From: Sediminihabitans luteus
Lineage (GTDB): Bacteria; Actinomycetota; Actinomycetes; Actinomycetales; Cellulomonadaceae
Length of the DNA stretch: 64,000 nt
NCBI RefSeq assembly: GCF_002797595.1
Contig: NZ_PGFE01000002.1
Span: 496,001 to 560,000, forward strand
Direction: 5' to 3'
The notes under the pieces were generated by a model. That model made no database searches. It saw only the letters and a program-made list of their open reading frames with translations, and was not told where the DNA came from. The first letter of the stretch is position 1; each line of letters begins with the position of its first letter. Below, piece by piece: positions 1-64,000 of this stretch. The position numbers and the translations under genes are program-made.

Positions 1-1
1 G

Positions 2-820
2 ATCGTCGGGCTCCGCGCGGGTGGGCCCTGCGTCGTCGTCGACCCGGGCGCCCGGGTGAGCGAGCGCGTGCGCGACGTCGTGTCCCGCCACGGCTGGGAG
101 CCGGTCGCCGTGCTCGCGACCCACGGACACCTCGACCACGTGGCCGACGCCGCCGGGCTCAGCGCGTACTACGGCGTCCCGGTGCGGCTGCACGCCGACG
201 ACGCCTACCGGCTCGACGACCCGTTCGGCACGATCGACCGGCCGGGCGCCTCGGGCACGCTCGTCGCGGCGCTCGCGGCCGCGGGTCTCGACCCCGCCGA
301 CTACCGCGCGCCGCACGACGTACGGACGTTCGGCACGTCGCGCTCCGGCACCTCGCGCACCGGCGCGACCCGGCCCGGCACTGCGCACCGCGGCGCGTGG
401 CGGGACGAGCCGCTCGACCTCGACCTCGACCTCGGCCTCGACCTCGACCCCGGGTTCACGGCGGCCGACCGGACCGGCCCGCGGGCGCTCGCGGTCCGGG
501 CCGTCCACGCGCCCGGGCACACGCAGGGCTCGACGCTCTACCTGCTCGACGACGTCGACGCGTCGCGCGTCGGGGGAGCGCGCGTCGGGGGAGCGCGGGT
601 GGACGTCGCGCTCACGGGCGACGTGCTGTTCGCCGGGACGATCGGCCGTACCGACCTGCCCGGGGGTGACCCCGCGCTCATGCAGCGCACGCTGCGCGAC
701 GTCCTCGGCCACGGCGGAACCCCGGGCGCCGAGATCGACGGCGCCCGCGCCGTCCTGCCCGGGCACGGTCCCACGAGCACGCTCGCGCACGAGCGACGCA
801 CCAACCCGTACCTGCGGTGA
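2..820 (+). CDS. MBL-fold metallo-hydrolase, 5' end outside window
   Basis: This is a metallo-beta-lactamase-fold hydrolase of the glyoxalase II type. The open frame runs in from the window edge: codons before the first in-window GTG (position 56) already read like the family's VVVDPG strand, so that GTG is probably not the start. The metal-binding motif THGHLDH is clear, followed by HAPGHTQGS, a TGDVLFAGTIGRTDLPGG segment and a late PGHGP histidine. The middle carries low-complexity inserts: an alternating Leu-Asp stretch encoded by hexamer repeats, and a doubled VGGAR. It lies 43 bp upstream of hisS on the same strand, a pairing common in Actinobacteria. The substrate cannot be told from sequence. 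Confidence 0.85.
   Translation: MVGLRAGGPCVVVDPGARVSERVRDVVSRHGWEPVAVLATHGHLDHVADAAGLSAYYGVPVRLHADDAYRLDDPFGTIDRPGASGTLVAALAAAGLDPADYRAPHDVRTFGTSRSGTSRTGATRPGTAHRGAWRDEPLDLDLDLGLDLDPGFTAADRTGPRALAVRAVHAPGHTQGSTLYLLDDVDASRVGGARVGGARVDVALTGDVLFAGTIGRTDLPGGDPALMQRTLRDVLGHGGTPGAEIDGARAVLPGHGPTSTLAHERRTNPYLR
413..448 (+). repeat. CTCGAC hexamer tandem repeat inside MBL gene
   Basis: There are six consecutive hexamers, five CTCGAC and one CTCGGC, encoding alternating Leu-Asp. The reading frame stays open, so this is an in-frame low-complexity insertion between conserved parts of the hydrolase. Replication slippage is a likely origin. Confidence 0.8.
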
Positions 821-863
821 GCCCGGTTGGGCGCACCGCGCCCGTTCTGGGAAGATGCACCCC

Positions 864-2282
864 ATGGCCCGCCCCACACCCCTGTCCGGATTCCCCGAGT
901 GGCTCCCCGACGGCCGCGTCGTCGAGCAGCACGTCCTCGACACGCTGCGCCGCACCTTCGAGCTGCACGGGTTCGCCGGGATCGAGACCCGCGCCGTCGA
1001 GCCGCTCGACCAGCTCCTGCGCAAGGGGGAGACCTCCAAGGAGGTCTACGTGCTCTCGCGCCTGCAGGAGGTCGCGGACGACGGTGCCCCCGCACGCGAC
1101 GCCGACAAGCAGCTCGGGCTGCACTTCGACCTGACCGTGCCGTTCGCGCGCTACGTGCTCGAGAACGCCGGCAAGCTCGCGTTCCCGTTCAAGCGCTACC
1201 AGATCCAGAAGGTCTGGCGCGGCGAGCGCCCCCAGGACGGCCGGTTCCGCGAGTTCGCGCAGGCCGACATCGACGTCGTCGGCGCGGGAGGACTCCCGTA
1301 CCACTTCGAGGTCGAGCTCCCGCTCGTCATGGCCGCCGCGCTCGGTGAGCTGCGCGCGATCGGCCTGCCCGAGGTGCGTGTGCTCGTCAACAACCGACGC
1401 GTCGCCGAGGGGTTCTACCGCGGGCTCGGCCTCGACGACGTCGACGGCGTGCTGCGCACCATCGACAAGCTCGACAAGGTCGGCGCCGCGAAGGTCGGCG
1501 AGGCGCTCGTCGCCGAGGTCGGCGCGAGCGACGCGCAGGCGCAGGCCTGCCTGGACCTCGCCGCGATCAACGGCTCCGACACGAGCGTCGTCGACCGGGT
1601 GCGGGCGCTCGCGGCCTCGCACGGCGTCGAGTCCGAGCTCCTCGAGCAGGGCCTGGCCGAGCTCGGGGCGCTCGTCGACGCCGCGAGCGTGCGCGCGCCG
1701 GGCGTCGTGGTCGCCGACCTCAAGATCGCCCGCGGTCTCGACTACTACACGGGTTCGGTCTACGAGACCGTCCTCGTGGGTCACGAGCAGCTCGGCTCGA
1801 TCTGCTCGGGCGGTCGCTACGACACCCTCGCCTCGGACGGCAGGACCACCTACCCGGGCGTCGGGCTGTCGATCGGCGTCTCGCGCCTCGTCTCGCGCCT
1901 GCTCGGCGCGGACCTCGTACGCGCGACCCGCGGCGTGCCCGCCGCGGTCCTCGTGGCCGTCACGGACGAGGCGACGCGCGCCGACTCGGACGCGGTCGCC
2001 GCCGCCCTGCGGGCGCGCGGCATCCCGTGCGACGTGGCACCGAGCGCCGCGAAGTTCGGCAAGCAGATCCGGTACGCGGACCGCCGCGGCATCCCGTTCG
2101 TGTGGTTCCCCGGCCAGGAGCCGGGCGCGGACGACGTCGCGGCCGGGACCGCCGTCGCGGGCGAGCGCGGCCCCGACCAGGTCAAGGACATCCGCTCGGG
2201 CGAGCAGGTCGACGCGGACGCCGCGACCTGGGCGCCGCCCGCCGAGGACCTGTGGCCCCGGGTGGTGCCGTCGGCAGGCTGA
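864..2282 (+). CDS. hisS: Histidine--tRNA ligase (class II)
   Basis: It charges tRNA-His with histidine in the cytoplasm. The 472-residue product has the class II core. It shows the FDLTVPFARYV motif 2 region, the VWRGERPQDGRFREF segment and the HisRS-specific GLDYYTG histidine-binding motif. It ends with a C-terminal anticodon-binding domain after about residue 355. ATG 864 is preferred because GGGAAG lies about 10 bases upstream; an in-frame ATG at 855 would sit almost on top of that site. The next gene follows after 107 bp and seems to have its own promoter. Confidence 0.97.
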   Translation: MARPTPLSGFPEWLPDGRVVEQHVLDTLRRTFELHGFAGIETRAVEPLDQLLRKGETSKEVYVLSRLQEVADDGAPARDADKQLGLHFDLTVPFARYVLENAGKLAFPFKRYQIQKVWRGERPQDGRFREFAQADIDVVGAGGLPYHFEVELPLVMAAALGELRAIGLPEVRVLVNNRRVAEGFYRGLGLDDVDGVLRTIDKLDKVGAAKVGEALVAEVGASDAQAQACLDLAAINGSDTSVVDRVRALAASHGVESELLEQGLAELGALVDAASVRAPGVVVADLKIARGLDYYTGSVYETVLVGHEQLGSICSGGRYDTLASDGRTTYPGVGLSIGVSRLVSRLLGADLVRATRGVPAAVLVAVTDEATRADSDAVAAALRARGIPCDVAPSAAKFGKQIRYADRRGIPFVWFPGQEPGADDVAAGTAVAGERGPDQVKDIRSGEQVDADAATWAPPAEDLWPRVVPSAG

Positions 2283-2331
2283 ACGCCCGCCGCGGACCGG
2301 ACTCGCGACGCCCGCGACGACCCCGGTTGTG

Positions 2332-2337
2332 TACTCT
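2332..2337 (+). promoter_or_regulatory. Putative -10 element (TACTCT) for the 2390 gene
   Basis: TACTCT fits the TANNNT -10 pattern that recurs through this window. It would start transcription about 45 bases before ATG 2390. No convincing -35 hexamer is visible. Confidence 0.4.
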
Positions 2338-2389
2338 GCGCAGCGATCGCGACGGGGATCGACCCGTCGCACCGGGGACGGGGAGCCCG

Positions 2390-3355
2390 ATGGCGCGACA
2401 CGAGCGTGCACGTGAGCAGCAGCAACGGCAGGACGGGCTCTGGGCGGTGCGCGAGGACCTCCTCGGCGTGCTGGCGGCTGCCCGAGCGGGAGACTGGGGC
2501 ACGGTCCGGGCTCACCTGATCGGGGCCCCTGAGGTCGACGACGCGCTGTTCGTGCTCGGCCTGGCCGCCGAGGTCGACGAGCTCGAGTCCGCGCTCGAGG
2601 ACGCGCACGCGGACGGGCGGGTCGACGACCCCTGGGTCGGCGCGATGCTCGGGAGCCGGCGCACGGTCGTCGCGTGGCGGCACCGCACCCACGCCCGCGC
2701 GCGGGACGTCTCGCGCGAGCAGTTCGAGCACTTTCGCGTCGGGCTGGTGCGTGCCGAGCAGGTACTCATCAAGACCTGTGCGGAGCACCCCGACTTCGTC
2801 CCGGCGTGGCACGCGCGGCTCGCGACCGCTCGCGGCCTCGAGCTCGGTGCCTCCGAGTCCCGCCGACGCTACGACCGGCTCGCCGCGTACGCCCCGCACG
2901 CCTACCGTCCTCAGCTGGGCCACCTGGTCCAGCTCGCGCCGCGCTGGGGCGGCTCCGCCGAGGCGACGCTCTCGTTCGCGCGTGACCGGGGCCGGGCCGC
3001 GCCGCCCGGTGCGGCCGCCGCCGCGCTGCCGGCGCGAGCGCACGTCGAGATCGCGCTCGACCACGGGACGAGCATCGAGGAGCACCTCGGAACCCCCGAG
3101 GTGCGCGCGGAGGTGCTGGCCGCGTCCCGACAGGTGCTGCTCCCTGACGGCTCGCCGGACCTCGCACGCCTCCAGGCGCACGCGGACCTGGCGTTCGCGC
3201 TCTCGTTCGGCGGGCTGCACGACGAGGCCGCGCCGCACTTCGCTGCCCTGCCGATCGTCTGGCCCGAGTCGCCCTGGGGCTACGTCGACCGACCGCACGA
3301 GGTGTTCGTCGAGATGCGGCGCCGCGCCCTCGAGACCGTCGAGGTGGCCCGATGA
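2390..3355 (+). CDS. Uncharacterised soluble protein coupled to M16-like peptidase
   Basis: This 321-residue protein is not recognised. It is rich in Ala, Arg and Glu, predicted mostly helical, with no signal peptide, membrane segment or cysteine motif; the repeated helical feel suggests a TPR-like fold but no repeat is clear. ATG 2390 is chosen because a purine-rich GGGGACGGGGA lies just upstream and the product begins MARHERAREQQQ. Its stop overlaps the start of the next gene by 4 bp (ATGA), so the two are probably translated together and may act together. Function is unknown. Confidence 0.75.
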   Translation: MARHERAREQQQRQDGLWAVREDLLGVLAAARAGDWGTVRAHLIGAPEVDDALFVLGLAAEVDELESALEDAHADGRVDDPWVGAMLGSRRTVVAWRHRTHARARDVSREQFEHFRVGLVRAEQVLIKTCAEHPDFVPAWHARLATARGLELGASESRRRYDRLAAYAPHAYRPQLGHLVQLAPRWGGSAEATLSFARDRGRAAPPGAAAAALPARAHVEIALDHGTSIEEHLGTPEVRAEVLAASRQVLLPDGSPDLARLQAHADLAFALSFGGLHDEAAPHFAALPIVWPESPWGYVDRPHEVFVEMRRRALETVEVAR

Positions 3356-5070
3356 GCGCCCCGACGGCGCGGGAGGCGCTCGACGGTCTCGCGTACACGT
3401 TCACGCACGTCGACGGTGTCCCGGCCGTGCTCGTCCCGCGTGAGGGCCCCGTCACCGCGGGCATCACCTTCCGCGTCGGCATGGCGGACGAGTCGCTCGC
3501 GACGTCCGGGATCACGCACCTGGTCGAGCACCTCGCACTGCACGGGCTCGGCGAGGTCGAGGCTCACCACAACGGCACGACGACGATGACGACCACGACG
3601 TTCCACGTGACCGGGAGCCCCGCGGAGGCGGCCGCGTTCCTGACCGGACTGTGCGCGTCCCTGCGGGACCTGCCGACCGAGCGCCTCGCGACCGAGAAGA
3701 ACGTGCTCGCGACCGAGTCGGCGCACCGCGGCTCGCGTGCTGCGGGTGCGGCGCTCGCCACCCGGTTCGGGGCGCGTGCGCACGGGCTCGCCGGGTACGG
3801 CGAGCTCGGCCTGGACCGGATCGGCCCCGACGAGCTCGCGTCGTGGACCCACCGGTGGTTCACGCGCGAGAACGCGGTGGTGTTCCTCACCACGACCGAC
3901 GTCCCGGAGGGGCTCGTGCTCGACCTCCCCTCCGGCGAACGGATGCCTGCACCCACGGCGCGGCCCGTGCTCGCGTCGACGCCCGCGTTCGAGCAGGGCG
4001 CCCAGGGCGAGGTCCGGGTCACGGCCGTGGTCGACCGCGGTCCGGCGGCGAGCCTGCTGATGTCCGTCGTCCGTGCGAGGTTGCAGCGCGACCTGCGCCG
4101 CAGCGCCGGGTACTCGTACGTGGTGGAGGCGGGGCTCGTGCCGCTCGACCGCGAGCACGCGCTGCTCGCGCTCTACGCCGACTCCCTGCCCGCGCACCAG
4201 GACGCCGTCGTCGGGGCCGTCGTCGACGTGCTCGCGGCCTTGCGCGCCGGGCGCATCGGCGCCGAGGAGCTCGAGGGCGCCCGGTCCGCAGTGCTGCGCG
4301 AGCTCGACGCCCCGGACGTCGACGCCGCGATCCTGCCCACCGCGGCGTGCGACCTCCTCCTGGGCGAGGACGTCGCGGACGCCGCCCGCCGTCGCTCGCA
4401 GATCCTGTCGGTGACGCTCGAGGAGGTCGTCGAGGCGGCGGGCCAGGTGTGGCCGAGCGCGCTCGCGCAGGTGCCCGGTGGTCCGCTGGACTGGGCCGGC
4501 TTCGCCGAGGCTCGACCCACGGCGTCGACCCCGGTGCGCGGCTACCCGTTCGCGCACGTCGACGAGCCAGGGGTCGAGCTCCTGCTCGAACGTGCGGGGT
4601 TCACCGTGCAGCACGCGGGCGCTCACCGCACCGTGCTGCTCGAAGACGTCGCGGCGCTCGTCGTCCTCGGGGACGGCGGGCGCGTGGTCGTCGGCACCGA
4701 CGGCACCACGGTCGACGTCGAACCGACGGTCTTCGAGGGCCTCACCGCCGACGTCGTGGCACGCCGCGTGGACGGCGTCGTGCCCGAGCATCTGCACGTG
4801 CACCGGCCCGCGCGGGACCCCGAGCAGGTGCCCGCGCCGCGCGGCCCGGGGCTCGCCGCGACGCGTGCGCGGGTCGAGTCCCGGCGTCGCAGGGCGGGTG
4901 CTCTGGTCTGGGCGCTGCGCATCGTGGCGCTCATGGCGGTGGTCATGGGCGTGCTGATCCTCGCGGGGGGCGGGCCGCAGGCGTCGTCCGACGGCAGGCA
5001 CGTGCTCACGGTCGCGGCCGTGTGCTCGCTCGTCGCTGTGCTGGTCGCACGACGCGGCCGCGCCGACTGA
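3352..5070 (+). CDS. M16-family (insulinase-like) metallopeptidase, C-terminally membrane-anchored
   Basis: The 572-residue product has an N-terminal M16 fold with the inverted zinc motif HLVEH (H56, E59, H60) and a candidate third ligand at E122 in the TEKNVLATE stretch. That spacing is slightly shorter than in classic pitrilysins. A second, degenerate M16-like domain with a GYSYVVEAG stretch follows at roughly residues 220-360. Two hydrophobic segments at about 515-540 and 548-566 anchor it to the membrane, with the peptidase part predicted cytoplasmic because no signal peptide is seen. It overlaps the upstream unknown gene by 4 bp. The zinc site looks intact, so activity is plausible; the substrate is unknown. 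Confidence 0.75.
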   Translation: MSAPTAREALDGLAYTFTHVDGVPAVLVPREGPVTAGITFRVGMADESLATSGITHLVEHLALHGLGEVEAHHNGTTTMTTTTFHVTGSPAEAAAFLTGLCASLRDLPTERLATEKNVLATESAHRGSRAAGAALATRFGARAHGLAGYGELGLDRIGPDELASWTHRWFTRENAVVFLTTTDVPEGLVLDLPSGERMPAPTARPVLASTPAFEQGAQGEVRVTAVVDRGPAASLLMSVVRARLQRDLRRSAGYSYVVEAGLVPLDREHALLALYADSLPAHQDAVVGAVVDVLAALRAGRIGAEELEGARSAVLRELDAPDVDAAILPTAACDLLLGEDVADAARRRSQILSVTLEEVVEAAGQVWPSALAQVPGGPLDWAGFAEARPTASTPVRGYPFAHVDEPGVELLLERAGFTVQHAGAHRTVLLEDVAALVVLGDGGRVVVGTDGTTVDVEPTVFEGLTADVVARRVDGVVPEHLHVHRPARDPEQVPAPRGPGLAATRARVESRRRRAGALVWALRIVALMAVVMGVLILAGGGPQASSDGRHVLTVAAVCSLVAVLVARRGRAD

Positions 5071-5086
5071 GAGGGCCTCAGCCCTC
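5071..5086. terminator. Short bidirectional hairpin between convergent genes
   Basis: GAGGGC-CTCA-GCCCTC forms a 6-bp stem with a 4-base loop. It sits between the convergent peptidase and PPOX genes and includes the latter's stop codon. It has no T tract, so terminator function is only suggested by position. Confidence 0.4.
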
Positions 5087-5545
5087 GGCGAGGCGCGCGG
5101 GGAACCCGCCCGTCGCGATCGGACCCCAGCGCTCGATCGTGACGCGGACCAGGGACTTGCCCTGGTCGACCATGGCCTGCCGGTACTCGTCCCAGTCGGG
5201 GTGCTCGCCCGAGATCGACCGGAAGTACTCGACGAGCGGCTCGACGGACTCCGGCAGGTCGAGGACCTCCGCGGTGCCGTCGACCTGGACCCACGCACCG
5301 CCGAACGTCTCGCCGAGGAACAGCACGGACGCGCGTGAGTCACGTCGCAGGTTCACGGCCTTCGCGCGCTCCGGGTACGTCGAGACGACGACGCGACCGG
5401 CGGCGTCGACGCCGCACGTGACGGGGCTCATCTGCGGGCTCCCGTCCGCGCGGTGCGTGAGCAGGATCGCGTCGTGGCGGGTGCGGACGTGCTCGAGGAG
5501 AGCCGCGCGGTCGACGCGCGAGCTCGTGGCGATCTGACGGGGCAC
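5078..5545 (-). CDS. PPOX-class (F420/FMN-dependent) oxidoreductase
   Basis: This 155-residue protein has the pyridoxamine-5'-phosphate-oxidase-like split barrel. Family features are the ILLTHRADGSPQMSPVT first strands, the VVVSTYPERAKAVNLRRD loop and a VQVDGTAEVLDLPE strand. Actinobacterial members of this size often reduce substrates with cofactor F420, but FMN binding cannot be excluded. The GTG start at 5545 is supported by GGAGG five bases upstream. The gene is a single cistron between the peptidase and aspS. Confidence 0.8.
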   Translation of the reverse strand: MPRQIATSSRVDRAALLEHVRTRHDAILLTHRADGSPQMSPVTCGVDAAGRVVVSTYPERAKAVNLRRDSRASVLFLGETFGGAWVQVDGTAEVLDLPESVEPLVEYFRSISGEHPDWDEYRQAMVDQGKSLVRVTIERWGPIATGGFPARLAEG

Positions 5546-5619
5546 GGGAACCTCCGGGGTCGAGGGTGCGCCGTCCCCGGCCGTGCGCGGACCGCGGGAT
5601 GGCGGGCTTCACCACAGAC

Positions 5620-5625
5620 TAGACT
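5620..5625 (+). promoter_or_regulatory. Putative -10 element (TAGACT) for aspS
   Basis: TAGACT is a good match to the actinobacterial TANNNT -10 hexamer. Predicted transcription start is about 80 bases before the aspS GTG. The -35 region is not clear. Confidence 0.5.
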
Positions 5626-5712
5626 CGTGCGGGTGCGCCCCCGCCGGGCGCACGTCGTCCGCGGCCCGAACGCTCGGGACGGACGCACACCACGAACCCG
5701 GAAGGACCCCCT

Positions 5713-7542
5713 GTGCTGCGCACCCACACCGCCGGCTCGCTGCGGGCCGAGAACATCGGCCAGACCGTCACCCTCACCGGTTGGGTCGATCGCCGTCGTG
5801 ATCACGGGGGAGTGGCGTTCATCGACCTGCGGGACGCCTCGGGCATCGCCCAGGTCGTCATCCGCGACGAGGCCGTCGCCGGGCCGCTGCGCAGCGAGTT
5901 CGTCCTGCAGGTCACGGGCGAGGTCTCGCAGCGCCCCGAGGGCAACGCCAACCCGAACCTGCCCACGGGCGAGGTCGAGCTCGTCGTGAGCGAGGTCGTG
6001 GTGCTCAACGAGTCCGCGCCGCTGCCGTTCCAGGTCTCCACGGCCCTCGACGGCAACGAGACCATCGGCGAGGAGGCGCGTCTCAAGCACCGCTACCTCG
6101 ACCTGCGCCGTCCGGCGCCCGCCCGCGCGATCCGGCTGCGTTCCAAGGTCAGCCAGGCCGCGCGCGCCGTGCTCGACGCCGAGGACTTCGTCGAGATCGA
6201 GACGCCGACCCTCACGCGCTCGACGCCCGAGGGTGCGCGCGACTTCCTGGTGCCCGCGCGTCTCGCGCCCGGCTCCTGGTACGCGCTGCCGCAGTCCCCG
6301 CAGCTGTTCAAGCAGCTGCTCATGGTCTCCGGCATGGAGCGCTACTACCAGATCGCGCGCTGCTACCGCGACGAGGACTTCCGTGCGGACCGTCAGCCCG
6401 AGTTCACGCAGCTCGACGTCGAGATGAGCTTCGTCGAGCAGGACGACGTGATCGCCCTCGGCGAGAAGATCCTCGTCGCGCTGTGGGACCTGATCGGTGT
6501 CACGATCCCCACGCCGATCCCGCGCATGACGTTCGCCGACGCGATGCGGCTGTACGGCTCGGACAAGCCCGACCTGCGGTTCGGCAACCCGATCGTCGAG
6601 CTCACCGAGTACTTCGCGAGCACGCCGTTCCGCGTCTTCCAGGCCCCCTACGTCGGTGCCGTCGTCATGGCGGGCGGCGCCGACCAGCCGCGCCGCCAGT
6701 TCGACGCCTGGCAGGAGTGGGCCAAGCAGCGCGGCGCCCGCGGCCTCGCGTACGTGACGTTCGGCGAGGACGGCACGCTCGCCGGCCCCGTCGCCAAGAA
6801 CCTCTCGGACGCCGAGCGCGAGGGCCTCGCGGCCGCGACGGGCGCCCAGCCGGGCGACTGCGTGTTCTTCGCCGCAGGCGGCGTCGACGACTCGCGCGCG
6901 CTGCTCGGCGCCGCGCGCGTCGAGATCGCCAAGCGCACCGGCCAGATCGACGAGGACGCCTGGGCGTTCGTGTGGGTCGTCGACGCGCCGCTGTTCAAGC
7001 CCACGGGCGCGGCGGCCGACGAGGGCGACGTCGCGCTCGGCAACTCGGCCTGGACCGCGGTGCACCACGCGTTCACGTCGCCCACGCCCGAGTGGATCGA
7101 CACGTTCGAGCAGAACCCGGGCGAGGCGCTCGCGTACGCCTACGACATCGTGTGCAACGGCAACGAGATCGGTGGCGGGTCGATCCGTATCCACCGCCGC
7201 GACGTGCAGGAGCGCGTGTTCGAGGTCATGGGCATCGGCGCGCAGGAGGCCCAGGAGAAGTTCGGGTTCCTGCTCGACGCGTTCGCGTTCGGCGCGCCGC
7301 CGCACGGCGGGATCGCGTTCGGCTGGGACCGGATCGTGGCGCTGCTGACGAAGTCGGAGTCGATCCGCGACGTCATCGCGTTCCCGAAGTCGGGCGGCGG
7401 GTTCGACCCGTTGACGCAGGCGCCCGCCCCGATCACGCCGGAGCAGCGCAAGGAGGCGGGCGTCGACGCCAAGCCCGCGGCGGACGTCCCCGCGCAGACG
7501 ACGCCCGCCGAGCAGGCCGTGCTGGGCGGGGACCCCGCCTGA
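5713..7542 (+). CDS. aspS: Aspartate--tRNA ligase, bacterial type with GAD insertion
   Basis: It charges tRNA with aspartate. The 609 residues show an N-terminal OB anticodon-binding domain ([14 protein letters not shown]). The class II catalytic core follows with [13 protein letters not shown] and the motif 2 region [22 protein letters not shown] insertion lies at about 300-430, and motif 3 is [15 protein letters not shown]. The length matches bacterial AspRS plus a 40-residue acidic/Ala-rich tail. GTG 5713 is preceded by CGGAAGGA. In many Actinobacteria this enzyme is non-discriminating and works with GatCAB; that cannot be decided here. Confidence 0.97.
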
Positions 7543-7562
7543 GCGGCGTCCCCTCACCGGGC

Positions 7563-8396
7563 GTGACCCCGGGCGCGACGCCCGGCACGGCGTCCCGCAC
7601 GACCCGCGGCGCGGGCCCGCTCGACGGGCTCGCGCCGCGCTGGCGCGCGCACCCGTGGGTGCGCGTCGAGGCGCCCGCGCGACAGGTGGTCGCGGCCGCC
7701 TCCTCGCCGGCCGCGGCGGTCCTGCTCGTCGCGGCGGACGACCGCGGGGTGCCCGGAGCCGCGCCGTACCTGTGGGCGCTCGGGGACCCGGACGCCGCGC
7801 ACGCCCTCCTTGCCCGCGAGAGCACCCGCGGCGGGATCCTCACGGACGGCGCGGCGCCCCTGGTGCTCGGCGGCGGGTGCGTACCGCGCGGGACGCCGGC
7901 GCTCACGACTCCGGGCGCGCCCGCGCTGCTGCGGCGTGCCGCGACGTCGGACTGGGACTGGTTCTGGACGAGCATCGATCCCCGGCCGCCCCGGGGAGCC
8001 GGGGCCGGGGGCACGGTCCGCGAGCTGCGCGGTGCGCGCGACCTCGCGGCGGCCTCGGCGGCGCAGGCGGTGGGCAACCCCCGCGCCGAGCTCGCCCCGA
8101 CGACCGACGGCACCCGGTGGTGGGGGTGGTGCGACGACGGCGGGACGGTGCGCTGCGTCGTCGGCGCCCGCGTGCGCCCCGCGGGCTGGGAGCTCGGCGG
8201 GATCGGCACCGACCCGGCCGTGCGCGGACGCGGTGCGGCCACCGCGACCCTCGCCGCGGCGGTGCGCGAGGGCCTGCGGCATGCCGAGGACGTCGTGCTC
8301 GGCATGTACGCCGACAACGTGGCCGGGCGCGCGCTGTACGAGGGGGCGGGCTTCGTCGTCGGGCAGCGGTTCGCCGGGTGGCGCACGGCCACCTGA
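7563..8396 (+). CDS. GNAT-family N-acetyltransferase
   Basis: This protein of about 277 residues has a C-terminal GNAT domain. The acetyl-CoA-binding pattern is GIGTDPAVRGRGAATATLAAA, followed by the DNVAGRALYEGAGF strand-helix typical of RimI-like acetyltransferases. The N-terminal 140 residues are a less conserved Ala/Gly/Pro-rich region that resembles the degenerate first half of double-GNAT proteins. GTG 7563, 20 bp after aspS, is the likely start although no strong ribosome site is seen. The substrate is unknown. Confidence 0.75.
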   Translation: MTPGATPGTASRTTRGAGPLDGLAPRWRAHPWVRVEAPARQVVAAASSPAAAVLLVAADDRGVPGAAPYLWALGDPDAAHALLARESTRGGILTDGAAPLVLGGGCVPRGTPALTTPGAPALLRRAATSDWDWFWTSIDPRPPRGAGAGGTVRELRGARDLAAASAAQAVGNPRAELAPTTDGTRWWGWCDDGGTVRCVVGARVRPAGWELGGIGTDPAVRGRGAATATLAAAVREGLRHAEDVVLGMYADNVAGRALYEGAGFVVGQRFAGWRTAT

Positions 8397-8466
8397 CGGC
8401 GGACGTGCACGCTCGTTCCGGCGCTGGAGCGGGTGGTGCTGGTGCTGGTGGTGCCGGCGCTGACCG

Positions 8467-10722
8467 TCAGTGCGTGATCGCGAGCTTGCGGTGCACCCAG
8501 CGCAGCGGGCGCGGGGCCCACCAGTTCGCGCGGCCGAGGATCGTCATGGTCGCCGGCACGAGCAGCATGCGCACGATCGTCGCGTCGAGCGCGACCGCGA
8601 CGGCGAGCGCGAACCCGACCTCCTTGATCACCAGGAGGTCGCCGAGCACGAACCCGAGGAACACCACGACGATGATCAGCGCGGCCGAGGTGATGATGCG
8701 CCCCGAACGCTGCAGACCCAGCCGGACCGCCTCGTCGTTGCTGTGCCCGGCGTCGAAGAGCTCCTTGACGCGCGCGAGCAGGAACACCTCGTAGTCCATC
8801 GCCAGACCGAACGCGAACGCCACCACGAGCGCGACGACGTAGGTCTCGATCCCGCCCGTGGGGGTGAAGTCGAGCAGGCCGGCGCCGTGGCCGTCCTGGA
8901 ACACGAAGGTCAGCACGCCGAGACTCGCGGCGAGCGAGAGAGCGTTCGTCAGGAGTGCCTTGACGGGGATCAGCACCGACCCGGTCATGAGGAACAGCAG
9001 CACGAGCGTCGCCGCGACGACGATCCCCACGGCCCACCACATGCGGTCGCCGAGCGCGTCGACGAAGTCGACCTGCCCGGCCGCCTGGCCGCCGACCCAC
9101 GCGTCGAACGGCGCGTCGAGCGCGCGCACGTCCCGCACCGCCTCGACCGCCTCCGGGCCGCCCGCGTCGTCGGTGGTCAGGTAGACCTCGAGCACCGCGT
9201 ACTCGCCCGCGGGGACGGCCGACCCGACGGCCTCGACCCCCTCGAGGGCCGCGACGTCCTGCCCCCACGCGTCGGTGGCCTCGAGCGTGCCGTCGGTCAC
9301 GACGAACAGGTCGGCGGTCTCGCTCGCCGGGTACTGGTCCGCCAGCTCGTCGACGAACACGCGCTGCGTCGCGTCGACCGGGAGCAGCTCGATGCCGGAG
9401 TTGCGCATCTGCAGGCCCAGCAGGGGCAGCGCGAGCACGACGAGGACCACGACGCTGCCGAGCGCGACCCACCAGGGGTGCTTCTGCACGCGGGCCGTGA
9501 GGCGGGAGAACATGCCCTCGTCGGAGACGACGTCGGCGGTGCGGCGCACGACGGCGCGCAGGCCCGGGACGCGGCCCAGCACGCCGGGCCGCGCGAGGCG
9601 CCGCCGCGAGAGCACCAGCAGGGCCGGGACGAGCGTGAGCGCCGTCGCGACGGCGATGAGGATCACCGCGAGCCCCGCAGCACCGATGGCACGCAGGATG
9701 TCCGGCGTGAACACCATCAGGCCCGCGATCGAGATCGCGACCACGAGCGCCGAGAACGCGACCGTGCGGCCCGCGGTCGCCATCGTCCGGGCGAGCGCCG
9801 CCTGCACGACGCCGTCGCCGCGGCGCCGTCGTAGCGTCGCCCCGTCGTCCTGGGCGAGCGCCTTGTGGAGCTCCTCGCGGAAGCGGGACACGATCAGCAG
9901 CCCGTAGTCGATCGACAGCCCGAGCCCCAGCAGCGAGACGACGTTGACGACCGACGCGTCGATCTCGAGCCGGTACGAGAGCCCGTACAGCACGCCGAGC
10001 CCTGCGCCGATCGACGCGAGCGCCCCGACCACGGGCATCGACGCGGCGAGGAACCCACCGAACACGAACACCATGATCACGAGCGCGAACGGCAGCGCGT
10101 ACGCCTCGCCGGTCTTGAGGTCCTCCTCGACCTGCCCCGTGATCTCCTCGACGATCAGCTCGTTCGACCCGACGATGCCCGTCGCGCCCGGCGCGACCTC
10201 GGCCAGGTCGTCGTCGACCGTCCCGAGGCGCGCCTCGACGTCGTCCCGGGCCTGCGCCTCGTCGTCCGCCGCGAGGTCCGCCTCGAGGTTGACCTCGACG
10301 AAGAAGCCGTCCCCGTCCGCCGCGAGCAGGTTCTTCGCCGCCGGGGCCTCCACACCGCCGGCAAGCGCGAACGCGTCGATCACGCCACCCTCGGGCGCGA
10401 CGCCGTCGATCTTCGCGAGGTCGGCGTTGACCTCGGTCATGACCTCGGCGACGGCCGGGTCGGTCGGGTCGACGCCGCGCACGAGCAGGCGCACCGACTG
10501 GCCCTCGTCCGACGCCGTCACGATCGCCTCGGACGCCTTCTGGCTGTCCGACCCCGGCACCGCGGGCTCGCCCGACGTCAGCCGGTCGAACAGGCTCTGC
10601 CCCCCGAACCCGACCAGCGCGAGCGTGAAACCCAGCGCGGCGACGAGCAACCACACGAGGACCGTCGTCTTGGGGCGCGCCGCGACGCGCCTCCCGATGC
10701 TCTCGAACACGGGCGCCAGCAT
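8467..10722 (-). CDS. MMPL-family RND transporter
   Basis: This 751-residue integral membrane protein has two repeated halves. Each half has one helix, a large extracytoplasmic loop and a five-helix bundle, giving about 12 helices. Conserved intramembrane [17 protein letters not shown] and [18 protein letters not shown] segments carry the proton-relay aspartates of MMPL/RND proteins. Such proteins export lipids or hydrophobic compounds with proton-motive force. ATG 10722 is preferred over an in-frame GTG 15 bases upstream because GAAGG lies at a good distance. It is divergent from rarA and convergent with the GNAT gene. Its cargo is unknown. Confidence 0.9.
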
Positions 10723-10815
10723 GGCACCTTCGCGCACGCCGTGTCAGGTCGGTCCCCAGGCCGGACGCGTCCGCGGGCGCTCGCCCGACGCGCGCCGACC
10801 GTCAGGGGCGTTCCG

Positions 10816-10827
10816 TACCCTCGGACG
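10816..10827 (+). promoter_or_regulatory. Leaderless-type promoter of rarA
   Basis: TACCCT (10816-10821) is followed by exactly six bases and then ATG 10828. Transcription would begin at the A of the start codon. No Shine-Dalgarno is present, which agrees with a leaderless mRNA. Confidence 0.55.
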
Positions 10828-12201
10828 ATGGACTTGTTCGACAGCGCGACCGCCGACGCGCACGGCGCACCCCGGCCCGCCCCCGGCGCGCCCCTCGCGG
10901 TACGCATGCGCCCCGCGACGATCGACGAGGTCGCCGGCCAGGACCACCTCCTCGCCCCGGGCTCGCCCCTGCGCCGCCTCGTCGAGCCCGCGGACGACGC
11001 CGCCCGCCGCGCCGCCCCCGGGTCGGTGATCCTGTGGGGCCCGCCCGGCACGGGCAAGACGACGCTCGCCTACGTCGTCGCCGCGACCTCGGGCCGGCGC
11101 TTCGTGGAGCTGTCCGCCGTCACGGCCGGCGTGCGCGACGTGCGCGCCGTCGTCGAGGACGCCCGCCGCCGCATCGCGCACGGGGGCGAGGAGACCGTCC
11201 TGTTCGTCGACGAGGTGCACCGGTTCTCCAAGTCCCAGCAGGACGCCCTCCTGCCGAGCGTCGAGAACCGGTGGGTCACGCTCGTCGCCGCGACCACCGA
11301 GAACCCGAGCTTCTCCGTCATCTCCCCGCTGCTGTCGCGCTCGCTCCTGCTGACCCTGCGCCCCCTGACGACCGACGACGTGCGGACCCTCGTGCACCGG
11401 GCGCTCACCGACGAGCGCGGCCTCGCGGGCGAGGTCACGCTCGCGACCGACGCCGAGGAGCACCTGCTGCGCCTCGCCGGCGGCGACGCGCGCAAGGCCC
11501 TGACCATCCTCGAGGCCGCCGCCGGGACGGCACTGTCGAGCGACGACGTGCGCGCGGGCGCCGACGCCGTCGTCGACCTCGCGACGGTCGAGCGCGCGAT
11601 CGACGTCGCGGCCGTGCGCTACGACAAGGACGGCGACCAGCACTACGACGTCATCAGCGCGTTCATCAAGTCCGTGCGCGGCTCCGACGTCGACGCCGCC
11701 CTGCACTACCTCGCCCGGATGATCGCCGCGGGGGAGGACCCCCGGTTCATCGCACGCCGCATCATCATCTCGGCCGCCGAGGACGTCGGCCTCGCCGACC
11801 CCTCCGCCCTGCAGACCGCGACCGCCGCCGCGCAGGCCGTCGCGCTCATCGGCATGCCCGAGGCGCGCATCGTCCTCGCCGAGGCCGTCGTCCACCTCGC
11901 GACCGCCCCCAAGTCGAACGCCGCCTACCTCGGCATCGACGCGGCGCTCGCGGACGTGCGCGCGGGCAAGGCCGGCCCGGTGCCGATGCACCTGCGCGAC
12001 GCGCACTACGCGGGGGCCGACGCGATCGGCCACGGCAAGGGCTACCAGTACGCGCACGACGCGCCGCACGCGGTCGCGCCGCAGCGCTACCTGCCGCAGG
12101 AGCTGCAGGGCGCGCGGTACTACGCGCCGTCCGACCGCGGGTTCGAGCGTGCGGTGGGTGAGCGGCTCGCCCGGGTGCGCGAGATCCTCGACCAGGCGTG
12201 A
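10828..12201 (+). CDS. rarA: Replication-associated recombination protein A (AAA+ ATPase)
   Basis: RarA/MgsA is a clamp-loader-like ATPase that acts at stalled forks. The 457-residue product shows [21 protein letters not shown] at the N-terminus and Walker [12 protein letters not shown] (K77). It also has Walker [10 protein letters not shown], sensor 1 ATTENPSF and the C-terminal tetramerisation region ending [23 protein letters not shown]. Length is normal for the family. The start is set by a leaderless-type promoter immediately upstream. rpsD follows after a long structured leader. Confidence 0.95.
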
Positions 12202-12293
12202 CCTGCGGCTCCTCGGCGAACCCACGATGACGGCCGGCGCGAGCTGTGACCAGGACGACCGGGCGCGGGCGCGGGCGCCCGGCCCGGATGCGT

Positions 12294-12299
12294 TAGACT
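12294..12299 (+). promoter_or_regulatory. -10 element (TAGACT) of rpsD
   Basis: TAGACT fits the vegetative -10 consensus and would give a transcript start near 12306, leaving a leader of about 155 bases before the rpsD GTG. The -35 region is GC-rich and unconvincing. Confidence 0.5.
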
Positions 12300-12305
12300 G
12301 GTGCG

Positions 12306-12459
12306 GTTGCCATCTGGCAGCTCCCTGGGACCTCGGCCCCGCGACCCCGGCGCACGTGCTGCGAAGCACGCGCCCCACGGCGGTCCGACGGCTGGTCCCG
12401 CACCCGGCAGCGCCGCTGTCCCGGGTGTGATCGATCCACACGACAGGAGAGGTACCACT
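12306..12459 (+). promoter_or_regulatory. Structured rpsD leader, candidate S4 autoregulatory RNA
   Basis: The leader has a GTGCT-GCGA-AGCAC tetraloop hairpin (12356-12369). Two further hairpins cannot form together: CACCCGG/CCGGGTG (12401-12427, with an inner CAG/CTG) and GTGTG/CACAC (12425-12441). The second ends three bases before the AGGAGAGG ribosome site. Ribosomal protein S4 represses its own mRNA in other bacteria, so a switch of this kind is plausible. That is inferred from layout only. Confidence 0.4.
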
Positions 12460-13086
12460 GTGTCTTCAGTGACCCGCTCGCGCCGCCAGGTCCGCCTGAG
12501 CCGCGCACTCGGCATCGCGCTGACCCCCAAGGCCGTCAAGCACTTCGAGAAGCGCCCCTACCCCCCGGGCGAGCACGGCCGCGCCCGTCGCCGCACCGAG
12601 TCGGACTACGCGGTGCGTCTGCGCGAGAAGCAGCGTCTGCGCGCGCAGTACATGCTGCGTGAGAAGCAGCTCGCCCGTGCGTACGAGGAGGCCCGCAAGG
12701 ACTCCGGCCTGACCGGTGAGGCCCTGGTCGAGTCGCTCGAGACGCGCCTGGACGCGCTCGTGCTGCGCGCCGGCTTCGCCCGCACGATCCTGCAGGCCCG
12801 CCAGGCCGTGACGCACCGTCACATCCTCGTGGACGGCAAGATCGTCGACCGCCCGTCGTTCAAGGTCAAGCCGGGTCAGACCCTCCAGGTCAAGCCCAAG
12901 AGCCAGGCCACGACGCCGTTCCAGGTCGCCGCCGCCGGTGCGCACCGCGACGTGCTCCCCGCCGTCCCGGGCTACATCGACGTGCAGCTCGAGAAGCTGA
13001 GCGCCGTGCTCGTGCGTCGCCCCAAGCGCGCCGAGGTCCCCGTGCAGTGCGAGGTCCAGCTGGTCGTCGAGTACTACGCCCGCTGA
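12460..13086 (+). CDS. rpsD: 30S ribosomal protein S4, zinc-free (C-minus) type
   Basis: S4 nucleates small-subunit assembly on 16S rRNA. The 208-residue protein has the N-terminal [10 protein letters not shown] segment and the S4 RNA-binding domain at about 95-160 ([33 protein letters not shown]). It then has the [11 protein letters not shown]-type C-terminal tail. The N-terminus contains none of the cysteines of the zinc-binding form. GTG 12460 is preceded by AGGAGAGG. The gene sits after rarA rather than next to rpoA, as in many Micrococcales. Confidence 0.97.
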
Positions 13087-13097
13087 CACCCCCTCGG

Positions 13098-13144
13098 ACG
13101 CCCCGCGCGTCGGTACGGCTCCGGCCGTGCCGCGCGCGGGGCGT
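13098..13144 (+). terminator. Terminator hairpin after rpsD
   Basis: A 12-bp perfect outer stem (ACGCCCCGCGCG with CGCGCGGGGCGT) encloses an inner GGTACGGC/GCCGTGCC stem with one G-U pair. It lies just after the rpsD stop. There is no T run, as is usual for actinobacterial terminators. Confidence 0.7.
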
Positions 13145-13157
13145 TCGTGCGTCCGGG

Positions 13158-13163
13158 TAGTGT
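13158..13163 (+). promoter_or_regulatory. Putative -10 element (TAGTGT) for DUF948 gene
   Basis: TAGTGT lies 34 bases before ATG 13197, directly after the rpsD terminator hairpin, so the membrane-protein pair probably starts its own transcript here. Confidence 0.45.
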
Positions 13164-13196
13164 TTCGCCGGACGATCACCGACGAAGGAGCGGCAC

Positions 13197-13613
13197 ATGG
13201 CGCAGGACGGTTCGACGTGGGGCATGGGTGACCTCGCGGCCCTGCTGGGGGCGATCGCCGGGCTGGTCGCAGCCGTCGCGTTCCTCGTCCTGGTGATCTG
13301 GCTGGCGTTCCCGCTCGTCAAGCTCGGGCGCACGTTCGACGAGGCGAGCGCGAGCCTCAAGGAGGCGACCGAGCACACGCTGCCGATCCTCGACGAGGCC
13401 GCGCAGACGCTCGCGTCGACCAACGCGCAGCTCGAGAACATCGACACGATCACGACCTCGGCCGCGCAGGTCGGGGCCAACGTGTCGGCGCTGTCGAGCC
13501 TGTGGGCCGCGACGCTCGGGCGCCCGCTGATCAAGGTCTCCGCGTTCAGCTACGGGGTCCGCCAGGCGTACGCCCGCGCGACGGGGCGGACGTCGGCCGA
13601 GGACGCCCGCTGA
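13197..13613 (+). CDS. DUF948 membrane protein
   Basis: A 138-residue protein with one transmembrane helix at about residues 12-37 and a following amphipathic helical region (FDEASASLKEATEHTLPILDEAAQTLAS), the hallmark of DUF948. A strong GAAGGAG precedes ATG 13197. Its function is not known. It is consistently found just upstream of alaS in Actinobacteria. It overlaps the next small membrane gene by one base (TGATG), so the two are likely coupled and may interact in the membrane. Confidence 0.85.
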   Translation: MAQDGSTWGMGDLAALLGAIAGLVAAVAFLVLVIWLAFPLVKLGRTFDEASASLKEATEHTLPILDEAAQTLASTNAQLENIDTITTSAAQVGANVSALSSLWAATLGRPLIKVSAFSYGVRQAYARATGRTSAEDAR

Positions 13614-13954
13614 TGCGCCGGCTCGTATGGGTCGGCGTGGGCGTCGGCCTCACCGTGGTCGTCGTCGTGCAGGGGCGTCGGCTCGTCGCCCGGTACGCGC
13701 CCGAGGCCCTCGTGGAGCGGGCCGCCGACTCGGTCGACGCGGCCGGCGCGCGGGGCCTGGAGTTCGTGCGGGTCTTCCGCGACGAGTTCTCCCGCGCTCG
13801 CGCCGCCCGCGAGGTCGAGCTCCGTGCGGCGCTGCTCGCCGAGGGCCAGCCGCACCCCGACGAGGTCCGGGCCGCGCGCCGTCGGGCACGCGAGCAGGGA
13901 CCGGCGGACGACGTGCCCGACGACGAGGAGCTCCTCGGCTACTCGTTCTTCTGA
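13613..13954 (+). CDS. Small membrane protein downstream of DUF948 (DUF6167-like)
   Basis: A 113-residue protein. One N-terminal transmembrane helix (VWVGVGVGLTVVVVVQG) is followed by a highly charged helical region rich in Arg, Glu and Ala. It ends in an acidic tail finishing with the aromatic sequence GYSFF. Position between the DUF948 gene and alaS fits the actinobacterial DUF6167 family. I assign that from context and general appearance only. The role is unknown. Confidence 0.7.
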   Translation: MRRLVWVGVGVGLTVVVVVQGRRLVARYAPEALVERAADSVDAAGARGLEFVRVFRDEFSRARAAREVELRAALLAEGQPHPDEVRAARRRAREQGPADDVPDDEELLGYSFF

Positions 13955-14069
13955 CCTCACGCACTCAGGACCTCACGGCCGTCCGACGGCATGAGGCCAC
14001 GCCCCGCCGTCCGGCGCACCACGCGACGGCTCGACGGGCACCCGTGCGCGGGGCGGCGAGCAGGACAAC

Positions 14070-14075
14070 TAGGCT
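14070..14075 (+). promoter_or_regulatory. -10 element (TAGGCT) for alaS
   Basis: TAGGCT is a clean -10 hexamer in an otherwise GC-rich gap and would start a leader of about 75 bases before ATG 14157. The alaS-ruvX pair is probably transcribed from it. Confidence 0.5.
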
Positions 14076-14156
14076 GGACCCCAGCACCGGACGCGAGCCC
14101 GCGCCCGCACCACCGCCGACGAGCTCTCGCCGGCACCCGACCTCCCGAAGGACATC

Positions 14157-16823
14157 ATGCGTACCGCCGAGATCCGTCAGCGCTGGCTCGACTACTTCGC
14201 CTCCCGCGGCCACGCCGTGGTGCCGTCGTCGTCCCTGATCTCCCCGGACCCGTCGACGCTGTTCACGATCGCGGGCATGGTGCCGTTCATCCCGTACATG
14301 ACCGCGGAGCAGACGCCGCCGTGGTCGACCGCGACGAGCGTGCAGAAGTGCGTGCGCACGCTCGACATCGAGGAGGTCGGCAAGACCACCCGGCACGGCA
14401 CGTTCTTCCAGATGAACGGCAACTTCTCGTTCGGCGCCTACTTCAAGGAGCAGGCGATCACGTACGCCTGGGACCTCGTGACCGGCTCGCAGGACGAGGG
14501 CCGGTACGGGTTCGACCCCGAGCTCGTGTGGGTCACGGTGTACGAGGACGACGACGAGGCGCGCGAGCTGTGGAAGCGGATCGCGGGCCTGCCCGACGAG
14601 CGCATCCAGTCGCGCGGCAAGAAGGACAACTACTGGTCGACGGGTCAGCCCGGACCGGCCGGCCCCTGCTCGGAGATCTACATCGACCGTGGCCCCGACT
14701 ACGGCGTCGAGGGCGGCCCGGTCGCCGACGAGGACCGCTACATCGAGATCTGGAACCTCGTGTTCATGCAGTACTCGATCGACGAGGTGCGCTCCAAGGA
14801 GGAGTTCCGGATCGTCGGGGAGCTCGCGCGCAAGAACATCGACACCGGCATGGGCCTCGAGCGGGTCGCGTTCCTGCTCCAGGGCAAGGACAACATGTAC
14901 GAGATCGACGAGGTCTTCCCCGTCATCGAGGCGGCCGAGAAGCTCTCGGGCCGCACGTACGGTGCGAACCACGAGGACGACGTCCGGTTCCGCGTCGTGG
15001 CCGACCACGTGCGCTCGGCCCTGATGATCATCGGCGACGGCGTGCGCCCTTCGAACGAGGGCCGAGGCTACGTGCTGCGCCGCCTGCTGCGCCGTGCGGT
15101 GCGCGCGATGCGCCTGCTCGGCGTCGAGGGCGTGTCGATGCCCACGCTGCTCCCGGTCTCGCGCGACGCGATGTCGCCCTCGTACCCCGAGCTCGCGACG
15201 GACTTCGAGCGCATCTCGGCGATCGCGTACGCCGAGGAGGAGGCGTTCCGGCGCACGCTCGAGTCGGGCACGACGATCCTCGACGCCGCGGTCGCCAAGG
15301 CCAAGGAGTCGGGTCGCACGGTCCTGGGCGGCGAGCAGGCGTTCGCGCTGCACGACACCTACGGGTTCCCGATCGACCTGACGCTCGAGATGGCCGCCGA
15401 GCAGGGCGTCGAGGTCGACGAGAAGGCGTTCCGCACCCTCATGCAGGAGCAGCGCTCGCGCGCCCGTGCCGACGCGCTCGCCAAGCGGCAGGGCGGGGCG
15501 GACGTCGCGGCGTACGAGAGCGTGCAGTCCGGCCTCGCGGCACCGGTCGAGTTCCTCGGATACCGCGAGTCGACCGCGCAGGTCACGGTCGCCGGCCTCA
15601 TCGTCGACGGCGTGCCCGCGCCCGCCGCGACCGCACCGGCCGACGTCGAGGTCGTGCTCGACCGCACCCCGTTCTACGCCGAGGCCGGCGGGCAGCTCGC
15701 CGACCACGGCACGATCGTGCTCGACGGTGGGGCGACCATCGAGGTCGACGACGTGCAGCGCCCGGTCAAGGGACTGTCGGTGCACCGCGGCCGGCTGACC
15801 GAGGGCACGGTCGCGCTCGGCGACCCGGGCACGGCACAGATCGACACCGCGCGCCGCAAGGCGATCAGCCGCGCGCACTCGGCGACGCACATGATCCACA
15901 AGGCGCTCCAGGAGTCGCTGGGCGCCGACCACACGCAGGCCGGGTCGGAGAACGCCCCGAGCCGTATCCGGTTCGACTTCCGTTCGACGGGCGCGGTGCC
16001 CGCGGGTGCGCTGTCGGAGATCGAGGAGCGCGTCAACACGCAGCTCGCCGAGAACCTCGAGGTGACCGAGCAGGTCATGCCGATCGGCGAGGCCCGTGCG
16101 CTCGGCGCGATGGCGCTGTTCGGCGAGAAGTACGGCGACGAGGTCCGCGTGGTCTCGATCGGCGGCGACTGGTCGCGCGAGCTCTGCGCGGGCACGCACG
16201 TGCGTCAGACCGGTCAGCTCGGTCGCGTCTCGCTGCTCGGCGAGTCGTCGATCGGCTCGGGCGTGCGCCGCGTCGACGCGCTCGTCGGTGACGGCGCGTA
16301 CGGCTTCCAGGCCAAGGAGCACGCCCTCGTGGGCCAGCTCAGCGGCCTGCTGAACGTGCGCGCCGACGAGCTGCACGACCGCGTCGGCTCGCTCGTGTCG
16401 CGCCTCAAGGAGGCCGAGAAGGAGCTCGCGACGCTGCGTCAGGCTCAGCTGCTCGCCGCCGCCGGGGGCCTCGCGTCCACGGCCGAGACGGTGGCCGGCA
16501 CGCGCGTGGTCACGCACGACGCGGGCGAGGTCGCGGGCGACGAGCTGCGCGTGCTCGCGCTCGACGTGCGCGCACGCCTCGGTGAGGCCGAGCCGGCCGT
16601 CGTCGCGATCGGCGGCGTGAGCAAGGGCCGCCCGCAGGTGGTCGTCGTGACCAACGCGGCGGCACGCGCGGCGGGCCTGCGGGCCGCTGCGCTCGCCAAG
16701 GGCGCCGCGGGCGTCCTCGGCGGCGGGGGCGGCGGCAAGGACGACATGGCGCAGGGCGGCGGCACGGACGTCGCGGCGCTGCCCGCGGCGCTCTCGGGCG
16801 TGCGCGAGGCCGTCGGCGCGTGA
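14157..16823 (+). CDS. alaS: Alanine--tRNA ligase
   Basis: It charges tRNA-Ala and edits mischarged Ser/Gly. The 888 residues have the class II catalytic domain ([28 protein letters not shown]). After it come the tRNA-recognition region and the editing domain with zinc ligands H574, H578 (HSATH), C677 and H681 (CAGTH). The C-Ala domain ends in a Gly-rich [15 protein letters not shown] segment. GAAGGA precedes ATG 14157. The stop overlaps the ruvX GTG by four bases. Confidence 0.97.
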
Positions 16824-17344
16824 CGCACGAGCCGCTCCCGCGGGGCGCGCGCCTCGCGGTCGACGTCGGTGCCGTCCGGGTCGGGCTCGCCGCGAGCGAC
16901 CCGGACGGCCTCGTCGCGACCCCGGTCGAGACGCTCGCGCGGGACACCCCGAAGGCCGTCGGCGGCGTCACGCCCGTTCCCGCGGACGTCGCGCGCATCG
17001 TGGACGAGGTCGCCGAGCGCTTCGCGCGCGTGGTGTACGTCGGGCTCCCGCGGCACCTGTCAGGTGCCGAGGGTGCCGCGTCGGAGCACGCGCGCGCGTA
17101 CGCCGCGCGGCTCGCGGGGCTCGTCGCGCCGGTCGAGGTGCGGATGGTCGACGAGCGCATGTCGACCGTCACGGCGCACCAGGCCCTGCACGCCTCGGGG
17201 CGGGCCGGGCGCAAGCACCGTGCCGTGGTCGACCAGGCCGCCGCCGTGGTGATCCTGCAGTCGGCGCTCGACGTCGAGCGCGGGCGCGGCGTGCGCGCGG
17301 GCGAGGCCGTCGTGGTCGACGGTCAGGGGCCGGACGCGGCGTAG
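16820..17344 (+). CDS. ruvX: Holliday junction resolvase-like YqgF/RuvX
   Basis: This 174-residue RNase H-fold nuclease is of the YqgF family, implicated in pre-16S rRNA 5' processing and proposed as a resolvase. Motifs are [16 protein letters not shown] (first catalytic Asp), [21 protein letters not shown] (Glu) and a final [12 protein letters not shown] (Asp). An insertion of about 15 residues occurs after the DTPKAVGG region. GTG 16820 overlaps the alaS stop (GTGA). Confidence 0.93.
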
Positions 17345-17364
17345 TCCGCGGCGCGCGCGGGCGG

Positions 17365-17370
17365 TACGGT
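17365..17370 (+). promoter_or_regulatory. Putative -10 element (TACGGT) for first mltG
   Basis: TACGGT fits TANNNT and lies about 90 bases before the GTG start of the first mltG, in the gap after ruvX. No clear -35. Confidence 0.3.
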
Positions 17371-17459
17371 GGGCCCTCGAGAAGGCCCCCGCCACCGCGT
17401 CCGATCGCGCGTCGGACCGCGCGTCCGGGGGCGACGAGAACCCCTGGAGGAATGCGCAC

Positions 17460-18620
17460 GTGAGCGACCTGTTCCCCGCACAGGGTCCTGCCCAGGACCC
17501 GGAGCCCGCCCCGGTCGGCCCGCAGCGGTCCGCGGGGCAGGAGGAGCGTCGCTCTCGCCGCCGCCGCACGCGGCGCCGTCGGCGCACGGTGCTCGCGGTC
17601 GTGCTGATCCTGGTGATCCTCGGCTGCGTCGGGTGGGTCGCGAAGGACCAGCTCGCCGGGCTCGTGGACGACGTGCGGCCAGGTGCGGCCGCGGACTATC
17701 CCGGCCCGGGCGAGGACCCGGTCTCGGTCACGATCGAGACGGGCGCGACGGGCGAGGACATGGGGGCCGCGCTGCACGACGCCGACGTGGTCGCCAGCAC
17801 CCAGGCGTTCGTCTCGGCCTTCCAGGACAACCCGCAGGCGGGACAGATCCAGCCGGGCACGCACGAGATGCTGACGAAGATGTCGGCCAAGGACGCGGTC
17901 GCGCGGCTCGTCGCCAACCAGAACAGGGTCGACATCAAGCTCACGATCCCTGAGGGCTTCACGGTCGAGCAGATCCTCGAGCGTGCCGTCGAGGTCACCG
18001 GGATCCCGCGCGACGCCTTCGACGCCGCGATGAAGGACCCGGACGCGACGGGTCTGCCCGCGCAGGCCAAGGGCAACTTCGAGGGCTGGCTGTTCCCGAC
18101 GACCTACTCGTTCGAGCCCGACGTGACCGCGACGCAGGCGCTGCAGCAGATGGTCCAGCAGACGCTCTTCGCTCTGTCGGACGCCGGCGCGAAGAAGGCC
18201 GACTACCAGGACGTCCTGATCGAGGCGTCGCTCATCGAGCGTGAGGCGAAGCGGGATGAGGACCGGCCCAAGATGGCCGCCGCGATCGACAACCGACTCG
18301 CCGCGGGGGACTACCTGCGCATCGACGCCTCGGTCGCGTACGGGGCGGGCAAGCCCGGGACCGAGCTCACGCAGAAGGACCTCGACGACGCGAGCAACCC
18401 GTACAACCTGTACGAGCACCCGGGGTTCCCGCCCGGGCCCATCGCGTCGCCCGGGCGGCCGTCGATCGACGCGGTCCTGCACCCCGCGGACGACGGCACG
18501 TATTACTACTTCTGGCTGACCGTGAACCTCGACACCGGCGAGACCGTGTTCAGCTCGACGCAGGCGGGGCAGGACGCCGCCGAGGCGCAGCTCGACGAGT
18601 GGCTCGAGGAGAACGGCTGA
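17460..18620 (+). CDS. mltG: Endolytic murein transglycosylase MltG, copy 1
   Basis: MltG cuts nascent peptidoglycan glycan strands at the membrane and helps set their length. The 386-residue product has a basic N-terminal cytoplasmic tail, one transmembrane helix at about 40-60, and a LysM-like region. The YceG catalytic domain shows EASLIERE (catalytic E260), DNRLAAGDYLRIDASVAYG and the substrate-groove GFPPGPIASPG. CTGGAGG precedes GTG 17460. It stands next to aroE, as usual, but is followed by a second copy. Confidence 0.93.
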   Translation: MSDLFPAQGPAQDPEPAPVGPQRSAGQEERRSRRRRTRRRRRTVLAVVLILVILGCVGWVAKDQLAGLVDDVRPGAAADYPGPGEDPVSVTIETGATGEDMGAALHDADVVASTQAFVSAFQDNPQAGQIQPGTHEMLTKMSAKDAVARLVANQNRVDIKLTIPEGFTVEQILERAVEVTGIPRDAFDAAMKDPDATGLPAQAKGNFEGWLFPTTYSFEPDVTATQALQQMVQQTLFALSDAGAKKADYQDVLIEASLIEREAKRDEDRPKMAAAIDNRLAAGDYLRIDASVAYGAGKPGTELTQKDLDDASNPYNLYEHPGFPPGPIASPGRPSIDAVLHPADDGTYYYFWLTVNLDTGETVFSSTQAGQDAAEAQLDEWLEENG

Positions 18621-18653
18621 CGGTCGGCCGTCGGCCCGCACGCGTCCAGCCGT

Positions 18654-18659
18654 TATCAT
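18654..18659 (+). promoter_or_regulatory. Candidate -10 (TATCAT) in the gap between the mltG copies
   Basis: TATCAT is close to the vegetative consensus and lies in an unusually AT-rich patch. A second candidate, TAGCGT, is at 18737-18742. Either would transcribe the second mltG separately from the first. Confidence 0.4.
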
Positions 18660-18802
18660 TCTGCAATCGCTTGTCCGTCGTCCGCCCGCTCCTCGGCGCG
18701 CGCACCCGGGTGTGCGGTGGTAGCCGGCCCGCGCGATAGCGTGGTCGGTGGACGGCGCCCCCGGCGCGCGACGTTGCGACGACCAGCAGGAGGACCCCGC
18801 TC

Positions 18803-19951
18803 GTGAGCGATCTGTTCGCAGGCACATCGACGATCGAGCGTGAGCCGGTCCAGGCCCCGTCGCGGTCGCAGGCCCAGCGCGAGCGCCGCGCGAAGCGGCG
18901 CCGCGCGCGCCGTCGTCGCCGCACCCTGCTGACGATGACCGTGATCGTGGTGCTCCTCGCGGGCGTCGGCTGGATCGCGAAGGACAAGGTCATGGGGCTC
19001 GTCGACGAGCTGCGCCCGTCGGCCGCGGCCGACTACCCGGGCCCCGGCGGGGACCCCGTCGCGGTGCAGATCGCGAGCGGCGCCACGGGCTCCGCGATGG
19101 CCGCCACGCTCGTCGACGCCGGCGTGGTCGCGAGCAGCGAGGCGTTCGTCGAGGCGTTCACCGCGAACCCGCAGGCGGCGCAGATCCAGCCGGGCACGCA
19201 CGAGATGCTCGCGGAGATGTCGGCGAAGGACGCGGTCGCGCGTCTCGCGGGCAACGAGCACCGCGTCGACCTGACGATCGCCGTGCCCGAGGGCTTCACG
19301 GTCGACCAGGTCCTGGCGCGCGCCGTCAAGGTCACCGGGATCTCGCAGGAGGACTTCGCCGCGGCCATGCAGGACACGGCGGCCACGGGGCTCCCGGCCG
19401 AGGCCGAGGGGTCGTACGAGGGCTGGCTGTTCCCCGCGACCTACACGTTCGAGCCCGGCGTCACCGCGACCGAGGTGATCGCGCCGATGGTCCAGCAGAC
19501 GAAGGCGGCGCTCGCGGAGGTCGGCGTCCCCGAGGCCGAGTTCCACGAGATCATCACCAAGGCGTCGCTCGTCGAGCGCGAGGGCGTGAACCCGGAGCAG
19601 TACGGCAAGATCGCGCGCGTCATCGAGAACCGGCTCGAGCGCGGCGAACCCCTGGGCCTCGACGCGATCGACTCGTACGGCCGCAAGAAGCCTGCTGACC
19701 AGATCACGAAGTCCGAGTTCAACGACACGTCCTTCCCGTACGCGTCACGCGTGGTCGCCGGTCTGCCGCCGACGCCGATCGGAAGTCCCGGCGCGGAAGC
19801 CATCGCGGCCGCCCTCAACCCGACCGATGGGCCGTGGCTCTGGTACGTGACCGTGAACCTCGACACCGGCGAGACGAAGTTCACCGACGACTACGACGAG
19901 TTCGGCGCGTACAAGCGCGAGCTCAACGCGTGGCTCGCCGAGAACCGCTGA
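18803..19951 (+). CDS. MltG paralogue, copy 2
   Basis: This 382-residue protein is clearly a tandem duplicate of its neighbour. It has the same MSDLF start, the same basic tail and helix, a near-identical PGTHEMLAEMSAKDAVARL stretch and the same PxGFTVDQVLxRAVKVTGI stretch. The catalytic glutamate is kept (KASLVERE, E258). The following segment has diverged: the usual D-x-T-V-x-Y-G becomes LDAIDSYGRKK, and the groove reads GLPPTPIGSPG. AGGAGGA precedes GTG 18803. It overlaps aroE by one base. It may be a specialised lytic transglycosylase. Confidence 0.9.
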   Translation: MSDLFAGTSTIEREPVQAPSRSQAQRERRAKRRRARRRRRTLLTMTVIVVLLAGVGWIAKDKVMGLVDELRPSAAADYPGPGGDPVAVQIASGATGSAMAATLVDAGVVASSEAFVEAFTANPQAAQIQPGTHEMLAEMSAKDAVARLAGNEHRVDLTIAVPEGFTVDQVLARAVKVTGISQEDFAAAMQDTAATGLPAEAEGSYEGWLFPATYTFEPGVTATEVIAPMVQQTKAALAEVGVPEAEFHEIITKASLVEREGVNPEQYGKIARVIENRLERGEPLGLDAIDSYGRKKPADQITKSEFNDTSFPYASRVVAGLPPTPIGSPGAEAIAAALNPTDGPWLWYVTVNLDTGETKFTDDYDEFGAYKRELNAWLAENR

Positions 19952-20856
19952 TGCCCATCACCCCGACCCGGCGGGCCGCGGTCCTCGGGCACCCGGTCGC
20001 GCACTCGCTCTCGCCGCTGCTGCACGGCGCCGCGTACGCGGCGCTCGGCCTCGACGACTGGTCGTACACCGCGATCGACGTGACCGAGGACGAGCTGCCC
20101 GCGTTCGTCGCCGCGATGGACGACTCGTGGGCCGGGCTGAGCCTCACGATGCCGCTCAAGCAGGCCGTGATCCCGTTGCTCGACGCGGTCGACCCGCTCG
20201 CGCAGGTCGTCGGTGCCGTCAACACGCTCGTGCCGTCGGCCCGCACGAAGGTCGGCACGAACACCGACGTGCACGGGCTGGTCGCCGCGCTGCGCGAAGG
20301 CTTGGTGCACCGTGGCGCGGATGCGCGGCCGGGCCGCTCGGGGGCCGGCGCCGAGCGACCCGAGGTCGGCTCCGCCGTGGTGCTCGGGGCCGGGGCGACC
20401 GCCGCGTCGACCCTCGCGGCGCTCGGCGAGCTCGGCTGCACGGCGCCCCACGTGCTCGTGCGCTCGCTCGCGCGCACGGGTGAGCTGCGCGCCGCGGCCC
20501 ACCGCATGGGCACCGCGCCCCAGGTCGAGCGGCTCGACCACGCGCTCGAACGGATGCTGGCGGCCGACGTCGTCGTCTCCACGATGCCCAAGCACGCCGC
20601 GGACCCGCTCGCGGACGATCTTCTGGCGGCACGCGCAGCGGGGCGTGAGCTGGCCCTCGGCGTCCTGCTCGACGTCGTGTACGACCCCCGGCCGACGGCG
20701 CTGAGCCGGGCCTGGCAGGAGTGCGGCGGGACGGTCGTCGGCGGCGAACGCATGCTGCTGCACCAGGCGGCCGAGCAGGTGCGCCTCATGACGGGACGCG
20801 CCGCGCCGCTCGCCGCGATGGACACCGCCCTCGAGACGGCGCTCGCCGCCCGCTGA
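19951..20856 (+). CDS. aroE: Shikimate dehydrogenase
   Basis: It reduces 3-dehydroshikimate with NADPH in the chorismate pathway. The 301-residue enzyme has GHPVAHSLSPLLH (shikimate-binding serines), the SLTMPLK catalytic lysine region, GAVNTLV, and NTD for substrate contact. An AVVLGAGATAAS nucleotide-binding loop and the C-terminal GGERMLLHQAAEQ glutamine follow. A short insertion with extra Gly/Arg (ADARPGRSGAGAERPE) precedes the Rossmann domain. The start overlaps the second mltG stop. Confidence 0.93.
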   Translation: MPITPTRRAAVLGHPVAHSLSPLLHGAAYAALGLDDWSYTAIDVTEDELPAFVAAMDDSWAGLSLTMPLKQAVIPLLDAVDPLAQVVGAVNTLVPSARTKVGTNTDVHGLVAALREGLVHRGADARPGRSGAGAERPEVGSAVVLGAGATAASTLAALGELGCTAPHVLVRSLARTGELRAAAHRMGTAPQVERLDHALERMLAADVVVSTMPKHAADPLADDLLAARAAGRELALGVLLDVVYDPRPTALSRAWQECGGTVVGGERMLLHQAAEQVRLMTGRAAPLAAMDTALETALAAR

Positions 20857-20860
20857 CGGG

Positions 20861-21547
20861 TCACACGAGCGCGGCGACCGGCACGCCCGCGCACGCGGCC
20901 CCGAGGACCGCCCCGGCGACCATGCACGGGCCGAACGGGATCGCGCTGCTGCGCGTCGCGCGGCCGGTCACGAGCAGCGCCACGGCCCACACGCCGCCGA
21001 CGGCGAACGCCGCGAACGTCGCGACCACGACCGGACCCCACCCGAGCCAGCCCAGCGCCACGCCGAGCAGAGCGGCGAGCTTGACGTCACCGAACCCGAG
21101 CCCGCCGCGCGGCCCCGCGAGCGCGAGCAGCAGGTACGCCGAGAACAGCACCCCGCCGGCCGCCAGGGCGCGGACGAACGGGCGCCACGGGTCCGAGCCG
21201 GACCCGACCGCCGTGCCCGTCCCGACCGCAGTGCCCTCGACCGTCGTGCCGATGACCAGGGCGGTCCCGACCGTCGCGAGCGCGAGCAGCACCACGGTCG
21301 CCACGAGCGCCGGCAGCACGATCGCGTCGGGCAGGCGGTGCGTGCGCGCGTCGACGACCACCAGCACGCCCAGCGCGCCGGCCGCCGTGACGAGCGCGGG
21401 GAGCTCGGCCCACCGGCCCTGGCCCGCGCACCACAGCCCGCACGCCAGGGCGAGCACACCCCCGAGCGTGAGCGCCGGGACGCGGTACGGGGCGATCTCG
21501 GCGCGGGCACGGGCGCGGGTACGGCGGACGACGGCGGTGGCGCTCAC
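20861..21547 (-). CDS. A24-family prepilin-type peptidase
   Basis: A 228-residue, mostly hydrophobic aspartyl membrane peptidase of the type IV leader peptidase family. Catalytic aspartates are in VDARTHRLPDAIV and GLGFGDVKLAALLG. Six to seven helices are predicted, and the N-terminal methylase domain of PilD is absent. Such enzymes cleave the leader of type IV pilin or Tad pilin precursors. No pilus genes lie nearby, so the substrate must be encoded elsewhere. Start GTG 21547 is chosen because upstream codons are Arg/Pro-rich and unlike the family. It is convergent with aroE and divergent from aroC. Confidence 0.85.
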   Translation of the reverse strand: MSATAVVRRTRARARAEIAPYRVPALTLGGVLALACGLWCAGQGRWAELPALVTAAGALGVLVVVDARTHRLPDAIVLPALVATVVLLALATVGTALVIGTTVEGTAVGTGTAVGSGSDPWRPFVRALAAGGVLFSAYLLLALAGPRGGLGFGDVKLAALLGVALGWLGWGPVVVATFAAFAVGGVWAVALLVTGRATRSSAIPFGPCMVAGAVLGAACAGVPVAALV

Positions 21548-21692
21548 CCGGCGACCGTAGCGGGACGTACCCGGCGGCGTCCGCGGCCGTCCACAGGGCC
21601 GCCGGTCCTGGGCGCCGGCGGGCCGGCCGCGCGCCCGTCCGCACTCCGGGCGGCGCACCGCCGCCCGGGCCCGGCGTGGGAGGATGACGACC

Positions 21693-22907
21693 ATGCTTCG
21701 GTGGTTGACCTCAGGTGAGTCGCACGGTCCGTCGCTGGTCGGGATCCTCGAGGGTCTCCCCGCCGGCGTCGAGCTCGTGACGTCCGACGTCCAGGACGCG
21801 CTCGCGCGTCGCCGCCTCGGCTACGGCCGCGGCGCACGCATGAAGTTCGAGAAGGACGAGGTGCGCGTGCTCGGCGGCCTGCGCCACGGGCTCACCCAGG
21901 GCGGACCGCTCGCGATCGAGATCGCCAACACCGAGTGGCCCAAGTGGGTCGACGTCATGTCGGCCGACCCGGTGCCCGTCGAGGCGCTCCAGGTCGACGC
22001 CGGCACGGGCGACGTCCGCGAGATCGCACGCAACCGGCCCCTGACGCGCCCCCGCCCCGGCCACGCCGACCTCGTCGGCATGCGCAAGTACGCGTTCGAC
22101 GACGCCCGCCCCGTGCTCGAGCGGGCCTCGGCCCGCGAGACCGCGACGCGCGTCGCGCTCGGGACCGCCGCCGCGATGTTCCTCGAGCAGGCCCTCGGGA
22201 TCCGGCTCGTCGCGCACGTCGTGGCGATCGGCCCCGTCGAGGTGCCCGAGGACGCCGACCTGCCCACCGCGGACGACGTCGCCGCGCTCGACGCCGACCC
22301 CGTGCGCTGCTTCCACGCCGAGACGTCCGCGGCGATGGTCGCCGAGATCGACGAGTGCCACAAGGACGGCGACACCCTCGGCGGCGTCGTCGAGGTCCTC
22401 GCCTACGGCGTCCCCACCGGCCTCGGCTCCTACGTGCACGCCGACCGCCGCCTCGACGCACGCCTCGCGGGCGAGCTCATGGGCATCCAGGCGATCAAGG
22501 GCGTCGAGGTCGGCGACGGGTTCCGCACCGCCCGGCGCCGCGGCTCGCAGGCGCACGACGAGATGGTCCGCGAGGACGGCACGATCCGCCGCCTGTCCAA
22601 CCGCGCCGGCGGCGTCGAGGGCGGCATGACCAACGGCGAGGTGCTGCGCGTGCGCGCCGCCATGAAGCCCATCTCGACCGTCCCGCGTGCGCTGCGCACC
22701 ATCGACACCGCCTCGGGCGACGTGGCCAAGGCCCAGCACCAGCGCTCCGACGTGTGCGCCGTGCCGCCTGCCGCCGTCGTCGCCGAGGCCATGGTCGCCC
22801 TCGTGATCGCGCAGGCCGCGGTCGAGAAGTTCGGCGGCGACTCCGTCGGCGAGGTCCGGCGCAACGCCGAGGCCTACCTCGCCGCGATCCCCGAGCTGCA
22901 GCGCTGA
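21693..22907 (+). CDS. aroC: Chorismate synthase
   Basis: It converts EPSP to chorismate using reduced FMN. The 404-residue enzyme starts [14 protein letters not shown], the family signature. It contains [42 protein letters not shown] and the C-terminal [19 protein letters not shown] segment. ATG 21693 is preferred over an in-frame ATG nine bases upstream because GGGAGG is then correctly spaced. It leads the tight aroC-aroK-aroB cluster. Confidence 0.97.
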
Positions 22908-24635
<1,728 letters not shown>

Positions 24636-24636
24636 C

Positions 24637-25431
24637 TCAGGTCCACCGGCCGCGCGCGACGAGCACGTCGCGCAGCAGGTCGGCGCGGTCCGTGACGATC
24701 CCGTCGACCCCGAGGTCGAGCAGCCGGTGCATGTCGGCCGGGTCGTTGACGGTCCACACGTGCACCGCGCGGCCGGCCGCGTGCGCCGCGGCGACGGTCC
24801 GCGCGTCCACGACCCGCACCCGCCCGTGACGTTCGGGCACCTGCAGCGCGTCCACGCGGCGCAGCGCGTGCCGCGCGAGGGCCCCGAAGGGGGCGTGCGG
24901 GGCGCCGGCCCGTGCGGCGAGCAGGAACGCCGCGACCTCCGAGGTGCCGGACGACGTCGCGACGGGCCTGGTCAGCAGCGCGAGCGTCGCGCGTCGGCGG
25001 GCCGGGGAGAACGACGTCACGCACGCGCGCTCGTGCGCGCGCGTGCGCTCGATCGCGTCGGCGACCGGGCGGATCCCGCTGGTCGCCTTGACGTCGACGT
25101 TGACCCGCACGTGCGGCCACGTACCGAGCACGTCCTCGAGCAGCGGGACGGGCTCGACGCCGCCGATGCGCGCGGTGCGCACCTGCGCCCAGGGGAGGTC
25201 GGCGACGAGTCCGGTCGCGTCGGTCGTGCGGTCCAGCGCGGCGTCGTGCAGCGCGACCGCGACGCCGTCCGCCGTCCCGTGCGCGTCGGTCTCGACGTGC
25301 GTGAACCCGAGCTCGACGGCCGCAGCGAACGCGGCCATCGAGTTCTCCAGGCCGTCGCGGGAGAACCCGCGGTGCGCGAGCGCGACCACACCGCCCGGCG
25401 TCCGGAAGTAGGGGTGCGTCGGCCCGTTCAC
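24637..25431 (-). CDS. Glycerophosphodiester phosphodiesterase
   Basis: It hydrolyses glycerophosphodiesters to glycerol 3-phosphate and an alcohol. The 264-residue GDPD domain has VALAHRGFSRDGLENSMAAF (catalytic His-Arg and Glu-Asn) and HVETDAHGTADGVAVALHDAALDRTT (metal-binding Glu/Asp and general-acid His). It also has VNVDVK and the terminal VHVWTVNDPADM. No signal peptide is seen, so it is cytoplasmic. GTG 25431 overlaps the stop of the upstream hydrolase by four bases. Confidence 0.93.
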   Translation of the reverse strand: MNGPTHPYFRTPGGVVALAHRGFSRDGLENSMAAFAAAVELGFTHVETDAHGTADGVAVALHDAALDRTTDATGLVADLPWAQVRTARIGGVEPVPLLEDVLGTWPHVRVNVDVKATSGIRPVADAIERTRAHERACVTSFSPARRRATLALLTRPVATSSGTSEVAAFLLAARAGAPHAPFGALARHALRRVDALQVPERHGRVRVVDARTVAAAHAAGRAVHVWTVNDPADMHRLLDLGVDGIVTDRADLLRDVLVARGRWT

Positions 25432-26378
25432 GCGCGACCGCCGAGCGCGCGGTCGAGCCATGCGACGGTGCCGTCGAGGTACGCGGCGCGCGGGCCGTCG
25501 GCCGACAGCACGAGGTCGTGCACGCCGCCGTCGATCACCGCGGTGCTCACGTCGGCGCCGAGCCGGGGTGCGAGCCGGGCGATCTGGGCGACGTCGAGCA
25601 CGGTGTCCTGCGCGTCCAGGTGCGGGTTCGTCTCGACGTCCGACCCTGAGCTGTCCGAGTGCGCGACGAGCACGGGGACGCCGATCTCGAGTCCCCGCGC
25701 GACGCGCGCCTGACCGCGTCGGACGGCGCGCAGCCAGCCCGCCCGGATCGGCACGCCCTCGGGCCGCTTGAGGTGCGTGTCGAACTCCCAGCGGCCGCCG
25801 TTGGCCGCGAGCTGGTGCGTGGCGTAGACCGAGGGGCCGCTGCCGACCACGGCGAGCGGGGACCACGGGCCGACGACGTCGAGGATCCGCGTCCCGACCG
25901 TGCGGTTGAGCCACGACGAGCGCAGGTCGAGGAACGGGCTGTTGAGGACCAGGGCGTCGATCGTGCCGTGGTTGCGGTGCGCGTGGGCCCACAGCGCCGC
26001 GAGCAGGCCGCCCGTCGAGTGGGCGTGCAGCACGAGCGGCAGCCCCGGGTGCGCGGTGCGCACCGCGCGGGCCGCGCGCGACAGGTCGCCCGCCTGGTCG
26101 AGCAGGTCGGTCATGTAGTGCGGGACGTCGCCCTCGCGCAGCGACCGGCCGCAGCGTCGCAGGTCGACCGCGAAGAACGCGAACCCCGCCGCCTCGACCG
26201 CGCGGGCCAGGTGGTCCTGGAAGAAGTAGTCGTTGTAGCCGTGCAGGTGCAGGACGACGCCGCGGGGCGCCGGGGGCGACGCCGTCGAGCGCACGAGGGT
26301 CGCGTCGCCGAGTGGGCGGGCCTCGAACGGGGCGCCGAGGCAGGGGTCCACGGCCCAGCCGTTCATCGGTGCAGTCAC
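25428..26378 (-). CDS. Alpha/beta hydrolase (monoacylglycerol lipase-like)
   Basis: This 316-residue serine hydrolase resembles the Hydrolase_4/lysophospholipase group. It has an oxyanion HLHGYNDYFFQD loop, DLRRCGRSLREG, the nucleophile elbow HAHSTGG, a VAHSDSSG acid region and a late GGVHDLVLS histidine. Coupling to the GDPD gene suggests a pair that strips acyl chains and then the head group from lipids; that is inferred. GTG 26378 is set by a TAGGTT -10 seven bases upstream (leaderless type). The frame stays open upstream into a transposase remnant, which should not be read as part of this protein. Confidence 0.85.
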   Translation of the reverse strand: MTAPMNGWAVDPCLGAPFEARPLGDATLVRSTASPPAPRGVVLHLHGYNDYFFQDHLARAVEAAGFAFFAVDLRRCGRSLREGDVPHYMTDLLDQAGDLSRAARAVRTAHPGLPLVLHAHSTGGLLAALWAHAHRNHGTIDALVLNSPFLDLRSSWLNRTVGTRILDVVGPWSPLAVVGSGPSVYATHQLAANGGRWEFDTHLKRPEGVPIRAGWLRAVRRGQARVARGLEIGVPVLVAHSDSSGSDVETNPHLDAQDTVLDVAQIARLAPRLGADVSTAVIDGGVHDLVLSADGPRAAYLDGTVAWLDRALGGRA

Positions 26379-26391
26379 GATGAACAACCTA
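26379..26391 (-). promoter_or_regulatory. Leaderless-type promoter of hydrolase gene
   Basis: On the minus strand TAGGTT is followed by seven bases and then the GTG start. There is no ribosome site. It lies at the junction between the transposase remnant and the hydrolase gene. Confidence 0.5.
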
Positions 26392-26395
26392 GCCC

Positions 26396-26585
26396 GGGGT
26401 GTGCCCTGGAGCGCGCAGCGCCGGGTCGACGGGCCCGACTCGCCAGCAGCCAGACCCGTATTGCCGGCCTCGAGGAACGCCCGCTTCCAGTTCCCGACCG
26501 ACTGCTCGGACACCTTCGCCCGGCGGGCGGCCTCGGCGACGGTGACCTCACCGCACGAGGTCTGACGCACGACAAGTGCGCTCAT
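26396..26585 (-). pseudogene. Truncated IS3-type transposase OrfA remnant
   Basis: The first 58 or so codons read like the helix-turn-helix start of an IS3-family transposase: VTVAEAARRAKVSEQSV, then GNWKRAFLEAGNTGL, then SGPSTR. After that the similarity stops and the frame runs on into the hydrolase gene. No second transposase frame and no obvious terminal inverted repeats are visible nearby. This is a decayed insertion sequence marking the edge of an atypical segment. Confidence 0.7.
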
Positions 26586-26843
26586 TCGCCAGCATTGCCA
26601 TCGCGCTCAGGACGTTCTCCCTCGGCGATGGGGCAGAGGGAGGCAACGGCCAAGACAAACACGCTCGCACACGCGCCGGGGCGACCCAGGTCGAGGTCCG
26701 AGCGGCGATCAGGCCGTGTTCGGCCAGGGCCGTGCGCCGCGTCAGGTGCGTCGTTGAACGCGGCGATCAGGCGCTCACCCAGAACAGCGTTGTTCGGGAC
26801 TGCGCACGGCGCGGTCGGCGTTGGGAAACGTGAGCGAGATATA
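26586..26843. other. Intergenic stretch beside the IS remnant
   Basis: Together with the promoter this is about 270 bp without a convincing gene. Short frames exist on both strands (85-93 codons) but have no recognisable domain and no ribosome site. It may be decayed IS flank. Confidence 0.4.
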
Positions 26844-26855
26844 TAGAGTTCGAGC
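26844..26855 (+). promoter_or_regulatory. Leaderless-type promoter of padR-like gene
   Basis: TAGAGT (26844-26849), inside the unusually AT-rich GAGATATATAGAG, is followed by six bases and ATG 26856. The AT-rich dyad-like core is also a plausible PadR autoregulatory site, as PadR proteins often bind their own promoter. Confidence 0.5.
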
Positions 26856-27131
26856 ATGGGCACTTACCTTCGGAGCACACCTGCATTGTGCGACGTGCTC
26901 AAGGCGTTGCTTGAGTCAACCGATGGCTTGTGGGGGCTGCGAATCTCCGTTCTGACCGGCCGACCGACTGGCACTGTCTACCCCTTGCTCGAACGACTGG
27001 AGCGTGAGCGTCTAGTGGAGTCCCGATGGGACCTCGACGGAGACAGGCCCGGCCCGCCGCGACGCCTGTACCAACTGACAGCGACGGGCCACGAGTGGGC
27101 TCGCAAGAAGACGACGGATGGATGCCGATGA
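26856..27131 (+). CDS. PadR-family transcriptional regulator
   Basis: A 91-residue winged-helix repressor. Pattern features are ALCDVLKALLESTDGLWG, the recognition helix TGRPTGTVYPLLERLERERLV and the wing DGDRPGPPRRLYQLTATGHEW. The long C-terminal dimerisation helix of larger PadR proteins is missing, as in subfamily s2. The stop overlaps the next gene's ATG, so it probably controls its own promoter and that partner. Base composition is clearly less GC-rich than the neighbours, hinting at transfer. Confidence 0.85.
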   Translation: MGTYLRSTPALCDVLKALLESTDGLWGLRISVLTGRPTGTVYPLLERLERERLVESRWDLDGDRPGPPRRLYQLTATGHEWARKKTTDGCR

Positions 27132-27730
27132 ACCAGGGAACGACGAGCCTCCCCGCACAGGTGGAACGCCTTCTGCGCCGCGCGGAGCGGGTTGCACCGC
27201 CGCAGGCGAGGGATCGCTACGTGCCTGAGTGGTACTTCAACGCACAGCATGCGGAACGCGAAGGACTCGACTCGCGTGAGGTCGCACGCAGCGCTGTTCG
27301 TGCGAGCGTCCGACTTCGTGGGCGATCAGTCCAAGGCACGTTCACCGGGGAGCAAGGGGCTCCTAGGGCGCTGGTCGCCTGGTTGCTCGTGAGTATTCTC
27401 GGCGTGGCGGGCCTTCTGCTCGGGCAGCTGCTGTTCGTCGCATTCATCGGCGTTCTTGCCGTGATGGTCACGGTGTTTGCGCGGTCGGGTTCCGCATCGG
27501 TGAGCAGCCACTGGCTCGTGGTCTCGTCCGCGATCGCCGGCGGCGTTTCAGCTGGCTATCTGTGGTGGGCATGGGGCGTCGCGATCGATGCGGATGACGC
27601 GGGTGCAGAACTCCCTGCCGGTGCTCAGTGGCAGGGGGCCGCGCTTCTCGTGCTCCTCGTCAGTGGAGTCGCTTTCGTCGTCGCCGTGGTCGTGGCACTG
27701 ACGAGGCAGCGAGCGATTGAGAAGACCTAG
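27128..27730 (+). CDS. Membrane protein partner of PadR regulator
   Basis: A 200-residue protein. The N-terminal 75 residues are cytoplasmic and helical (VERLLRRAERVAPPQARDRYVPEWYFN), resembling the short cytoplasmic prefix seen on other PadR-linked membrane proteins. About four transmembrane helices follow, with an acidic AIDADDAGAEL loop before the last one. ATG 27128 gives a 4-bp ATGA overlap with padR; ATG 27122 is an alternative. Such two-gene modules are common in Actinobacteria but their function is unknown. Confidence 0.7.
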   Translation: MNQGTTSLPAQVERLLRRAERVAPPQARDRYVPEWYFNAQHAEREGLDSREVARSAVRASVRLRGRSVQGTFTGEQGAPRALVAWLLVSILGVAGLLLGQLLFVAFIGVLAVMVTVFARSGSASVSSHWLVVSSAIAGGVSAGYLWWAWGVAIDADDAGAELPAGAQWQGAALLVLLVSGVAFVVAVVVALTRQRAIEKT

Positions 27731-27882
27731 CCCCTGGGTCGGGTTGTTGGCGTCCTCAAACATGGTGTGGACTCGGAAGTCGTCGTCGCCTGCCTGAACG
27801 ATGGCGATCGACGCGGACGACGCCGGCAGCGAGTTCGTGCGGCCCACGTGGGCAGGCCCGTGGCGGCCGACGGACCGTCGTC
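27731..27882. other. Gap with a possible decayed repeat of the membrane gene
   Basis: A segment around 27799-27840 translates on the plus strand as AIDADDAGSEF. It closely matches AIDADDAGAEL of the gene just upstream, but has no extended open frame around it. This may be the relic of a second copy. Nothing else is recognised. Confidence 0.3.
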
Positions 27883-30117
27883 TCAGTGTGATGTGGCGTC
27901 GAGCGCCGCGGTGGCACGGTCGATCGCCTGGCGGACGTTGAGGGCCCCGGGCTCGTCGTCCATCTCCTCGCGCAGCCCGAGAGCCGCCCTGAGGTCGGCG
28001 ACACCTTCTACGTGTCGACCGAGCTGCGCTCGGGCCCGCCCGCGCAGCAGGTACGCGTTGGCCGTGAGTCGGGGTACGCCGAGCGGGACGGTCAGGTCGA
28101 CCGCGAGCGTCGCAGCGTCCTCGACCTCGGTCCACCGGCCCGTGGCGAGCAGGTTCTTGGCGAGGTAGACCTGCGCGTTCGCCTCGGTGAACCTGGCGAC
28201 CTCGGCGCGTGGCCGGGTCAGCGGGTCGGCGAGCGCGTCGATGACGGAGCGCACGACCTCGACCGCGGCGTCCGGGCTGCCGAGCTGGGCCTGGCAGTCC
28301 GCGACGAGGAGGAGCGCCTGCGGGAGTCCCTCGCGTTCGCCGACCGCGCGGAAGATCTCGGCCGCGCGGAGCCCGTCCGCGACGGAGTCGTCGAGCGACT
28401 CGCGCCGTCGCTTGCCGATCCAGGCGCGGTAGAGCAGCGCCCAGCCCTCCTGGCGGGCGTCGCCGCAGCGCCGGGCGGCCGCGAGGCCGACGTCGCAGGC
28501 CTCGCGCGCGCCCGCCGCGTCGTCGAGGCACTCCATCCGCGCCCATGCCAGGTATCCCTGGTGCGTCGCGACGAGCACGTCGTCCGCGAGGGCGGCCGCG
28601 GCGTCGGCCGAGGTGCGGTAGATCTCGGGCCAGGCCCGCCACACGGACCACAGGTCCGAGAACCAGTGCAGCGAGTCGGCGACGTCGACCACGGTTCGGT
28701 GGTCGCCGCGTTCTGCGGCGCGCCGGAACGCGGCGAGCCAGCTGTCGGACTCGTGCCGCAACCAGGCCATGGCCTCGGTCGTGGACCGCAGCATCGGGTC
28801 GCGCTCGGACGCGTCCCCGTCGGGCTCGAACCAGCGCCCGGCAGCCATGGTCGTGCTCAGGAGCCAACGGTCCGCGTCGTGCTCGAGCCGGGCGCGTGCC
28901 TCTGGCCCTTCCTGCGTCCGCATCCGGTGCGACGCGTACAGCCGGAGCAGGTCGTGGAGCTGGTACCGGTCGCCCGCGACGTGCTGCAGGAGCCCGAGCT
29001 CGACGAGCTCGTCGAGGATCTCCTCGGTACGCCAGAGGTCCTCCTGGGCCAGCGCGGCGGCGAGGCCGGGGCCGACGGTCGGGGCGGCGACGAGGGACAG
29101 GCGACGAAGCAGTCGTTGCGCGTCGGGGCCGAGCTGCTCGAAGGACGAGCCGAACGCGGCCCGCACGCTGAGGTCGCCGACCGCGAGGGAGTCGAGCCGC
29201 CGGTCCTCGACCGCGAGGCGGGCCGTGAGCGTCGCGATCGTCGTCCCCGGTCGGGTGCCGAGCCGGTTCCCGAGGATGCGCAGCGCGAGGGGCACCGCGC
29301 CGCAGAGCTCGACGACACGGGCCAGCGCGTCGTCGTCCGCGGTTCCCACGAGGCGGGCGAGGAGCGCGGCGGCGTCGGGCGTCGTCATCCGGTCGATCGT
29401 GACGCGGTCCACGCCCTCGAGCCCGGAGAGCCGGCGTCGGCTCGTCACGAGCACGGCCCCGGGCCCGTCGCTGCTGACGACGTCGCGTACCTGCTCCTCG
29501 GCACCGGCGTTGTCGAGCACCACGAGGACCTTCTGCGAGGCGAGGATCCGCCGGAGCCGTTCGAGCGCGTCGAGGGAGGTCAGTGGGACGGGGCTCGGGC
29601 TCAGCGCCTCGACGAGCCGCCGGGCGACGTCGTCCCGGTGCACGGGCTCGTCGTCCAGCCCGCGCAGGTCGACGAACGCGACCTCGTCGAAGTCGCCGCG
29701 GACGTCGTCGGCGACCCGGACGGCGAGGGTCGTCTTGCCGAACCCGGGCGGGCCGCTCAGGAGCACGGCGCGCGGGGCGGGGCCGCGCAGCAGCGCCGCG
29801 ACCGCGTTCCGCTCGCCGGCGCGACCCGTGAAGTCGGTGACGACGCGGGGCAGCGGCAGCGCGGGCGACGGGGGAGCGGTCGCGCGTCGTCGGCCCTCAC
29901 GGGCCAGACGCAGCAGCTCGGCGCGCTCGTCGGCGCCGACGCCGAGCGCGTCCGCGAGCAGGTCCACGGTCCGGCGCTGCGGGCCCCGGCTGGCGCCGCG
30001 CTCGATGTCCCCGATCGCCCGGTCGCTGACGCCGGAGCGTTCGGCGAGCGACTCGAGGGTCATGTCCAGCGCGGTGCGGTGGGCTCGCAGGAGCGCTCCC
30101 AGGCTCGTGTCCGTCAC
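27883..30117 (-). CDS. STAND regulator: XRE HTH, NB-ARC ATPase, TPR repeats
   Basis: A 744-residue signal-transduction ATPase. An N-terminal XRE-type helix-turn-helix (LESLAERSGVSDRAIGDIERGASR, residues about 20-45) is followed by an NB-ARC domain. That domain has Walker A LLSGPPGFGKTTLA (about 119-131), Walker B KVLVVLDNA and a GAVPLALRILG motif. A winged helix (LVELGLLQHVAGDRYQLHDLLRLYA) and C-terminal TPR-like helices follow from about 430. Proteins of this kind act as ligand-gated transcription factors. GTG 30117 has GGAGA six bases upstream. It is divergent from two alpha/beta hydrolase genes, its most likely targets. Confidence 0.88.
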   Translation of the reverse strand: MTDTSLGALLRAHRTALDMTLESLAERSGVSDRAIGDIERGASRGPQRRTVDLLADALGVGADERAELLRLAREGRRRATAPPSPALPLPRVVTDFTGRAGERNAVAALLRGPAPRAVLLSGPPGFGKTTLAVRVADDVRGDFDEVAFVDLRGLDDEPVHRDDVARRLVEALSPSPVPLTSLDALERLRRILASQKVLVVLDNAGAEEQVRDVVSSDGPGAVLVTSRRRLSGLEGVDRVTIDRMTTPDAAALLARLVGTADDDALARVVELCGAVPLALRILGNRLGTRPGTTIATLTARLAVEDRRLDSLAVGDLSVRAAFGSSFEQLGPDAQRLLRRLSLVAAPTVGPGLAAALAQEDLWRTEEILDELVELGLLQHVAGDRYQLHDLLRLYASHRMRTQEGPEARARLEHDADRWLLSTTMAAGRWFEPDGDASERDPMLRSTTEAMAWLRHESDSWLAAFRRAAERGDHRTVVDVADSLHWFSDLWSVWRAWPEIYRTSADAAAALADDVLVATHQGYLAWARMECLDDAAGAREACDVGLAAARRCGDARQEGWALLYRAWIGKRRRESLDDSVADGLRAAEIFRAVGEREGLPQALLLVADCQAQLGSPDAAVEVVRSVIDALADPLTRPRAEVARFTEANAQVYLAKNLLATGRWTEVEDAATLAVDLTVPLGVPRLTANAYLLRGRARAQLGRHVEGVADLRAALGLREEMDDEPGALNVRQAIDRATAALDATSH

Positions 30118-30172
30118 GACGTCTCCGATCAGCAGGAAGGCCTGGCAGCGACCGAACTCCTCCTGCGAAGTT

Positions 30173-30185
30173 CCTGGTGCCCAGG
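30173..30185. promoter_or_regulatory. Small palindrome in the divergent STAND/hydrolase gap
   Basis: CCTGG-TGC-CCAGG is a perfect inverted repeat in the 130-bp gap between the regulator and the hydrolases. It is a candidate operator, but in GC-rich DNA such short palindromes arise often by chance. Confidence 0.25.
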
Positions 30186-30247
30186 TTCGCCGCGCGATGG
30201 GATGGCTACGAACGCGGCGCCGGGCCGCGGTGCCCGAGGAGAAGACT

Positions 30248-31012
30248 ATGGCCCCCAGCGCTCCCACGATCGTGCTCGTCCCCGGCGCGTTCGTCGACGC
30301 CGGCGGGTGGGCACCGGTGGTCGAGCTGCTCCTGGCCGAGGCGTTGCGCGTCGTCGTCCCCGCGCTTGAGTACCGCAGCCTCGCCGCCGACGCCGCGACC
30401 GTCCGCTCGTGCATCGACGGGGTCGGCGGGCCCGTGCTGCTGGTGGGGCACTGCTACGGCGGCGCGGTGGCCACGGTCGCCGGGACGCACGCCGCCGTCG
30501 TCGGCCTGGTCTACGTCGCGGGGCACGCCCTCGACGTGGGCGAGAGCATCACCTCGCTCGAGGGGACGTTCGACGACGCGGGCCTGGGAGACCACCTCGT
30601 GCGCGAGGAGCGGGCCGGCTCCGTGCACGGCACGCAGACGTCGCTCACGGTGAGCGTCGACCGGTTCCCCGACGTCGTCGCCGACGGTCTCCAGCTCGAG
30701 ATCGCCCGGATCCTTGCCGTCTCGCAGCGACCCGTCGCGGCGCAGGCCCTCGACGAGCGCAGCGACCGGGCCGCCTGGCGGACGACCCCGACCTGGGGTG
30801 TCGTCGCGCGCGACGACCAGGTCGTGAGCCCCGCCCTGCAGCGCCACGTCTACGCACGGGCCGGGGCGCGCGCCGTCGTCGAGCTCGACGGCCCGCACCT
30901 CGTGATGCACACGCACCCCCTCGACGTCGTCGAGGTTCTCCGCGCCGCCCTCGGCGACCTCGACAGGTCCTGGGCGACGCGGTCGCACCACCTGACCCAC
31001 CCCGCCCGGTGA
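30248..31012 (+). CDS. Alpha/beta hydrolase with cysteine at the nucleophile elbow
   Basis: A 254-residue protein of the esterase/salicylate-esterase-like group (IVLVPGAFVDAGGWAPVVELL). The nucleophile elbow reads GHCYGG, with Cys69 instead of the usual serine; the codon is a plain TGC. Asp189 or Asp190 (ARDDQVV) and His217 (GPHLVMH) complete a Cys-Asp-His triad like that of dienelactone hydrolase. GAGGAG precedes ATG 30248. It is probably co-transcribed with the next hydrolase and controlled by the divergent STAND protein. The substrate is unknown. Confidence 0.82.
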   Translation: MAPSAPTIVLVPGAFVDAGGWAPVVELLLAEALRVVVPALEYRSLAADAATVRSCIDGVGGPVLLVGHCYGGAVATVAGTHAAVVGLVYVAGHALDVGESITSLEGTFDDAGLGDHLVREERAGSVHGTQTSLTVSVDRFPDVVADGLQLEIARILAVSQRPVAAQALDERSDRAAWRTTPTWGVVARDDQVVSPALQRHVYARAGARAVVELDGPHLVMHTHPLDVVEVLRAALGDLDRSWATRSHHLTHPAR

Positions 31013-31047
31013 CCCCACCGGTGCGCACCGACGAAGGAGCTGACGAG

Positions 31048-31869
31048 ATGCCGTACATCACCACCCAGGACGGGACCGAGATCTTCTACCAGGACTACGG
31101 GACGGGCCGTCCCGTCGTCATGAGCCACGGCTGGCCCCTGAGCTCGGACGCCTGGTCGTACGAGCTCAAGGTGCTCGCCGACCACGGGTACCGGGCGATC
31201 GCGCACGACCGCCGCGGCCACGGCCGCTCCGCGCGGACGCACCACGGCAACGACATGAACACCTACGCGGCGGACCTCGCGGACCTCGTCGAGATCCTCG
31301 ACCTGCGCGACCTGACGGTTGTCGGGCACTCGACCGGTGGCGGGGAGGTCGTGCGGTACGCGGCGCGGCACGGGGCGGGGCGCGTCAGCAAGGTCGTCAC
31401 CGCCGGCGCCGTGCCGCCCGTCATGGTGCGGTCCGACACGAACCCCCAGGGCACCCCGATCGAGGTGTTCGACGGCATCCGCGCCGGGGTGCTCGCCGAC
31501 CGCTCGCAGTTCTTCCAGGACCTCACGGAGACCTTCTTCGGGGCGAACCGCCCGGGTGCGGCGATCTCCCAGGGGCAGCGCGACGACTTCTGGCGCCAGG
31601 GCATGCTCGCCGGGCTGCAGGCCGCGTACGACTGCGTCAAGGCGTTCTCCGAGACCGACTTCTCGGACGACCTGCGCGCGCTCGACGTGCCGGTGCTCAT
31701 CGCGCACGGCGACGACGACCAGATCGTGCCGATCGAGGCGGCCGCGCACCGAGCCATCGACCTCGTCAGGCTCGGCACGCTGAAGGTCTACCCGGGCGCA
31801 CCCCACGGCGTCGTCGGCGACTACCAGAAGGCGCTCGTGGCCGATCTGCTGGAGTTCCTCGAGGCGTGA
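31048..31869 (+). CDS. Alpha/beta hydrolase, non-heme chloroperoxidase/arylesterase type
   Basis: A 273-residue enzyme very like cofactor-free haloperoxidases/arylesterases. Features are FYQDYGTGRPVVMSHGWPLSS, DRRGHGRS, the nucleophile GHSTGGGE (Ser95), HGDDDQIVP (acid Asp224) and GAPHGVV (His253). Family members hydrolyse esters and, with a carboxylic acid and peroxide, can perhydrolyse. GAAGGAGC precedes ATG 31048. It lies 35 bp after the first hydrolase, so the two form an operon. Confidence 0.92.
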   Translation: MPYITTQDGTEIFYQDYGTGRPVVMSHGWPLSSDAWSYELKVLADHGYRAIAHDRRGHGRSARTHHGNDMNTYAADLADLVEILDLRDLTVVGHSTGGGEVVRYAARHGAGRVSKVVTAGAVPPVMVRSDTNPQGTPIEVFDGIRAGVLADRSQFFQDLTETFFGANRPGAAISQGQRDDFWRQGMLAGLQAAYDCVKAFSETDFSDDLRALDVPVLIAHGDDDQIVPIEAAAHRAIDLVRLGTLKVYPGAPHGVVGDYQKALVADLLEFLEA

Positions 31870-31874
31870 CCGGT

Positions 31875-31903
31875 CCCGGGCGCCGCACCGTGCGGCGCCC
31901 GGG
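31875..31903. terminator. Terminator hairpin between convergent genes
   Basis: CCCGGGCGCCGCA pairs perfectly with TGCGGCGCCCGGG over 13 bp with a 3-base loop. It lies directly after the chloroperoxidase-like gene and before the end of the oppositely oriented SUKH-like gene, so it may serve both directions. Confidence 0.75.
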
Positions 31904-31929
31904 GATCCCCCGACGTGATCGCGAGCGGC

Positions 31930-32472
31930 TCACTCCGTGATGCCGTTCTTCTCGACGTCGAGCGCCACGAGGTCCCGGGTGGTCTGCACGCACTCGCGCC
32001 ACCAGGCGTGCACGTTCTCGAACTCGTCGCTGTCGGTCGACGTCATGCGGATGACCGGGAAACCGCCGTCGGTGACGGGTCCGTTCATCCAGACCGCGCT
32101 GGTGTCCAACACGACGTCGGATACGCAGATCGGGACGAGTTCTTCGAGCGGGGGGAGCTCGTCGAAGTAGTCGCTCGCGGTGTCGAGATGCACCCATGCT
32201 CGTTCCCACAGTTCGCCGGCGCCGATCTCGTCGGTGCCCAGCACGGTCCCCTCGAGAAACGCGTCAGGCCACCCGTTGATCTCGCGCAGCAGCGCCTCGT
32301 GCTGGGCGTCGAGCTCGAACCCGATCCGCGCCTGCGCGGCGGCGATCGCCGCGTCGTCAGCACCGATGCGGGGGATGGTCAAAGGCCACGATGACGAGAC
32401 GTGCGCCAGGCGTGTGCGCCACGAGGTCGCCTCGCGCACGAGGTCGCCCCACGGGACGTCGGTGCCGCTCAT
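31930..32472 (-). CDS. SUKH/SMI1-KNR4-like immunity protein
   Basis: A 180-residue acidic protein with the SMI1/KNR4 pattern. Residues about 40-80 (IAAAQARIGFELDAQHEALLREINGW) match the family's E-x-x-L-G-x-x-L-P-x-x-Y-x-x-F-L-x-x-x-N-G consensus. A TVLGTDEIG strand and VICVSD/W-rich strands follow. SUKH proteins usually neutralise toxins of polymorphic toxin systems. No toxin gene adjoins it, so it may be an orphan immunity gene. It follows the opine-dehydrogenase-like gene by 48 bp on the same strand. Confidence 0.65.
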   Translation of the reverse strand: MSGTDVPWGDLVREATSWRTRLAHVSSSWPLTIPRIGADDAAIAAAQARIGFELDAQHEALLREINGWPDAFLEGTVLGTDEIGAGELWERAWVHLDTASDYFDELPPLEELVPICVSDVVLDTSAVWMNGPVTDGGFPVIRMTSTDSDEFENVHAWWRECVQTTRDLVALDVEKNGITE

Positions 32473-32500
32473 CGTCTCGTCGCCCTCGTCTCGTCGCCCT
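32473..32500. repeat. 14-bp perfect tandem duplication before SUKH-like gene
   Basis: CGTCTCGTCGCCCT occurs twice in a row directly before the start codon of the SUKH-like gene, covering its ribosome-binding region. A slippage duplication is likely; change in copy number could alter translation. Confidence 0.7.
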
Positions 32501-32520
32501 CGTCACAGCGACATCCTGGC

Positions 32521-33693
32521 CTACGCCGGTCGGGCACCGCCACCGTCGCGCACCCGTGGGGTGTGCGGGTAGGCGGCGTCGCGGCCCTGGAAGGCCAGCA
32601 CGGCCGGGTTGCGCACGACGCCGTCGTGGATCTCGATCGCCCGGGAGATGGTCTCGTTCGACTCCCACGCCTCGCGCCCGCCCATCACGGTGCCGAGGAA
32701 CGGCAACAGCGCCGCGCTGATCTCCCAGGTCGCGGAGTTCCACAGGTACGACGGGCTGTGGTCGACGCCGTAGTACAGCACCCCGTCGCCGACGGTGAAG
32801 GTGGGCTCGTCGAACGTCGTGGGTCGCGCCCACGTGAAGCCCATGCCCTCGTCGCACGACACGTCGACGACGACCGTGCCGGGGGAGAGCTCGCCCAGGT
32901 CGTCGTCGGTCATGAACGTCAGCGGGGCCGCGACGTCCTGCAGCACGCAGTTGACGACGACGTCGTGCTCGCCGAGGAACGCGGGCAGCGGCACCCGACC
33001 CTCGGCCGTCACGGCGTGGCTCACGCGCTCGCCCGTGTGGTCGTCGTCGAGGTGCACGATCCGGGCCGAGTGGATCGGCGCGGCCACGGCGGCGACGTGC
33101 CGGTGCGTCAGGACGTCGACGTCGTGCACGCCGAGCGCGTCCAGCGCGGTCACCGCACCGCGCGCCGTCGCGCCGAACCCGATCACGACGGCGCGCAGTC
33201 GCGGCCCGTAGTCCCCGGCGATCCCCGCGAGCTGCATGGCGTGCAGCACCGAGCTGTACCCGGCGAGCTCGTTGTTCTTGTGGAACACGTGCAGGTTGAA
33301 CGCCCCGTCGCGGCTCCAGTGGTTCATGGCCTCGAACGCGATCAGGGTGAGCCGGCGGTCGATCGCGAGCTGCGTGATCTGCGGGTCCTGCACGCAGTGC
33401 GGCCACCCCCACAGCGTCTGACCCTCGCGCAGCTCGGCGACGTCGGCGGCCAGGGGCTTGGGTGCCAGGATCACGTCGCACCCGGCGAGGAGCTGCTCGC
33501 GCGTGCGCAGCCCGCCGACCCACGGCGCGACCTGCGCGTCCCGCAGCCCGAACCGCTCGCCGTACCCGTGCTCGAGGAACACGCGGGCCCGCAGGTCGTC
33601 CGGGATCTGGGCGAGGTGGCGGGGGTGCAGCGCGAGCCGCAGCTCGTTCTCCTTGCGCGAGTGCGCGACGACGCCGAGGGTGAGCGGGGTCAT
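32521..33693 (-). CDS. N5-(carboxyethyl)ornithine synthase-like opine dehydrogenase
   Basis: A 390-residue protein of the alanine dehydrogenase/PNT superfamily. The N-terminal domain reads LGVVAHSRKENELRLALHP and DVILAPKPLAADVAELREGQTLWGWPHCVQD, followed by HKNNELAGYSSVLHAM. The Rossmann motif is VVIGFGATARGAVTALDALG. These match carboxyethylornithine synthase, which condenses pyruvate with an amino-acid side chain using NADPH, better than alanine dehydrogenase. GGAGG precedes ATG 33693. The true amino-acid substrate is unknown. It is divergent from the glycosyltransferase cassette. Confidence 0.7.
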   Translation of the reverse strand: MTPLTLGVVAHSRKENELRLALHPRHLAQIPDDLRARVFLEHGYGERFGLRDAQVAPWVGGLRTREQLLAGCDVILAPKPLAADVAELREGQTLWGWPHCVQDPQITQLAIDRRLTLIAFEAMNHWSRDGAFNLHVFHKNNELAGYSSVLHAMQLAGIAGDYGPRLRAVVIGFGATARGAVTALDALGVHDVDVLTHRHVAAVAAPIHSARIVHLDDDHTGERVSHAVTAEGRVPLPAFLGEHDVVVNCVLQDVAAPLTFMTDDDLGELSPGTVVVDVSCDEGMGFTWARPTTFDEPTFTVGDGVLYYGVDHSPSYLWNSATWEISAALLPFLGTVMGGREAWESNETISRAIEIHDGVVRNPAVLAFQGRDAAYPHTPRVRDGGGARPA

Positions 33694-34001
33694 GAGGTGT
33701 GCCTCCGAGGCCCTGGCGGTTCCGAGACGGATCGCGACAGCAGCCACCGGGCCCGCGAGGGAGGCTCTGCGCGCCACGGTACGCGAGTGCGGTGGCGCCA
33801 CCGACCACCGACCACCGACCACCGCACGACGCCGCAGCTCCCGTCCGCACCCCCGTCGGCACCGCCCGTCGTGCTCGACGTCCGGCACGGCCCAGGGGTT
33901 CGTCGTCGGTCAGGACACCGTTCACCGGCGGTTCATCGCCCGGCCGTGCGGGTGGGGTCTACTCCACGGGTTGGGTGTCCACGACGACGAAGACCGGTGT
34001 G
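33694..34001. other. Divergent 308-bp gap with 7-bp tandem repeat
   Basis: This gap separates the opine-dehydrogenase-like gene and the glycosyltransferase gene. It contains the 7-bp repeat CCGACCA three times plus a partial copy (33801-33824). The glycosyltransferase frame is open through most of it but with Arg/Pro-rich, non-conserved codons. No clear -10/-35 pair was found. Promoters for both genes should lie here. Confidence 0.45.
33801..33824. repeat. 7-bp tandem repeat (CCGACCA)
   Basis: Three perfect copies plus CCG lie upstream of the glycosyltransferase gene. A heptamer array changes frame or spacing if it slips, so it could alter expression of a surface-glycan gene. This is only a suggestion. 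Confidence 0.7.
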
Positions 34002-36368
34002 ATGAAGCGAAACCTGAGAGACATCTCCGTGACGCGCGCGGCTGCGTGGCGGCTGCGGGTCCTGGCCGAGCGGCTCTCGGGCGAGCGCCGCCGGCCCGCA
34101 CGCCGCCCCGGCGGGTCGTCGGACGACCTCGCGCTCACGCGCGCCGAGTGGCGCGACCAGGGCCCCACGCCCGCGCTGGTCGAGCGGGCCCGGTCGATGA
34201 GCCAGAACTCGGTCGCGTGGTCGGTGCTCCCGGCCCGGCTGTGGCTCGTGTTCGCGGGCGCGCTCGTCGAGGCGGGCGAGCACGAGCACGCGGAGCGGAT
34301 CGTGCGCACGTGGATGCGCCGCCGCGACGACGCCGACACGCTCGCGCTGTGCCTGCCCGTCGCGCAGTTCGCCCGCGACCTCGGCATCGGCGCGCGCCCG
34401 GTCGCGCGCGCGGCCGCCGCGGCCGACGTGCTCGCCGCGAACAGCGATGCCGACGTCGTCGGTGCGCTCGTGCGCCACGGCTCCGTCGCTGTCGTCGGCA
34501 ACGGCCCCGGCAACCTCGGCTCGGGACGCGGCGAGGAGATCGACGCGCACGACCTCGTGGTGCGGTTCAACAACTTCCCGCGCGGGTACGAGGCGGACTA
34601 CGGCTCCCGCACCGACGTGTGGGTTCGTGGGGCGCACCCGGACGTGCGCGACCGCGCCGGCATCGAGGACTTCTCGCTCGTGCTGTGGGAGATGGACGTG
34701 TTCCGCAACGTGCTCGAGCGGCCCGCGCACGGCGAGGTGCTGTACCGGGACACGCAGTTCGCGCCCGAGAAGATCGCGCACGTGGACACCCGCACCAAGG
34801 CCGCGCTGCGCTCGCGGTCGGGTCTGCTGCTGCCCACGAGCGGCGCGCAGCTGCTGTGGATGCTGCACGAGAGCCGTGGGTCGTTGCGCGACGTCGACGT
34901 GTACGGGTTCTCGACGGTCGACGGCACCGACGAGGTCGGGCACTACTTCGACGCGCTCGGGGACATGGGCACCCGGCACGACGTCTCGGGCGAGGGGGAG
35001 TTCCTGCGCGGGCTGCTCGCCGGCGTCGACCTGCCCGGCCCGGCGTCGTCCGCGGCCGGGCCCGGCGCGACGTCCGCCACCGACCCTGACGCCACCGACC
35101 GCGATGCCACCGACCACGATGCCGACGGCACCGTCGTGGTTGGGTGGGCGTACCGCCAGTACGACCCCGCGAACGGCAAGACTGGTGGGCCGGCCGGCGT
35201 GCTCGCGACCCAGCGCCTCGCGCTCGGGGACGACCTCGACGGTCGCCGGCTCGAGTACCGGTTCGACGACGGCGGCAAGGCTGAGCTCGCCGCACGGCTC
35301 GAGGTCCAGCTCACGGGCCTGAGCAGCAAGGTCGCCGACATCGTCCTGGGCGCCGAGGTGGTCCAGTGTGACCCGGACGTCGCCCGGTGGCGCGCCCAGG
35401 GGCGCACCCTGCTGTTCGTGTGCCACGACCTCGGGACGGCCTACGGCGCCCACCTGCTCGGCGTGCCCTACGTGCTCGTCTACCACCAGCAGGGCAGCAC
35501 CGTGCAGGAGATGCGGTCCAACGGGCGACGCCCCACCGCGCACGAGGAGCACGTCGCGCAGCGCCTCGAACGCGTCGTGCTCGAGAACGCGCAGCAGGTG
35601 TACTTCCCGAGCCTCGGCGCGCTCGAGACCTACCGCTCGACCGCCCGGATCGTGGACCCCGGCGCGATCGCGTTCGCCGACCGGGCGCTGCACAACACCG
35701 TGTCCGCCGTCGACCACGCCGAGGGTCAGGACCGCGCCGCCCAGCGCGCCGCGATCCGCCGTGAGCTCGACATCCCCGACGACGACGACGTGCAGGTGTT
35801 CGTCAGCGTCGGCGACTTCAACCACGACAAGGGCCTCGACCGGGTCCCGGACCTCCTCGACCGCTACGTGCGGCTCACCGGGCGCAAGGTGCTGTGGGTC
35901 GCGGTCGGCGGCGCGTCCGACCCGGCGCTCTTCGGGCGGCTGCGGGCCAAGCAGAAGAAGTGGCGCTTCGACGCACGCCTCGTGGGGGAGCGCATGACGC
36001 ACGACAAGCTCCTGGCTCTGCTCGACCTCGCCGACCACTACGTGATGCTGCACCGCAACGCGATCTTCGACCTCGCGACGCTCGAGGCGATGCGCGCCGG
36101 CAAGGCGCTCGTGCTCTCGCCCGTGGGCGGCAACCGCGAGGTCGACAAGGACTCCAACGTGCTGTTCGTGACCGACGAGACGCTCGACGACGCCTGCCGG
36201 GTGCTCGAGACCCGCGACCCGGTCGCCTGGGGCGAGCGCAACCGCCAGGTGTTCGACGAACACTTCAGCCTCGGCCGGTTCGCCGACAGCTACCGGGTGA
36301 TGATCGAGGAGAACCTCCGCGCGCTCGAACCCGCGACGAGCGAGCCGCTCGCGGCGGTCGCCTCGTGA
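34002..36368 (+). CDS. GT29 sialyltransferase-like / GT4-like fusion glycosyltransferase
   Basis: A 788-residue two-domain enzyme. Residues about 161-190 (VAVVGNGPGNLGSGRGEEID) match sialyl motif L of family GT29. Residues about 276-303 (LLPTSGAQLLWMLHE, VDVYGF) match motif S, and H314 (GHYFD) matches the very-short motif. After a linker of three ATDxD repeats, residues about 377-780 resemble a GT-B family 4 transferase (GWAYRQYDPANGKTGGPAGV, LEAMRAGKALVLSPVGGNRE). The first 150 residues are uncharacterised helices. It is coupled by GTGA to a pyruvyl transferase. Start ATG 34002 is uncertain; in-frame GTG codons lie upstream. Donor sugars are unknown. Confidence 0.75.
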   Translation: MKRNLRDISVTRAAAWRLRVLAERLSGERRRPARRPGGSSDDLALTRAEWRDQGPTPALVERARSMSQNSVAWSVLPARLWLVFAGALVEAGEHEHAERIVRTWMRRRDDADTLALCLPVAQFARDLGIGARPVARAAAAADVLAANSDADVVGALVRHGSVAVVGNGPGNLGSGRGEEIDAHDLVVRFNNFPRGYEADYGSRTDVWVRGAHPDVRDRAGIEDFSLVLWEMDVFRNVLERPAHGEVLYRDTQFAPEKIAHVDTRTKAALRSRSGLLLPTSGAQLLWMLHESRGSLRDVDVYGFSTVDGTDEVGHYFDALGDMGTRHDVSGEGEFLRGLLAGVDLPGPASSAAGPGATSATDPDATDRDATDHDADGTVVVGWAYRQYDPANGKTGGPAGVLATQRLALGDDLDGRRLEYRFDDGGKAELAARLEVQLTGLSSKVADIVLGAEVVQCDPDVARWRAQGRTLLFVCHDLGTAYGAHLLGVPYVLVYHQQGSTVQEMRSNGRRPTAHEEHVAQRLERVVLENAQQVYFPSLGALETYRSTARIVDPGAIAFADRALHNTVSAVDHAEGQDRAAQRAAIRRELDIPDDDDVQVFVSVGDFNHDKGLDRVPDLLDRYVRLTGRKVLWVAVGGASDPALFGRLRAKQKKWRFDARLVGERMTHDKLLALLDLADHYVMLHRNAIFDLATLEAMRAGKALVLSPVGGNREVDKDSNVLFVTDETLDDACRVLETRDPVAWGERNRQVFDEHFSLGRFADSYRVMIEENLRALEPATSEPLAAVAS
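35076..35120 (+). repeat. 15-bp tandem repeat encoding the interdomain linker
   Basis: Three 15-bp units beginning GCCACCGACC encode ATDPD, ATDRD and ATDHD. They lie exactly between the GT29-like and GT4-like domains. Slippage would change linker length in steps of five residues without breaking the frame. Confidence 0.8.
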
Positions 36369-37450
36369 AGCGCGCACTGTGGATCACGTGCGGGACCCGC
36401 GGCAACGCCGGCGACGCCCTGCTGCACGAGGTCACCCCCCGGCTCTTCGACGGACTCGTCGACCTCGACTTCCGTGCCGTGAGCGAACCCGCCTACCTGC
36501 GCCGCGGCGACACCCCCACCGACAACGTCGTGATCGGCCCCGGCGGGCTCTTCGTCCAGACCAACTCCTCACGGCACCTGCACGCCAAGCTCGCCAAGCA
36601 GTGGGACCGCTTCGAGTCCAAGAAGTTCTTCCTGTGGTCGACCGGCGTGCTCGAGCAGCCGTCCGACGCCGAGCTCCCCGCCGTGCGGCGCGTGACCGCA
36701 CGCGCACCCCGCATCGTCGTGCGCGCCACCAAGGAGGCCGAGCTCGTCCGCTCGATCGGACCCGTCACCTCACCCGAGTGGGCGCCCTGCGCCTCGCTGT
36801 TCACCGACCGGCTCCTCGACGTGCCCGACCGCACCCGCGACGTCGTCGTGCTCAACCTCGACTCGTTCCTGTTCACGCCGGACAACGCCGCCGACCACCC
36901 CCTGCGCCGGTTCGTCGACCACGCCCGCGCGCACGGGCTCGACGTGCGGTCCATGGTCAACGCCGCCGGCGACTTCAACCGATACCAGCTCGACATCGCA
37001 CCCCCGATCGAGATCGACGCCCGCCCCTTCGCCGACGCGCTCGACGACACCCTCGACGGCAAGGCGTTCCACCAGACCTACAACGCGGCGCTCGCGGACC
37101 ACCCCTCGTTCGGGGCGCGCTACACCGACTGCCGGTTCGCCTTCGGCAAGCGCCTGCACGGGTGGCTGCCGTTCCTGGCGTTCGACAAGCCTGCGGCGTT
37201 CGTCGGCATGGCGGCGCGGCGGGGGATGCCCCGCGACTACTTCGGCTCGGACGAGTTCCTGTGCGCGGTCCCGCGGCGCACCGGCATGTCGCGTCAGCAG
37301 CTCGAGACGATGGCCGACGCCATGATCGAGAAGCTCACGTACTTCATCGACCACGAGGACACGCTGACCAAGCAGATCGCCGAGCGGCGCGAGGAGCTGT
37401 GGCAGCAGCTCACGCGCCAGGCCGCGGGGTTCGCGGACGCTCTCGCCTGA
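36365..37450 (+). CDS. Polysaccharide pyruvyl transferase family protein
   Basis: A 361-residue protein of the family that moves pyruvate from phosphoenolpyruvate to form a ketal on surface sugars (CsaB-like). Features are CGTRGNAGDALLHEVTP at the N-terminus, NVVIGPGGLFVQT, FFLWSTGVLEQ, a PEWAPCASLF segment and KRLHGWLPFLAF with the conserved Arg-Leu-His-Gly. GTG 36365 overlaps the glycosyltransferase stop, so both are made together and probably act on the same glycan. Its 3' end overlaps the convergent kinase-like gene by 41 bp. Confidence 0.85.
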   Translation: MKRALWITCGTRGNAGDALLHEVTPRLFDGLVDLDFRAVSEPAYLRRGDTPTDNVVIGPGGLFVQTNSSRHLHAKLAKQWDRFESKKFFLWSTGVLEQPSDAELPAVRRVTARAPRIVVRATKEAELVRSIGPVTSPEWAPCASLFTDRLLDVPDRTRDVVVLNLDSFLFTPDNAADHPLRRFVDHARAHGLDVRSMVNAAGDFNRYQLDIAPPIEIDARPFADALDDTLDGKAFHQTYNAALADHPSFGARYTDCRFAFGKRLHGWLPFLAFDKPAAFVGMAARRGMPRDYFGSDEFLCAVPRRTGMSRQQLETMADAMIEKLTYFIDHEDTLTKQIAERREELWQQLTRQAAGFADALA

Positions 37451-37826
37451 GCCCTTGAACGGTCGGCGCTGCGGCGGACGGCGCGAGGGACGCGGCCACG
37501 GCGCGGGCGGTGTGCTGCGGCGTGCTGCCCGCGGTGAGCACGACCCCGGTCGCGACCTGGCGCGTCAGGGGCTCGTCGAGCCACCTGGCGAGGAAGTCGT
37601 GCCCATCCGCCGTCCAGGTGGTGCCCTTGGTCTCCAGGCACCGGCGCCGCAGCACCGCGTACGCGGCGTCCCGGTCCTGGCACGGCAGCACGAGGCGGAC
37701 GTCGGGGCAGGCGGCGAGCACGCGCGCGACCTCCCGGCCGTGGGCCGGGTCGGTGTACGACGTGTGACCCGCCCCGAGCGCGACGACCGCCCCGGGCGAC
37801 CGCGTCACGACGCGCCGCGCGCTCAC
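37410..37826 (-). CDS. Shikimate-kinase-like fragment lacking the P-loop
   Basis: A 138-residue frame that resembles the C-terminal two-thirds of small shikimate-kinase-like nucleotide kinases: VVALGAGHTSYTDPAHG, VRLVLPCQDRDAAYAVLRRRCLETKG, HDFLARWLDEPLTRQVATGVVLTAG. The ATP-binding P-loop and first strand are missing, and the intact MFS gene lies immediately upstream, so the missing part is not encoded nearby. GTG 37826 overlaps the MFS stop by four bases, suggesting it is still translated. It is either a 5'-truncated relic or a non-ATP-binding derivative. Confidence 0.55.
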   Translation of the reverse strand: MSARRVVTRSPGAVVALGAGHTSYTDPAHGREVARVLAACPDVRLVLPCQDRDAAYAVLRRRCLETKGTTWTADGHDFLARWLDEPLTRQVATGVVLTAGSTPQHTARAVAASLAPSAAAPTVQGLRRERPRTPRPGA

Positions 37827-39265
37827 GGTGCCTCGGGCGCCGGCGGGGCGTCGGCCGTCGGCACGGCGACGTCCCGCCGTCCGCCCACGCCCCGGCCCGC
37901 CGGAAAGCGCACGCCGAGCAGCAGCACCAGGCCGACGGCGATCACGGCCACGATGCCGAGGATCCCCCAGTACTGGGCCCCGCCGAGCGCGATCGCGGTC
38001 GAGAACGCCAGCGGCGCCAGGAAGCTCGCCGCGCGTCCCGTCGTCGCGTACAGGCCGAACGCCTCGGCCTCGGCGCCCGGGTCGCTCAACCGTGCCAGCA
38101 GCGCACGGCTCGCCGACTGCGCGGGCCCCACGAACGCCGTCAGCAGCAGCCCCCACACCCAGAACGCGCCCGCCCCGCCGTCGTGCAGCACGAACACCGC
38201 GACCCCCGCGACCACGAGGCCCACCAGGGCCACGACCACGACCCGGCGCGGACCGATCCGGTCGTCGAGCCAGCCCGCCGCGATCGTCGACGCCCCCGCG
38301 ACCAGGTTCGCCGCGATCGCGAACACGATCACCTCGCCCGCGTCGAACCCGAACGTGCCCGCCGCGATCACCGCCCCGAACGTGAACACCCCGGCCAGGC
38401 CGTCGCGGTACACGGCGCTCGCGACGAGGAACCACAGCGTCGAGCGGCGTGTGCGCCACAGCCGGGCCACGTCCCGACCCAGGCGCCGGTACGCGTCGAG
38501 CACCCCCGGGCGGGACCCCGAGGCGGCGGGCGTGCCCGGCGCGGGGGAGCTCACGCGCTCGGGCACCGCGAGCATGACCGGCACCGCGAACACCGCGAAC
38601 CACACCGCCGACAGCACGACCGACACCCGGATATCCATGCCGTCCTCGCCCGTGACGCCGAACCACCCGACGTCGGGGTCGATGAACCCCACGAACAGGA
38701 TCAGCAGCAGCACGATCCCGCCCACGTACCCCGCGCCCCACCCGATCCCCGAGACCCGACCGATCGTGCGCGGCGTCGAGATCTCCAGCAGCAGCGCGTT
38801 GTACGCGACCGACGCGAGCTCGAAGAACACGTTGCCCACCGACAGCAGCACCACGCCCAGGATCACCGCGTCCGCCCGCGACCCCGGCGTGGGGGACACC
38901 GCGAACATCGCCAGCATCGCCGCGACCGTCGCCGCCGTGTTGACGCCCAGCCACACCTTGCGCCGACCCTGCGCGTCCGCCAGCGCCCCCAGGGCCGGCG
39001 CGAGCACCGCGATCAGCGCACCCGCCGCCGTCAGCCCCCAGCCCAACCACTGCGTGTGCTGCGCCGTGACGGCGTCCGCGTCCGCACCCGCCTCGACGAA
39101 CGCGTCGGACGTCAACCACACCGTGAACACGAACGTCGTGACCACCGCGTTGAACGCCGCCGACCCCCAGTCCCACGCCGCCCACGCGATCACCCGCCCC
39201 CGGGCGGTACGACGACCCACGAGGGGTCCGGCAGTGGTCGGCGTCACATCAGCGTGGTCAGGCAC
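37823..39265 (-). CDS. MFS transporter, UMF1/Atg22-like
   Basis: A 480-residue protein with about 12 transmembrane helices. The start WAAWDWGSAAFNAVVTTFVF is the UMF1/Atg22 signature. A LADAQGRRKVWLG loop marks the MFS helix 2-3 motif, and a cytoplasmic loop of about 50 residues separates the halves. Family members export amino acids or peptides in fungi; bacterial substrates are unknown. GTG 39265 follows a TAGCAT -10 by six bases (leaderless). It is divergent from aroQ, 80 bp apart. Confidence 0.88.
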   Translation of the reverse strand: MPDHADVTPTTAGPLVGRRTARGRVIAWAAWDWGSAAFNAVVTTFVFTVWLTSDAFVEAGADADAVTAQHTQWLGWGLTAAGALIAVLAPALGALADAQGRRKVWLGVNTAATVAAMLAMFAVSPTPGSRADAVILGVVLLSVGNVFFELASVAYNALLLEISTPRTIGRVSGIGWGAGYVGGIVLLLILFVGFIDPDVGWFGVTGEDGMDIRVSVVLSAVWFAVFAVPVMLAVPERVSSPAPGTPAASGSRPGVLDAYRRLGRDVARLWRTRRSTLWFLVASAVYRDGLAGVFTFGAVIAAGTFGFDAGEVIVFAIAANLVAGASTIAAGWLDDRIGPRRVVVVALVGLVVAGVAVFVLHDGGAGAFWVWGLLLTAFVGPAQSASRALLARLSDPGAEAEAFGLYATTGRAASFLAPLAFSTAIALGGAQYWGILGIVAVIAVGLVLLLGVRFPAGRGVGGRRDVAVPTADAPPAPEAP

Positions 39266-39277
39266 CCGCGCATGCTA
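39266..39277 (-). promoter_or_regulatory. Leaderless-type promoter of MFS gene
   Basis: On the minus strand TAGCAT is followed by six bases and the GTG start. No ribosome site is present. This supports GTG 39265 as the true start. Confidence 0.5.
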
Positions 39278-39333
39278 GCCCCTGCAGACGTCCGCGCGGT
39301 GTCCATCACGGCCCCCGACGCGACCGATGGCCC

Positions 39334-39345
39334 TAGGCTGCACGC
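39334..39345 (+). promoter_or_regulatory. Leaderless-type promoter of aroQ
   Basis: TAGGCT (39334-39339) is followed by exactly six bases and ATG 39346, the arrangement seen before several other genes of this window. Confidence 0.6.
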
Positions 39346-39789
39346 ATGACCAGCGTGCTCCTGCTCAACGGACCCAACCTCGGACGCCTCGGCGTGCGCG
39401 AGCCCGACGTCTACGGCTCGACCTCCTACGCCGAGCTCGTCCGCCTCGCCGCCCGCTGGGGCGACGAGCACGACCTCGCCGTCGACGTGCGCCAGACCGA
39501 CGACGAGTCCGAGATCGTGCACTGGCTCCACGAGGCCGTCGACACCCGCGCCCACGTGATCATCAACCCCGCCGCGTTCACCCACTACTCCTACGCGATG
39601 CGCGACGCCGCCGCGCAGGTCACCAAGTCCGGCCTGCTCCTGGTCGAGGTCCACATCTCCAACCCCCACGCCCGCGAGACGTTCCGGCACACCTCCGTGA
39701 TCTCCGGGGTCGCGACCGGCACCATCGCCGGGTTCGGCCTCGGGTCGTACCGGCTCGCGGTCCAGGCGCTCGCGGACGCGCTCGCCTGA
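39346..39789 (+). CDS. aroQ: 3-dehydroquinate dehydratase, type II
   Basis: It removes water from 3-dehydroquinate, the step between AroB and AroE. The 147-residue enzyme has LLLNGPNLGRLGVREPDVYG (with catalytic Tyr in the following loop), QTDDESEIVHWLHEA, IINPAAFTHYSYAMRDA, VEVHISNPHARETFRHTSVIS and the C-terminal GFGLGSYRLAVQ. The substrate-binding Arg and His are present. It stands 14.7 kb from aroB because of the accessory insertion. Its stop codon touches the first palindrome of the next gene's operator. Confidence 0.97.
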   Translation: MTSVLLLNGPNLGRLGVREPDVYGSTSYAELVRLAARWGDEHDLAVDVRQTDDESEIVHWLHEAVDTRAHVIINPAAFTHYSYAMRDAAAQVTKSGLLLVEVHISNPHARETFRHTSVISGVATGTIAGFGLGSYRLAVQALADALA

Positions 39790-39837
39790 TCAAGCCCCAG
39801 TCCTTGATCGGCGCTGATCAAGGGTCTAGGGTTGATC
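39788..39837 (+). promoter_or_regulatory. Twin-palindrome operator and leaderless promoter of satD-like gene
   Basis: GATCAA-N10-TTGATC occurs twice, at 39788-39809 and 39816-39837, offset by 28 bp. The first copy extends to GATCAAG/CTTGATC. The -10 hexamer TAGGGT (39827-39832) is embedded in the second copy, and ATG 39839 follows the hexamer after six bases. A dimeric regulator bound to both copies would cover the promoter. The HTH-containing gene product downstream is the obvious candidate. Confidence 0.7.
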
Positions 39838-39838
39838 C

Positions 39839-40438
39839 ATGTTCGTCCTGACGATCGACCAGCGCGGCAGCACCCGGGCGCCCGACCGCGTGCCGGCGCT
39901 CCTCGCGACGATCGAGCGTGCGACGGGCGGCCGGGGCGTCGTCCTGCCGTTCGAGCGCACGGTGGGCGACGAGCTCCAGGGCCTGCTCGACGACGCGGCC
40001 GTCGTGCTCGACGTCGTCGCCGCGGTGCTGCGCGACGCCGCGTGGAGCCTCGGCCTCGGCATCGGTGCGGTCGCGACCCCGCTGCCCGCGAGCACGCGTG
40101 CAGCGACGGGGCCGGCGTACCTGCACGCACGCGAGGCCGTCGAACGCGCCAAGACCCGTGCCCCGACCGTTCCGCTCGCGGTGACCGGACCCGACGAGCG
40201 CGCCGCCGACGAGATCGAGGCGCTGCTGCGCCTGCTCGGCGCGGTGATCACCCGTCGCACGCCCGCGGGGTGGGAGGCTGTCGACGCGCTCGACCGCCTC
40301 GGCAGCCAGACGCAGGTCGCGACCCACCTCGGGATCAGCGACCAGGCGGTCAGCCAACGCCTGCGCGCCGCGCTGCGGGCCGAGGAGCGCGCCGTCAGAC
40401 CCCTCGCCACCCGCCTGCTGGAGGACGCCGACCGATGA
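39839..40438 (+). CDS. SatD-family protein with C-terminal helix-turn-helix
   Basis: A 199-residue protein. The N-terminal 140 residues match the SatD family: FVLTIDQRGSTRAPDRVPALL, FERTVGDELQGLLDDAA, IGAVATPLPASTRAATGPAYLHAREAVE. The C-terminus carries a helix-turn-helix, LGSQTQVATHLGISDQAVSQRLRAA, so it likely binds DNA. ATG 39839 is fixed by the leaderless promoter. It overlaps the next membrane gene by four bases, as SatD genes are often paired with a small membrane protein. The physiological role is unknown; autoregulation through the adjacent palindromes is inferred. Confidence 0.78.
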   Translation: MFVLTIDQRGSTRAPDRVPALLATIERATGGRGVVLPFERTVGDELQGLLDDAAVVLDVVAAVLRDAAWSLGLGIGAVATPLPASTRAATGPAYLHAREAVERAKTRAPTVPLAVTGPDERAADEIEALLRLLGAVITRRTPAGWEAVDALDRLGSQTQVATHLGISDQAVSQRLRAALRAEERAVRPLATRLLEDADR

Positions 40439-40863
40439 CCATCACCTGGACCTCGACGATCGTGACCGTGATCGCCCTCGCGGTGAGCGTCGCCGGGGGA
40501 GCGTGGCTCACGCCCGCCGTCCTGCGCGCCGCCGCCCGGGCGTCCGCCGACGAGGCCCCGCAGCGCACGACCTACGCGGAGTCGGAGGCCGCCGAGGAGG
40601 GCCCCACGGGGGCCGTCGCGGTGCAGGCGCTGCGCGGCGGCATGTGGGTCGGGCTGCTCGAACGCTTCGCCATCACCGGCAGCGTCCTGGCGGGGTTCCC
40701 GGCCGGGATCGCGGTCGTCGTCGCGATCAAGGGGCTCGGGCGCTACCCCGAGCTGCGCGACAACCCGGGCGCCTCGGAGCGGTTCGTGGTCGGCACGCTC
40801 GCCTCGGTCGTGTGGTCCGGGCTCGTGGGCTTCGGCGCGCTCGCGCTGATCGTGGTCCTGTGA
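40435..40863 (+). CDS. Membrane protein partner of SatD-like regulator
   Basis: A 142-residue protein. Helices are predicted at about 8-30, 75-98 and 120-142, with a cytoplasmic acidic loop (ADEAPQRTTYAESEAAEEGP) between the first two. The second helix region IAVVVAIKGLGRYPEL resembles small conserved membrane proteins found next to SatD genes. ATG 40435 overlaps the satD-like stop (ATGA). Function is unknown; coupling implies a shared role. Confidence 0.7.
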   Translation: MTITWTSTIVTVIALAVSVAGGAWLTPAVLRAAARASADEAPQRTTYAESEAAEEGPTGAVAVQALRGGMWVGLLERFAITGSVLAGFPAGIAVVVAIKGLGRYPELRDNPGASERFVVGTLASVVWSGLVGFGALALIVVL

Positions 40864-40877
40864 CCAGGCTCGTCGGC

Positions 40878-40883
40878 TAGACT
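40878..40883 (+). promoter_or_regulatory. -10 element (TAGACT) for efp
   Basis: TAGACT lies 15 bp after the upstream stop and would start a leader of about 165 bases before the efp GTG. No strong -35 is seen. efp-nusB are probably transcribed from here. Confidence 0.5.
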
Positions 40884-41055
40884 GGACGGAGTTTTGCGCG
40901 CCCCGGGACCCGTCGTGCCCGTGCGTGGGGCCCTCGCGTGCAGCCGCACGCACGAGCGTCCACGCGCGAGCGGTCGACCCGCGCGGGCGCCGCACAGGCG
41001 ACAGCCCGGGCGAGCGTGTGCTCGTCACCATCACGGACACGACAGGAAGATCGAC

Positions 41056-41619
41056 GTGGCAACGACCAACGACATCAAGAACGGCACCGTCCTGCGCATC
41101 GACGGTCAGCTCTGGACGATCATCGAGTTCCAGCACGTCAAGCCGGGCAAGGGCGGTGCGTTCGTGCGCACCAAGATGAAGAACGTGATCTCGGGCAAGC
41201 AGGTCGACAAGACCTTCAACGCGGGCCTCAAGATCGAGACCGCGAACGTCGACCGCCGCGACATGCAGTTCCTCTACAAGGACGGCGACGACTTCGTCGT
41301 CATGGACACCTCGACGTACGACCAGATCAACCTCCCGGCCGCGGTCGTGGGCGAGAACGAGAAGTACATGCTCGAGGGCGTCATGGTCACGGTCGCCTCG
41401 AACGACGGCACGCCGCTGTACACCGAGCTCCCCGCGTCGGTCGTGCTCGAGATCACCTACACCGAGCCGGGCCTGCAGGGCGACCGCTCGACCGGCGGCA
41501 CCAAGCCCGCGACGCTCGAGACCGGTGCCGAGATCCAGGTCCCGCTGTTCCTCGAGCAGGGCGTCAAGGTCAAGGTCGACACGCGTGACGGCTCGTACCT
41601 CGGCCGTGTGAACGACTGA
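41056..41619 (+). CDS. efp: Translation elongation factor P
   Basis: EF-P relieves ribosomes stalled at polyproline. The 187 residues form three beta-barrel domains. The KOW-like domain 1 has [12 protein letters not shown], whose loop lysine K32 reaches the peptidyl-transferase centre. The central OB domain ([19 protein letters not shown]) and the C-terminal OB domain ([14 protein letters not shown]) are complete. AGGAAGA precedes GTG 41056. The loop is the lysine type. Confidence 0.97.
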
Positions 41620-41620
41620 C

Positions 41621-42037
41621 GTGGGCGCTCGCACCAAGGCGCGCAAGCGCGCCCTCGACGTCCTCTTCGAGGCCGACCAGCGCAAGGTCGACGCCGGCAC
41701 GCTGCTGGCCGACCGCCTGGTCGAGCCCGGCACCGAGGCGTCGCTGCCCCAGTACGCGGTCGAGCTCGTCGAGGGCGTGCTCGAGCGCCGCGAGCGCATC
41801 GACGAGCTGCTCGAGACGTACTCGCACGGCTGGACGATCGACCGCATGCCGTCGGTCGACCGGGCGCTGCTGCGCATCGGCACGTGGGAGGTCCTCTACA
41901 ACGACGACGTGCCCGACGCGGTCGCGATCGACGAGGCCGTCGACCTGGCCCGTGCGCTCTCGACGGACGACTCGCCGGACTTCGTCAACGGCCTCCTGGG
42001 CCGGATCCTGGACCTCAAGCCGACGCTGCTCGGCTGA
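41621..42037 (+). CDS. nusB: Transcription antitermination factor NusB
   Basis: NusB binds BoxA RNA with S10 in rRNA antitermination. The 138-residue helical protein begins GARTKARKRALDVLFEADQR and contains VEGVLERRERIDELLETYS, MPSVDRALLRIGTWEVLY and AIDEAVDLARALSTDDSPDFVNGLLG. It starts with GTG one base after the efp stop, so the two are coupled. A terminator hairpin follows. Confidence 0.95.
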   Translation: MGARTKARKRALDVLFEADQRKVDAGTLLADRLVEPGTEASLPQYAVELVEGVLERRERIDELLETYSHGWTIDRMPSVDRALLRIGTWEVLYNDDVPDAVAIDEAVDLARALSTDDSPDFVNGLLGRILDLKPTLLG

Positions 42038-42054
42038 GTCCCGCCCGTGCCGCC

Positions 42055-42095
42055 GGCCCGGACGACGTCGCCCCACTGGGTGCGTCGTCCGGGCC
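42055..42095 (+). terminator. Terminator hairpin after nusB
   Basis: GGCCCGGACGAC (42055-42066) pairs perfectly with GTCGTCCGGGCC (42084-42095), a 12-bp stem with a 17-base loop. It separates efp-nusB from the pyrimidine operon. Confidence 0.7.
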
Positions 42096-42185
42096 GTCCG
42101 CGTCCCGCGCCGGGTCGCCGACGGGTGTGACCGATCTCGCCGCCCGGATGCCGGGACACCGCCGGGCCCCGCGACCCCGCGGGGT

Positions 42186-42191
42186 TAGGGT
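42186..42191 (+). promoter_or_regulatory. -10 element (TAGGGT) of the pyr operon
   Basis: TAGGGT would start transcription near 42198, leaving a leader of about 50 bases that is almost entirely the PyrR-binding hairpin. The -35 region is GC-rich. Confidence 0.55.
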
Positions 42192-42205
42192 GGGACCGTC
42201 AGACA

Positions 42206-42242
42206 TCCTTTAAGGCCCGTCCGGTGAGGCGGGGAAGGAGGT
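42206..42242 (+). promoter_or_regulatory. PyrR-binding RNA hairpin overlapping the pyrR Shine-Dalgarno
   Basis: The loop TCCGGTGAGG closed by CCCG/CGGG (42216-42219 with 42230-42233) matches the conserved PyrR recognition loop (B. subtilis form GUCCAGAGAGGC), including the purine-rich 5' internal bulge. The outer stem pairs TCCTT (42206-42210) with AAGGA (42235-42239), which is part of the AAGGAGGT ribosome site. PyrR-UMP binding would therefore block pyrR translation, as known for mycobacterial pyr operons. Confidence 0.8.
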
Positions 42243-42248
42243 CGCCAG

Positions 42249-42896
42249 ATGAACGCTGGCGCTGCTGTGCCCAAGAAGTCCCCCACGAGTCCTGCCCCGA
42301 GCGACGCGACCGAGACGGTCGTCCTCGGTGAGGCCGACGTCGCGCGGGCACTGACCCGCATCGCGCACGAGATCCTCGAGCGCAACAAGGGAGCCCAGGA
42401 CGTCGTCCTGCTCGGCATCCCGACGCGCGGGGTCCCGCTCGCCCTGCGGCTCGCCGACCGCCTCGCGCACGTCGAGCCCGGTCTCGACGTCGAGTCCCTC
42501 GTGGGCGAGCTCGACGTGACGATGTACCGCGACGACCTCCACAAGCACCCGACCCGGGCGATCGGGACGACGACGCTCCCGGCGTCCGGCATCGACGGCA
42601 AGGTCGTGGTGCTGGTCGACGACGTCCTGTACTCGGGCCGCACGATCCGGGCCGCGCTCGACGCGATCAACGACCTCGGCCGCCCGCGCGCCGTGCAGCT
42701 CGCGACGCTCGTCGACCGCGGCCACCGCGAGCTGCCGATCCGCCCCGACTACGTGGGCAAGAACCTGCCCACGTCGGCGTCCGAGCGCGTGCGCGTGCGC
42801 CTCGCGGAGGTCGACTCGGCGGACGGCGCGCCGGTGACCGACGCCGTGACGATCAGCCAGTCCGCGTCCGGCGCGACGACGGAGGCCGCCCGATGA
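42249..42896 (+). CDS. pyrR: Bifunctional pyr operon regulator / uracil phosphoribosyltransferase
   Basis: PyrR senses UMP/PRPP and binds the pyr mRNA leader. The 215-residue protein has the PRTase fold with [31 protein letters not shown], the PRPP loop [20 protein letters not shown] and the late [19 protein letters not shown]. About 30 extra residues at the N-terminus and 25 at the C-terminus exceed the Bacillus protein. ATG 42249 lies six bases after AAGGAGGT. It is the first gene of a seven-gene operon with overlaps throughout. Confidence 0.95.
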
Positions 42897-43912
42897 AGCA
42901 CCTGCTCTCGACGGCCGACCTCGCGCGCGAGGACGCGATCACGATCCTCGACACGGCCGCGCAGATGGCCGCGACGCAGTCGCGCGAGATCAAGAAGCTC
43001 CCGACGCTGCGCGGGCGGACCGTCGTCAACCTGTTCTACGAGGACTCCACGCGCACCCGCATCTCGTTCGAGACCGCGGCCAAGCGGCTGAGCGCCGACG
43101 TCATCAACTTCTCGGCCAAGGGCTCGAGCGTGTCCAAGGGCGAGTCGCTCAAGGACACCGCGCTGACCCTCGCGGCGATGGGCGCCGACGCGGTCGTGTG
43201 CCGGCACCAGGCCTCGGGCGCGCCGCACCTGCTCGCGCACGCGGGCTGGCTCGACTCCGCGGTGGTCAACGCGGGCGACGGCATGCACCAGCACCCGACG
43301 CAGGCCCTGCTCGACGCGTTCACGATGCGCCGGCACCTGGGCGGCGACCGCACCGACGGCCGCGTGGGCCCCGACGACGCGCTCGTGCGCGGCGCCGACC
43401 TCGCGGGGCTGCGGGTCGCGATCGTCGGCGACGTGCTGCACTCGCGCGTCGCCCGCTCGAACGTGCACCTGCTGCACACCCTGGGCGCGCACGTGACGCT
43501 CGTCGCGCCGCCCACGCTCCTACCCGTCGGGGTCGGCACGTGGCCGTGCGACGTGTCGTACCACCTGGACGAGACGCTGCGCGACGTCGCTCCCGACGTC
43601 GTGATGATGCTGCGCGTGCAGCGGGAGCGCATGAGCGGCTCGGGCACCGGCGGGGGAGCGTTCTTCCCGAACCCGCTCGAGTACACGCGCAAGTACGGGC
43701 TCGACGCCCGCCGCCTCGCGCTGCTGCCGCCGCACTCGATCGTGATGCACCCCGGCCCGATGAACCGCGGCCTCGAGATCTCCGCCGAGGCCGCCGACTC
43801 GCCGCGCGCGGTGATCGTCGAGCAGGTCGCGAACGGGGTCGCGATCCGCATGGCCGTGCTGTACCTCCTGCTCGCAGGGGACGACTCCACCGAAAGGGCA
43901 CCCATCTCATGA
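42893..43912 (+). CDS. pyrB: Aspartate carbamoyltransferase catalytic subunit
   Basis: It condenses carbamoyl phosphate and aspartate. The 339-residue enzyme begins [11 protein letters not shown] and carries [19 protein letters not shown] (carbamoyl-phosphate site), [42 protein letters not shown] and the aspartate-binding [10 protein letters not shown] and [11 protein letters not shown]. No pyrI regulatory subunit is present, as in Gram-positives. A short insertion follows the ALLDAF helix. It overlaps pyrR and pyrC by four bases each. Confidence 0.97.
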
Positions 43913-45252
43913 GCACGACCTACCTGGTGACCGGCGTCGCGCCGCTCGGCGGCGAGCAGGTCGACCTGCTGCTGCAGGACGGCGTGATCGCGCAGGTCGC
44001 CCCCGCGGGCACCCTCACGGCGCCCGACGACGTCACCGACGTCGTGACGATCGACGCGGCAGGGCTCGTGGCGCTGCCGGGCCTCGTGGACCTGCACACG
44101 CACCTGCGCGAGCCGGGCCGCGAGGACGCCGAGACGATCGCGTCGGGCACCCGTGCTGCCGCCGTCGGCGGGTTCACCGCGGTCCACGCGATGGCGAACA
44201 CCACGCCGGTCGCGGACACCGCGGGCGTCGTCGAGCAGGTCTGGCGTCTCGGGCGTGACGCGGGCTGGGTCGACGTCCACCCCGTCGGCGCGGTGAGCGT
44301 CGGGCTCGCGGGCGAGCAGCTCGCCGAGCTCGGGGCCATGGCCGACTCGGCCGCGCAGGTGCGCGTCTTCTCGGACGACGGCAAGTGCGTGCACGACCCG
44401 ATCCTCATGCGCCGCGCGCTCGAGTACGTCAAGGCGTTCGACGGCGTGGTCGCGCAGCACGCGCAGGAGCCCCGCCTGACCGAGGGCGCGCAGATGAACG
44501 AGGGCGTCGTCTCGGCCGAGATCGGCCTGGCGGGCTGGCCCGCGGTCGCCGAGGAGGCGATCATCGCGCGCGACGTGCTGCTCGCCGAGCACGTCGGCTC
44601 GCGCCTGCACGTGTGCCACCTGTCGACCGCCGGGTCGGTCGAGATCGTGCGCTGGGCCAAGGGGCGCGGCATCGACGTGACCGCCGAGGTCACCCCGCAC
44701 CACCTGATCCTCACGGACGAGCTCGCGCGCGACTACGACCCGACGTTCAAGGTCAACCCGCCGCTGCGGACCGCCGCCGACGTCGAGGCCGTGCGCGCGG
44801 GGCTCGCGGACGGCACGATCGACATCGTCGCGACCGACCACGCGCCGCACACGCGCGAGGACAAGGACTGCGAGTGGGCTGCGGCCGCGTTCGGCATGAC
44901 GGGCCTCGAGACCGCGCTGAGCGTCGTCCAGCAGACCATGGTCGACACGGGCCGCATGTCCTGGGCCGACGTCGCCCGGGTCATGTCGAGCGCGCCCGCG
45001 CGCATCGGTCGCGTCGACGTCGGCCCGCAGGCGCAGGGACGCCCGATCGCCGAGGGCGAGCCTGCCAACCTCGTGCTGGTCGACCCGGCCGCGACACGCG
45101 TCGTCGACGGCGCCCAGCAGGCGACCGCGAGCGGCAACACGCCGTTCCGGGGGCGCGAGCTGCCCGGGCGCGTGGTCGCGACGTTCCTGCGCGGTCGCGC
45201 GACCGTGCTCGACGGCGCGACCGTCGAGACCGCCGCGGAGGTGACCGCGTGA
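43909..45252 (+). CDS. pyrC: Dihydroorotase
   Basis: It closes carbamoyl-aspartate to dihydroorotate. The 447-residue type I dihydroorotase has the metal motif [77 protein letters not shown] and the catalytic ATDHAPH aspartate. GAAAGGG precedes ATG 43909. It is coupled on both sides (ATGA with pyrB, GTGA with the next gene). Confidence 0.97.
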
Positions 45253-45797
45253 ACCTGCCCATGCCCGTGGCCGTCGGGATCTGGATCGTGCTCGGCCTCC
45301 TGCTCCTGCTCGTGATCTGGCGCGGCCTGCGCTCGTTGCGCGGGCGCGGCGCCGACGTCGTGCCCGCGCTGCCCGCCGTGCCCGAGCCCCTCGGGGCCGC
45401 GACGTTCGGCCCGGTCGAGGCGACGTACGTCTCCACGACGCTGCACGGGGACTGGCTCGCCCGCGTCGGCGCGCACGGCCTGGGCGACCGGGCGGGCGCG
45501 AGCGTGAGCGTGCACCCCGAGGGGGTGCTCGTCGAGCGCACCGGCGCCCCGACGCTGTTCGTCCCGGCCGAGCGGCTGCAGGACGCGGGGACGACCGCCG
45601 GTATGGCCGGCAAGTACGTCGGCGGCGAGGGCATCGCCGTCATGACCTGGGCCGAGGGAGCGGGGGAGGCCGACGGCCGTCCCGCGACCCTGCTCGACAC
45701 CGGGCTGCGGACCCGACGCTCCGCGGACCGCACCGCGCTGCTGGACGCGATCCGCGCGCTCGTCCGACCGACCGACCACGGGGAGGAACCCGCGTGA
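45249..45797 (+). CDS. PH-like membrane protein of the pyr operon
   Basis: A 182-residue protein. One N-terminal helix ([20 protein letters not shown]) is followed by a soluble beta-rich region ([47 protein letters not shown]) of the PH-like type. Equivalent genes lie between pyrC and carA in many Actinobacteria. No role in pyrimidine synthesis has been shown to my knowledge. GTG 45249 overlaps pyrC, and its stop overlaps carA. Confidence 0.8.
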
Positions 45798-47012
45798 CCA
45801 CCGACCAGACCCTGGACCGGCCCGCTGAGCAGGCCGCCGACGACACCGCCGTGCTGGTGCTCGAGGACGGTCGCACCGCGACCGGCCGCGCGTACGGCGC
45901 CCGCGGCACCACGGTCGGCGAGATCGTCTTCAACACCGGCATGACCGGCTACCAGGAGACGCTCACCGACCCGTCGTACCACCGCCAGATCGTCGTGATG
46001 ACCGCGCCGCACATCGGCAACACGGGCGTCAACGACGAGGACCCGGAGTCGACCCGCATCTGGGTCAGCGGCTACGTGGTGCGCGACCCCGCCCGCCGTG
46101 CGTCGAACTGGCGCTCGGAGCGCTCGCTCGACGACGAGCTCGTCGCGCAGGGCGTCGTGGGCATCAGCGACATCGACACGCGCGCCCTGACGCGGCACCT
46201 GCGCGAGCTCGGCACCATGCGCGGCGGGATCTTCTCGGGCGACGCGCTCTGGGCCGACGGCCGCCGCCGCTCGGTCGAGGAGCTGCGCGCGGAGGTCGCC
46301 GCGGCCCCGCAGATGGCCGGCGCCGACCTCGCCAAGGAGGTCAGCACGACCGAGGCGTACACGGTCGAGCCCGTGGGCGTCGACGGCGGCGACGCCCCGG
46401 CGCTCGTCGGGACGGTCGTGGCGGTCGACCTGGGCATCAAGTCCATGACGCCGCAGCGGCTCGCCGAGCGCGGCCTGCGCGTGCACGTCGTGCCGAGCAC
46501 AGCGACGATCGACGAGATCGTCGCGCTCGCGCCCGACGGGGTGTTCTTCTCCAACGGCCCGGGCGACCCGGGCGCCGCGACCGTCGAGGTCGAGCTGCTG
46601 CGCGAGGTCCTCGACCGCCGCATCCCGTACTTCGGCATCTGCTTCGGCAACCAGATCCTCGGGCGCGCGCTGGGCTACGGCACGTACAAGCTCGGCTACG
46701 GCCACCGCGGGATCAACCAGCCCGTCATGGACCGGCGCACGCGCAAGGTCGAGGTCACGGCGCACAACCACGGGTTCGCCGTGGACGCGCCCCTCGACGG
46801 CGAGTCGACGGCCCCGCACGACGGCGGCCGGTACGGCCGCGTCGTGGTCTCGCACGTCGGGCTCAACGACCAGGTCGTCGAGGGGCTCGAGTGCCTCGAC
46901 CTCCCGGCGTTCTCCGTCCAGTACCACCCGGAGGCCGCGGCCGGCCCGCACGACGCCTCCTACCTCTTCGACCGCTTCATCGAGCTCATGACGAGCCAGA
47001 AGGAGACCCTCG

Positions 47013-47029
<17 letters not shown>
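45794..47029 (+). CDS. carA: Carbamoyl-phosphate synthase small subunit
   Basis: This glutaminase subunit supplies ammonia to CarB. The 411 residues have [18 protein letters not shown] and [13 protein letters not shown] in the N-terminal domain. The class I amidotransferase domain has [11 protein letters not shown], the nucleophile Cys283 in [27 protein letters not shown] and the catalytic QYHPEA. GTG 45794 overlaps the PH-like gene; its end overlaps carB by 17 bp. Confidence 0.97.
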
Positions 47030-50326
<3,297 letters not shown>

Positions 50327-50330
<4 letters not shown>

Positions 50331-51202
50331 GCGTGGACCCGACGACCGGCGGGGCCCGGGCGCCCTTCGGGGAGCGGCTCGCCGCGGCCATGGACGAGCA
50401 CGGCCCGTTGTGCGTGGGCATCGACCCGCACCCCGGCCTGCTCTCGGCCTGGGGCCTGGCGGACGACGCGACCGGGCTGCGCGAGTTCGCGCTGCGGGTC
50501 GTCGACGCGGTCGGGGGACGCGTCGCGGCGCTCAAGCCGCAGGCCGCGCTGTTCGAGCGGCACGGGTCGCGAGGCCTCGCGGTGCTCGAGGACGTGATCG
50601 CCGCGGGCCGCGCGGCGGGCACGCCCGTGATCGTCGACGCCAAGCGCGGTGACATCGGCTCGACGATGGAGGGCTATGCCGACGCGTTCCTGCGCGACGG
50701 CTCGCCGCTCGCGGGCGACGCCCTCACGGTGTCGCCGTACCTGGGCTTCGGGTCGCTCCGGCCGGCGATCGAGGCCGCGCTCGCCTCGGGCCGCGGAGTG
50801 TTCGTGCTGTGCCTGACCTCCAACACGGAGGGCGAGCAGGTGCAGCACGCGCGCGACGAGGACGGCGTCTCGGTCGCCGCCCGCATCGCGTCGGAGGCCG
50901 CGCTGCTCAACCACGGCGTCGACCCGCTCGGCTCGGTCGGTCTCGTCGTCGGCGCGACCATCGGTGGCGCCGCGGCGTCGACCGGCACCGACCTGACGGC
51001 CGTCAACGGGCCGCTGCTCGCGCCCGGCGTGGGTGCGCAGGGCGCCGGTGCGGCCGAGCTCGCGCAGGTCTTCGGTGCTGCGCGACGCCAGGTGCTCGCT
51101 TCCTCGTCGCGCGGCGTGCTCGCCGCCGGCCCCGACGCGGGTGCGCTGCGTGCCGCGGCCGCGGCGGCGTCGTCCGACGTGCGGGCGGCACTGCGCGGCT
51201 GA
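50327..51202 (+). CDS. pyrF: Orotidine 5'-phosphate decarboxylase (type 2)
   Basis: It decarboxylates OMP to UMP. The 291-residue protein is of the longer actinobacterial type. It begins [26 protein letters not shown] and contains [15 protein letters not shown]. The catalytic motif is [18 protein letters not shown] (Lys and paired Asp), followed by [21 protein letters not shown] and [12 protein letters not shown] 50327 overlaps carB by four bases. It is the last gene of the operon; pyrD and pyrE are not in this window. Confidence 0.95.
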
Positions 51203-51223
51203 GCGCGCGAGTCCCGGCACCAC

Positions 51224-51263
51224 CACGACGGCCCCCCGACCACCCGGTCGGGGGGCCGTCGTG
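51224..51263 (+). terminator. 17-bp terminator hairpin ending the pyr operon
   Basis: CACGACGGCCCCCCGAC pairs perfectly with GTCGGGGGGCCGTCGTG around a CACCCG loop. It lies 21 bp after the pyrF stop and before the mihF promoter. No T tract follows. Confidence 0.85.
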
Positions 51264-51307
51264 CACGTCTGACCAGGACCGACACGCGCGGCGCGCCGCC
51301 GTTGTCG

Positions 51308-51336
51308 TTGCCGACCTCCCGGGTGCTCGCTAGGTT
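51308..51336 (+). promoter_or_regulatory. Promoter of mihF
   Basis: TTGCCG, a 17-base spacer and TAGGTT make one of the few complete -35/-10 pairs visible in the window. The predicted leader is about 62 bases. Confidence 0.65.
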
Positions 51337-51404
51337 CGAGGGACGACGGCGGGCCGCTGCCCGTCGGGTGCGTGCACATCTGACCAGACGAGAAGGTGAC
51401 TTGC

Positions 51405-51716
51405 GTGGCACTTCCCCAGCTGACCCCGGAACAACGCGCCGCAGCGCTCGAGAAGGCCGCCGAGGCGCGACGTGCGCGCGCGGAGGTCAAGAACCGACTG
51501 AAGTACTCGCAGGGATCGTTGGCCGAGGTCATCGAGCAGGGGCACTCCGACGAGGTCATCGGCAAGCTCAAGGTCTCGGCGCTGCTCGAGTCGCTGCCGG
51601 GCGTCGGCAAGGTCAAGGCGCGTGCGATCATGGAGGAGATCGGGATCGCCGAGACACGCCGCGTCCGCGGGCTGGGTCCGCACCAGTCCGCTGCGCTCAT
51701 CGAGAGGTTTGGCTGA
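51405..51716 (+). CDS. mihF: Actinobacterial integration host factor (mIHF)
   Basis: A 103-residue nucleoid protein specific to Actinobacteria, unrelated to IHF of E. coli. It has the long N-terminal helix [22 protein letters not shown]-like region and [16 protein letters not shown]. The helix-two-turns-helix domain is [23 protein letters not shown], followed by [25 protein letters not shown] precedes GTG 51405. It stands before gmk-rpoZ as usual. Confidence 0.96.
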
Positions 51717-52347
51717 CATTTCTGCTTCACCCGCCGTGCCGCAGCCCGCTGCCGCCGACAACGGTCCTGCCCGCCTGACGGTCCTCGCCGGACCGACCGC
51801 CGTCGGGAAGGGCACGGTGTCGGCCGACATCCGGGCCCGGTACCCGGACGTGTGGCTCTCGGTCTCCGCGACCACGCGGTCCGCGCGGCCCGGGGAGGTC
51901 GACGGCGTGCACTACCACTTCGTCCCGACGCACGAGTTCGACCGCATGGTCGCGGACGGCGAGATGCTCGAGTCGGCGGTGGTGCACGGGATGAACCGGT
52001 ACGGCACGCCGCGCGGCCCGGTCGAGGAGAAGCTCGCCGCGGGCGTCCCGGCGCTGCTCGAGATCGACCTCCAGGGTGCGCGTCAGGTCCGCGAGGCGAT
52101 GCCCGAGGCGCGGTTCGTGTTCCTCGCCCCGCCGAGCTGGGACGAGCTCGTGCGCCGGCTCGTGGGCCGTGGCACCGAGGACGCCGAGGAGCGCGAGCGT
52201 CGCCTCGCGACCGCGCGCGTCGAGATGGCGGCGGCGAGCGAGTTCGACCACGTCATCGTCAACGACGAGGTCCACCGCGCGGCCGACGAGCTCGTCTCCG
52301 TCATGGGGATCGAGCGCGTCCCCGCCGGATTGGACACGCACGACTAG
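51709..52347 (+). CDS. gmk: Guanylate kinase
   Basis: It phosphorylates GMP to GDP. The protein of about 212 residues has the P-loop [18 protein letters not shown] and the GMP-binding [21 protein letters not shown]. It also has [34 protein letters not shown] and the lid [17 protein letters not shown]. The family's usual first P-loop Gly-Pro-Ser is Gly-Pro-Thr here. The start is uncertain: TTG 51709 overlaps the mihF stop and suggests coupling; GTG 51736 is the alternative. Confidence 0.93.
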
Positions 52348-52350
52348 AAT
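52345..52350 (+). promoter_or_regulatory. -10 element (TAGAAT) for rpoZ
   Basis: TAGAAT is a near-perfect -10 hexamer, overlapping the end of gmk. It would start a leader of about 100 bases before rpoZ. No good -35 lies at the right spacing. Confidence 0.55.
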
Positions 52351-52459
52351 TGTCCGTGGCGCGCTCGTGCGTGCCACGCGGCCGCGGGGCGACCCGCGCA
52401 CCCCGGGCGCCCGCGACGGCGCCCGCAGCCCATCAGATCCCGAACGACGGAGCGAACCT

Positions 52460-52741
52460 GTGTCCGGAACCATCGCAGCACCCGAGGGCATCACCGACCC
52501 GCCCATCGACCAGCTCCTCGAGCGCGTCGACTCGAAGTACGCCCTCGTCGTCTACGCGTCCAAGCGTGCGCGCCAGATCAACGCCTACTACTCGCAGCTC
52601 AACGAGGGCCTCCTGGAGAACGTGGGCCCGCTCGTCGAGACCCGCAACCAGGAGAAGCCGCTGTCGATCGCGATGCGCGAGATCGACAAGGGCCTGCTGA
52701 CGATCTCCGCCAGCGCCGACGCGGACTCCGCCGAGGCCTGA
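52460..52741 (+). CDS. rpoZ: DNA-directed RNA polymerase omega subunit
   Basis: Omega helps fold the beta-prime subunit. The 93-residue protein has [31 protein letters not shown], the core omega signature, then [27 protein letters not shown]. The start is GTG 52460, with a weak purine stretch upstream. It is followed after 8 bp by coaBC. Confidence 0.95.
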
Positions 52742-52749
52742 GCTCCCGC

Positions 52750-53976
52750 ATGAGGATCCTGCTCGGCGTCAGCGGGGGAGTCGCCGCCTACAAGGCCGTG
52801 CTCCTGCTGCGTCTCCTGCGCGAGCAGGGTCATCGGGTGCGTGTGCTGCCCACGGCGTCCGCGCTGCGGTTCGTGGGCGCACCCACCTGGGAGGCGCTCT
52901 CGGGCGAGCCCGCGACCGCCGAGGTGTTCGAGGACGTCCCGCACGTGCCGCACGTCGCGCTCGGCCAGGAGGCCGACCTGGTGGTGGTCGCGCCGGCGAC
53001 CGCGGACCTGCTGGCCCGCGCGGCGTCCGGTCGTGCCGACGACCTGCTGACGTCGGCGCTGCTGACGGCGCGCTGCCCCGTGGTCATGGCCCCGGCGATG
53101 CACACCGAGATGTGGGAGCACCCCGCGACCGTCGCCAACGTGGCGACGCTGCGCTCGCGTGGCGTCCACGTGATCGAGCCGGCCTCTGGCCGGCTGACCG
53201 GCTCCGACACCGGGCCCGGGCGCCTTCCTGAGCCCGAGGAGATCGCGGCGACCGCGCTCGAGGTCGCCCGCGGCGTCCGCGGCCAGGACCGGGAGCAGGA
53301 CCTCGCCGGACGGCGCGTCGTGGTCTCCGCCGGCGGGACGCGCGAGCCGCTCGACCCGGTCCGGTTCCTGGGCAACCGGTCGTCGGGCCGCCAGGGTGCC
53401 GAGATCGCCGCGGCGGCCGCCGCGCGGGGCGCGCACGTGACTCTCGTCGCCGCCAACGTGAGCGTGCCCGTCGACCCCGCGGTCGCGGACGTCGTCGCGG
53501 TCGAGACCACCGCGGAGCTGCGCGACGCGGTGCGCGACGCCGCCCGCACGGCCGACGTCGTGGTCATGGCGGCCGCGGTCGCGGACTTCCGGCCCGCCGC
53601 GGTCGCCGGGACCAAGATCAAGAAGACCGCGGGCGCCCCTGCGGCGATCGAGCTCGTCGAGAACCCGGACGTGCTGGCCGAGCTGGCCCGGGACCGGCTG
53701 CGTGCCGGTCAGGTCGTGGTCGGCTTCGCGGCCGAGACCGGTGACGCGACGGGCGACGTGCTCGCGCACGGTCGGGCCAAGGCACGCCGCAAGGGCGCGG
53801 ACCTGCTCGCGGTCAACGAGGTCGGCGACGGCGTCGGCTTCGGCGTGGCGGACAACCACGTGACGCTGGTCGACGCCGAGGGGCGCACGGTGCACGAGGT
53901 CGGCGGGACCAAGCGGGCGGTGGCCGACGGGCTGTGGGACGCGGTCGTGCCGCTCCTGGGTGCCGCCGACGCCTGA
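52750..53976 (+). CDS. coaBC: Bifunctional phosphopantothenoylcysteine decarboxylase/synthetase
   Basis: It performs two steps of coenzyme A synthesis. The N-terminal CoaC flavodoxin-like domain has ILLGVSGGVAAYKAVLLLRLL, a PHVPHVALG histidine and the APAMHTEMW substrate clamp. The C-terminal CoaB domain has VVSAGGTREPLDPVRFLGNRSSGRQGAEIA, VVMAAAVADFRPA, KIKK and VGFAAETGD. The 408-residue length is normal. It lies between rpoZ and metK. Confidence 0.96.
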   Translation: MRILLGVSGGVAAYKAVLLLRLLREQGHRVRVLPTASALRFVGAPTWEALSGEPATAEVFEDVPHVPHVALGQEADLVVVAPATADLLARAASGRADDLLTSALLTARCPVVMAPAMHTEMWEHPATVANVATLRSRGVHVIEPASGRLTGSDTGPGRLPEPEEIAATALEVARGVRGQDREQDLAGRRVVVSAGGTREPLDPVRFLGNRSSGRQGAEIAAAAAARGAHVTLVAANVSVPVDPAVADVVAVETTAELRDAVRDAARTADVVVMAAAVADFRPAAVAGTKIKKTAGAPAAIELVENPDVLAELARDRLRAGQVVVGFAAETGDATGDVLAHGRAKARRKGADLLAVNEVGDGVGFGVADNHVTLVDAEGRTVHEVGGTKRAVADGLWDAVVPLLGAADA

Positions 53977-54037
53977 CGCCGGGGTGAATCCCGTCTCATC
54001 TCGCAGTGCGGATGCCGCTGCCCACCCTTCGGGACAG

Positions 54038-54050
54038 TAGGCTGGGGCGC
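54038..54050 (+). promoter_or_regulatory. Leaderless-type promoter of metK
   Basis: TAGGCT (54038-54043) is followed by seven bases and ATG 54051 with no ribosome site of its own, so the transcript probably begins at the start codon. Confidence 0.55.
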
Positions 54051-55250
54051 ATGACCGATCTGCGCCTGTTCACGTCCGAGTCCGTGACCGAGGGACACCC
54101 GGACAAGGTCTGCGACCAGATCTCCGACGCGATCCTCGACGCCCTCCTCGAGCAGGACCCGCGCGCGCGCGTCGCCGTCGAGACCATGGTGACCACGGGG
54201 CTCGTGCACGTCGCGGGCGAGGTCACGACCGAGGACGCGTACGTCGAGATCCCGCAGATCGTGCGTGACGTCGTGCGCCGCATCGGCTACACGTCGTCCG
54301 CGATCGGGTTCGACGGCGACTCGTGCGGCGTGTCGGTGTCGATCGGGCAGCAGTCGCCCGACATCGCGCAGGGCGTCGACAAGGCGCTCGAGCAGCGCGA
54401 CGACACGGGCGACCTCGACCCGCTCGACGCGCAGGGCGCGGGCGACCAGGGCCTGATGTTCGGGTACGCGTGCGACGAGACGCCGTCCCTGCTGCCGCTG
54501 CCGATCTGGATGGCGCACCGCCTGGCCGAGCGCCTCGCGCAGGTGCGCCGCGACGGCACGGTGCCCGGGCTGCGTCCCGACGGCAAGACCCAGGTCACGA
54601 TCGAGTACGACGGCGACCGCGCCGTCCGCCTCGACACCGTCGTGCTCTCGACCCAGCACGACCCCGACGTGCGCCAGGACGAGCTGCGCGACGCGATCGC
54701 CGCGCACGTCGTCGCGCCCGTGATCGAGGGCCTCGGCGTCGAGCTGCGCACCGACGACCACCGCCTGCTGGTCAACCCGACCGGCACGTTCGTCATCGGC
54801 GGCCCGCAGGGCGACGCCGGCCTCACGGGACGCAAGATCATCGTCGACACCTACGGCGGCATGGCCCGTCACGGGGGCGGCGCGTTCTCGGGCAAGGACC
54901 CGTCGAAGGTCGACCGCTCGGCCGCGTACGCGATGCGCTGGGTCGCCAAGAACGTCGTCGCCGCGGGCCTCGCGCGCCGCTGCGAGGTCCAGGTCGCGTA
55001 CGCGATCGGCAAGGCGCACCCCGTGGGGCTGTACGTCGAGACGTTCGGCACCGAGACCGTGCCCGTCGAGCGCATCACGGCCGCGATCCGCGAGGTCTTC
55101 GACCTGCGCCCCGCCGCGATCGTGCGTGACCTCGACCTGCTGCGCCCCATCTACGCGCGCACCGCGGCCTACGGCCACTTCGGGCGCGAGCACGACGACT
55201 TCACCTGGGAGCGCACCGACCGCGCGGACGCGCTGCGCGCCGCGGTCTGA
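54051..55250 (+). CDS. metK: S-adenosylmethionine synthetase
   Basis: It makes AdoMet from methionine and ATP. The 399 residues include [56 protein letters not shown], the flexible-loop region, the P-loop-like [21 protein letters not shown] and [16 protein letters not shown]. It starts at ATG 54051 under a leaderless promoter. A terminator hairpin follows the stop. Confidence 0.97.
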
Positions 55251-55271
55251 CCGTGGCCGGGTCTCCCGGGC

Positions 55272-55296
55272 CACGCCGCGCGGTCCGCGCGGCGTG
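55272..55296 (+). terminator. Hairpin between metK and priA
   Basis: CACGCCGCGCG pairs with CGCGCGGCGTG around a GTC loop, 11 bp perfect, just after metK. Confidence 0.65.
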
Positions 55297-55320
55297 GGTG
55301 GCCCGTGCTGAGATGTCCCG

Positions 55321-57609
55321 GTGACCACCCAGCCCTCCGGCGAGCCCGGCGCCGAACCCGCGGACGCCGGCGAGCAGCTCACGCTGCTCGACCTGCCCGC
55401 CCCGACGGCGCCCGCCCCGCGTGACGCCGCGGGTGGCGTCCCCGTCGCGGCCGACCAGCCGGTCGCGCGCGTCGCCCTCCAGCTCGTCCCCGCGCACCTG
55501 GACCGGACGTTCGACTACCTCGTCCCGGCCTCGATGGCGGACGACGCGCGCCCGGGCGTGCGGGTCAAGGTGCGGTTCGGCGGGCAGGACGTCGACGGGT
55601 ACGTGCTCGAAAGGGCCGCGACGACCGACCACGACGGGACCCTGCTGCCGCTGCGCCGGGTCGTCTCGCCCGAGCAGGTGCTCACGCCCGCCGTCGCGCG
55701 GCTGTGCCGCACCGTCGCCGACCACTACGCGGGCACGCTCGCCGACGTGCTGCGCCTCGCGGTGCCGCGCCGGCACGCGCAGGCCGAGAAGGCGCACGTG
55801 GCGGCCGCAGCCGCGGGGGGCGCTGCGGCGGGGGGCACTGCGGCGGCTGAGTCAACCGACGCAGGTACGGCAGGTGCTGCCGCGGGTGAGCACGCGGCGT
55901 CCGACACGAACGCGTCCGGCACGAGCGCGTCCGACACGAGCGGGACTTCTCCGCCCGACGCCGGCGGGGCGGCGGCAGACCGTGCCGCGACCCTCTGGCA
56001 GCCCTACCCGAGCGGGGCGGCGTTCCTGTCGCGCGTCGCCGCGGGCGACGCGCCACGGGCCGTGTGGACGGCTCTGCCGGGGCGTTCGGGCGACGACGCG
56101 ATCGAGGACTGGGCGCTGGCCCTCGCCGGGGCCGTCCGGGCTGCCGCCGTCGCGGACCGCGGCGTGATCGTCGTCCTGCCCGACGCGCGCGACGTCGCGC
56201 ACCTCGCCCGGGCCCTCGACGCGACCGGGTGGTCGTGCTGGTCGGCGCGGACGCCGGGCCAGTACGTCCGGCTGGAGGCGGACGCAGGGCCGTCGCCGCG
56301 CTACCGGGCGTTCCTCGCGGCGCTGCGGGGCGACGTCCGCGTCGTGATCGGCACGCGCGCCGCCGCGTTCGCGCCCGTGGCGGACCTCGGCCTCGTCGCG
56401 GTCTGGGACGACGGCGAGTCGACGCTCGCCGAGCCGCGTGCGCCGTACCCGCACGTGCGCGAGGTGCTCGCGCTGCGCAGCGCCGCCGAGGGAGCGGCGT
56501 TCCTCCTCGGCTCGCTCTCGCGCACGGTGCAGGCGCACGCGCTCGTGACGTCGGGCTGGGCGCGCGAGATCGTCGCGCCGCGCGAGGTCGTGCGTCGCAG
56601 CGCGCCCCGCGTGCGGGCGCTGACGTCCGTCGAGCTCGCCTCCGAGGGGGCTGCCGCGGGGGCGCGACTGCCCGAGCCTGCGTGGCGGGTGGCGCGCACC
56701 GCCCTGGGCAAAGGACCCGTGCTCGTGCAGGTGCCGCGTGCGGGCTACCTGCCCGTCGTGGCGTGCGTGCGGTGTCGTACGCCCGCGCGGTGCACGACCT
56801 GTCACGGGCCGCTCGGGCTGCGGGGCGCGCGCGAGACGCCCCAGTGCACGTGGTGCGGCACGCTCGCCGGGGCGTGGCGGTGCGAGGAGTGCCACGCGAC
56901 CGGTCTGCGGTCCGTGCGTGTGGGCGCCGAGCGGACCGCGGAGGAGCTTGGACGGGCGTTCCCCGGCGTGCCGGTGCGCCAGTCGGGTGCGAGCGCCCCG
57001 GGCGGGGTGCTCGCGACGGTCGACGCGCGGCCCGCGCTCGTCGTCGCGACGCCCGGCGCGGAGCCCGTCGCCGTCGGCGGCTACGCCGCGGTGCTCCTGC
57101 TCGACGCCGCCTCGAGCACCGCCGCCGTGCGGCTCGCCGTCGCGCAGGAGGCCCTGCACCGGTGGCAGGTCGCGGCGAGCCTGGCCCGCACGCCGGCCGA
57201 CGGCGGGCAGGTGCTGCTCGTGGGCGACGCCGCACCCGCACCGACCAACGCCCTCGTGCGTTGGGACGCGGCGGGCTTCGCCGACCGGGAGCTCACCGAA
57301 CGGGCCGAGCTCGGGCTGCCGCCTGCCGTGCGGGTCGCCGCGGTCACGGGGGACCGGGACGCGGTGCGTGCGGTCGTGGCCCGCGTGCGGCTCGCGACGG
57401 ACGAGACCGTGCTCGGGCCGGTCGAGGTCGAGGACGACGCGCGTCGTGCGCGCGAGACCACCGCACCGCCGGTGCGCACCGTGGTGCGCGTGCCCGTGGC
57501 GCAGGGGCGGGCGCTCGCCCGGGAGCTGGGGGAGTCGATGGCGATCCGCAGCGCACGCCGTGAGGGTGGGTCCGTGCGGGTGCAGCTCGACCCTGCCGAG
57601 ATGCTCTGA
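55321..57609 (+). CDS. priA: Primosomal protein N' (PriA-like, helicase motifs degenerate)
   Basis: PriA reloads the replisome at stalled forks. The 762-residue protein has the 3'-DNA-binding domain (VARVALQLVPAHLDRTFDYLVPA), a RecA-like core and eight zinc-binding cysteines (CVRCRTPARCTTCHGP, CTWCGT, CEECHATG). It also has the C-terminal domain. Walker A is absent (ALPGRSGDD where GxxGSGKT is expected) and the DEEH box reads WDDGE, so ATP hydrolysis is unlikely; this is usual in Actinobacteria. An Ala/Gly/Ser/Thr-rich insert of about 60 residues lies near 160-220. GTG 55321. Confidence 0.92.
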   Translation: MTTQPSGEPGAEPADAGEQLTLLDLPAPTAPAPRDAAGGVPVAADQPVARVALQLVPAHLDRTFDYLVPASMADDARPGVRVKVRFGGQDVDGYVLERAATTDHDGTLLPLRRVVSPEQVLTPAVARLCRTVADHYAGTLADVLRLAVPRRHAQAEKAHVAAAAAGGAAAGGTAAAESTDAGTAGAAAGEHAASDTNASGTSASDTSGTSPPDAGGAAADRAATLWQPYPSGAAFLSRVAAGDAPRAVWTALPGRSGDDAIEDWALALAGAVRAAAVADRGVIVVLPDARDVAHLARALDATGWSCWSARTPGQYVRLEADAGPSPRYRAFLAALRGDVRVVIGTRAAAFAPVADLGLVAVWDDGESTLAEPRAPYPHVREVLALRSAAEGAAFLLGSLSRTVQAHALVTSGWAREIVAPREVVRRSAPRVRALTSVELASEGAAAGARLPEPAWRVARTALGKGPVLVQVPRAGYLPVVACVRCRTPARCTTCHGPLGLRGARETPQCTWCGTLAGAWRCEECHATGLRSVRVGAERTAEELGRAFPGVPVRQSGASAPGGVLATVDARPALVVATPGAEPVAVGGYAAVLLLDAASSTAAVRLAVAQEALHRWQVAASLARTPADGGQVLLVGDAAPAPTNALVRWDAAGFADRELTERAELGLPPAVRVAAVTGDRDAVRAVVARVRLATDETVLGPVEVEDDARRARETTAPPVRTVVRVPVAQGRALARELGESMAIRSARREGGSVRVQLDPAEML

Positions 57610-57662
57610 CGTCCGCTCCGGCGCCGACGACGCGTGCCGGGCGAGTGAGTGCGTTCCGTTGG

Positions 57663-57680
57663 AAATAGTGTGCCAAGCGG
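57663..57680 (+). promoter_or_regulatory. 18-base element AAATAGTGTGCCAAGCGG, copy 1
   Basis: This AT-rich patch in a GC-rich gap is identical over 18 bases to a sequence before the riboflavin operon. It contains TAGTGT (57666-57671), a possible -10, with predicted start near 57678 and a leader of about 70 bases to the HAD phosphatase gene. Confidence 0.6.
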
Positions 57681-57747
57681 ACTGGCGCCCGTCACCACGG
57701 CTCGTCCGCACGTGACCACCAGGCCCGGACCAGGGGAGGATGGGCCG

Positions 57748-58458
57748 ATGGAACGCGCGACCACCTCGACCACCGGCACGCCCGACGACGCCGTACCGAT
57801 CGATGCTGTAACCACCGAGGCTGCACCGACCGACCGCGTGCCCGTCGACGCCGTGCTCTACGACTTCGGGAACGTCCTCGTCGGCTGGGACCCGGCGGGA
57901 GCGATCCGCGAGGGCATGTCGGCGCACGAGACCGAGCGGTTCCTGCGTGCCGACGACTTCGACTTCGGTGCGTTCAACCACGCGCAGGACGCGGGCCGCT
58001 CGTGGGCCGACGCGCTCGCGGAGCTCGCCCGCACGCACCCCCACCACGTCCCCGCGGTCGAGGCGTATCTCGCGCACTTCCCGTCGTCGCTCACGGGACC
58101 GGTCGAGGGCTCGGCCGAGCTCGTGGCGGAGCTCGACGCGCTCGGCCTGGCCCTCTACGGGCTCACGAACTGGTCGGCCGAGCTGTTCCACGGCGCCGAG
58201 CCCGCGGCCCCGGCGATCGGACGCATGCGGGACGTCGTCGTCTCGGGCCGGGAGGGCCTCGCCAAGCCCGACCCGGCGATCTTCGAGCTCGCGATCGCCC
58301 GGTTCGGCCTCGACCCGGCGCGCACCGTGTTCGTCGACGACAGCCCCTCGAACGTCGCGACGGCGGTCGGTCTCGGGTTCGTCGCTCTCCTGTTCACGGG
58401 GACCTCGGAGCTCCGCCGTCGGCTGCGCGATCTCGGGGTGGACGTCGCCCCCGCGTGA
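57748..58458 (+). CDS. HAD-IA family phosphatase
   Basis: A 236-residue HAD hydrolase. Motif I is AVLYDFGNVLVGWD (nucleophile Asp), motif II LYGLTNWS, motif III lysine in SGREGLAKPDPAIF and motif IV VFVDDSPSNVATA. Subclass IA cap helices lie in between, similar to YihX-like sugar-phosphate phosphatases. About 30 unconserved residues precede motif I. GGGGAGGA lies seven bases before ATG 57748. It shares an upstream 18-base element with the riboflavin operon, so a role in dephosphorylating a riboflavin intermediate is possible but unproven. Confidence 0.9.
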   Translation: MERATTSTTGTPDDAVPIDAVTTEAAPTDRVPVDAVLYDFGNVLVGWDPAGAIREGMSAHETERFLRADDFDFGAFNHAQDAGRSWADALAELARTHPHHVPAVEAYLAHFPSSLTGPVEGSAELVAELDALGLALYGLTNWSAELFHGAEPAAPAIGRMRDVVVSGREGLAKPDPAIFELAIARFGLDPARTVFVDDSPSNVATAVGLGFVALLFTGTSELRRRLRDLGVDVAPA

Positions 58459-58483
58459 GCACGTCCGCGACCTCGCCCGCCCG

Positions 58484-58495
58484 TAGACTCGTCGG
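58484..58495 (+). promoter_or_regulatory. Leaderless-type promoter of fmt
   Basis: TAGACT (58484-58489) is followed by exactly six bases and ATG 58496. No ribosome site is present. Confidence 0.6.
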
Positions 58496-59437
58496 ATGCG
58501 TGTCCTCTTCGCCGGAACCCCCGAGGTTGCCGTCCCCTCGCTCGACGCCCTGATCGACTCGCGCCACGAGGTGGTCGCCGTGCTCACGCGCGCCGACGCC
58601 CCCGCGGGCCGCGGACGGCGGCTCGCCCCGAGCCCCGTGCGCGAGCGTGCCGAGGCGGCGGGCATCCCCGTGATCACCGACCGCCCGCGGAGCGAGGGCT
58701 TCGCCGAGCGGCTCGCCGAGCTCGAGGTCGACTGCGCGCCCGTCGTCGCCTACGGCGAGATCCTGCGCCGCGACGTGCTCGACGTCCCGCGCCTGGGGTG
58801 GGTCAACCTGCACTTCTCGGTGCTGCCCGCCTGGCGCGGCGCCGCGCCCGTGCAGCGCGCGATCATCGCGGGCGACGAGGTGACCGGGGCGTCGACGTTC
58901 CTCATCGAGGAGGGACTCGACACGGGGCCGGTCCTCGGCACCATGACCGAGACGATCCGCCCGCGCGACACCGCGGGCGACCTGCTGGGCCGGCTCGCGA
59001 CGTCGGGCGCCGGGCTGCTCGTCGCGACGCTGGACGCGCTCGAGGACGGCGCGATGTCACCCGTCCCGCAGAGCGAGGAGGGCGTGTCCGTGGCCGCCAA
59101 GCTCGCCACCGACGACGCGCTCGTGCGCTGGGCCGACCCGGCGTTCGCCGTCGACCGCCACGTGCGGGGCTGCACGCCGGCCCCGGGCGCGTGGACCACG
59201 CTGCCGGACGGCGCCCGGCTCGGGCTGGGACCGGTCCTGCCGCGGCCGGACGTCACGGACCTCGGGCGCGGCGAGGTCCGCGCGCTCAAGAAGGAGGTGC
59301 TCGTGGGCACCGGCACGCACGCGGTCCAGCTCGGCGAGGTCGCGCCCGTGGGCAAGAAGCACATGGCTGCGGCCGACTGGGCGCGCGGGGCGCGCCTCGG
59401 CGACGACGTCGTGCTCGGTGCGGGGGTCGACGCGTGA
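58496..59437 (+). CDS. fmt: Methionyl-tRNA formyltransferase
   Basis: It formylates initiator Met-tRNA using 10-formyl-THF. The 313-residue enzyme has [32 protein letters not shown] and [14 protein letters not shown]. The active-site region is [24 protein letters not shown] with the Asn-His pair, then [14 protein letters not shown]-terminal OB-like tRNA-binding domain starts near 210 ([14 protein letters not shown]). The start is set by the leaderless promoter. The stop overlaps rsmB by four bases. Confidence 0.96.
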
Positions 59438-60933
59438 GCGCCGACGGACGTCGCGACGCCCGCGGACGCCAGCGTGGTGCGGCACGGGCCCACGGCGACG
59501 GTCACCGCAGCACGGCGGCGCCGTCGCAGCGTCGCCGCGGCAGCGACCCGGCCCGGACCGCCGCGTTCGACGTGCTCCGTCAGGTCGACGCCTCCGACGC
59601 CTACGCGAACCTCGTCCTGCCGCCGATGCTGCGCGACCGTCGCGTCACGGGGCGCGACGCGGCGTTCGCGACCGAACTCGCGTACGGGACGCTGCGCATG
59701 CGCGGGTACTACGACGCGGTGCTCGCGCAGTGCGTGGACCGCGACCTCGACCGGATCGACCCGCCCGTGCTCGACCTCCTGCGGATGGGCGCCCACCAGC
59801 TGCTCGGCATGCGGGTGCCGCAGCACGCCGCGGTCTCCGAGACCGTCGGCCTCGCGCGCGAGCGCGTGGGCGCGGGCGCGGCCCAGTTCGTCAACGCCGT
59901 CCTGCGCGGCATCACGCGCACGCCGGCCGACGAGTGGACGTCGCGCGTCTCGGCCCCGTCGGTGGAGGCTGGCGACGACGTCGCGCGCCTCGCGGTGACG
60001 CAGAGCCACCCCGCGTGGGTCGTGCGCGCGCTGCGCGAGTCGCTCGTCGCCTCCGGGCGCGACGCGTCCGAGCTCGAGGACCTCCTGGCGGCCGACAACG
60101 CGGCCCCCCGGGTCACGCTCGTGGTGCGTCCCGGGCTCGCCGACGAGCGCGACATCACCCGGCCCGGGCGGAGCGAGCCCGACGCGTCCCGCGGCCGCTG
60201 GGCGCCGACGGCCTACGTGCTGCCGGGCAGCGACCCGGGGGCCATTCCCGCGGTGCGCGACGGGCGGGTGGGCGTCCAGGACGAGGGCAGCCAGCTCGTG
60301 ACGCTCGCGTTCCTCGCGGCGAGCGTCGAGGGCACGGACGAGCGCTGGCTCGACCTGTGCGCGGGACCGGGAGGCAAGGCTGCGCTCCTGGCCGCGGTCG
60401 CGGGGGAGCGGGGCGCCCGGATCGTCGCGAACGAGGTCCAGCCGCACCGGACCGAGCTCGTGCACCGGTCGCTCGGTGCGGTGCTCGCCGACGCGGTCGA
60501 GGACGTGCGCACGGGCGACGGCCGGGACGTCGGGCGCGACGAGCCCGCGGCCTACGACCGCGTGCTGCTCGACGCACCCTGCACGGGCCTGGGCGCGCTG
60601 CGCCGTCGCCCCGAGTCGCGCTGGCGTCGCACGCCGCAGGACCTCGCGGCGCTCACGGTGCTCCAGCGCGAGCTGCTCGACTCCGCGATCGACGCGGTGC
60701 GCCCGGGAGGCGTCGTCGGGTACGTGACCTGCTCGCCGCACGTCGCCGAGACGCAGGTCGTGGTCGCCGACGTGCTCAAGGCGCGCGACGACGTCGAGCG
60801 GATCGACGCCGCCGCCGCGGTCCGGGAGGTCGCGGGGGCCGACGTCCCGCTCGGGGACCGTGACGACGTGCAGCTGTGGCCGCACGTGCACGGCACCGAC
60901 GCGATGCACCTGACGCTGCTGCGCCGGCGGTGA
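59434..60933 (+). CDS. rsmB: 16S rRNA (cytosine-967) methyltransferase RsmB
   Basis: It makes m5C967 in 16S rRNA. The 499-residue protein has a basic leader of about 40 residues and then an N-terminal NusB-like domain ([35 protein letters not shown]). The SAM-dependent domain has [35 protein letters not shown] (Cys in PCTG) and the catalytic [11 protein letters not shown] (Cys in TCS). GTG 59434 overlaps the fmt stop (GTGA). Confidence 0.95.
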
Positions 60934-60983
60934 GCACGCCCGCGCGTGCCGCCGCTGCGCGGCGCGCGCGGGGTGGTGCGGCC

Positions 60984-60995
60984 TAGGCTGGGTGC
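60984..60995 (+). promoter_or_regulatory. Leaderless-type promoter of rpe
   Basis: TAGGCT (60984-60989) is followed by six bases and ATG 60996, again without a ribosome site. Confidence 0.6.
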
Positions 60996-61664
60996 ATGAG
61001 CTCGCTGATCACGCCCAGCATCCTGTCCGCCGACTTCGCCAACCTCGAGAGCGAGCTGCACGCGATCGGGACCGCCGACTACGCGCACGTCGACGTGATG
61101 GACAACCACTTCGTGCCGAACCTCACGCTCGGTCTGCCCGTGTTCGAGCGGCTCGCGCAGGTCTCGCCGGTGCCTCTCGACGCCCACCTGATGATCGCCG
61201 ACCCGGACCGCTGGGCGCCCGCCTACGCGGAGGCCGGCGCGGCGTCGGTCACGTTCCACGCGGAGGCTGCGGCGGCGCCCGTGCGCCTCGCGCGCGAGCT
61301 GCGCCGCCTGGGGGCGCGCGCGTCGATGGCGCTGCGGCCCGCGACGCCGGTCGAGCCGTACGTCGACCTGCTCGCCGAGCTCGATATGCTGCTGATCATG
61401 ACGGTCGAGCCCGGCTTCGGGGGGCAGTCGTTCATCGAGGGCACGCTCCCGAAGATCCGCCGCGCCCGGCAGGCGGTCTCGGCCGCGGGGCTCGACGTCT
61501 GGATCCAGGTCGACGGGGGAGTGTCCCGCGAGACGATCGAGCGGGCGGCCGACGCGGGCGCGAACGTGTTCGTGGCGGGGTCCGCGGTCTACGGGGCCGA
61601 GGACGTCCCGCAGGAGATCGCGACGCTGCGCGCCCTCGCGGACGGCGCCGCCCACACCCACTGA
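60996..61664 (+). CDS. rpe: Ribulose-phosphate 3-epimerase
   Basis: It interconverts ribulose 5-phosphate and xylulose 5-phosphate. Ribulose 5-phosphate is also a riboflavin precursor, used by RibB downstream. The 222-residue TIM barrel has [33 protein letters not shown] (catalytic Asp), [34 protein letters not shown] and the phosphate-binding AGSAVYG. Length and motifs are standard. Confidence 0.96.
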
Positions 61665-61706
61665 CGCCGACGCCCACGGGGTCTTCGTTCGCGTCATCAC
61701 CAGAAT

Positions 61707-61724
61707 AAATAGTGTGCCAAGCGG
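61707..61724 (+). promoter_or_regulatory. 18-base element AAATAGTGTGCCAAGCGG, copy 2
   Basis: This is the exact second copy of the element found before the HAD phosphatase gene. TAGTGT (61710-61715) could be the -10 for a transcript that reads through the FMN riboswitch into ribD; the aptamer starts about 150 bases later. A 41-codon frame (61727-61852, beginning MTTAVPPRPTADLP) starts just after the predicted transcript start but has no other support as a gene. Confidence 0.55.
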
Positions 61725-61867
61725 TCATGACGACCGCAGTACCACCACGCCCGACAGCTGACCTTCCCGAGCCAGGAAGAACAGGGGGCACGAACGCCGG
61801 CGCTGACATCGCGTCGGCGCACCCGCGGGGCGGTGCGCGCCGTGTGGGATGATGGGGGAGCAGTACG

Positions 61868-61992
61868 TACACGTGCTTCGGGGTCGGTGAAATTCCGAGC
61901 CGGCGGTGACAGTCCGCGACCCACGCCTCGGCGTGGTTGACCTGGTGGAACTCCAGGACCGACGGTGAGAGTCCGGATGGGAGAACACGTGG
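61868..61992 (+). ncRNA. FMN riboswitch (RFN element) upstream of ribD
   Basis: The conserved aptamer core is clear: GGGGTCGGTGAAATTCCGA, CCGGCGGTGACAGTCCGCGA, and later ACCGACGGTGAGAGTCCGGA followed by TGGGAGA. ACGTG (61871-61875) pairs with CACGT (61986-61990) as the base of P1. A variable hairpin with CCACGCC/GGCGTGG sits in the middle. FMN binding represses riboflavin synthesis genes; all three downstream rib genes should be under its control. Confidence 0.95.
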
Positions 61993-62027
61993 CGACGCCT
62001 GCGTCGGCGAGCCGACCGCAGGTGTCG
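61993..62027 (+). terminator. Hairpin directly after the FMN aptamer (possible expression platform)
   Basis: CGACGCCTGCG-TCGG pairs with CCGA-CCGCAGGTGTCG around a CGAG loop, about 15 bp with one bulged C and one G-U pair. It begins one base after P1. It may act as a terminator or, with rearrangement of P1, as the expression platform. There is no T tract. About 70 bases remain before ribD. Confidence 0.5.
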
Positions 62028-62097
62028 TTCGTCGCGCCGCCCGTCGGCGTGCCGTCGCCCCGGAGCGCCTCGGACCGAGGACGGAAGGGCACGGCAG

Positions 62098-63195
62098 GTG
62101 GCGACCAGCCCCACGACAGGGACGCGCGGCTCCCTCACGATCGACGCGGCGATGCGACGCGCCTTCGAGCTCGCCGCCGAGCGGCCCGTCCTCGGCCCGA
62201 ACCCCCGTGTCGGCTGCGTGATCCTCGCCCCCGTATCCGCAGCGGCCGGCACCGGACCGGACGCACCCCGCGCCGTCCTCGCCGAAGGGCGCAACGCGGG
62301 CCTCGGTCCGCACGCCGAGGCCGTCGCCCTCGCCGACGCCGCCCGGCGTGGGATCGACGTCCGGGGCGCGACCGCCGTCGTGTCGCTCGAACCGTGCAAC
62401 CACACCGGTCGGACGCCGCCCTGCTCGGTCGCGCTCGCCGACGCGGGCGTCGCCGAGGTCGTCCATTCCGTCGCCGACCCCCACGACGTCGCGGCGGGCG
62501 GCGCGGCGTACCTGCGCGGTCGCGGCGTCACGGTCGTGGGCGGCGTCCGACGCCGTGAGGGCGAGGAGCTGCTCGGGGCGTGGTGGCACGCGATCCGTGC
62601 GGGGCGTCCGTACGTGACGCTCAAGACCGCGACGTCGCTCGACGGGCGCGTGGCCGCGCCCGACGGGACGAGCCGCTGGATCACCGGCCCCGACGCGCGT
62701 GCGCACGCGCACGGCGTGCGCGCCGGGGTCGACGCGATCGTCGTCGGCACGGGCACGGCCCTGACCGACGACCCGTCGCTCACGGCCCGCACGGACCACG
62801 GCCTCGCGACGGACCAGCCGCTCCGCGTCGTCGTCGGGCACCGGGACGTGCCCGCGGGGGCCCGTCTGCGGGCCCACGACGGCGGGGAGCTCGTGCCGCT
62901 GCGCACCCACGACCCCGCCGAGGTGCTCGCCGCGCTCGCCGCGCGCGAGGTGCGGCACGTCCTCGTCGAGGGCGGGCCGACGCTCGCGACCGCGTTCCTC
63001 GCGGCGGGCCTCGTCGACGAGGTCCACGCGTACGTCGCGCCGGTGCTGCTCGGCGCAGGTGCCGGCGCGGTCGGCGACCTCGGGGTCGCCACGATCGCCG
63101 ACGCCCACAGGTTCACGACGTCGCACGTGCGACGTCTCGGAGACGACGTGCTCGTCGTCGCGCGGGCCGAGCGCCCGCAGGAGGAGGAGAGCTGA
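62098..63195 (+). CDS. ribD: Bifunctional riboflavin deaminase/reductase RibD
   Basis: It performs the second and third steps of riboflavin synthesis. The 365-residue protein has the zinc deaminase domain (GPHAEAVALADAA; EPCNHTGRTPPCSVAL with both zinc cysteines). The reductase domain follows (LKTATSLDGRVAAPDGTSRWITG, VDAIVVGTGTALTDDPSLTAR, VLVEGGPTLATAFL). The start is GTG 62098 with GGAAGGG upstream; other GTG codons lie nearby, so the start is moderately sure. It overlaps ribE by one base. Confidence 0.95.
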   Translation: MATSPTTGTRGSLTIDAAMRRAFELAAERPVLGPNPRVGCVILAPVSAAAGTGPDAPRAVLAEGRNAGLGPHAEAVALADAARRGIDVRGATAVVSLEPCNHTGRTPPCSVALADAGVAEVVHSVADPHDVAAGGAAYLRGRGVTVVGGVRRREGEELLGAWWHAIRAGRPYVTLKTATSLDGRVAAPDGTSRWITGPDARAHAHGVRAGVDAIVVGTGTALTDDPSLTARTDHGLATDQPLRVVVGHRDVPAGARLRAHDGGELVPLRTHDPAEVLAALAAREVRHVLVEGGPTLATAFLAAGLVDEVHAYVAPVLLGAGAGAVGDLGVATIADAHRFTTSHVRRLGDDVLVVARAERPQEEES

Positions 63196-63830
63196 TGTTC
63201 ACGGGAATCGTCGAGGAGAAGGGGCTGGTCCGGGGCATCGACTTCCCCGACGGGCCGGACGCCGACGCGGTGCTGACCGTCGAGGGCCCCCTCGTGACCT
63301 CGGACGCCCAGCTCGGGGACTCGATCGCCGTCGACGGGGTGTGCCTCACCGTGACGAGCGTCGTGGACGGTGCCTTCACGGCCGACGTCATGCCCGAGTC
63401 CTTGCGGCGGACGGCGCTCGGCGACCTCGTGGTCGGGCGCGCGGTCAACCTGGAGCGGGCCGTGCAGGCGCACACGCGCCTCGGCGGTCACGTCGTGCAG
63501 GGGCACGTCGACGGCGTCGGACGGCTCGTCTCGCGCACGCCCGGCGCGCGCTGGGACGACCTCGTGCTCTCGGCCCCGCAGGACATCACGCGCTACGTGG
63601 CCGAGAAGGGCTCGATCACGGTCAGCGGCGTGTCCCTGACGGTCACGCACGTCGCGGACGACGCGTTCGGCGTCTCCCTCATCCCGACCACCCTGGAGGC
63701 GACCACGCTCGGCGGGCTCGTGCCCGGGGACCGCGTGAACCTCGAGGTCGACGTGATCGCCAAGTACGTCGAGCGGCTGCTCGTGCGTGGCGTCGTGCCC
63801 GCGAGCGCCGACGGTTCGGGGGTGGCGTGA
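63195..63830 (+). CDS. ribE: Riboflavin synthase alpha subunit
   Basis: It dismutates two lumazines to riboflavin. The 211-residue protein has the duplicated barrel: MFTGIVEEKGLVRG, SIAVDGVCLTVT and PESLRRTALG in the first, and HVVQGHVDGVG, ITVSGVSLTVTHV and IPTTLEATTLG in the second. GAGGAGGA precedes ATG 63195. Its stop overlaps the start of ribBA by one base. Confidence 0.96.
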   Translation: MFTGIVEEKGLVRGIDFPDGPDADAVLTVEGPLVTSDAQLGDSIAVDGVCLTVTSVVDGAFTADVMPESLRRTALGDLVVGRAVNLERAVQAHTRLGGHVVQGHVDGVGRLVSRTPGARWDDLVLSAPQDITRYVAEKGSITVSGVSLTVTHVADDAFGVSLIPTTLEATTLGGLVPGDRVNLEVDVIAKYVERLLVRGVVPASADGSGVA

Positions 63831-64000
63831 TGGTGGCGCTGGGGTCGGTCGAGGAGGCGTTGGAGGCGATCCGGGCGGGTCGTCCGGTGCTGGTGGCGGA
63901 CTCTCCTGACCGGGAGAACGAGGCGGACGTGGTGTTCGCGGCGTCGAACGTGTCGGTGGAGTGGGTGGCGTGGACGATCCGGCACTCGTCGGGGTATCTG
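63830..64000 (+). CDS. ribBA: DHBP synthase / GTP cyclohydrolase II, 3' end outside window
   Basis: Only the first 57 codons are present. They match the start of 3,4-dihydroxy-2-butanone 4-phosphate synthase: SVEEALEAIRAGRPVLVADSPDRENEADVVFAA, where the Asp-Arg-Glu-Asn-Glu cluster binds substrate and metal. Whether the C-terminal GTP cyclohydrolase II (RibA) domain follows cannot be seen; the fusion is usual in Actinobacteria. Codons here end in G much more often than in ribE. ATG 63830 overlaps the ribE stop. Confidence 0.88.
   Translation, partial: MVALGSVEEALEAIRAGRPVLVADSPDRENEADVVFAASNVSVEWVAWTIRHSSGYL

Follow-up and report, generated by a model that had tools for sequence, protein, structure and literature searches.

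What a GT29 sialyltransferase-type domain could be doing in an actinobacterium is the question raised by a two-gene cassette of Sediminihabitans luteus, in which a fusion glycosyltransferase gene is followed by a gene of the polysaccharide pyruvyl transferase family. The cassette lies within the 64,000-nucleotide stretch of DNA analyzed here (the window). Bacterial GT29 genes were listed in 2018, their function not being predictable to the authors (PMC5811610), and our literature search found no paper on GT29 in association with GT4 and a pyruvyltransferase. The features of the cassette, in window coordinates, are the following:

34002..36368, + strand: gene for a predicted bifunctional glycosyltransferase of 788 aa, in which a helical N-terminal region is followed by a GT29 domain, a linker and a GT4-like domain
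34002..34373, + strand: N-terminal helical region, aa 1-124 (low-confidence model)
34374..35036, + strand: GT29 sialyltransferase domain, aa 125-345 (PF00777, profile against the PDB, model and Foldseek)
34485..34625, + strand: sialylmotif L, aa 162-208
34827..34910, + strand: sialylmotif S, aa 276-303
34941..34952, + strand: sialylmotif III, H314-Y-F-D
34977..34994, + strand: sialylmotif VS, H326-x4-E331
35127..36326, + strand: GT4-like (GT-B, Glycos_transf_1) domain, aa 376-775 (PF00534/PF13692, alignment and PDB matches)
36365..37450, + strand: polysaccharide pyruvyl transferase-family gene starting with GTG and encoding 361 aa

The reading frame of the fusion opens with an ATG at 34002 and closes with a stop at 36366-36368; the second gene, starting at 36365, overlaps this stop by 4 bp (GTGA), just as an earlier, sequence-only reading of the window had it. 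The GC content of the two genes (73.2 and 70.6%) is close to that of the window (74%) and thus does not clearly point to recently acquired DNA. The helical region at aa 1-124 matches no Pfam family and is kept together with the fusion.

Several lines of evidence place the first catalytic domain within GT29. In a Pfam profile search the fusion protein matched PF00777 with 47.7 bits, where the cut-off is 23 (E=1.7e-12), and in a search on sequence alone it matched mammalian sialyltransferases. When an alignment profile of the domain was compared with the PDB, ST3Gal1 was recovered with E=6.7e-20 and nearly the whole domain was covered. A model built from 49 diverse bacterial rows reached a pLDDT of 89.5 and a pTM of 0.89, and matched solved GT29 structures with Foldseek E values down to 7.7e-7 and, by VIA-align, with Z scores of 12.8-14.9 over 185-202 residues (rmsd 3.3-4.2 A); structural Z was thus 13-15 for GT29, as compared to ~9 for GT42. 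By profile, sequence and predicted structure, residues 125-350 belong to GT29, in agreement with the assignment previously proposed for residues 150-345. A chance resemblance of the motifs was ruled out by profile, fold and conservation. In a tree restricted to bacterial GT29 domains, the actinobacterial fusions group together in a single clade (99/99) that lies among the remaining bacterial domains.

Across the 49 bacterial GT29 domains, D181, D184, R188 and N190 of motif L, G281 and G302-F303 of motif S, and H326 and E331 of motif VS are invariant, and motif III is not retained in group 2 of the alignment. Motifs L and S had been correctly placed in the sequence-only reading; the histidine it had assigned to motif VS, H314, belongs instead to motif III, and the VS histidine is H326. 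On the basis of the role of this residue in sialyltransferases (PMC10225777), H326 is the expected catalytic base. It could be argued that the domain has decayed or survives only as a structural element, leaving the GT4-like domain and the pyruvyl transferase as the active parts, in line with its being smaller than the solved animal enzymes. The invariance of the motif residues, H326 and E331 included, together with a dN/dS of ~0.3-0.4 over the domain and the occurrence of GT29, among the genomes searched, only where NeuB occurs, makes this highly improbable.

The second half of the fusion protein matches PF00534 (E=1.4e-9, 38.2 bits against a cut-off of 26.4) and PF13692 (35.2 bits against 27), both above cut-off as is PF00777, which bears out the fusion of a GT29 domain to a GT4-like domain. 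H475, H495 and K610 are kept in the alignment, and the EX7E motif is incomplete: its second glutamate, E695, is invariant, and the first is replaced by Ala687 (Ser in others). For this reason the domain is named GT4-like, and it may be atypical in activity or in donor. Its sequence matches in the PDB are weak and limited to GlgA and BshA, and a full-length model of the fusion from four close sequences had a pLDDT of 45.

The 361-aa partner had been described as a polysaccharide pyruvyl transferase. On its own it gives a full-length match to PF04230 that is weak and below threshold (20.9 bits against a cut-off of 25.3), whereas a 55% identical homologue from a Microbacterium locus (L097) scores 34.6 bits, above the same cut-off. 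The proposed family is thereby upheld through the homologue, and the protein is best described, from these profile matches, as a divergent PF04230 relative. In its C-terminal part K262-R-L-H265 is invariant.

The association of these genes extends well beyond S. luteus. Three complete orthologues of the fusion share the same Met start and align throughout with 70, 69 and 70% identity, and four more genomes of the family retain the two-gene cassette, set in different flanks. More distant GT29-GT4 fusions occur in Microbacterium and in a Lachnospiraceae MAG. Together with the dN/dS values given above, these observations indicate that neither the fusion nor the cassette is due to chance.

GT29 is also linked to the nonulosonate pathway. 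Within the family, NeuB is present in all 18 GT29-positive genomes and in 46 of the 204 GT29-negative ones (pooled P 2.7e-11; within-genus product 2.7e-7), and in the rest of the order the six GT29-positive genomes carry it as well, bringing the count to 24/24 of those tested. At the gene level, the fusion adjoins neuA-HAD and neuB in the Microbacterium loci L048 and L049, the latter being without a pyruvyl transferase; in L097, the fusion, neuA-HAD, neuB and the pyruvyl transferase gene lie inside 7.6 kb. The Lachnospiraceae locus (L052) has the order neuB, second GT29, fusion, pyruvyl transferase gene, neuA-HAD. In Azospirillum CAG:239 (L055), GT29 and GT4 are separate genes with no neuB nearby.

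In S. luteus the nonulosonate genes are not adjacent to the cassette. The pathway that the sequence-only reading had suggested looking for elsewhere in the genome was found, by profile search of the genome's contigs, on another contig (C1:158786-160948), as a NeuA-phosphatase(HAD)-NeuB fusion in one 720-aa frame that holds the one NeuB match and the one CTP_transf_3 match of the whole genome. This finding indirectly assigns the donor of the GT29 domain, previously left open along with the acceptor, to the CMP-nonulosonate class, for which the presence and linkage of the pathway give good support. Kdo was ruled out as the donor, the only CTP_transf_3 match being the NeuA part; no separate KdsB is present in the genome and, consequently, there is no sign of CMP-Kdo.

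Within this class, a nonulosonic acid such as Kdn had been suggested, and the genome content argues for it. The HAD part resembles KdsC and Kdn-9-phosphate phosphatase, by model matches that lie below cut-off and by matches to structures, and the sole UDP-GlcNAc 2-epimerase of the genome is WecB (463 bits), no NeuC being found. One NeuA-phosphatase-NeuB protein, one CMP-ulosonate synthetase and no NeuC fit Kdn. Other nonulosonates, of the Neu5Ac, legionaminic or pseudaminic type, come into consideration since, for the NeuB part, the Neu5Ac synthase model gives the highest score and PseI a lower one, neither reaching its cut-off; however, the lack of NeuC, the KdsC/Kdn-phosphatase-like domain and the presence of Kdn in known actinobacterial teichulosonic acids (PMC11481543, PMC6801904) make such a donor improbable. 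In this regard, the wall of Promicromonospora citrea, which belongs to one family with the cassette carrier Cellulosimicrobium, contains the polymer 6)-aGlc-(1-6)-aGlc3S-(1-4)-a-7,9Pyr-Kdn-(2- (PMC6801904), in which pyruvylated Kdn stands next to alpha-glucose.

Taken together, these findings lead us to propose that the cassette probably builds part of an anionic surface glycopolymer of the teichulosonic acid type, the GT29-GT4-like protein adding Kdn and a hexose and its partner ketalizing the product. The genome's NeuA-phosphatase-NeuB protein would supply a CMP-activated nonulosonic acid, most likely Kdn. The GT29 domain would then transfer Kdn to a hexose with inversion (alpha), with H326 as its base and CMP bound by motifs L, S and III; to this Kdn the GT4-like domain would add a hexose taken from a nucleotide-sugar donor. 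One chain would thereby supply both bonds of a hexose-Kdn repeat, and the translationally coupled pyruvyl transferase would attach pyruvate to the product as a ketal, with Kdn as the probable site. The three activities are treated here as predictions, since they are read from sequence and EX7E is without its first glutamate in the GT4-like domain; the acceptor, the hexose, the alternation of the two transfers and the position and target of the ketal we likewise infer.

With respect to alternation, the fusion might instead consist of two single-step transferases, one for Kdn and one for a hexose in a lipid-linked repeat or side branch, with the chain itself made by a distinct polymerase or by way of an ABC route. 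The family has another conserved nonulosonate locus, with GT2, DUF6716 and other transferases, which would be in line with this notion (in S. luteus the nonulosonate genes have DUF6716 and GT2 as their own candidate transferases alongside), and so would the two glucoses of the P. citrea repeat, since one fusion would not make the whole repeat alone (PMC6801904). Against it, the fusion is kept across phyla in a single chain, the arrangement also seen in the W/Y capsule polymerases of Neisseria meningitidis, and we regard two single steps as unlikely.

With respect to the ketal, the pyruvyl transferase could act on the hexose or on a separate galactan rather than on Kdn, and P. citrea does contain a 4,6-pyruvylated galactan (PMC6801904). 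However, pyruvyl transferases repeatedly follow GT29 genes in separate groups; in one of them, the next gene encodes either a GT8-PS_pyruv_trans fusion (L036) or PS_pyruv_trans alone (L029). In addition, homologues of the S. luteus enzyme occur in exactly five genomes of the family, those with the fusion, and in none without it apart from a sixth, marginal match (E=7.6e-4). A hexose or galactan target thus seems somewhat unlikely, and Kdn is retained as the probable one.

The close company that GT29 keeps with the CMP-nonulosonate pathway and with pyruvyl transferases suggests pyruvylated Kdn wall polymers, and the cassette thereby gives bacterial GT29 a testable function. The cassette also supplies a GT29 enzyme from bacteria, perhaps a copolymerase in one chain, that could be of use in chemoenzymatic synthesis, and it makes a case for comparing two independent routes to hexose-nonulosonate polymers.

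Compared to the animal GT29 enzymes listed in CAZy (ST3Gal1, ST6GalNAc2, ST8SiaIII and ST6Gal1), the S. luteus domain has motifs L, S, III and VS with the catalytic-type histidine and the same predicted fold. It differs from them in its smaller size, in a motif L without cysteine, in the second glycosyltransferase fused to it and in its donor, probably CMP-Kdn; moreover, no signal-anchor region was recognized in the protein by inspection. With the S. coelicolor cluster SCO4873-SCO4882 and the P. citrea polymer the proposed product shares its nature as a Kdn polymer of actinobacterial walls. The literature found on either assigns no transferases to these polymers and does not mention a GT29-GT4 cassette, and in the literature found no enzyme is named for the assembly or the ketal of pyruvylated Kdn wall polymers. 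Among PF04230 enzymes, the S. luteus relative is divergent and its substrate is probably a nonulosonate; a review table of such transferases, as far as it was available, names no enzyme acting on one.

The closest parallel is offered by the W/Y capsule polymerases, which also combine a GT4-type hexosyltransferase with a CMP-nonulosonate transferase domain in a single chain and supply both bonds of a hexose-Neu5Ac repeat; in the MenW polymerase, GT4 is joined to an inverting CMP-NeuNAc transferase of GT97 (PMC10361700). The S. luteus protein differs in its reversed domain order, its linked pyruvyl transferase and its actinobacterial wall setting, and, as its sialyltransferase domain is GT29 and not GT97, it is an analogue of these polymerases rather than a member. 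We tentatively raise the possibility that the GT29-GT4-like chain is a processive copolymerase alternating Kdn and hexose, invented independently of W/Y around an animal-type sialyltransferase domain, and that its partner is the first nonulosonate pyruvyl transferase known.

The 3.42-Mb genome holding the window (C2:496001-560000) is actinobacterial, and reading of translations shows that the window is mostly occupied by housekeeping genes (hisS, aspS, alaS, aro genes, efp, nusB, pyrR/B/C and metK). The cassette and its flanks are arranged as follows:

32521-33693, minus strand: AlaDh/PNT-like gene, one flank of the cassette
34002-36368, plus strand: fusion gene, 788 aa, ATG start confirmed by orthologues
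36365-37450, plus strand: pyruvyl transferase-family gene, 361 aa, GTG start, overlapping the fusion stop
37823-39193 or 37823-39265, minus strand: MFS transporter gene, the other flank

The overlap already noticed in the sequence-only reading is the GTGA at 36365-36368. Elsewhere in the window, two tandem YceG/MltG-family genes (17589-18620 and 18935-19951; mutual identity 54%) lie between a RuvX-like gene and aroE, and the 25-34 kb stretch contains alpha/beta-hydrolase genes and a 744-aa regulator with HTH and NB-ARC ATPase domains (27883-30117, minus strand).

The N-terminal domain belongs to GT29, as first proposed from the sequence. PF00777 matches the fusion at E=1.7e-12 with twice the cut-off score, and a single-sequence search retrieves ST6GalNAc2, ST3Gal1 and ST6Gal1. 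Iterated searching gave 57 bacterial GT29 matches among the fetched loci, and a profile from a 49-row alignment, the window's own row included, reaches ST3Gal1 at E=6.7e-20 over almost the whole domain. In line with this, the structure model is confident (pLDDT 89.5, pTM 0.89), all 30 Foldseek matches below E=0.001 are GT29 structures, and VIA-align Z is 12.8-14.9 against GT29 versus about 7.6-9.4 against the GT42 enzymes CstI/CstII. D181, D184, R188, N190, G201, G281, G302, F303, H326 and E331 are invariant in the 49 rows. The VS histidine, which serves as catalytic base in GT29 enzymes (PMC10225777), had been placed at H314; that residue belongs instead to motif III, and the VS motif is H326-x4-E331.

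Both Glycos_transf_1 and Glyco_trans_1_4 score above cut-off on the second domain, in agreement with the GT4 proposal. H475, H495, K610, D690 and E695 are invariant across the Actinomycetota and Lachnospiraceae fusions and a separate Azospirillum CAG:239 gene, but in this same set Ala or Ser takes the place of the first EX7E Glu, and we therefore name the domain GT4-like. The 361-aa protein is a divergent relative of PF04230; a homologue with 55% identity at locus L097 exceeds the cut-off, and KRLH 262-265 is invariant in eight orthologues.

Within the family, Pfam detects GT29 in 18 of 222 genomes, five of which, this one included, carry the fusion. The pyruvyl transferase is confined to the same five, plus one marginal match at 7.6e-4; fusion and pyruvyl transferase are thus one unit, with flanking genes that vary from genus to genus and pairwise dN/dS of about 0.3-0.4. 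In one of the five, Luteimicrobium album (genome completeness 81%), the fusion is spread over several frames (L026:7900-10700), reflecting either a disrupted gene or assembly errors; the NeuB match there is also partial.

A nonulosonate synthase and a CMP-transferase, sought elsewhere in the genome, were found by profile searches, the sole NeuB and the sole PF02348-family cytidylyltransferase of the genome sharing one frame on another contig:

C1:158786-160948, minus strand: NeuA - HAD phosphatase - NeuB fusion, 720 aa

Such a three-part chain, with its KdsC-like phosphatase, would span synthase to CMP activation; Microbacterium and a further genome (G188) encode NeuB on its own. Its neighbours are two DUF6716 genes, two GT2 genes and one unassigned gene, a set that recurs in related genomes with NeuA-HAD and NeuB fused or separate. 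The DUF6716 genes (L004:14882-16135 and 17422-18702), annotated as putative glycosyltransferases, stand beside NeuA/NeuB in many related loci and may encode further nonulosonate transferases.

NeuB occurs in 18/18 GT29-positive versus 46/204 GT29-negative family genomes. The P values, 2.7e-11 pooled and 2.7e-7 within genera (lower-bound genus sizes), treat genomes as independent and serve as a guide only. NeuB is also present in six of six additional GT29-positive genomes of the order. That NeuB without GT29 is common in the family agrees with the expectation if other transferases share the donor.

Gene neighbourhoods strengthen this link. In Microbacterium fluvii the same fusion lies amid neuB, neuA-HAD, a DUF6716 gene and a pyruvyl transferase; in M. 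paludicola its stop is overlapped by neuA-HAD, followed by neuB; and L097 holds fusion, neuA-HAD, neuB and pyruvyl transferase inside 7.6 kb. A Lachnospiraceae MAG groups neuB, a second GT29, fusion, pyruvyl transferase and neuA-HAD. A separate GT29 group of the family has a pyruvyl transferase downstream, fused to GT8 in L036 and on its own in L029, so that GT29 and pyruvyl transferase form a recurring pair in all these loci except that of M. paludicola. The GT29 group at L036:8927-12669, similar in genomes of two genera (g4 and g9), is divergent and lacks the motif III His.

As to the sugar, a nonulosonate pathway is present, and pyruvylated Kdn is the most likely, though not a proved, product. 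This reading is favoured because the HAD domain is nearest to KdsC-type and Kdn-9-phosphate phosphatases (all scores below equivalog cut-offs), the sole UDP-GlcNAc 2-epimerase of the genome is WecB, with no NeuC found there, and a cytidylyltransferase profile search of the genome found no separate KdsB. It is further favoured by known polymers: Kdn is present in Streptomyces teichulosonic acid (PMC11481543; gene region SCO4873-SCO4882, PMC13011467), and Promicromonospora citrea has 7,9-pyruvylated Kdn joined to alpha-glucose, with sulfate (PMC6801904). Two species of Cellulosimicrobium, a genus in the same family as P. citrea, carry the cassette. An adenylyl-sulfate kinase gene adjoins wecB in this genome and another lies near the G188 NeuA/NeuB locus (L108:1423-3843; L107:16310-17608); these may fit a sulfated Kdn polymer as in P. 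citrea.

Bacterial GT29 sequences were catalogued in 2018 without predicted function (PMC5811610), and we found no paper in the open-access literature linking GT29, GT4 and pyruvyltransferase. By analogy with known polymerases, the fusion would add nonulosonate and hexose in alternation; the main rival is that it performs two single steps within a repeat. The analogy is to the meningococcal W/Y capsule polymerases, which combine GT4 and GT97 (PMC10361700): the fusion would likewise pair, in one chain, transfer from a CMP-nonulosonate with hexosyl transfer of the retaining type, but its sialyltransferase is GT29 rather than GT97 and lies N-terminal to the hexosyltransferase.
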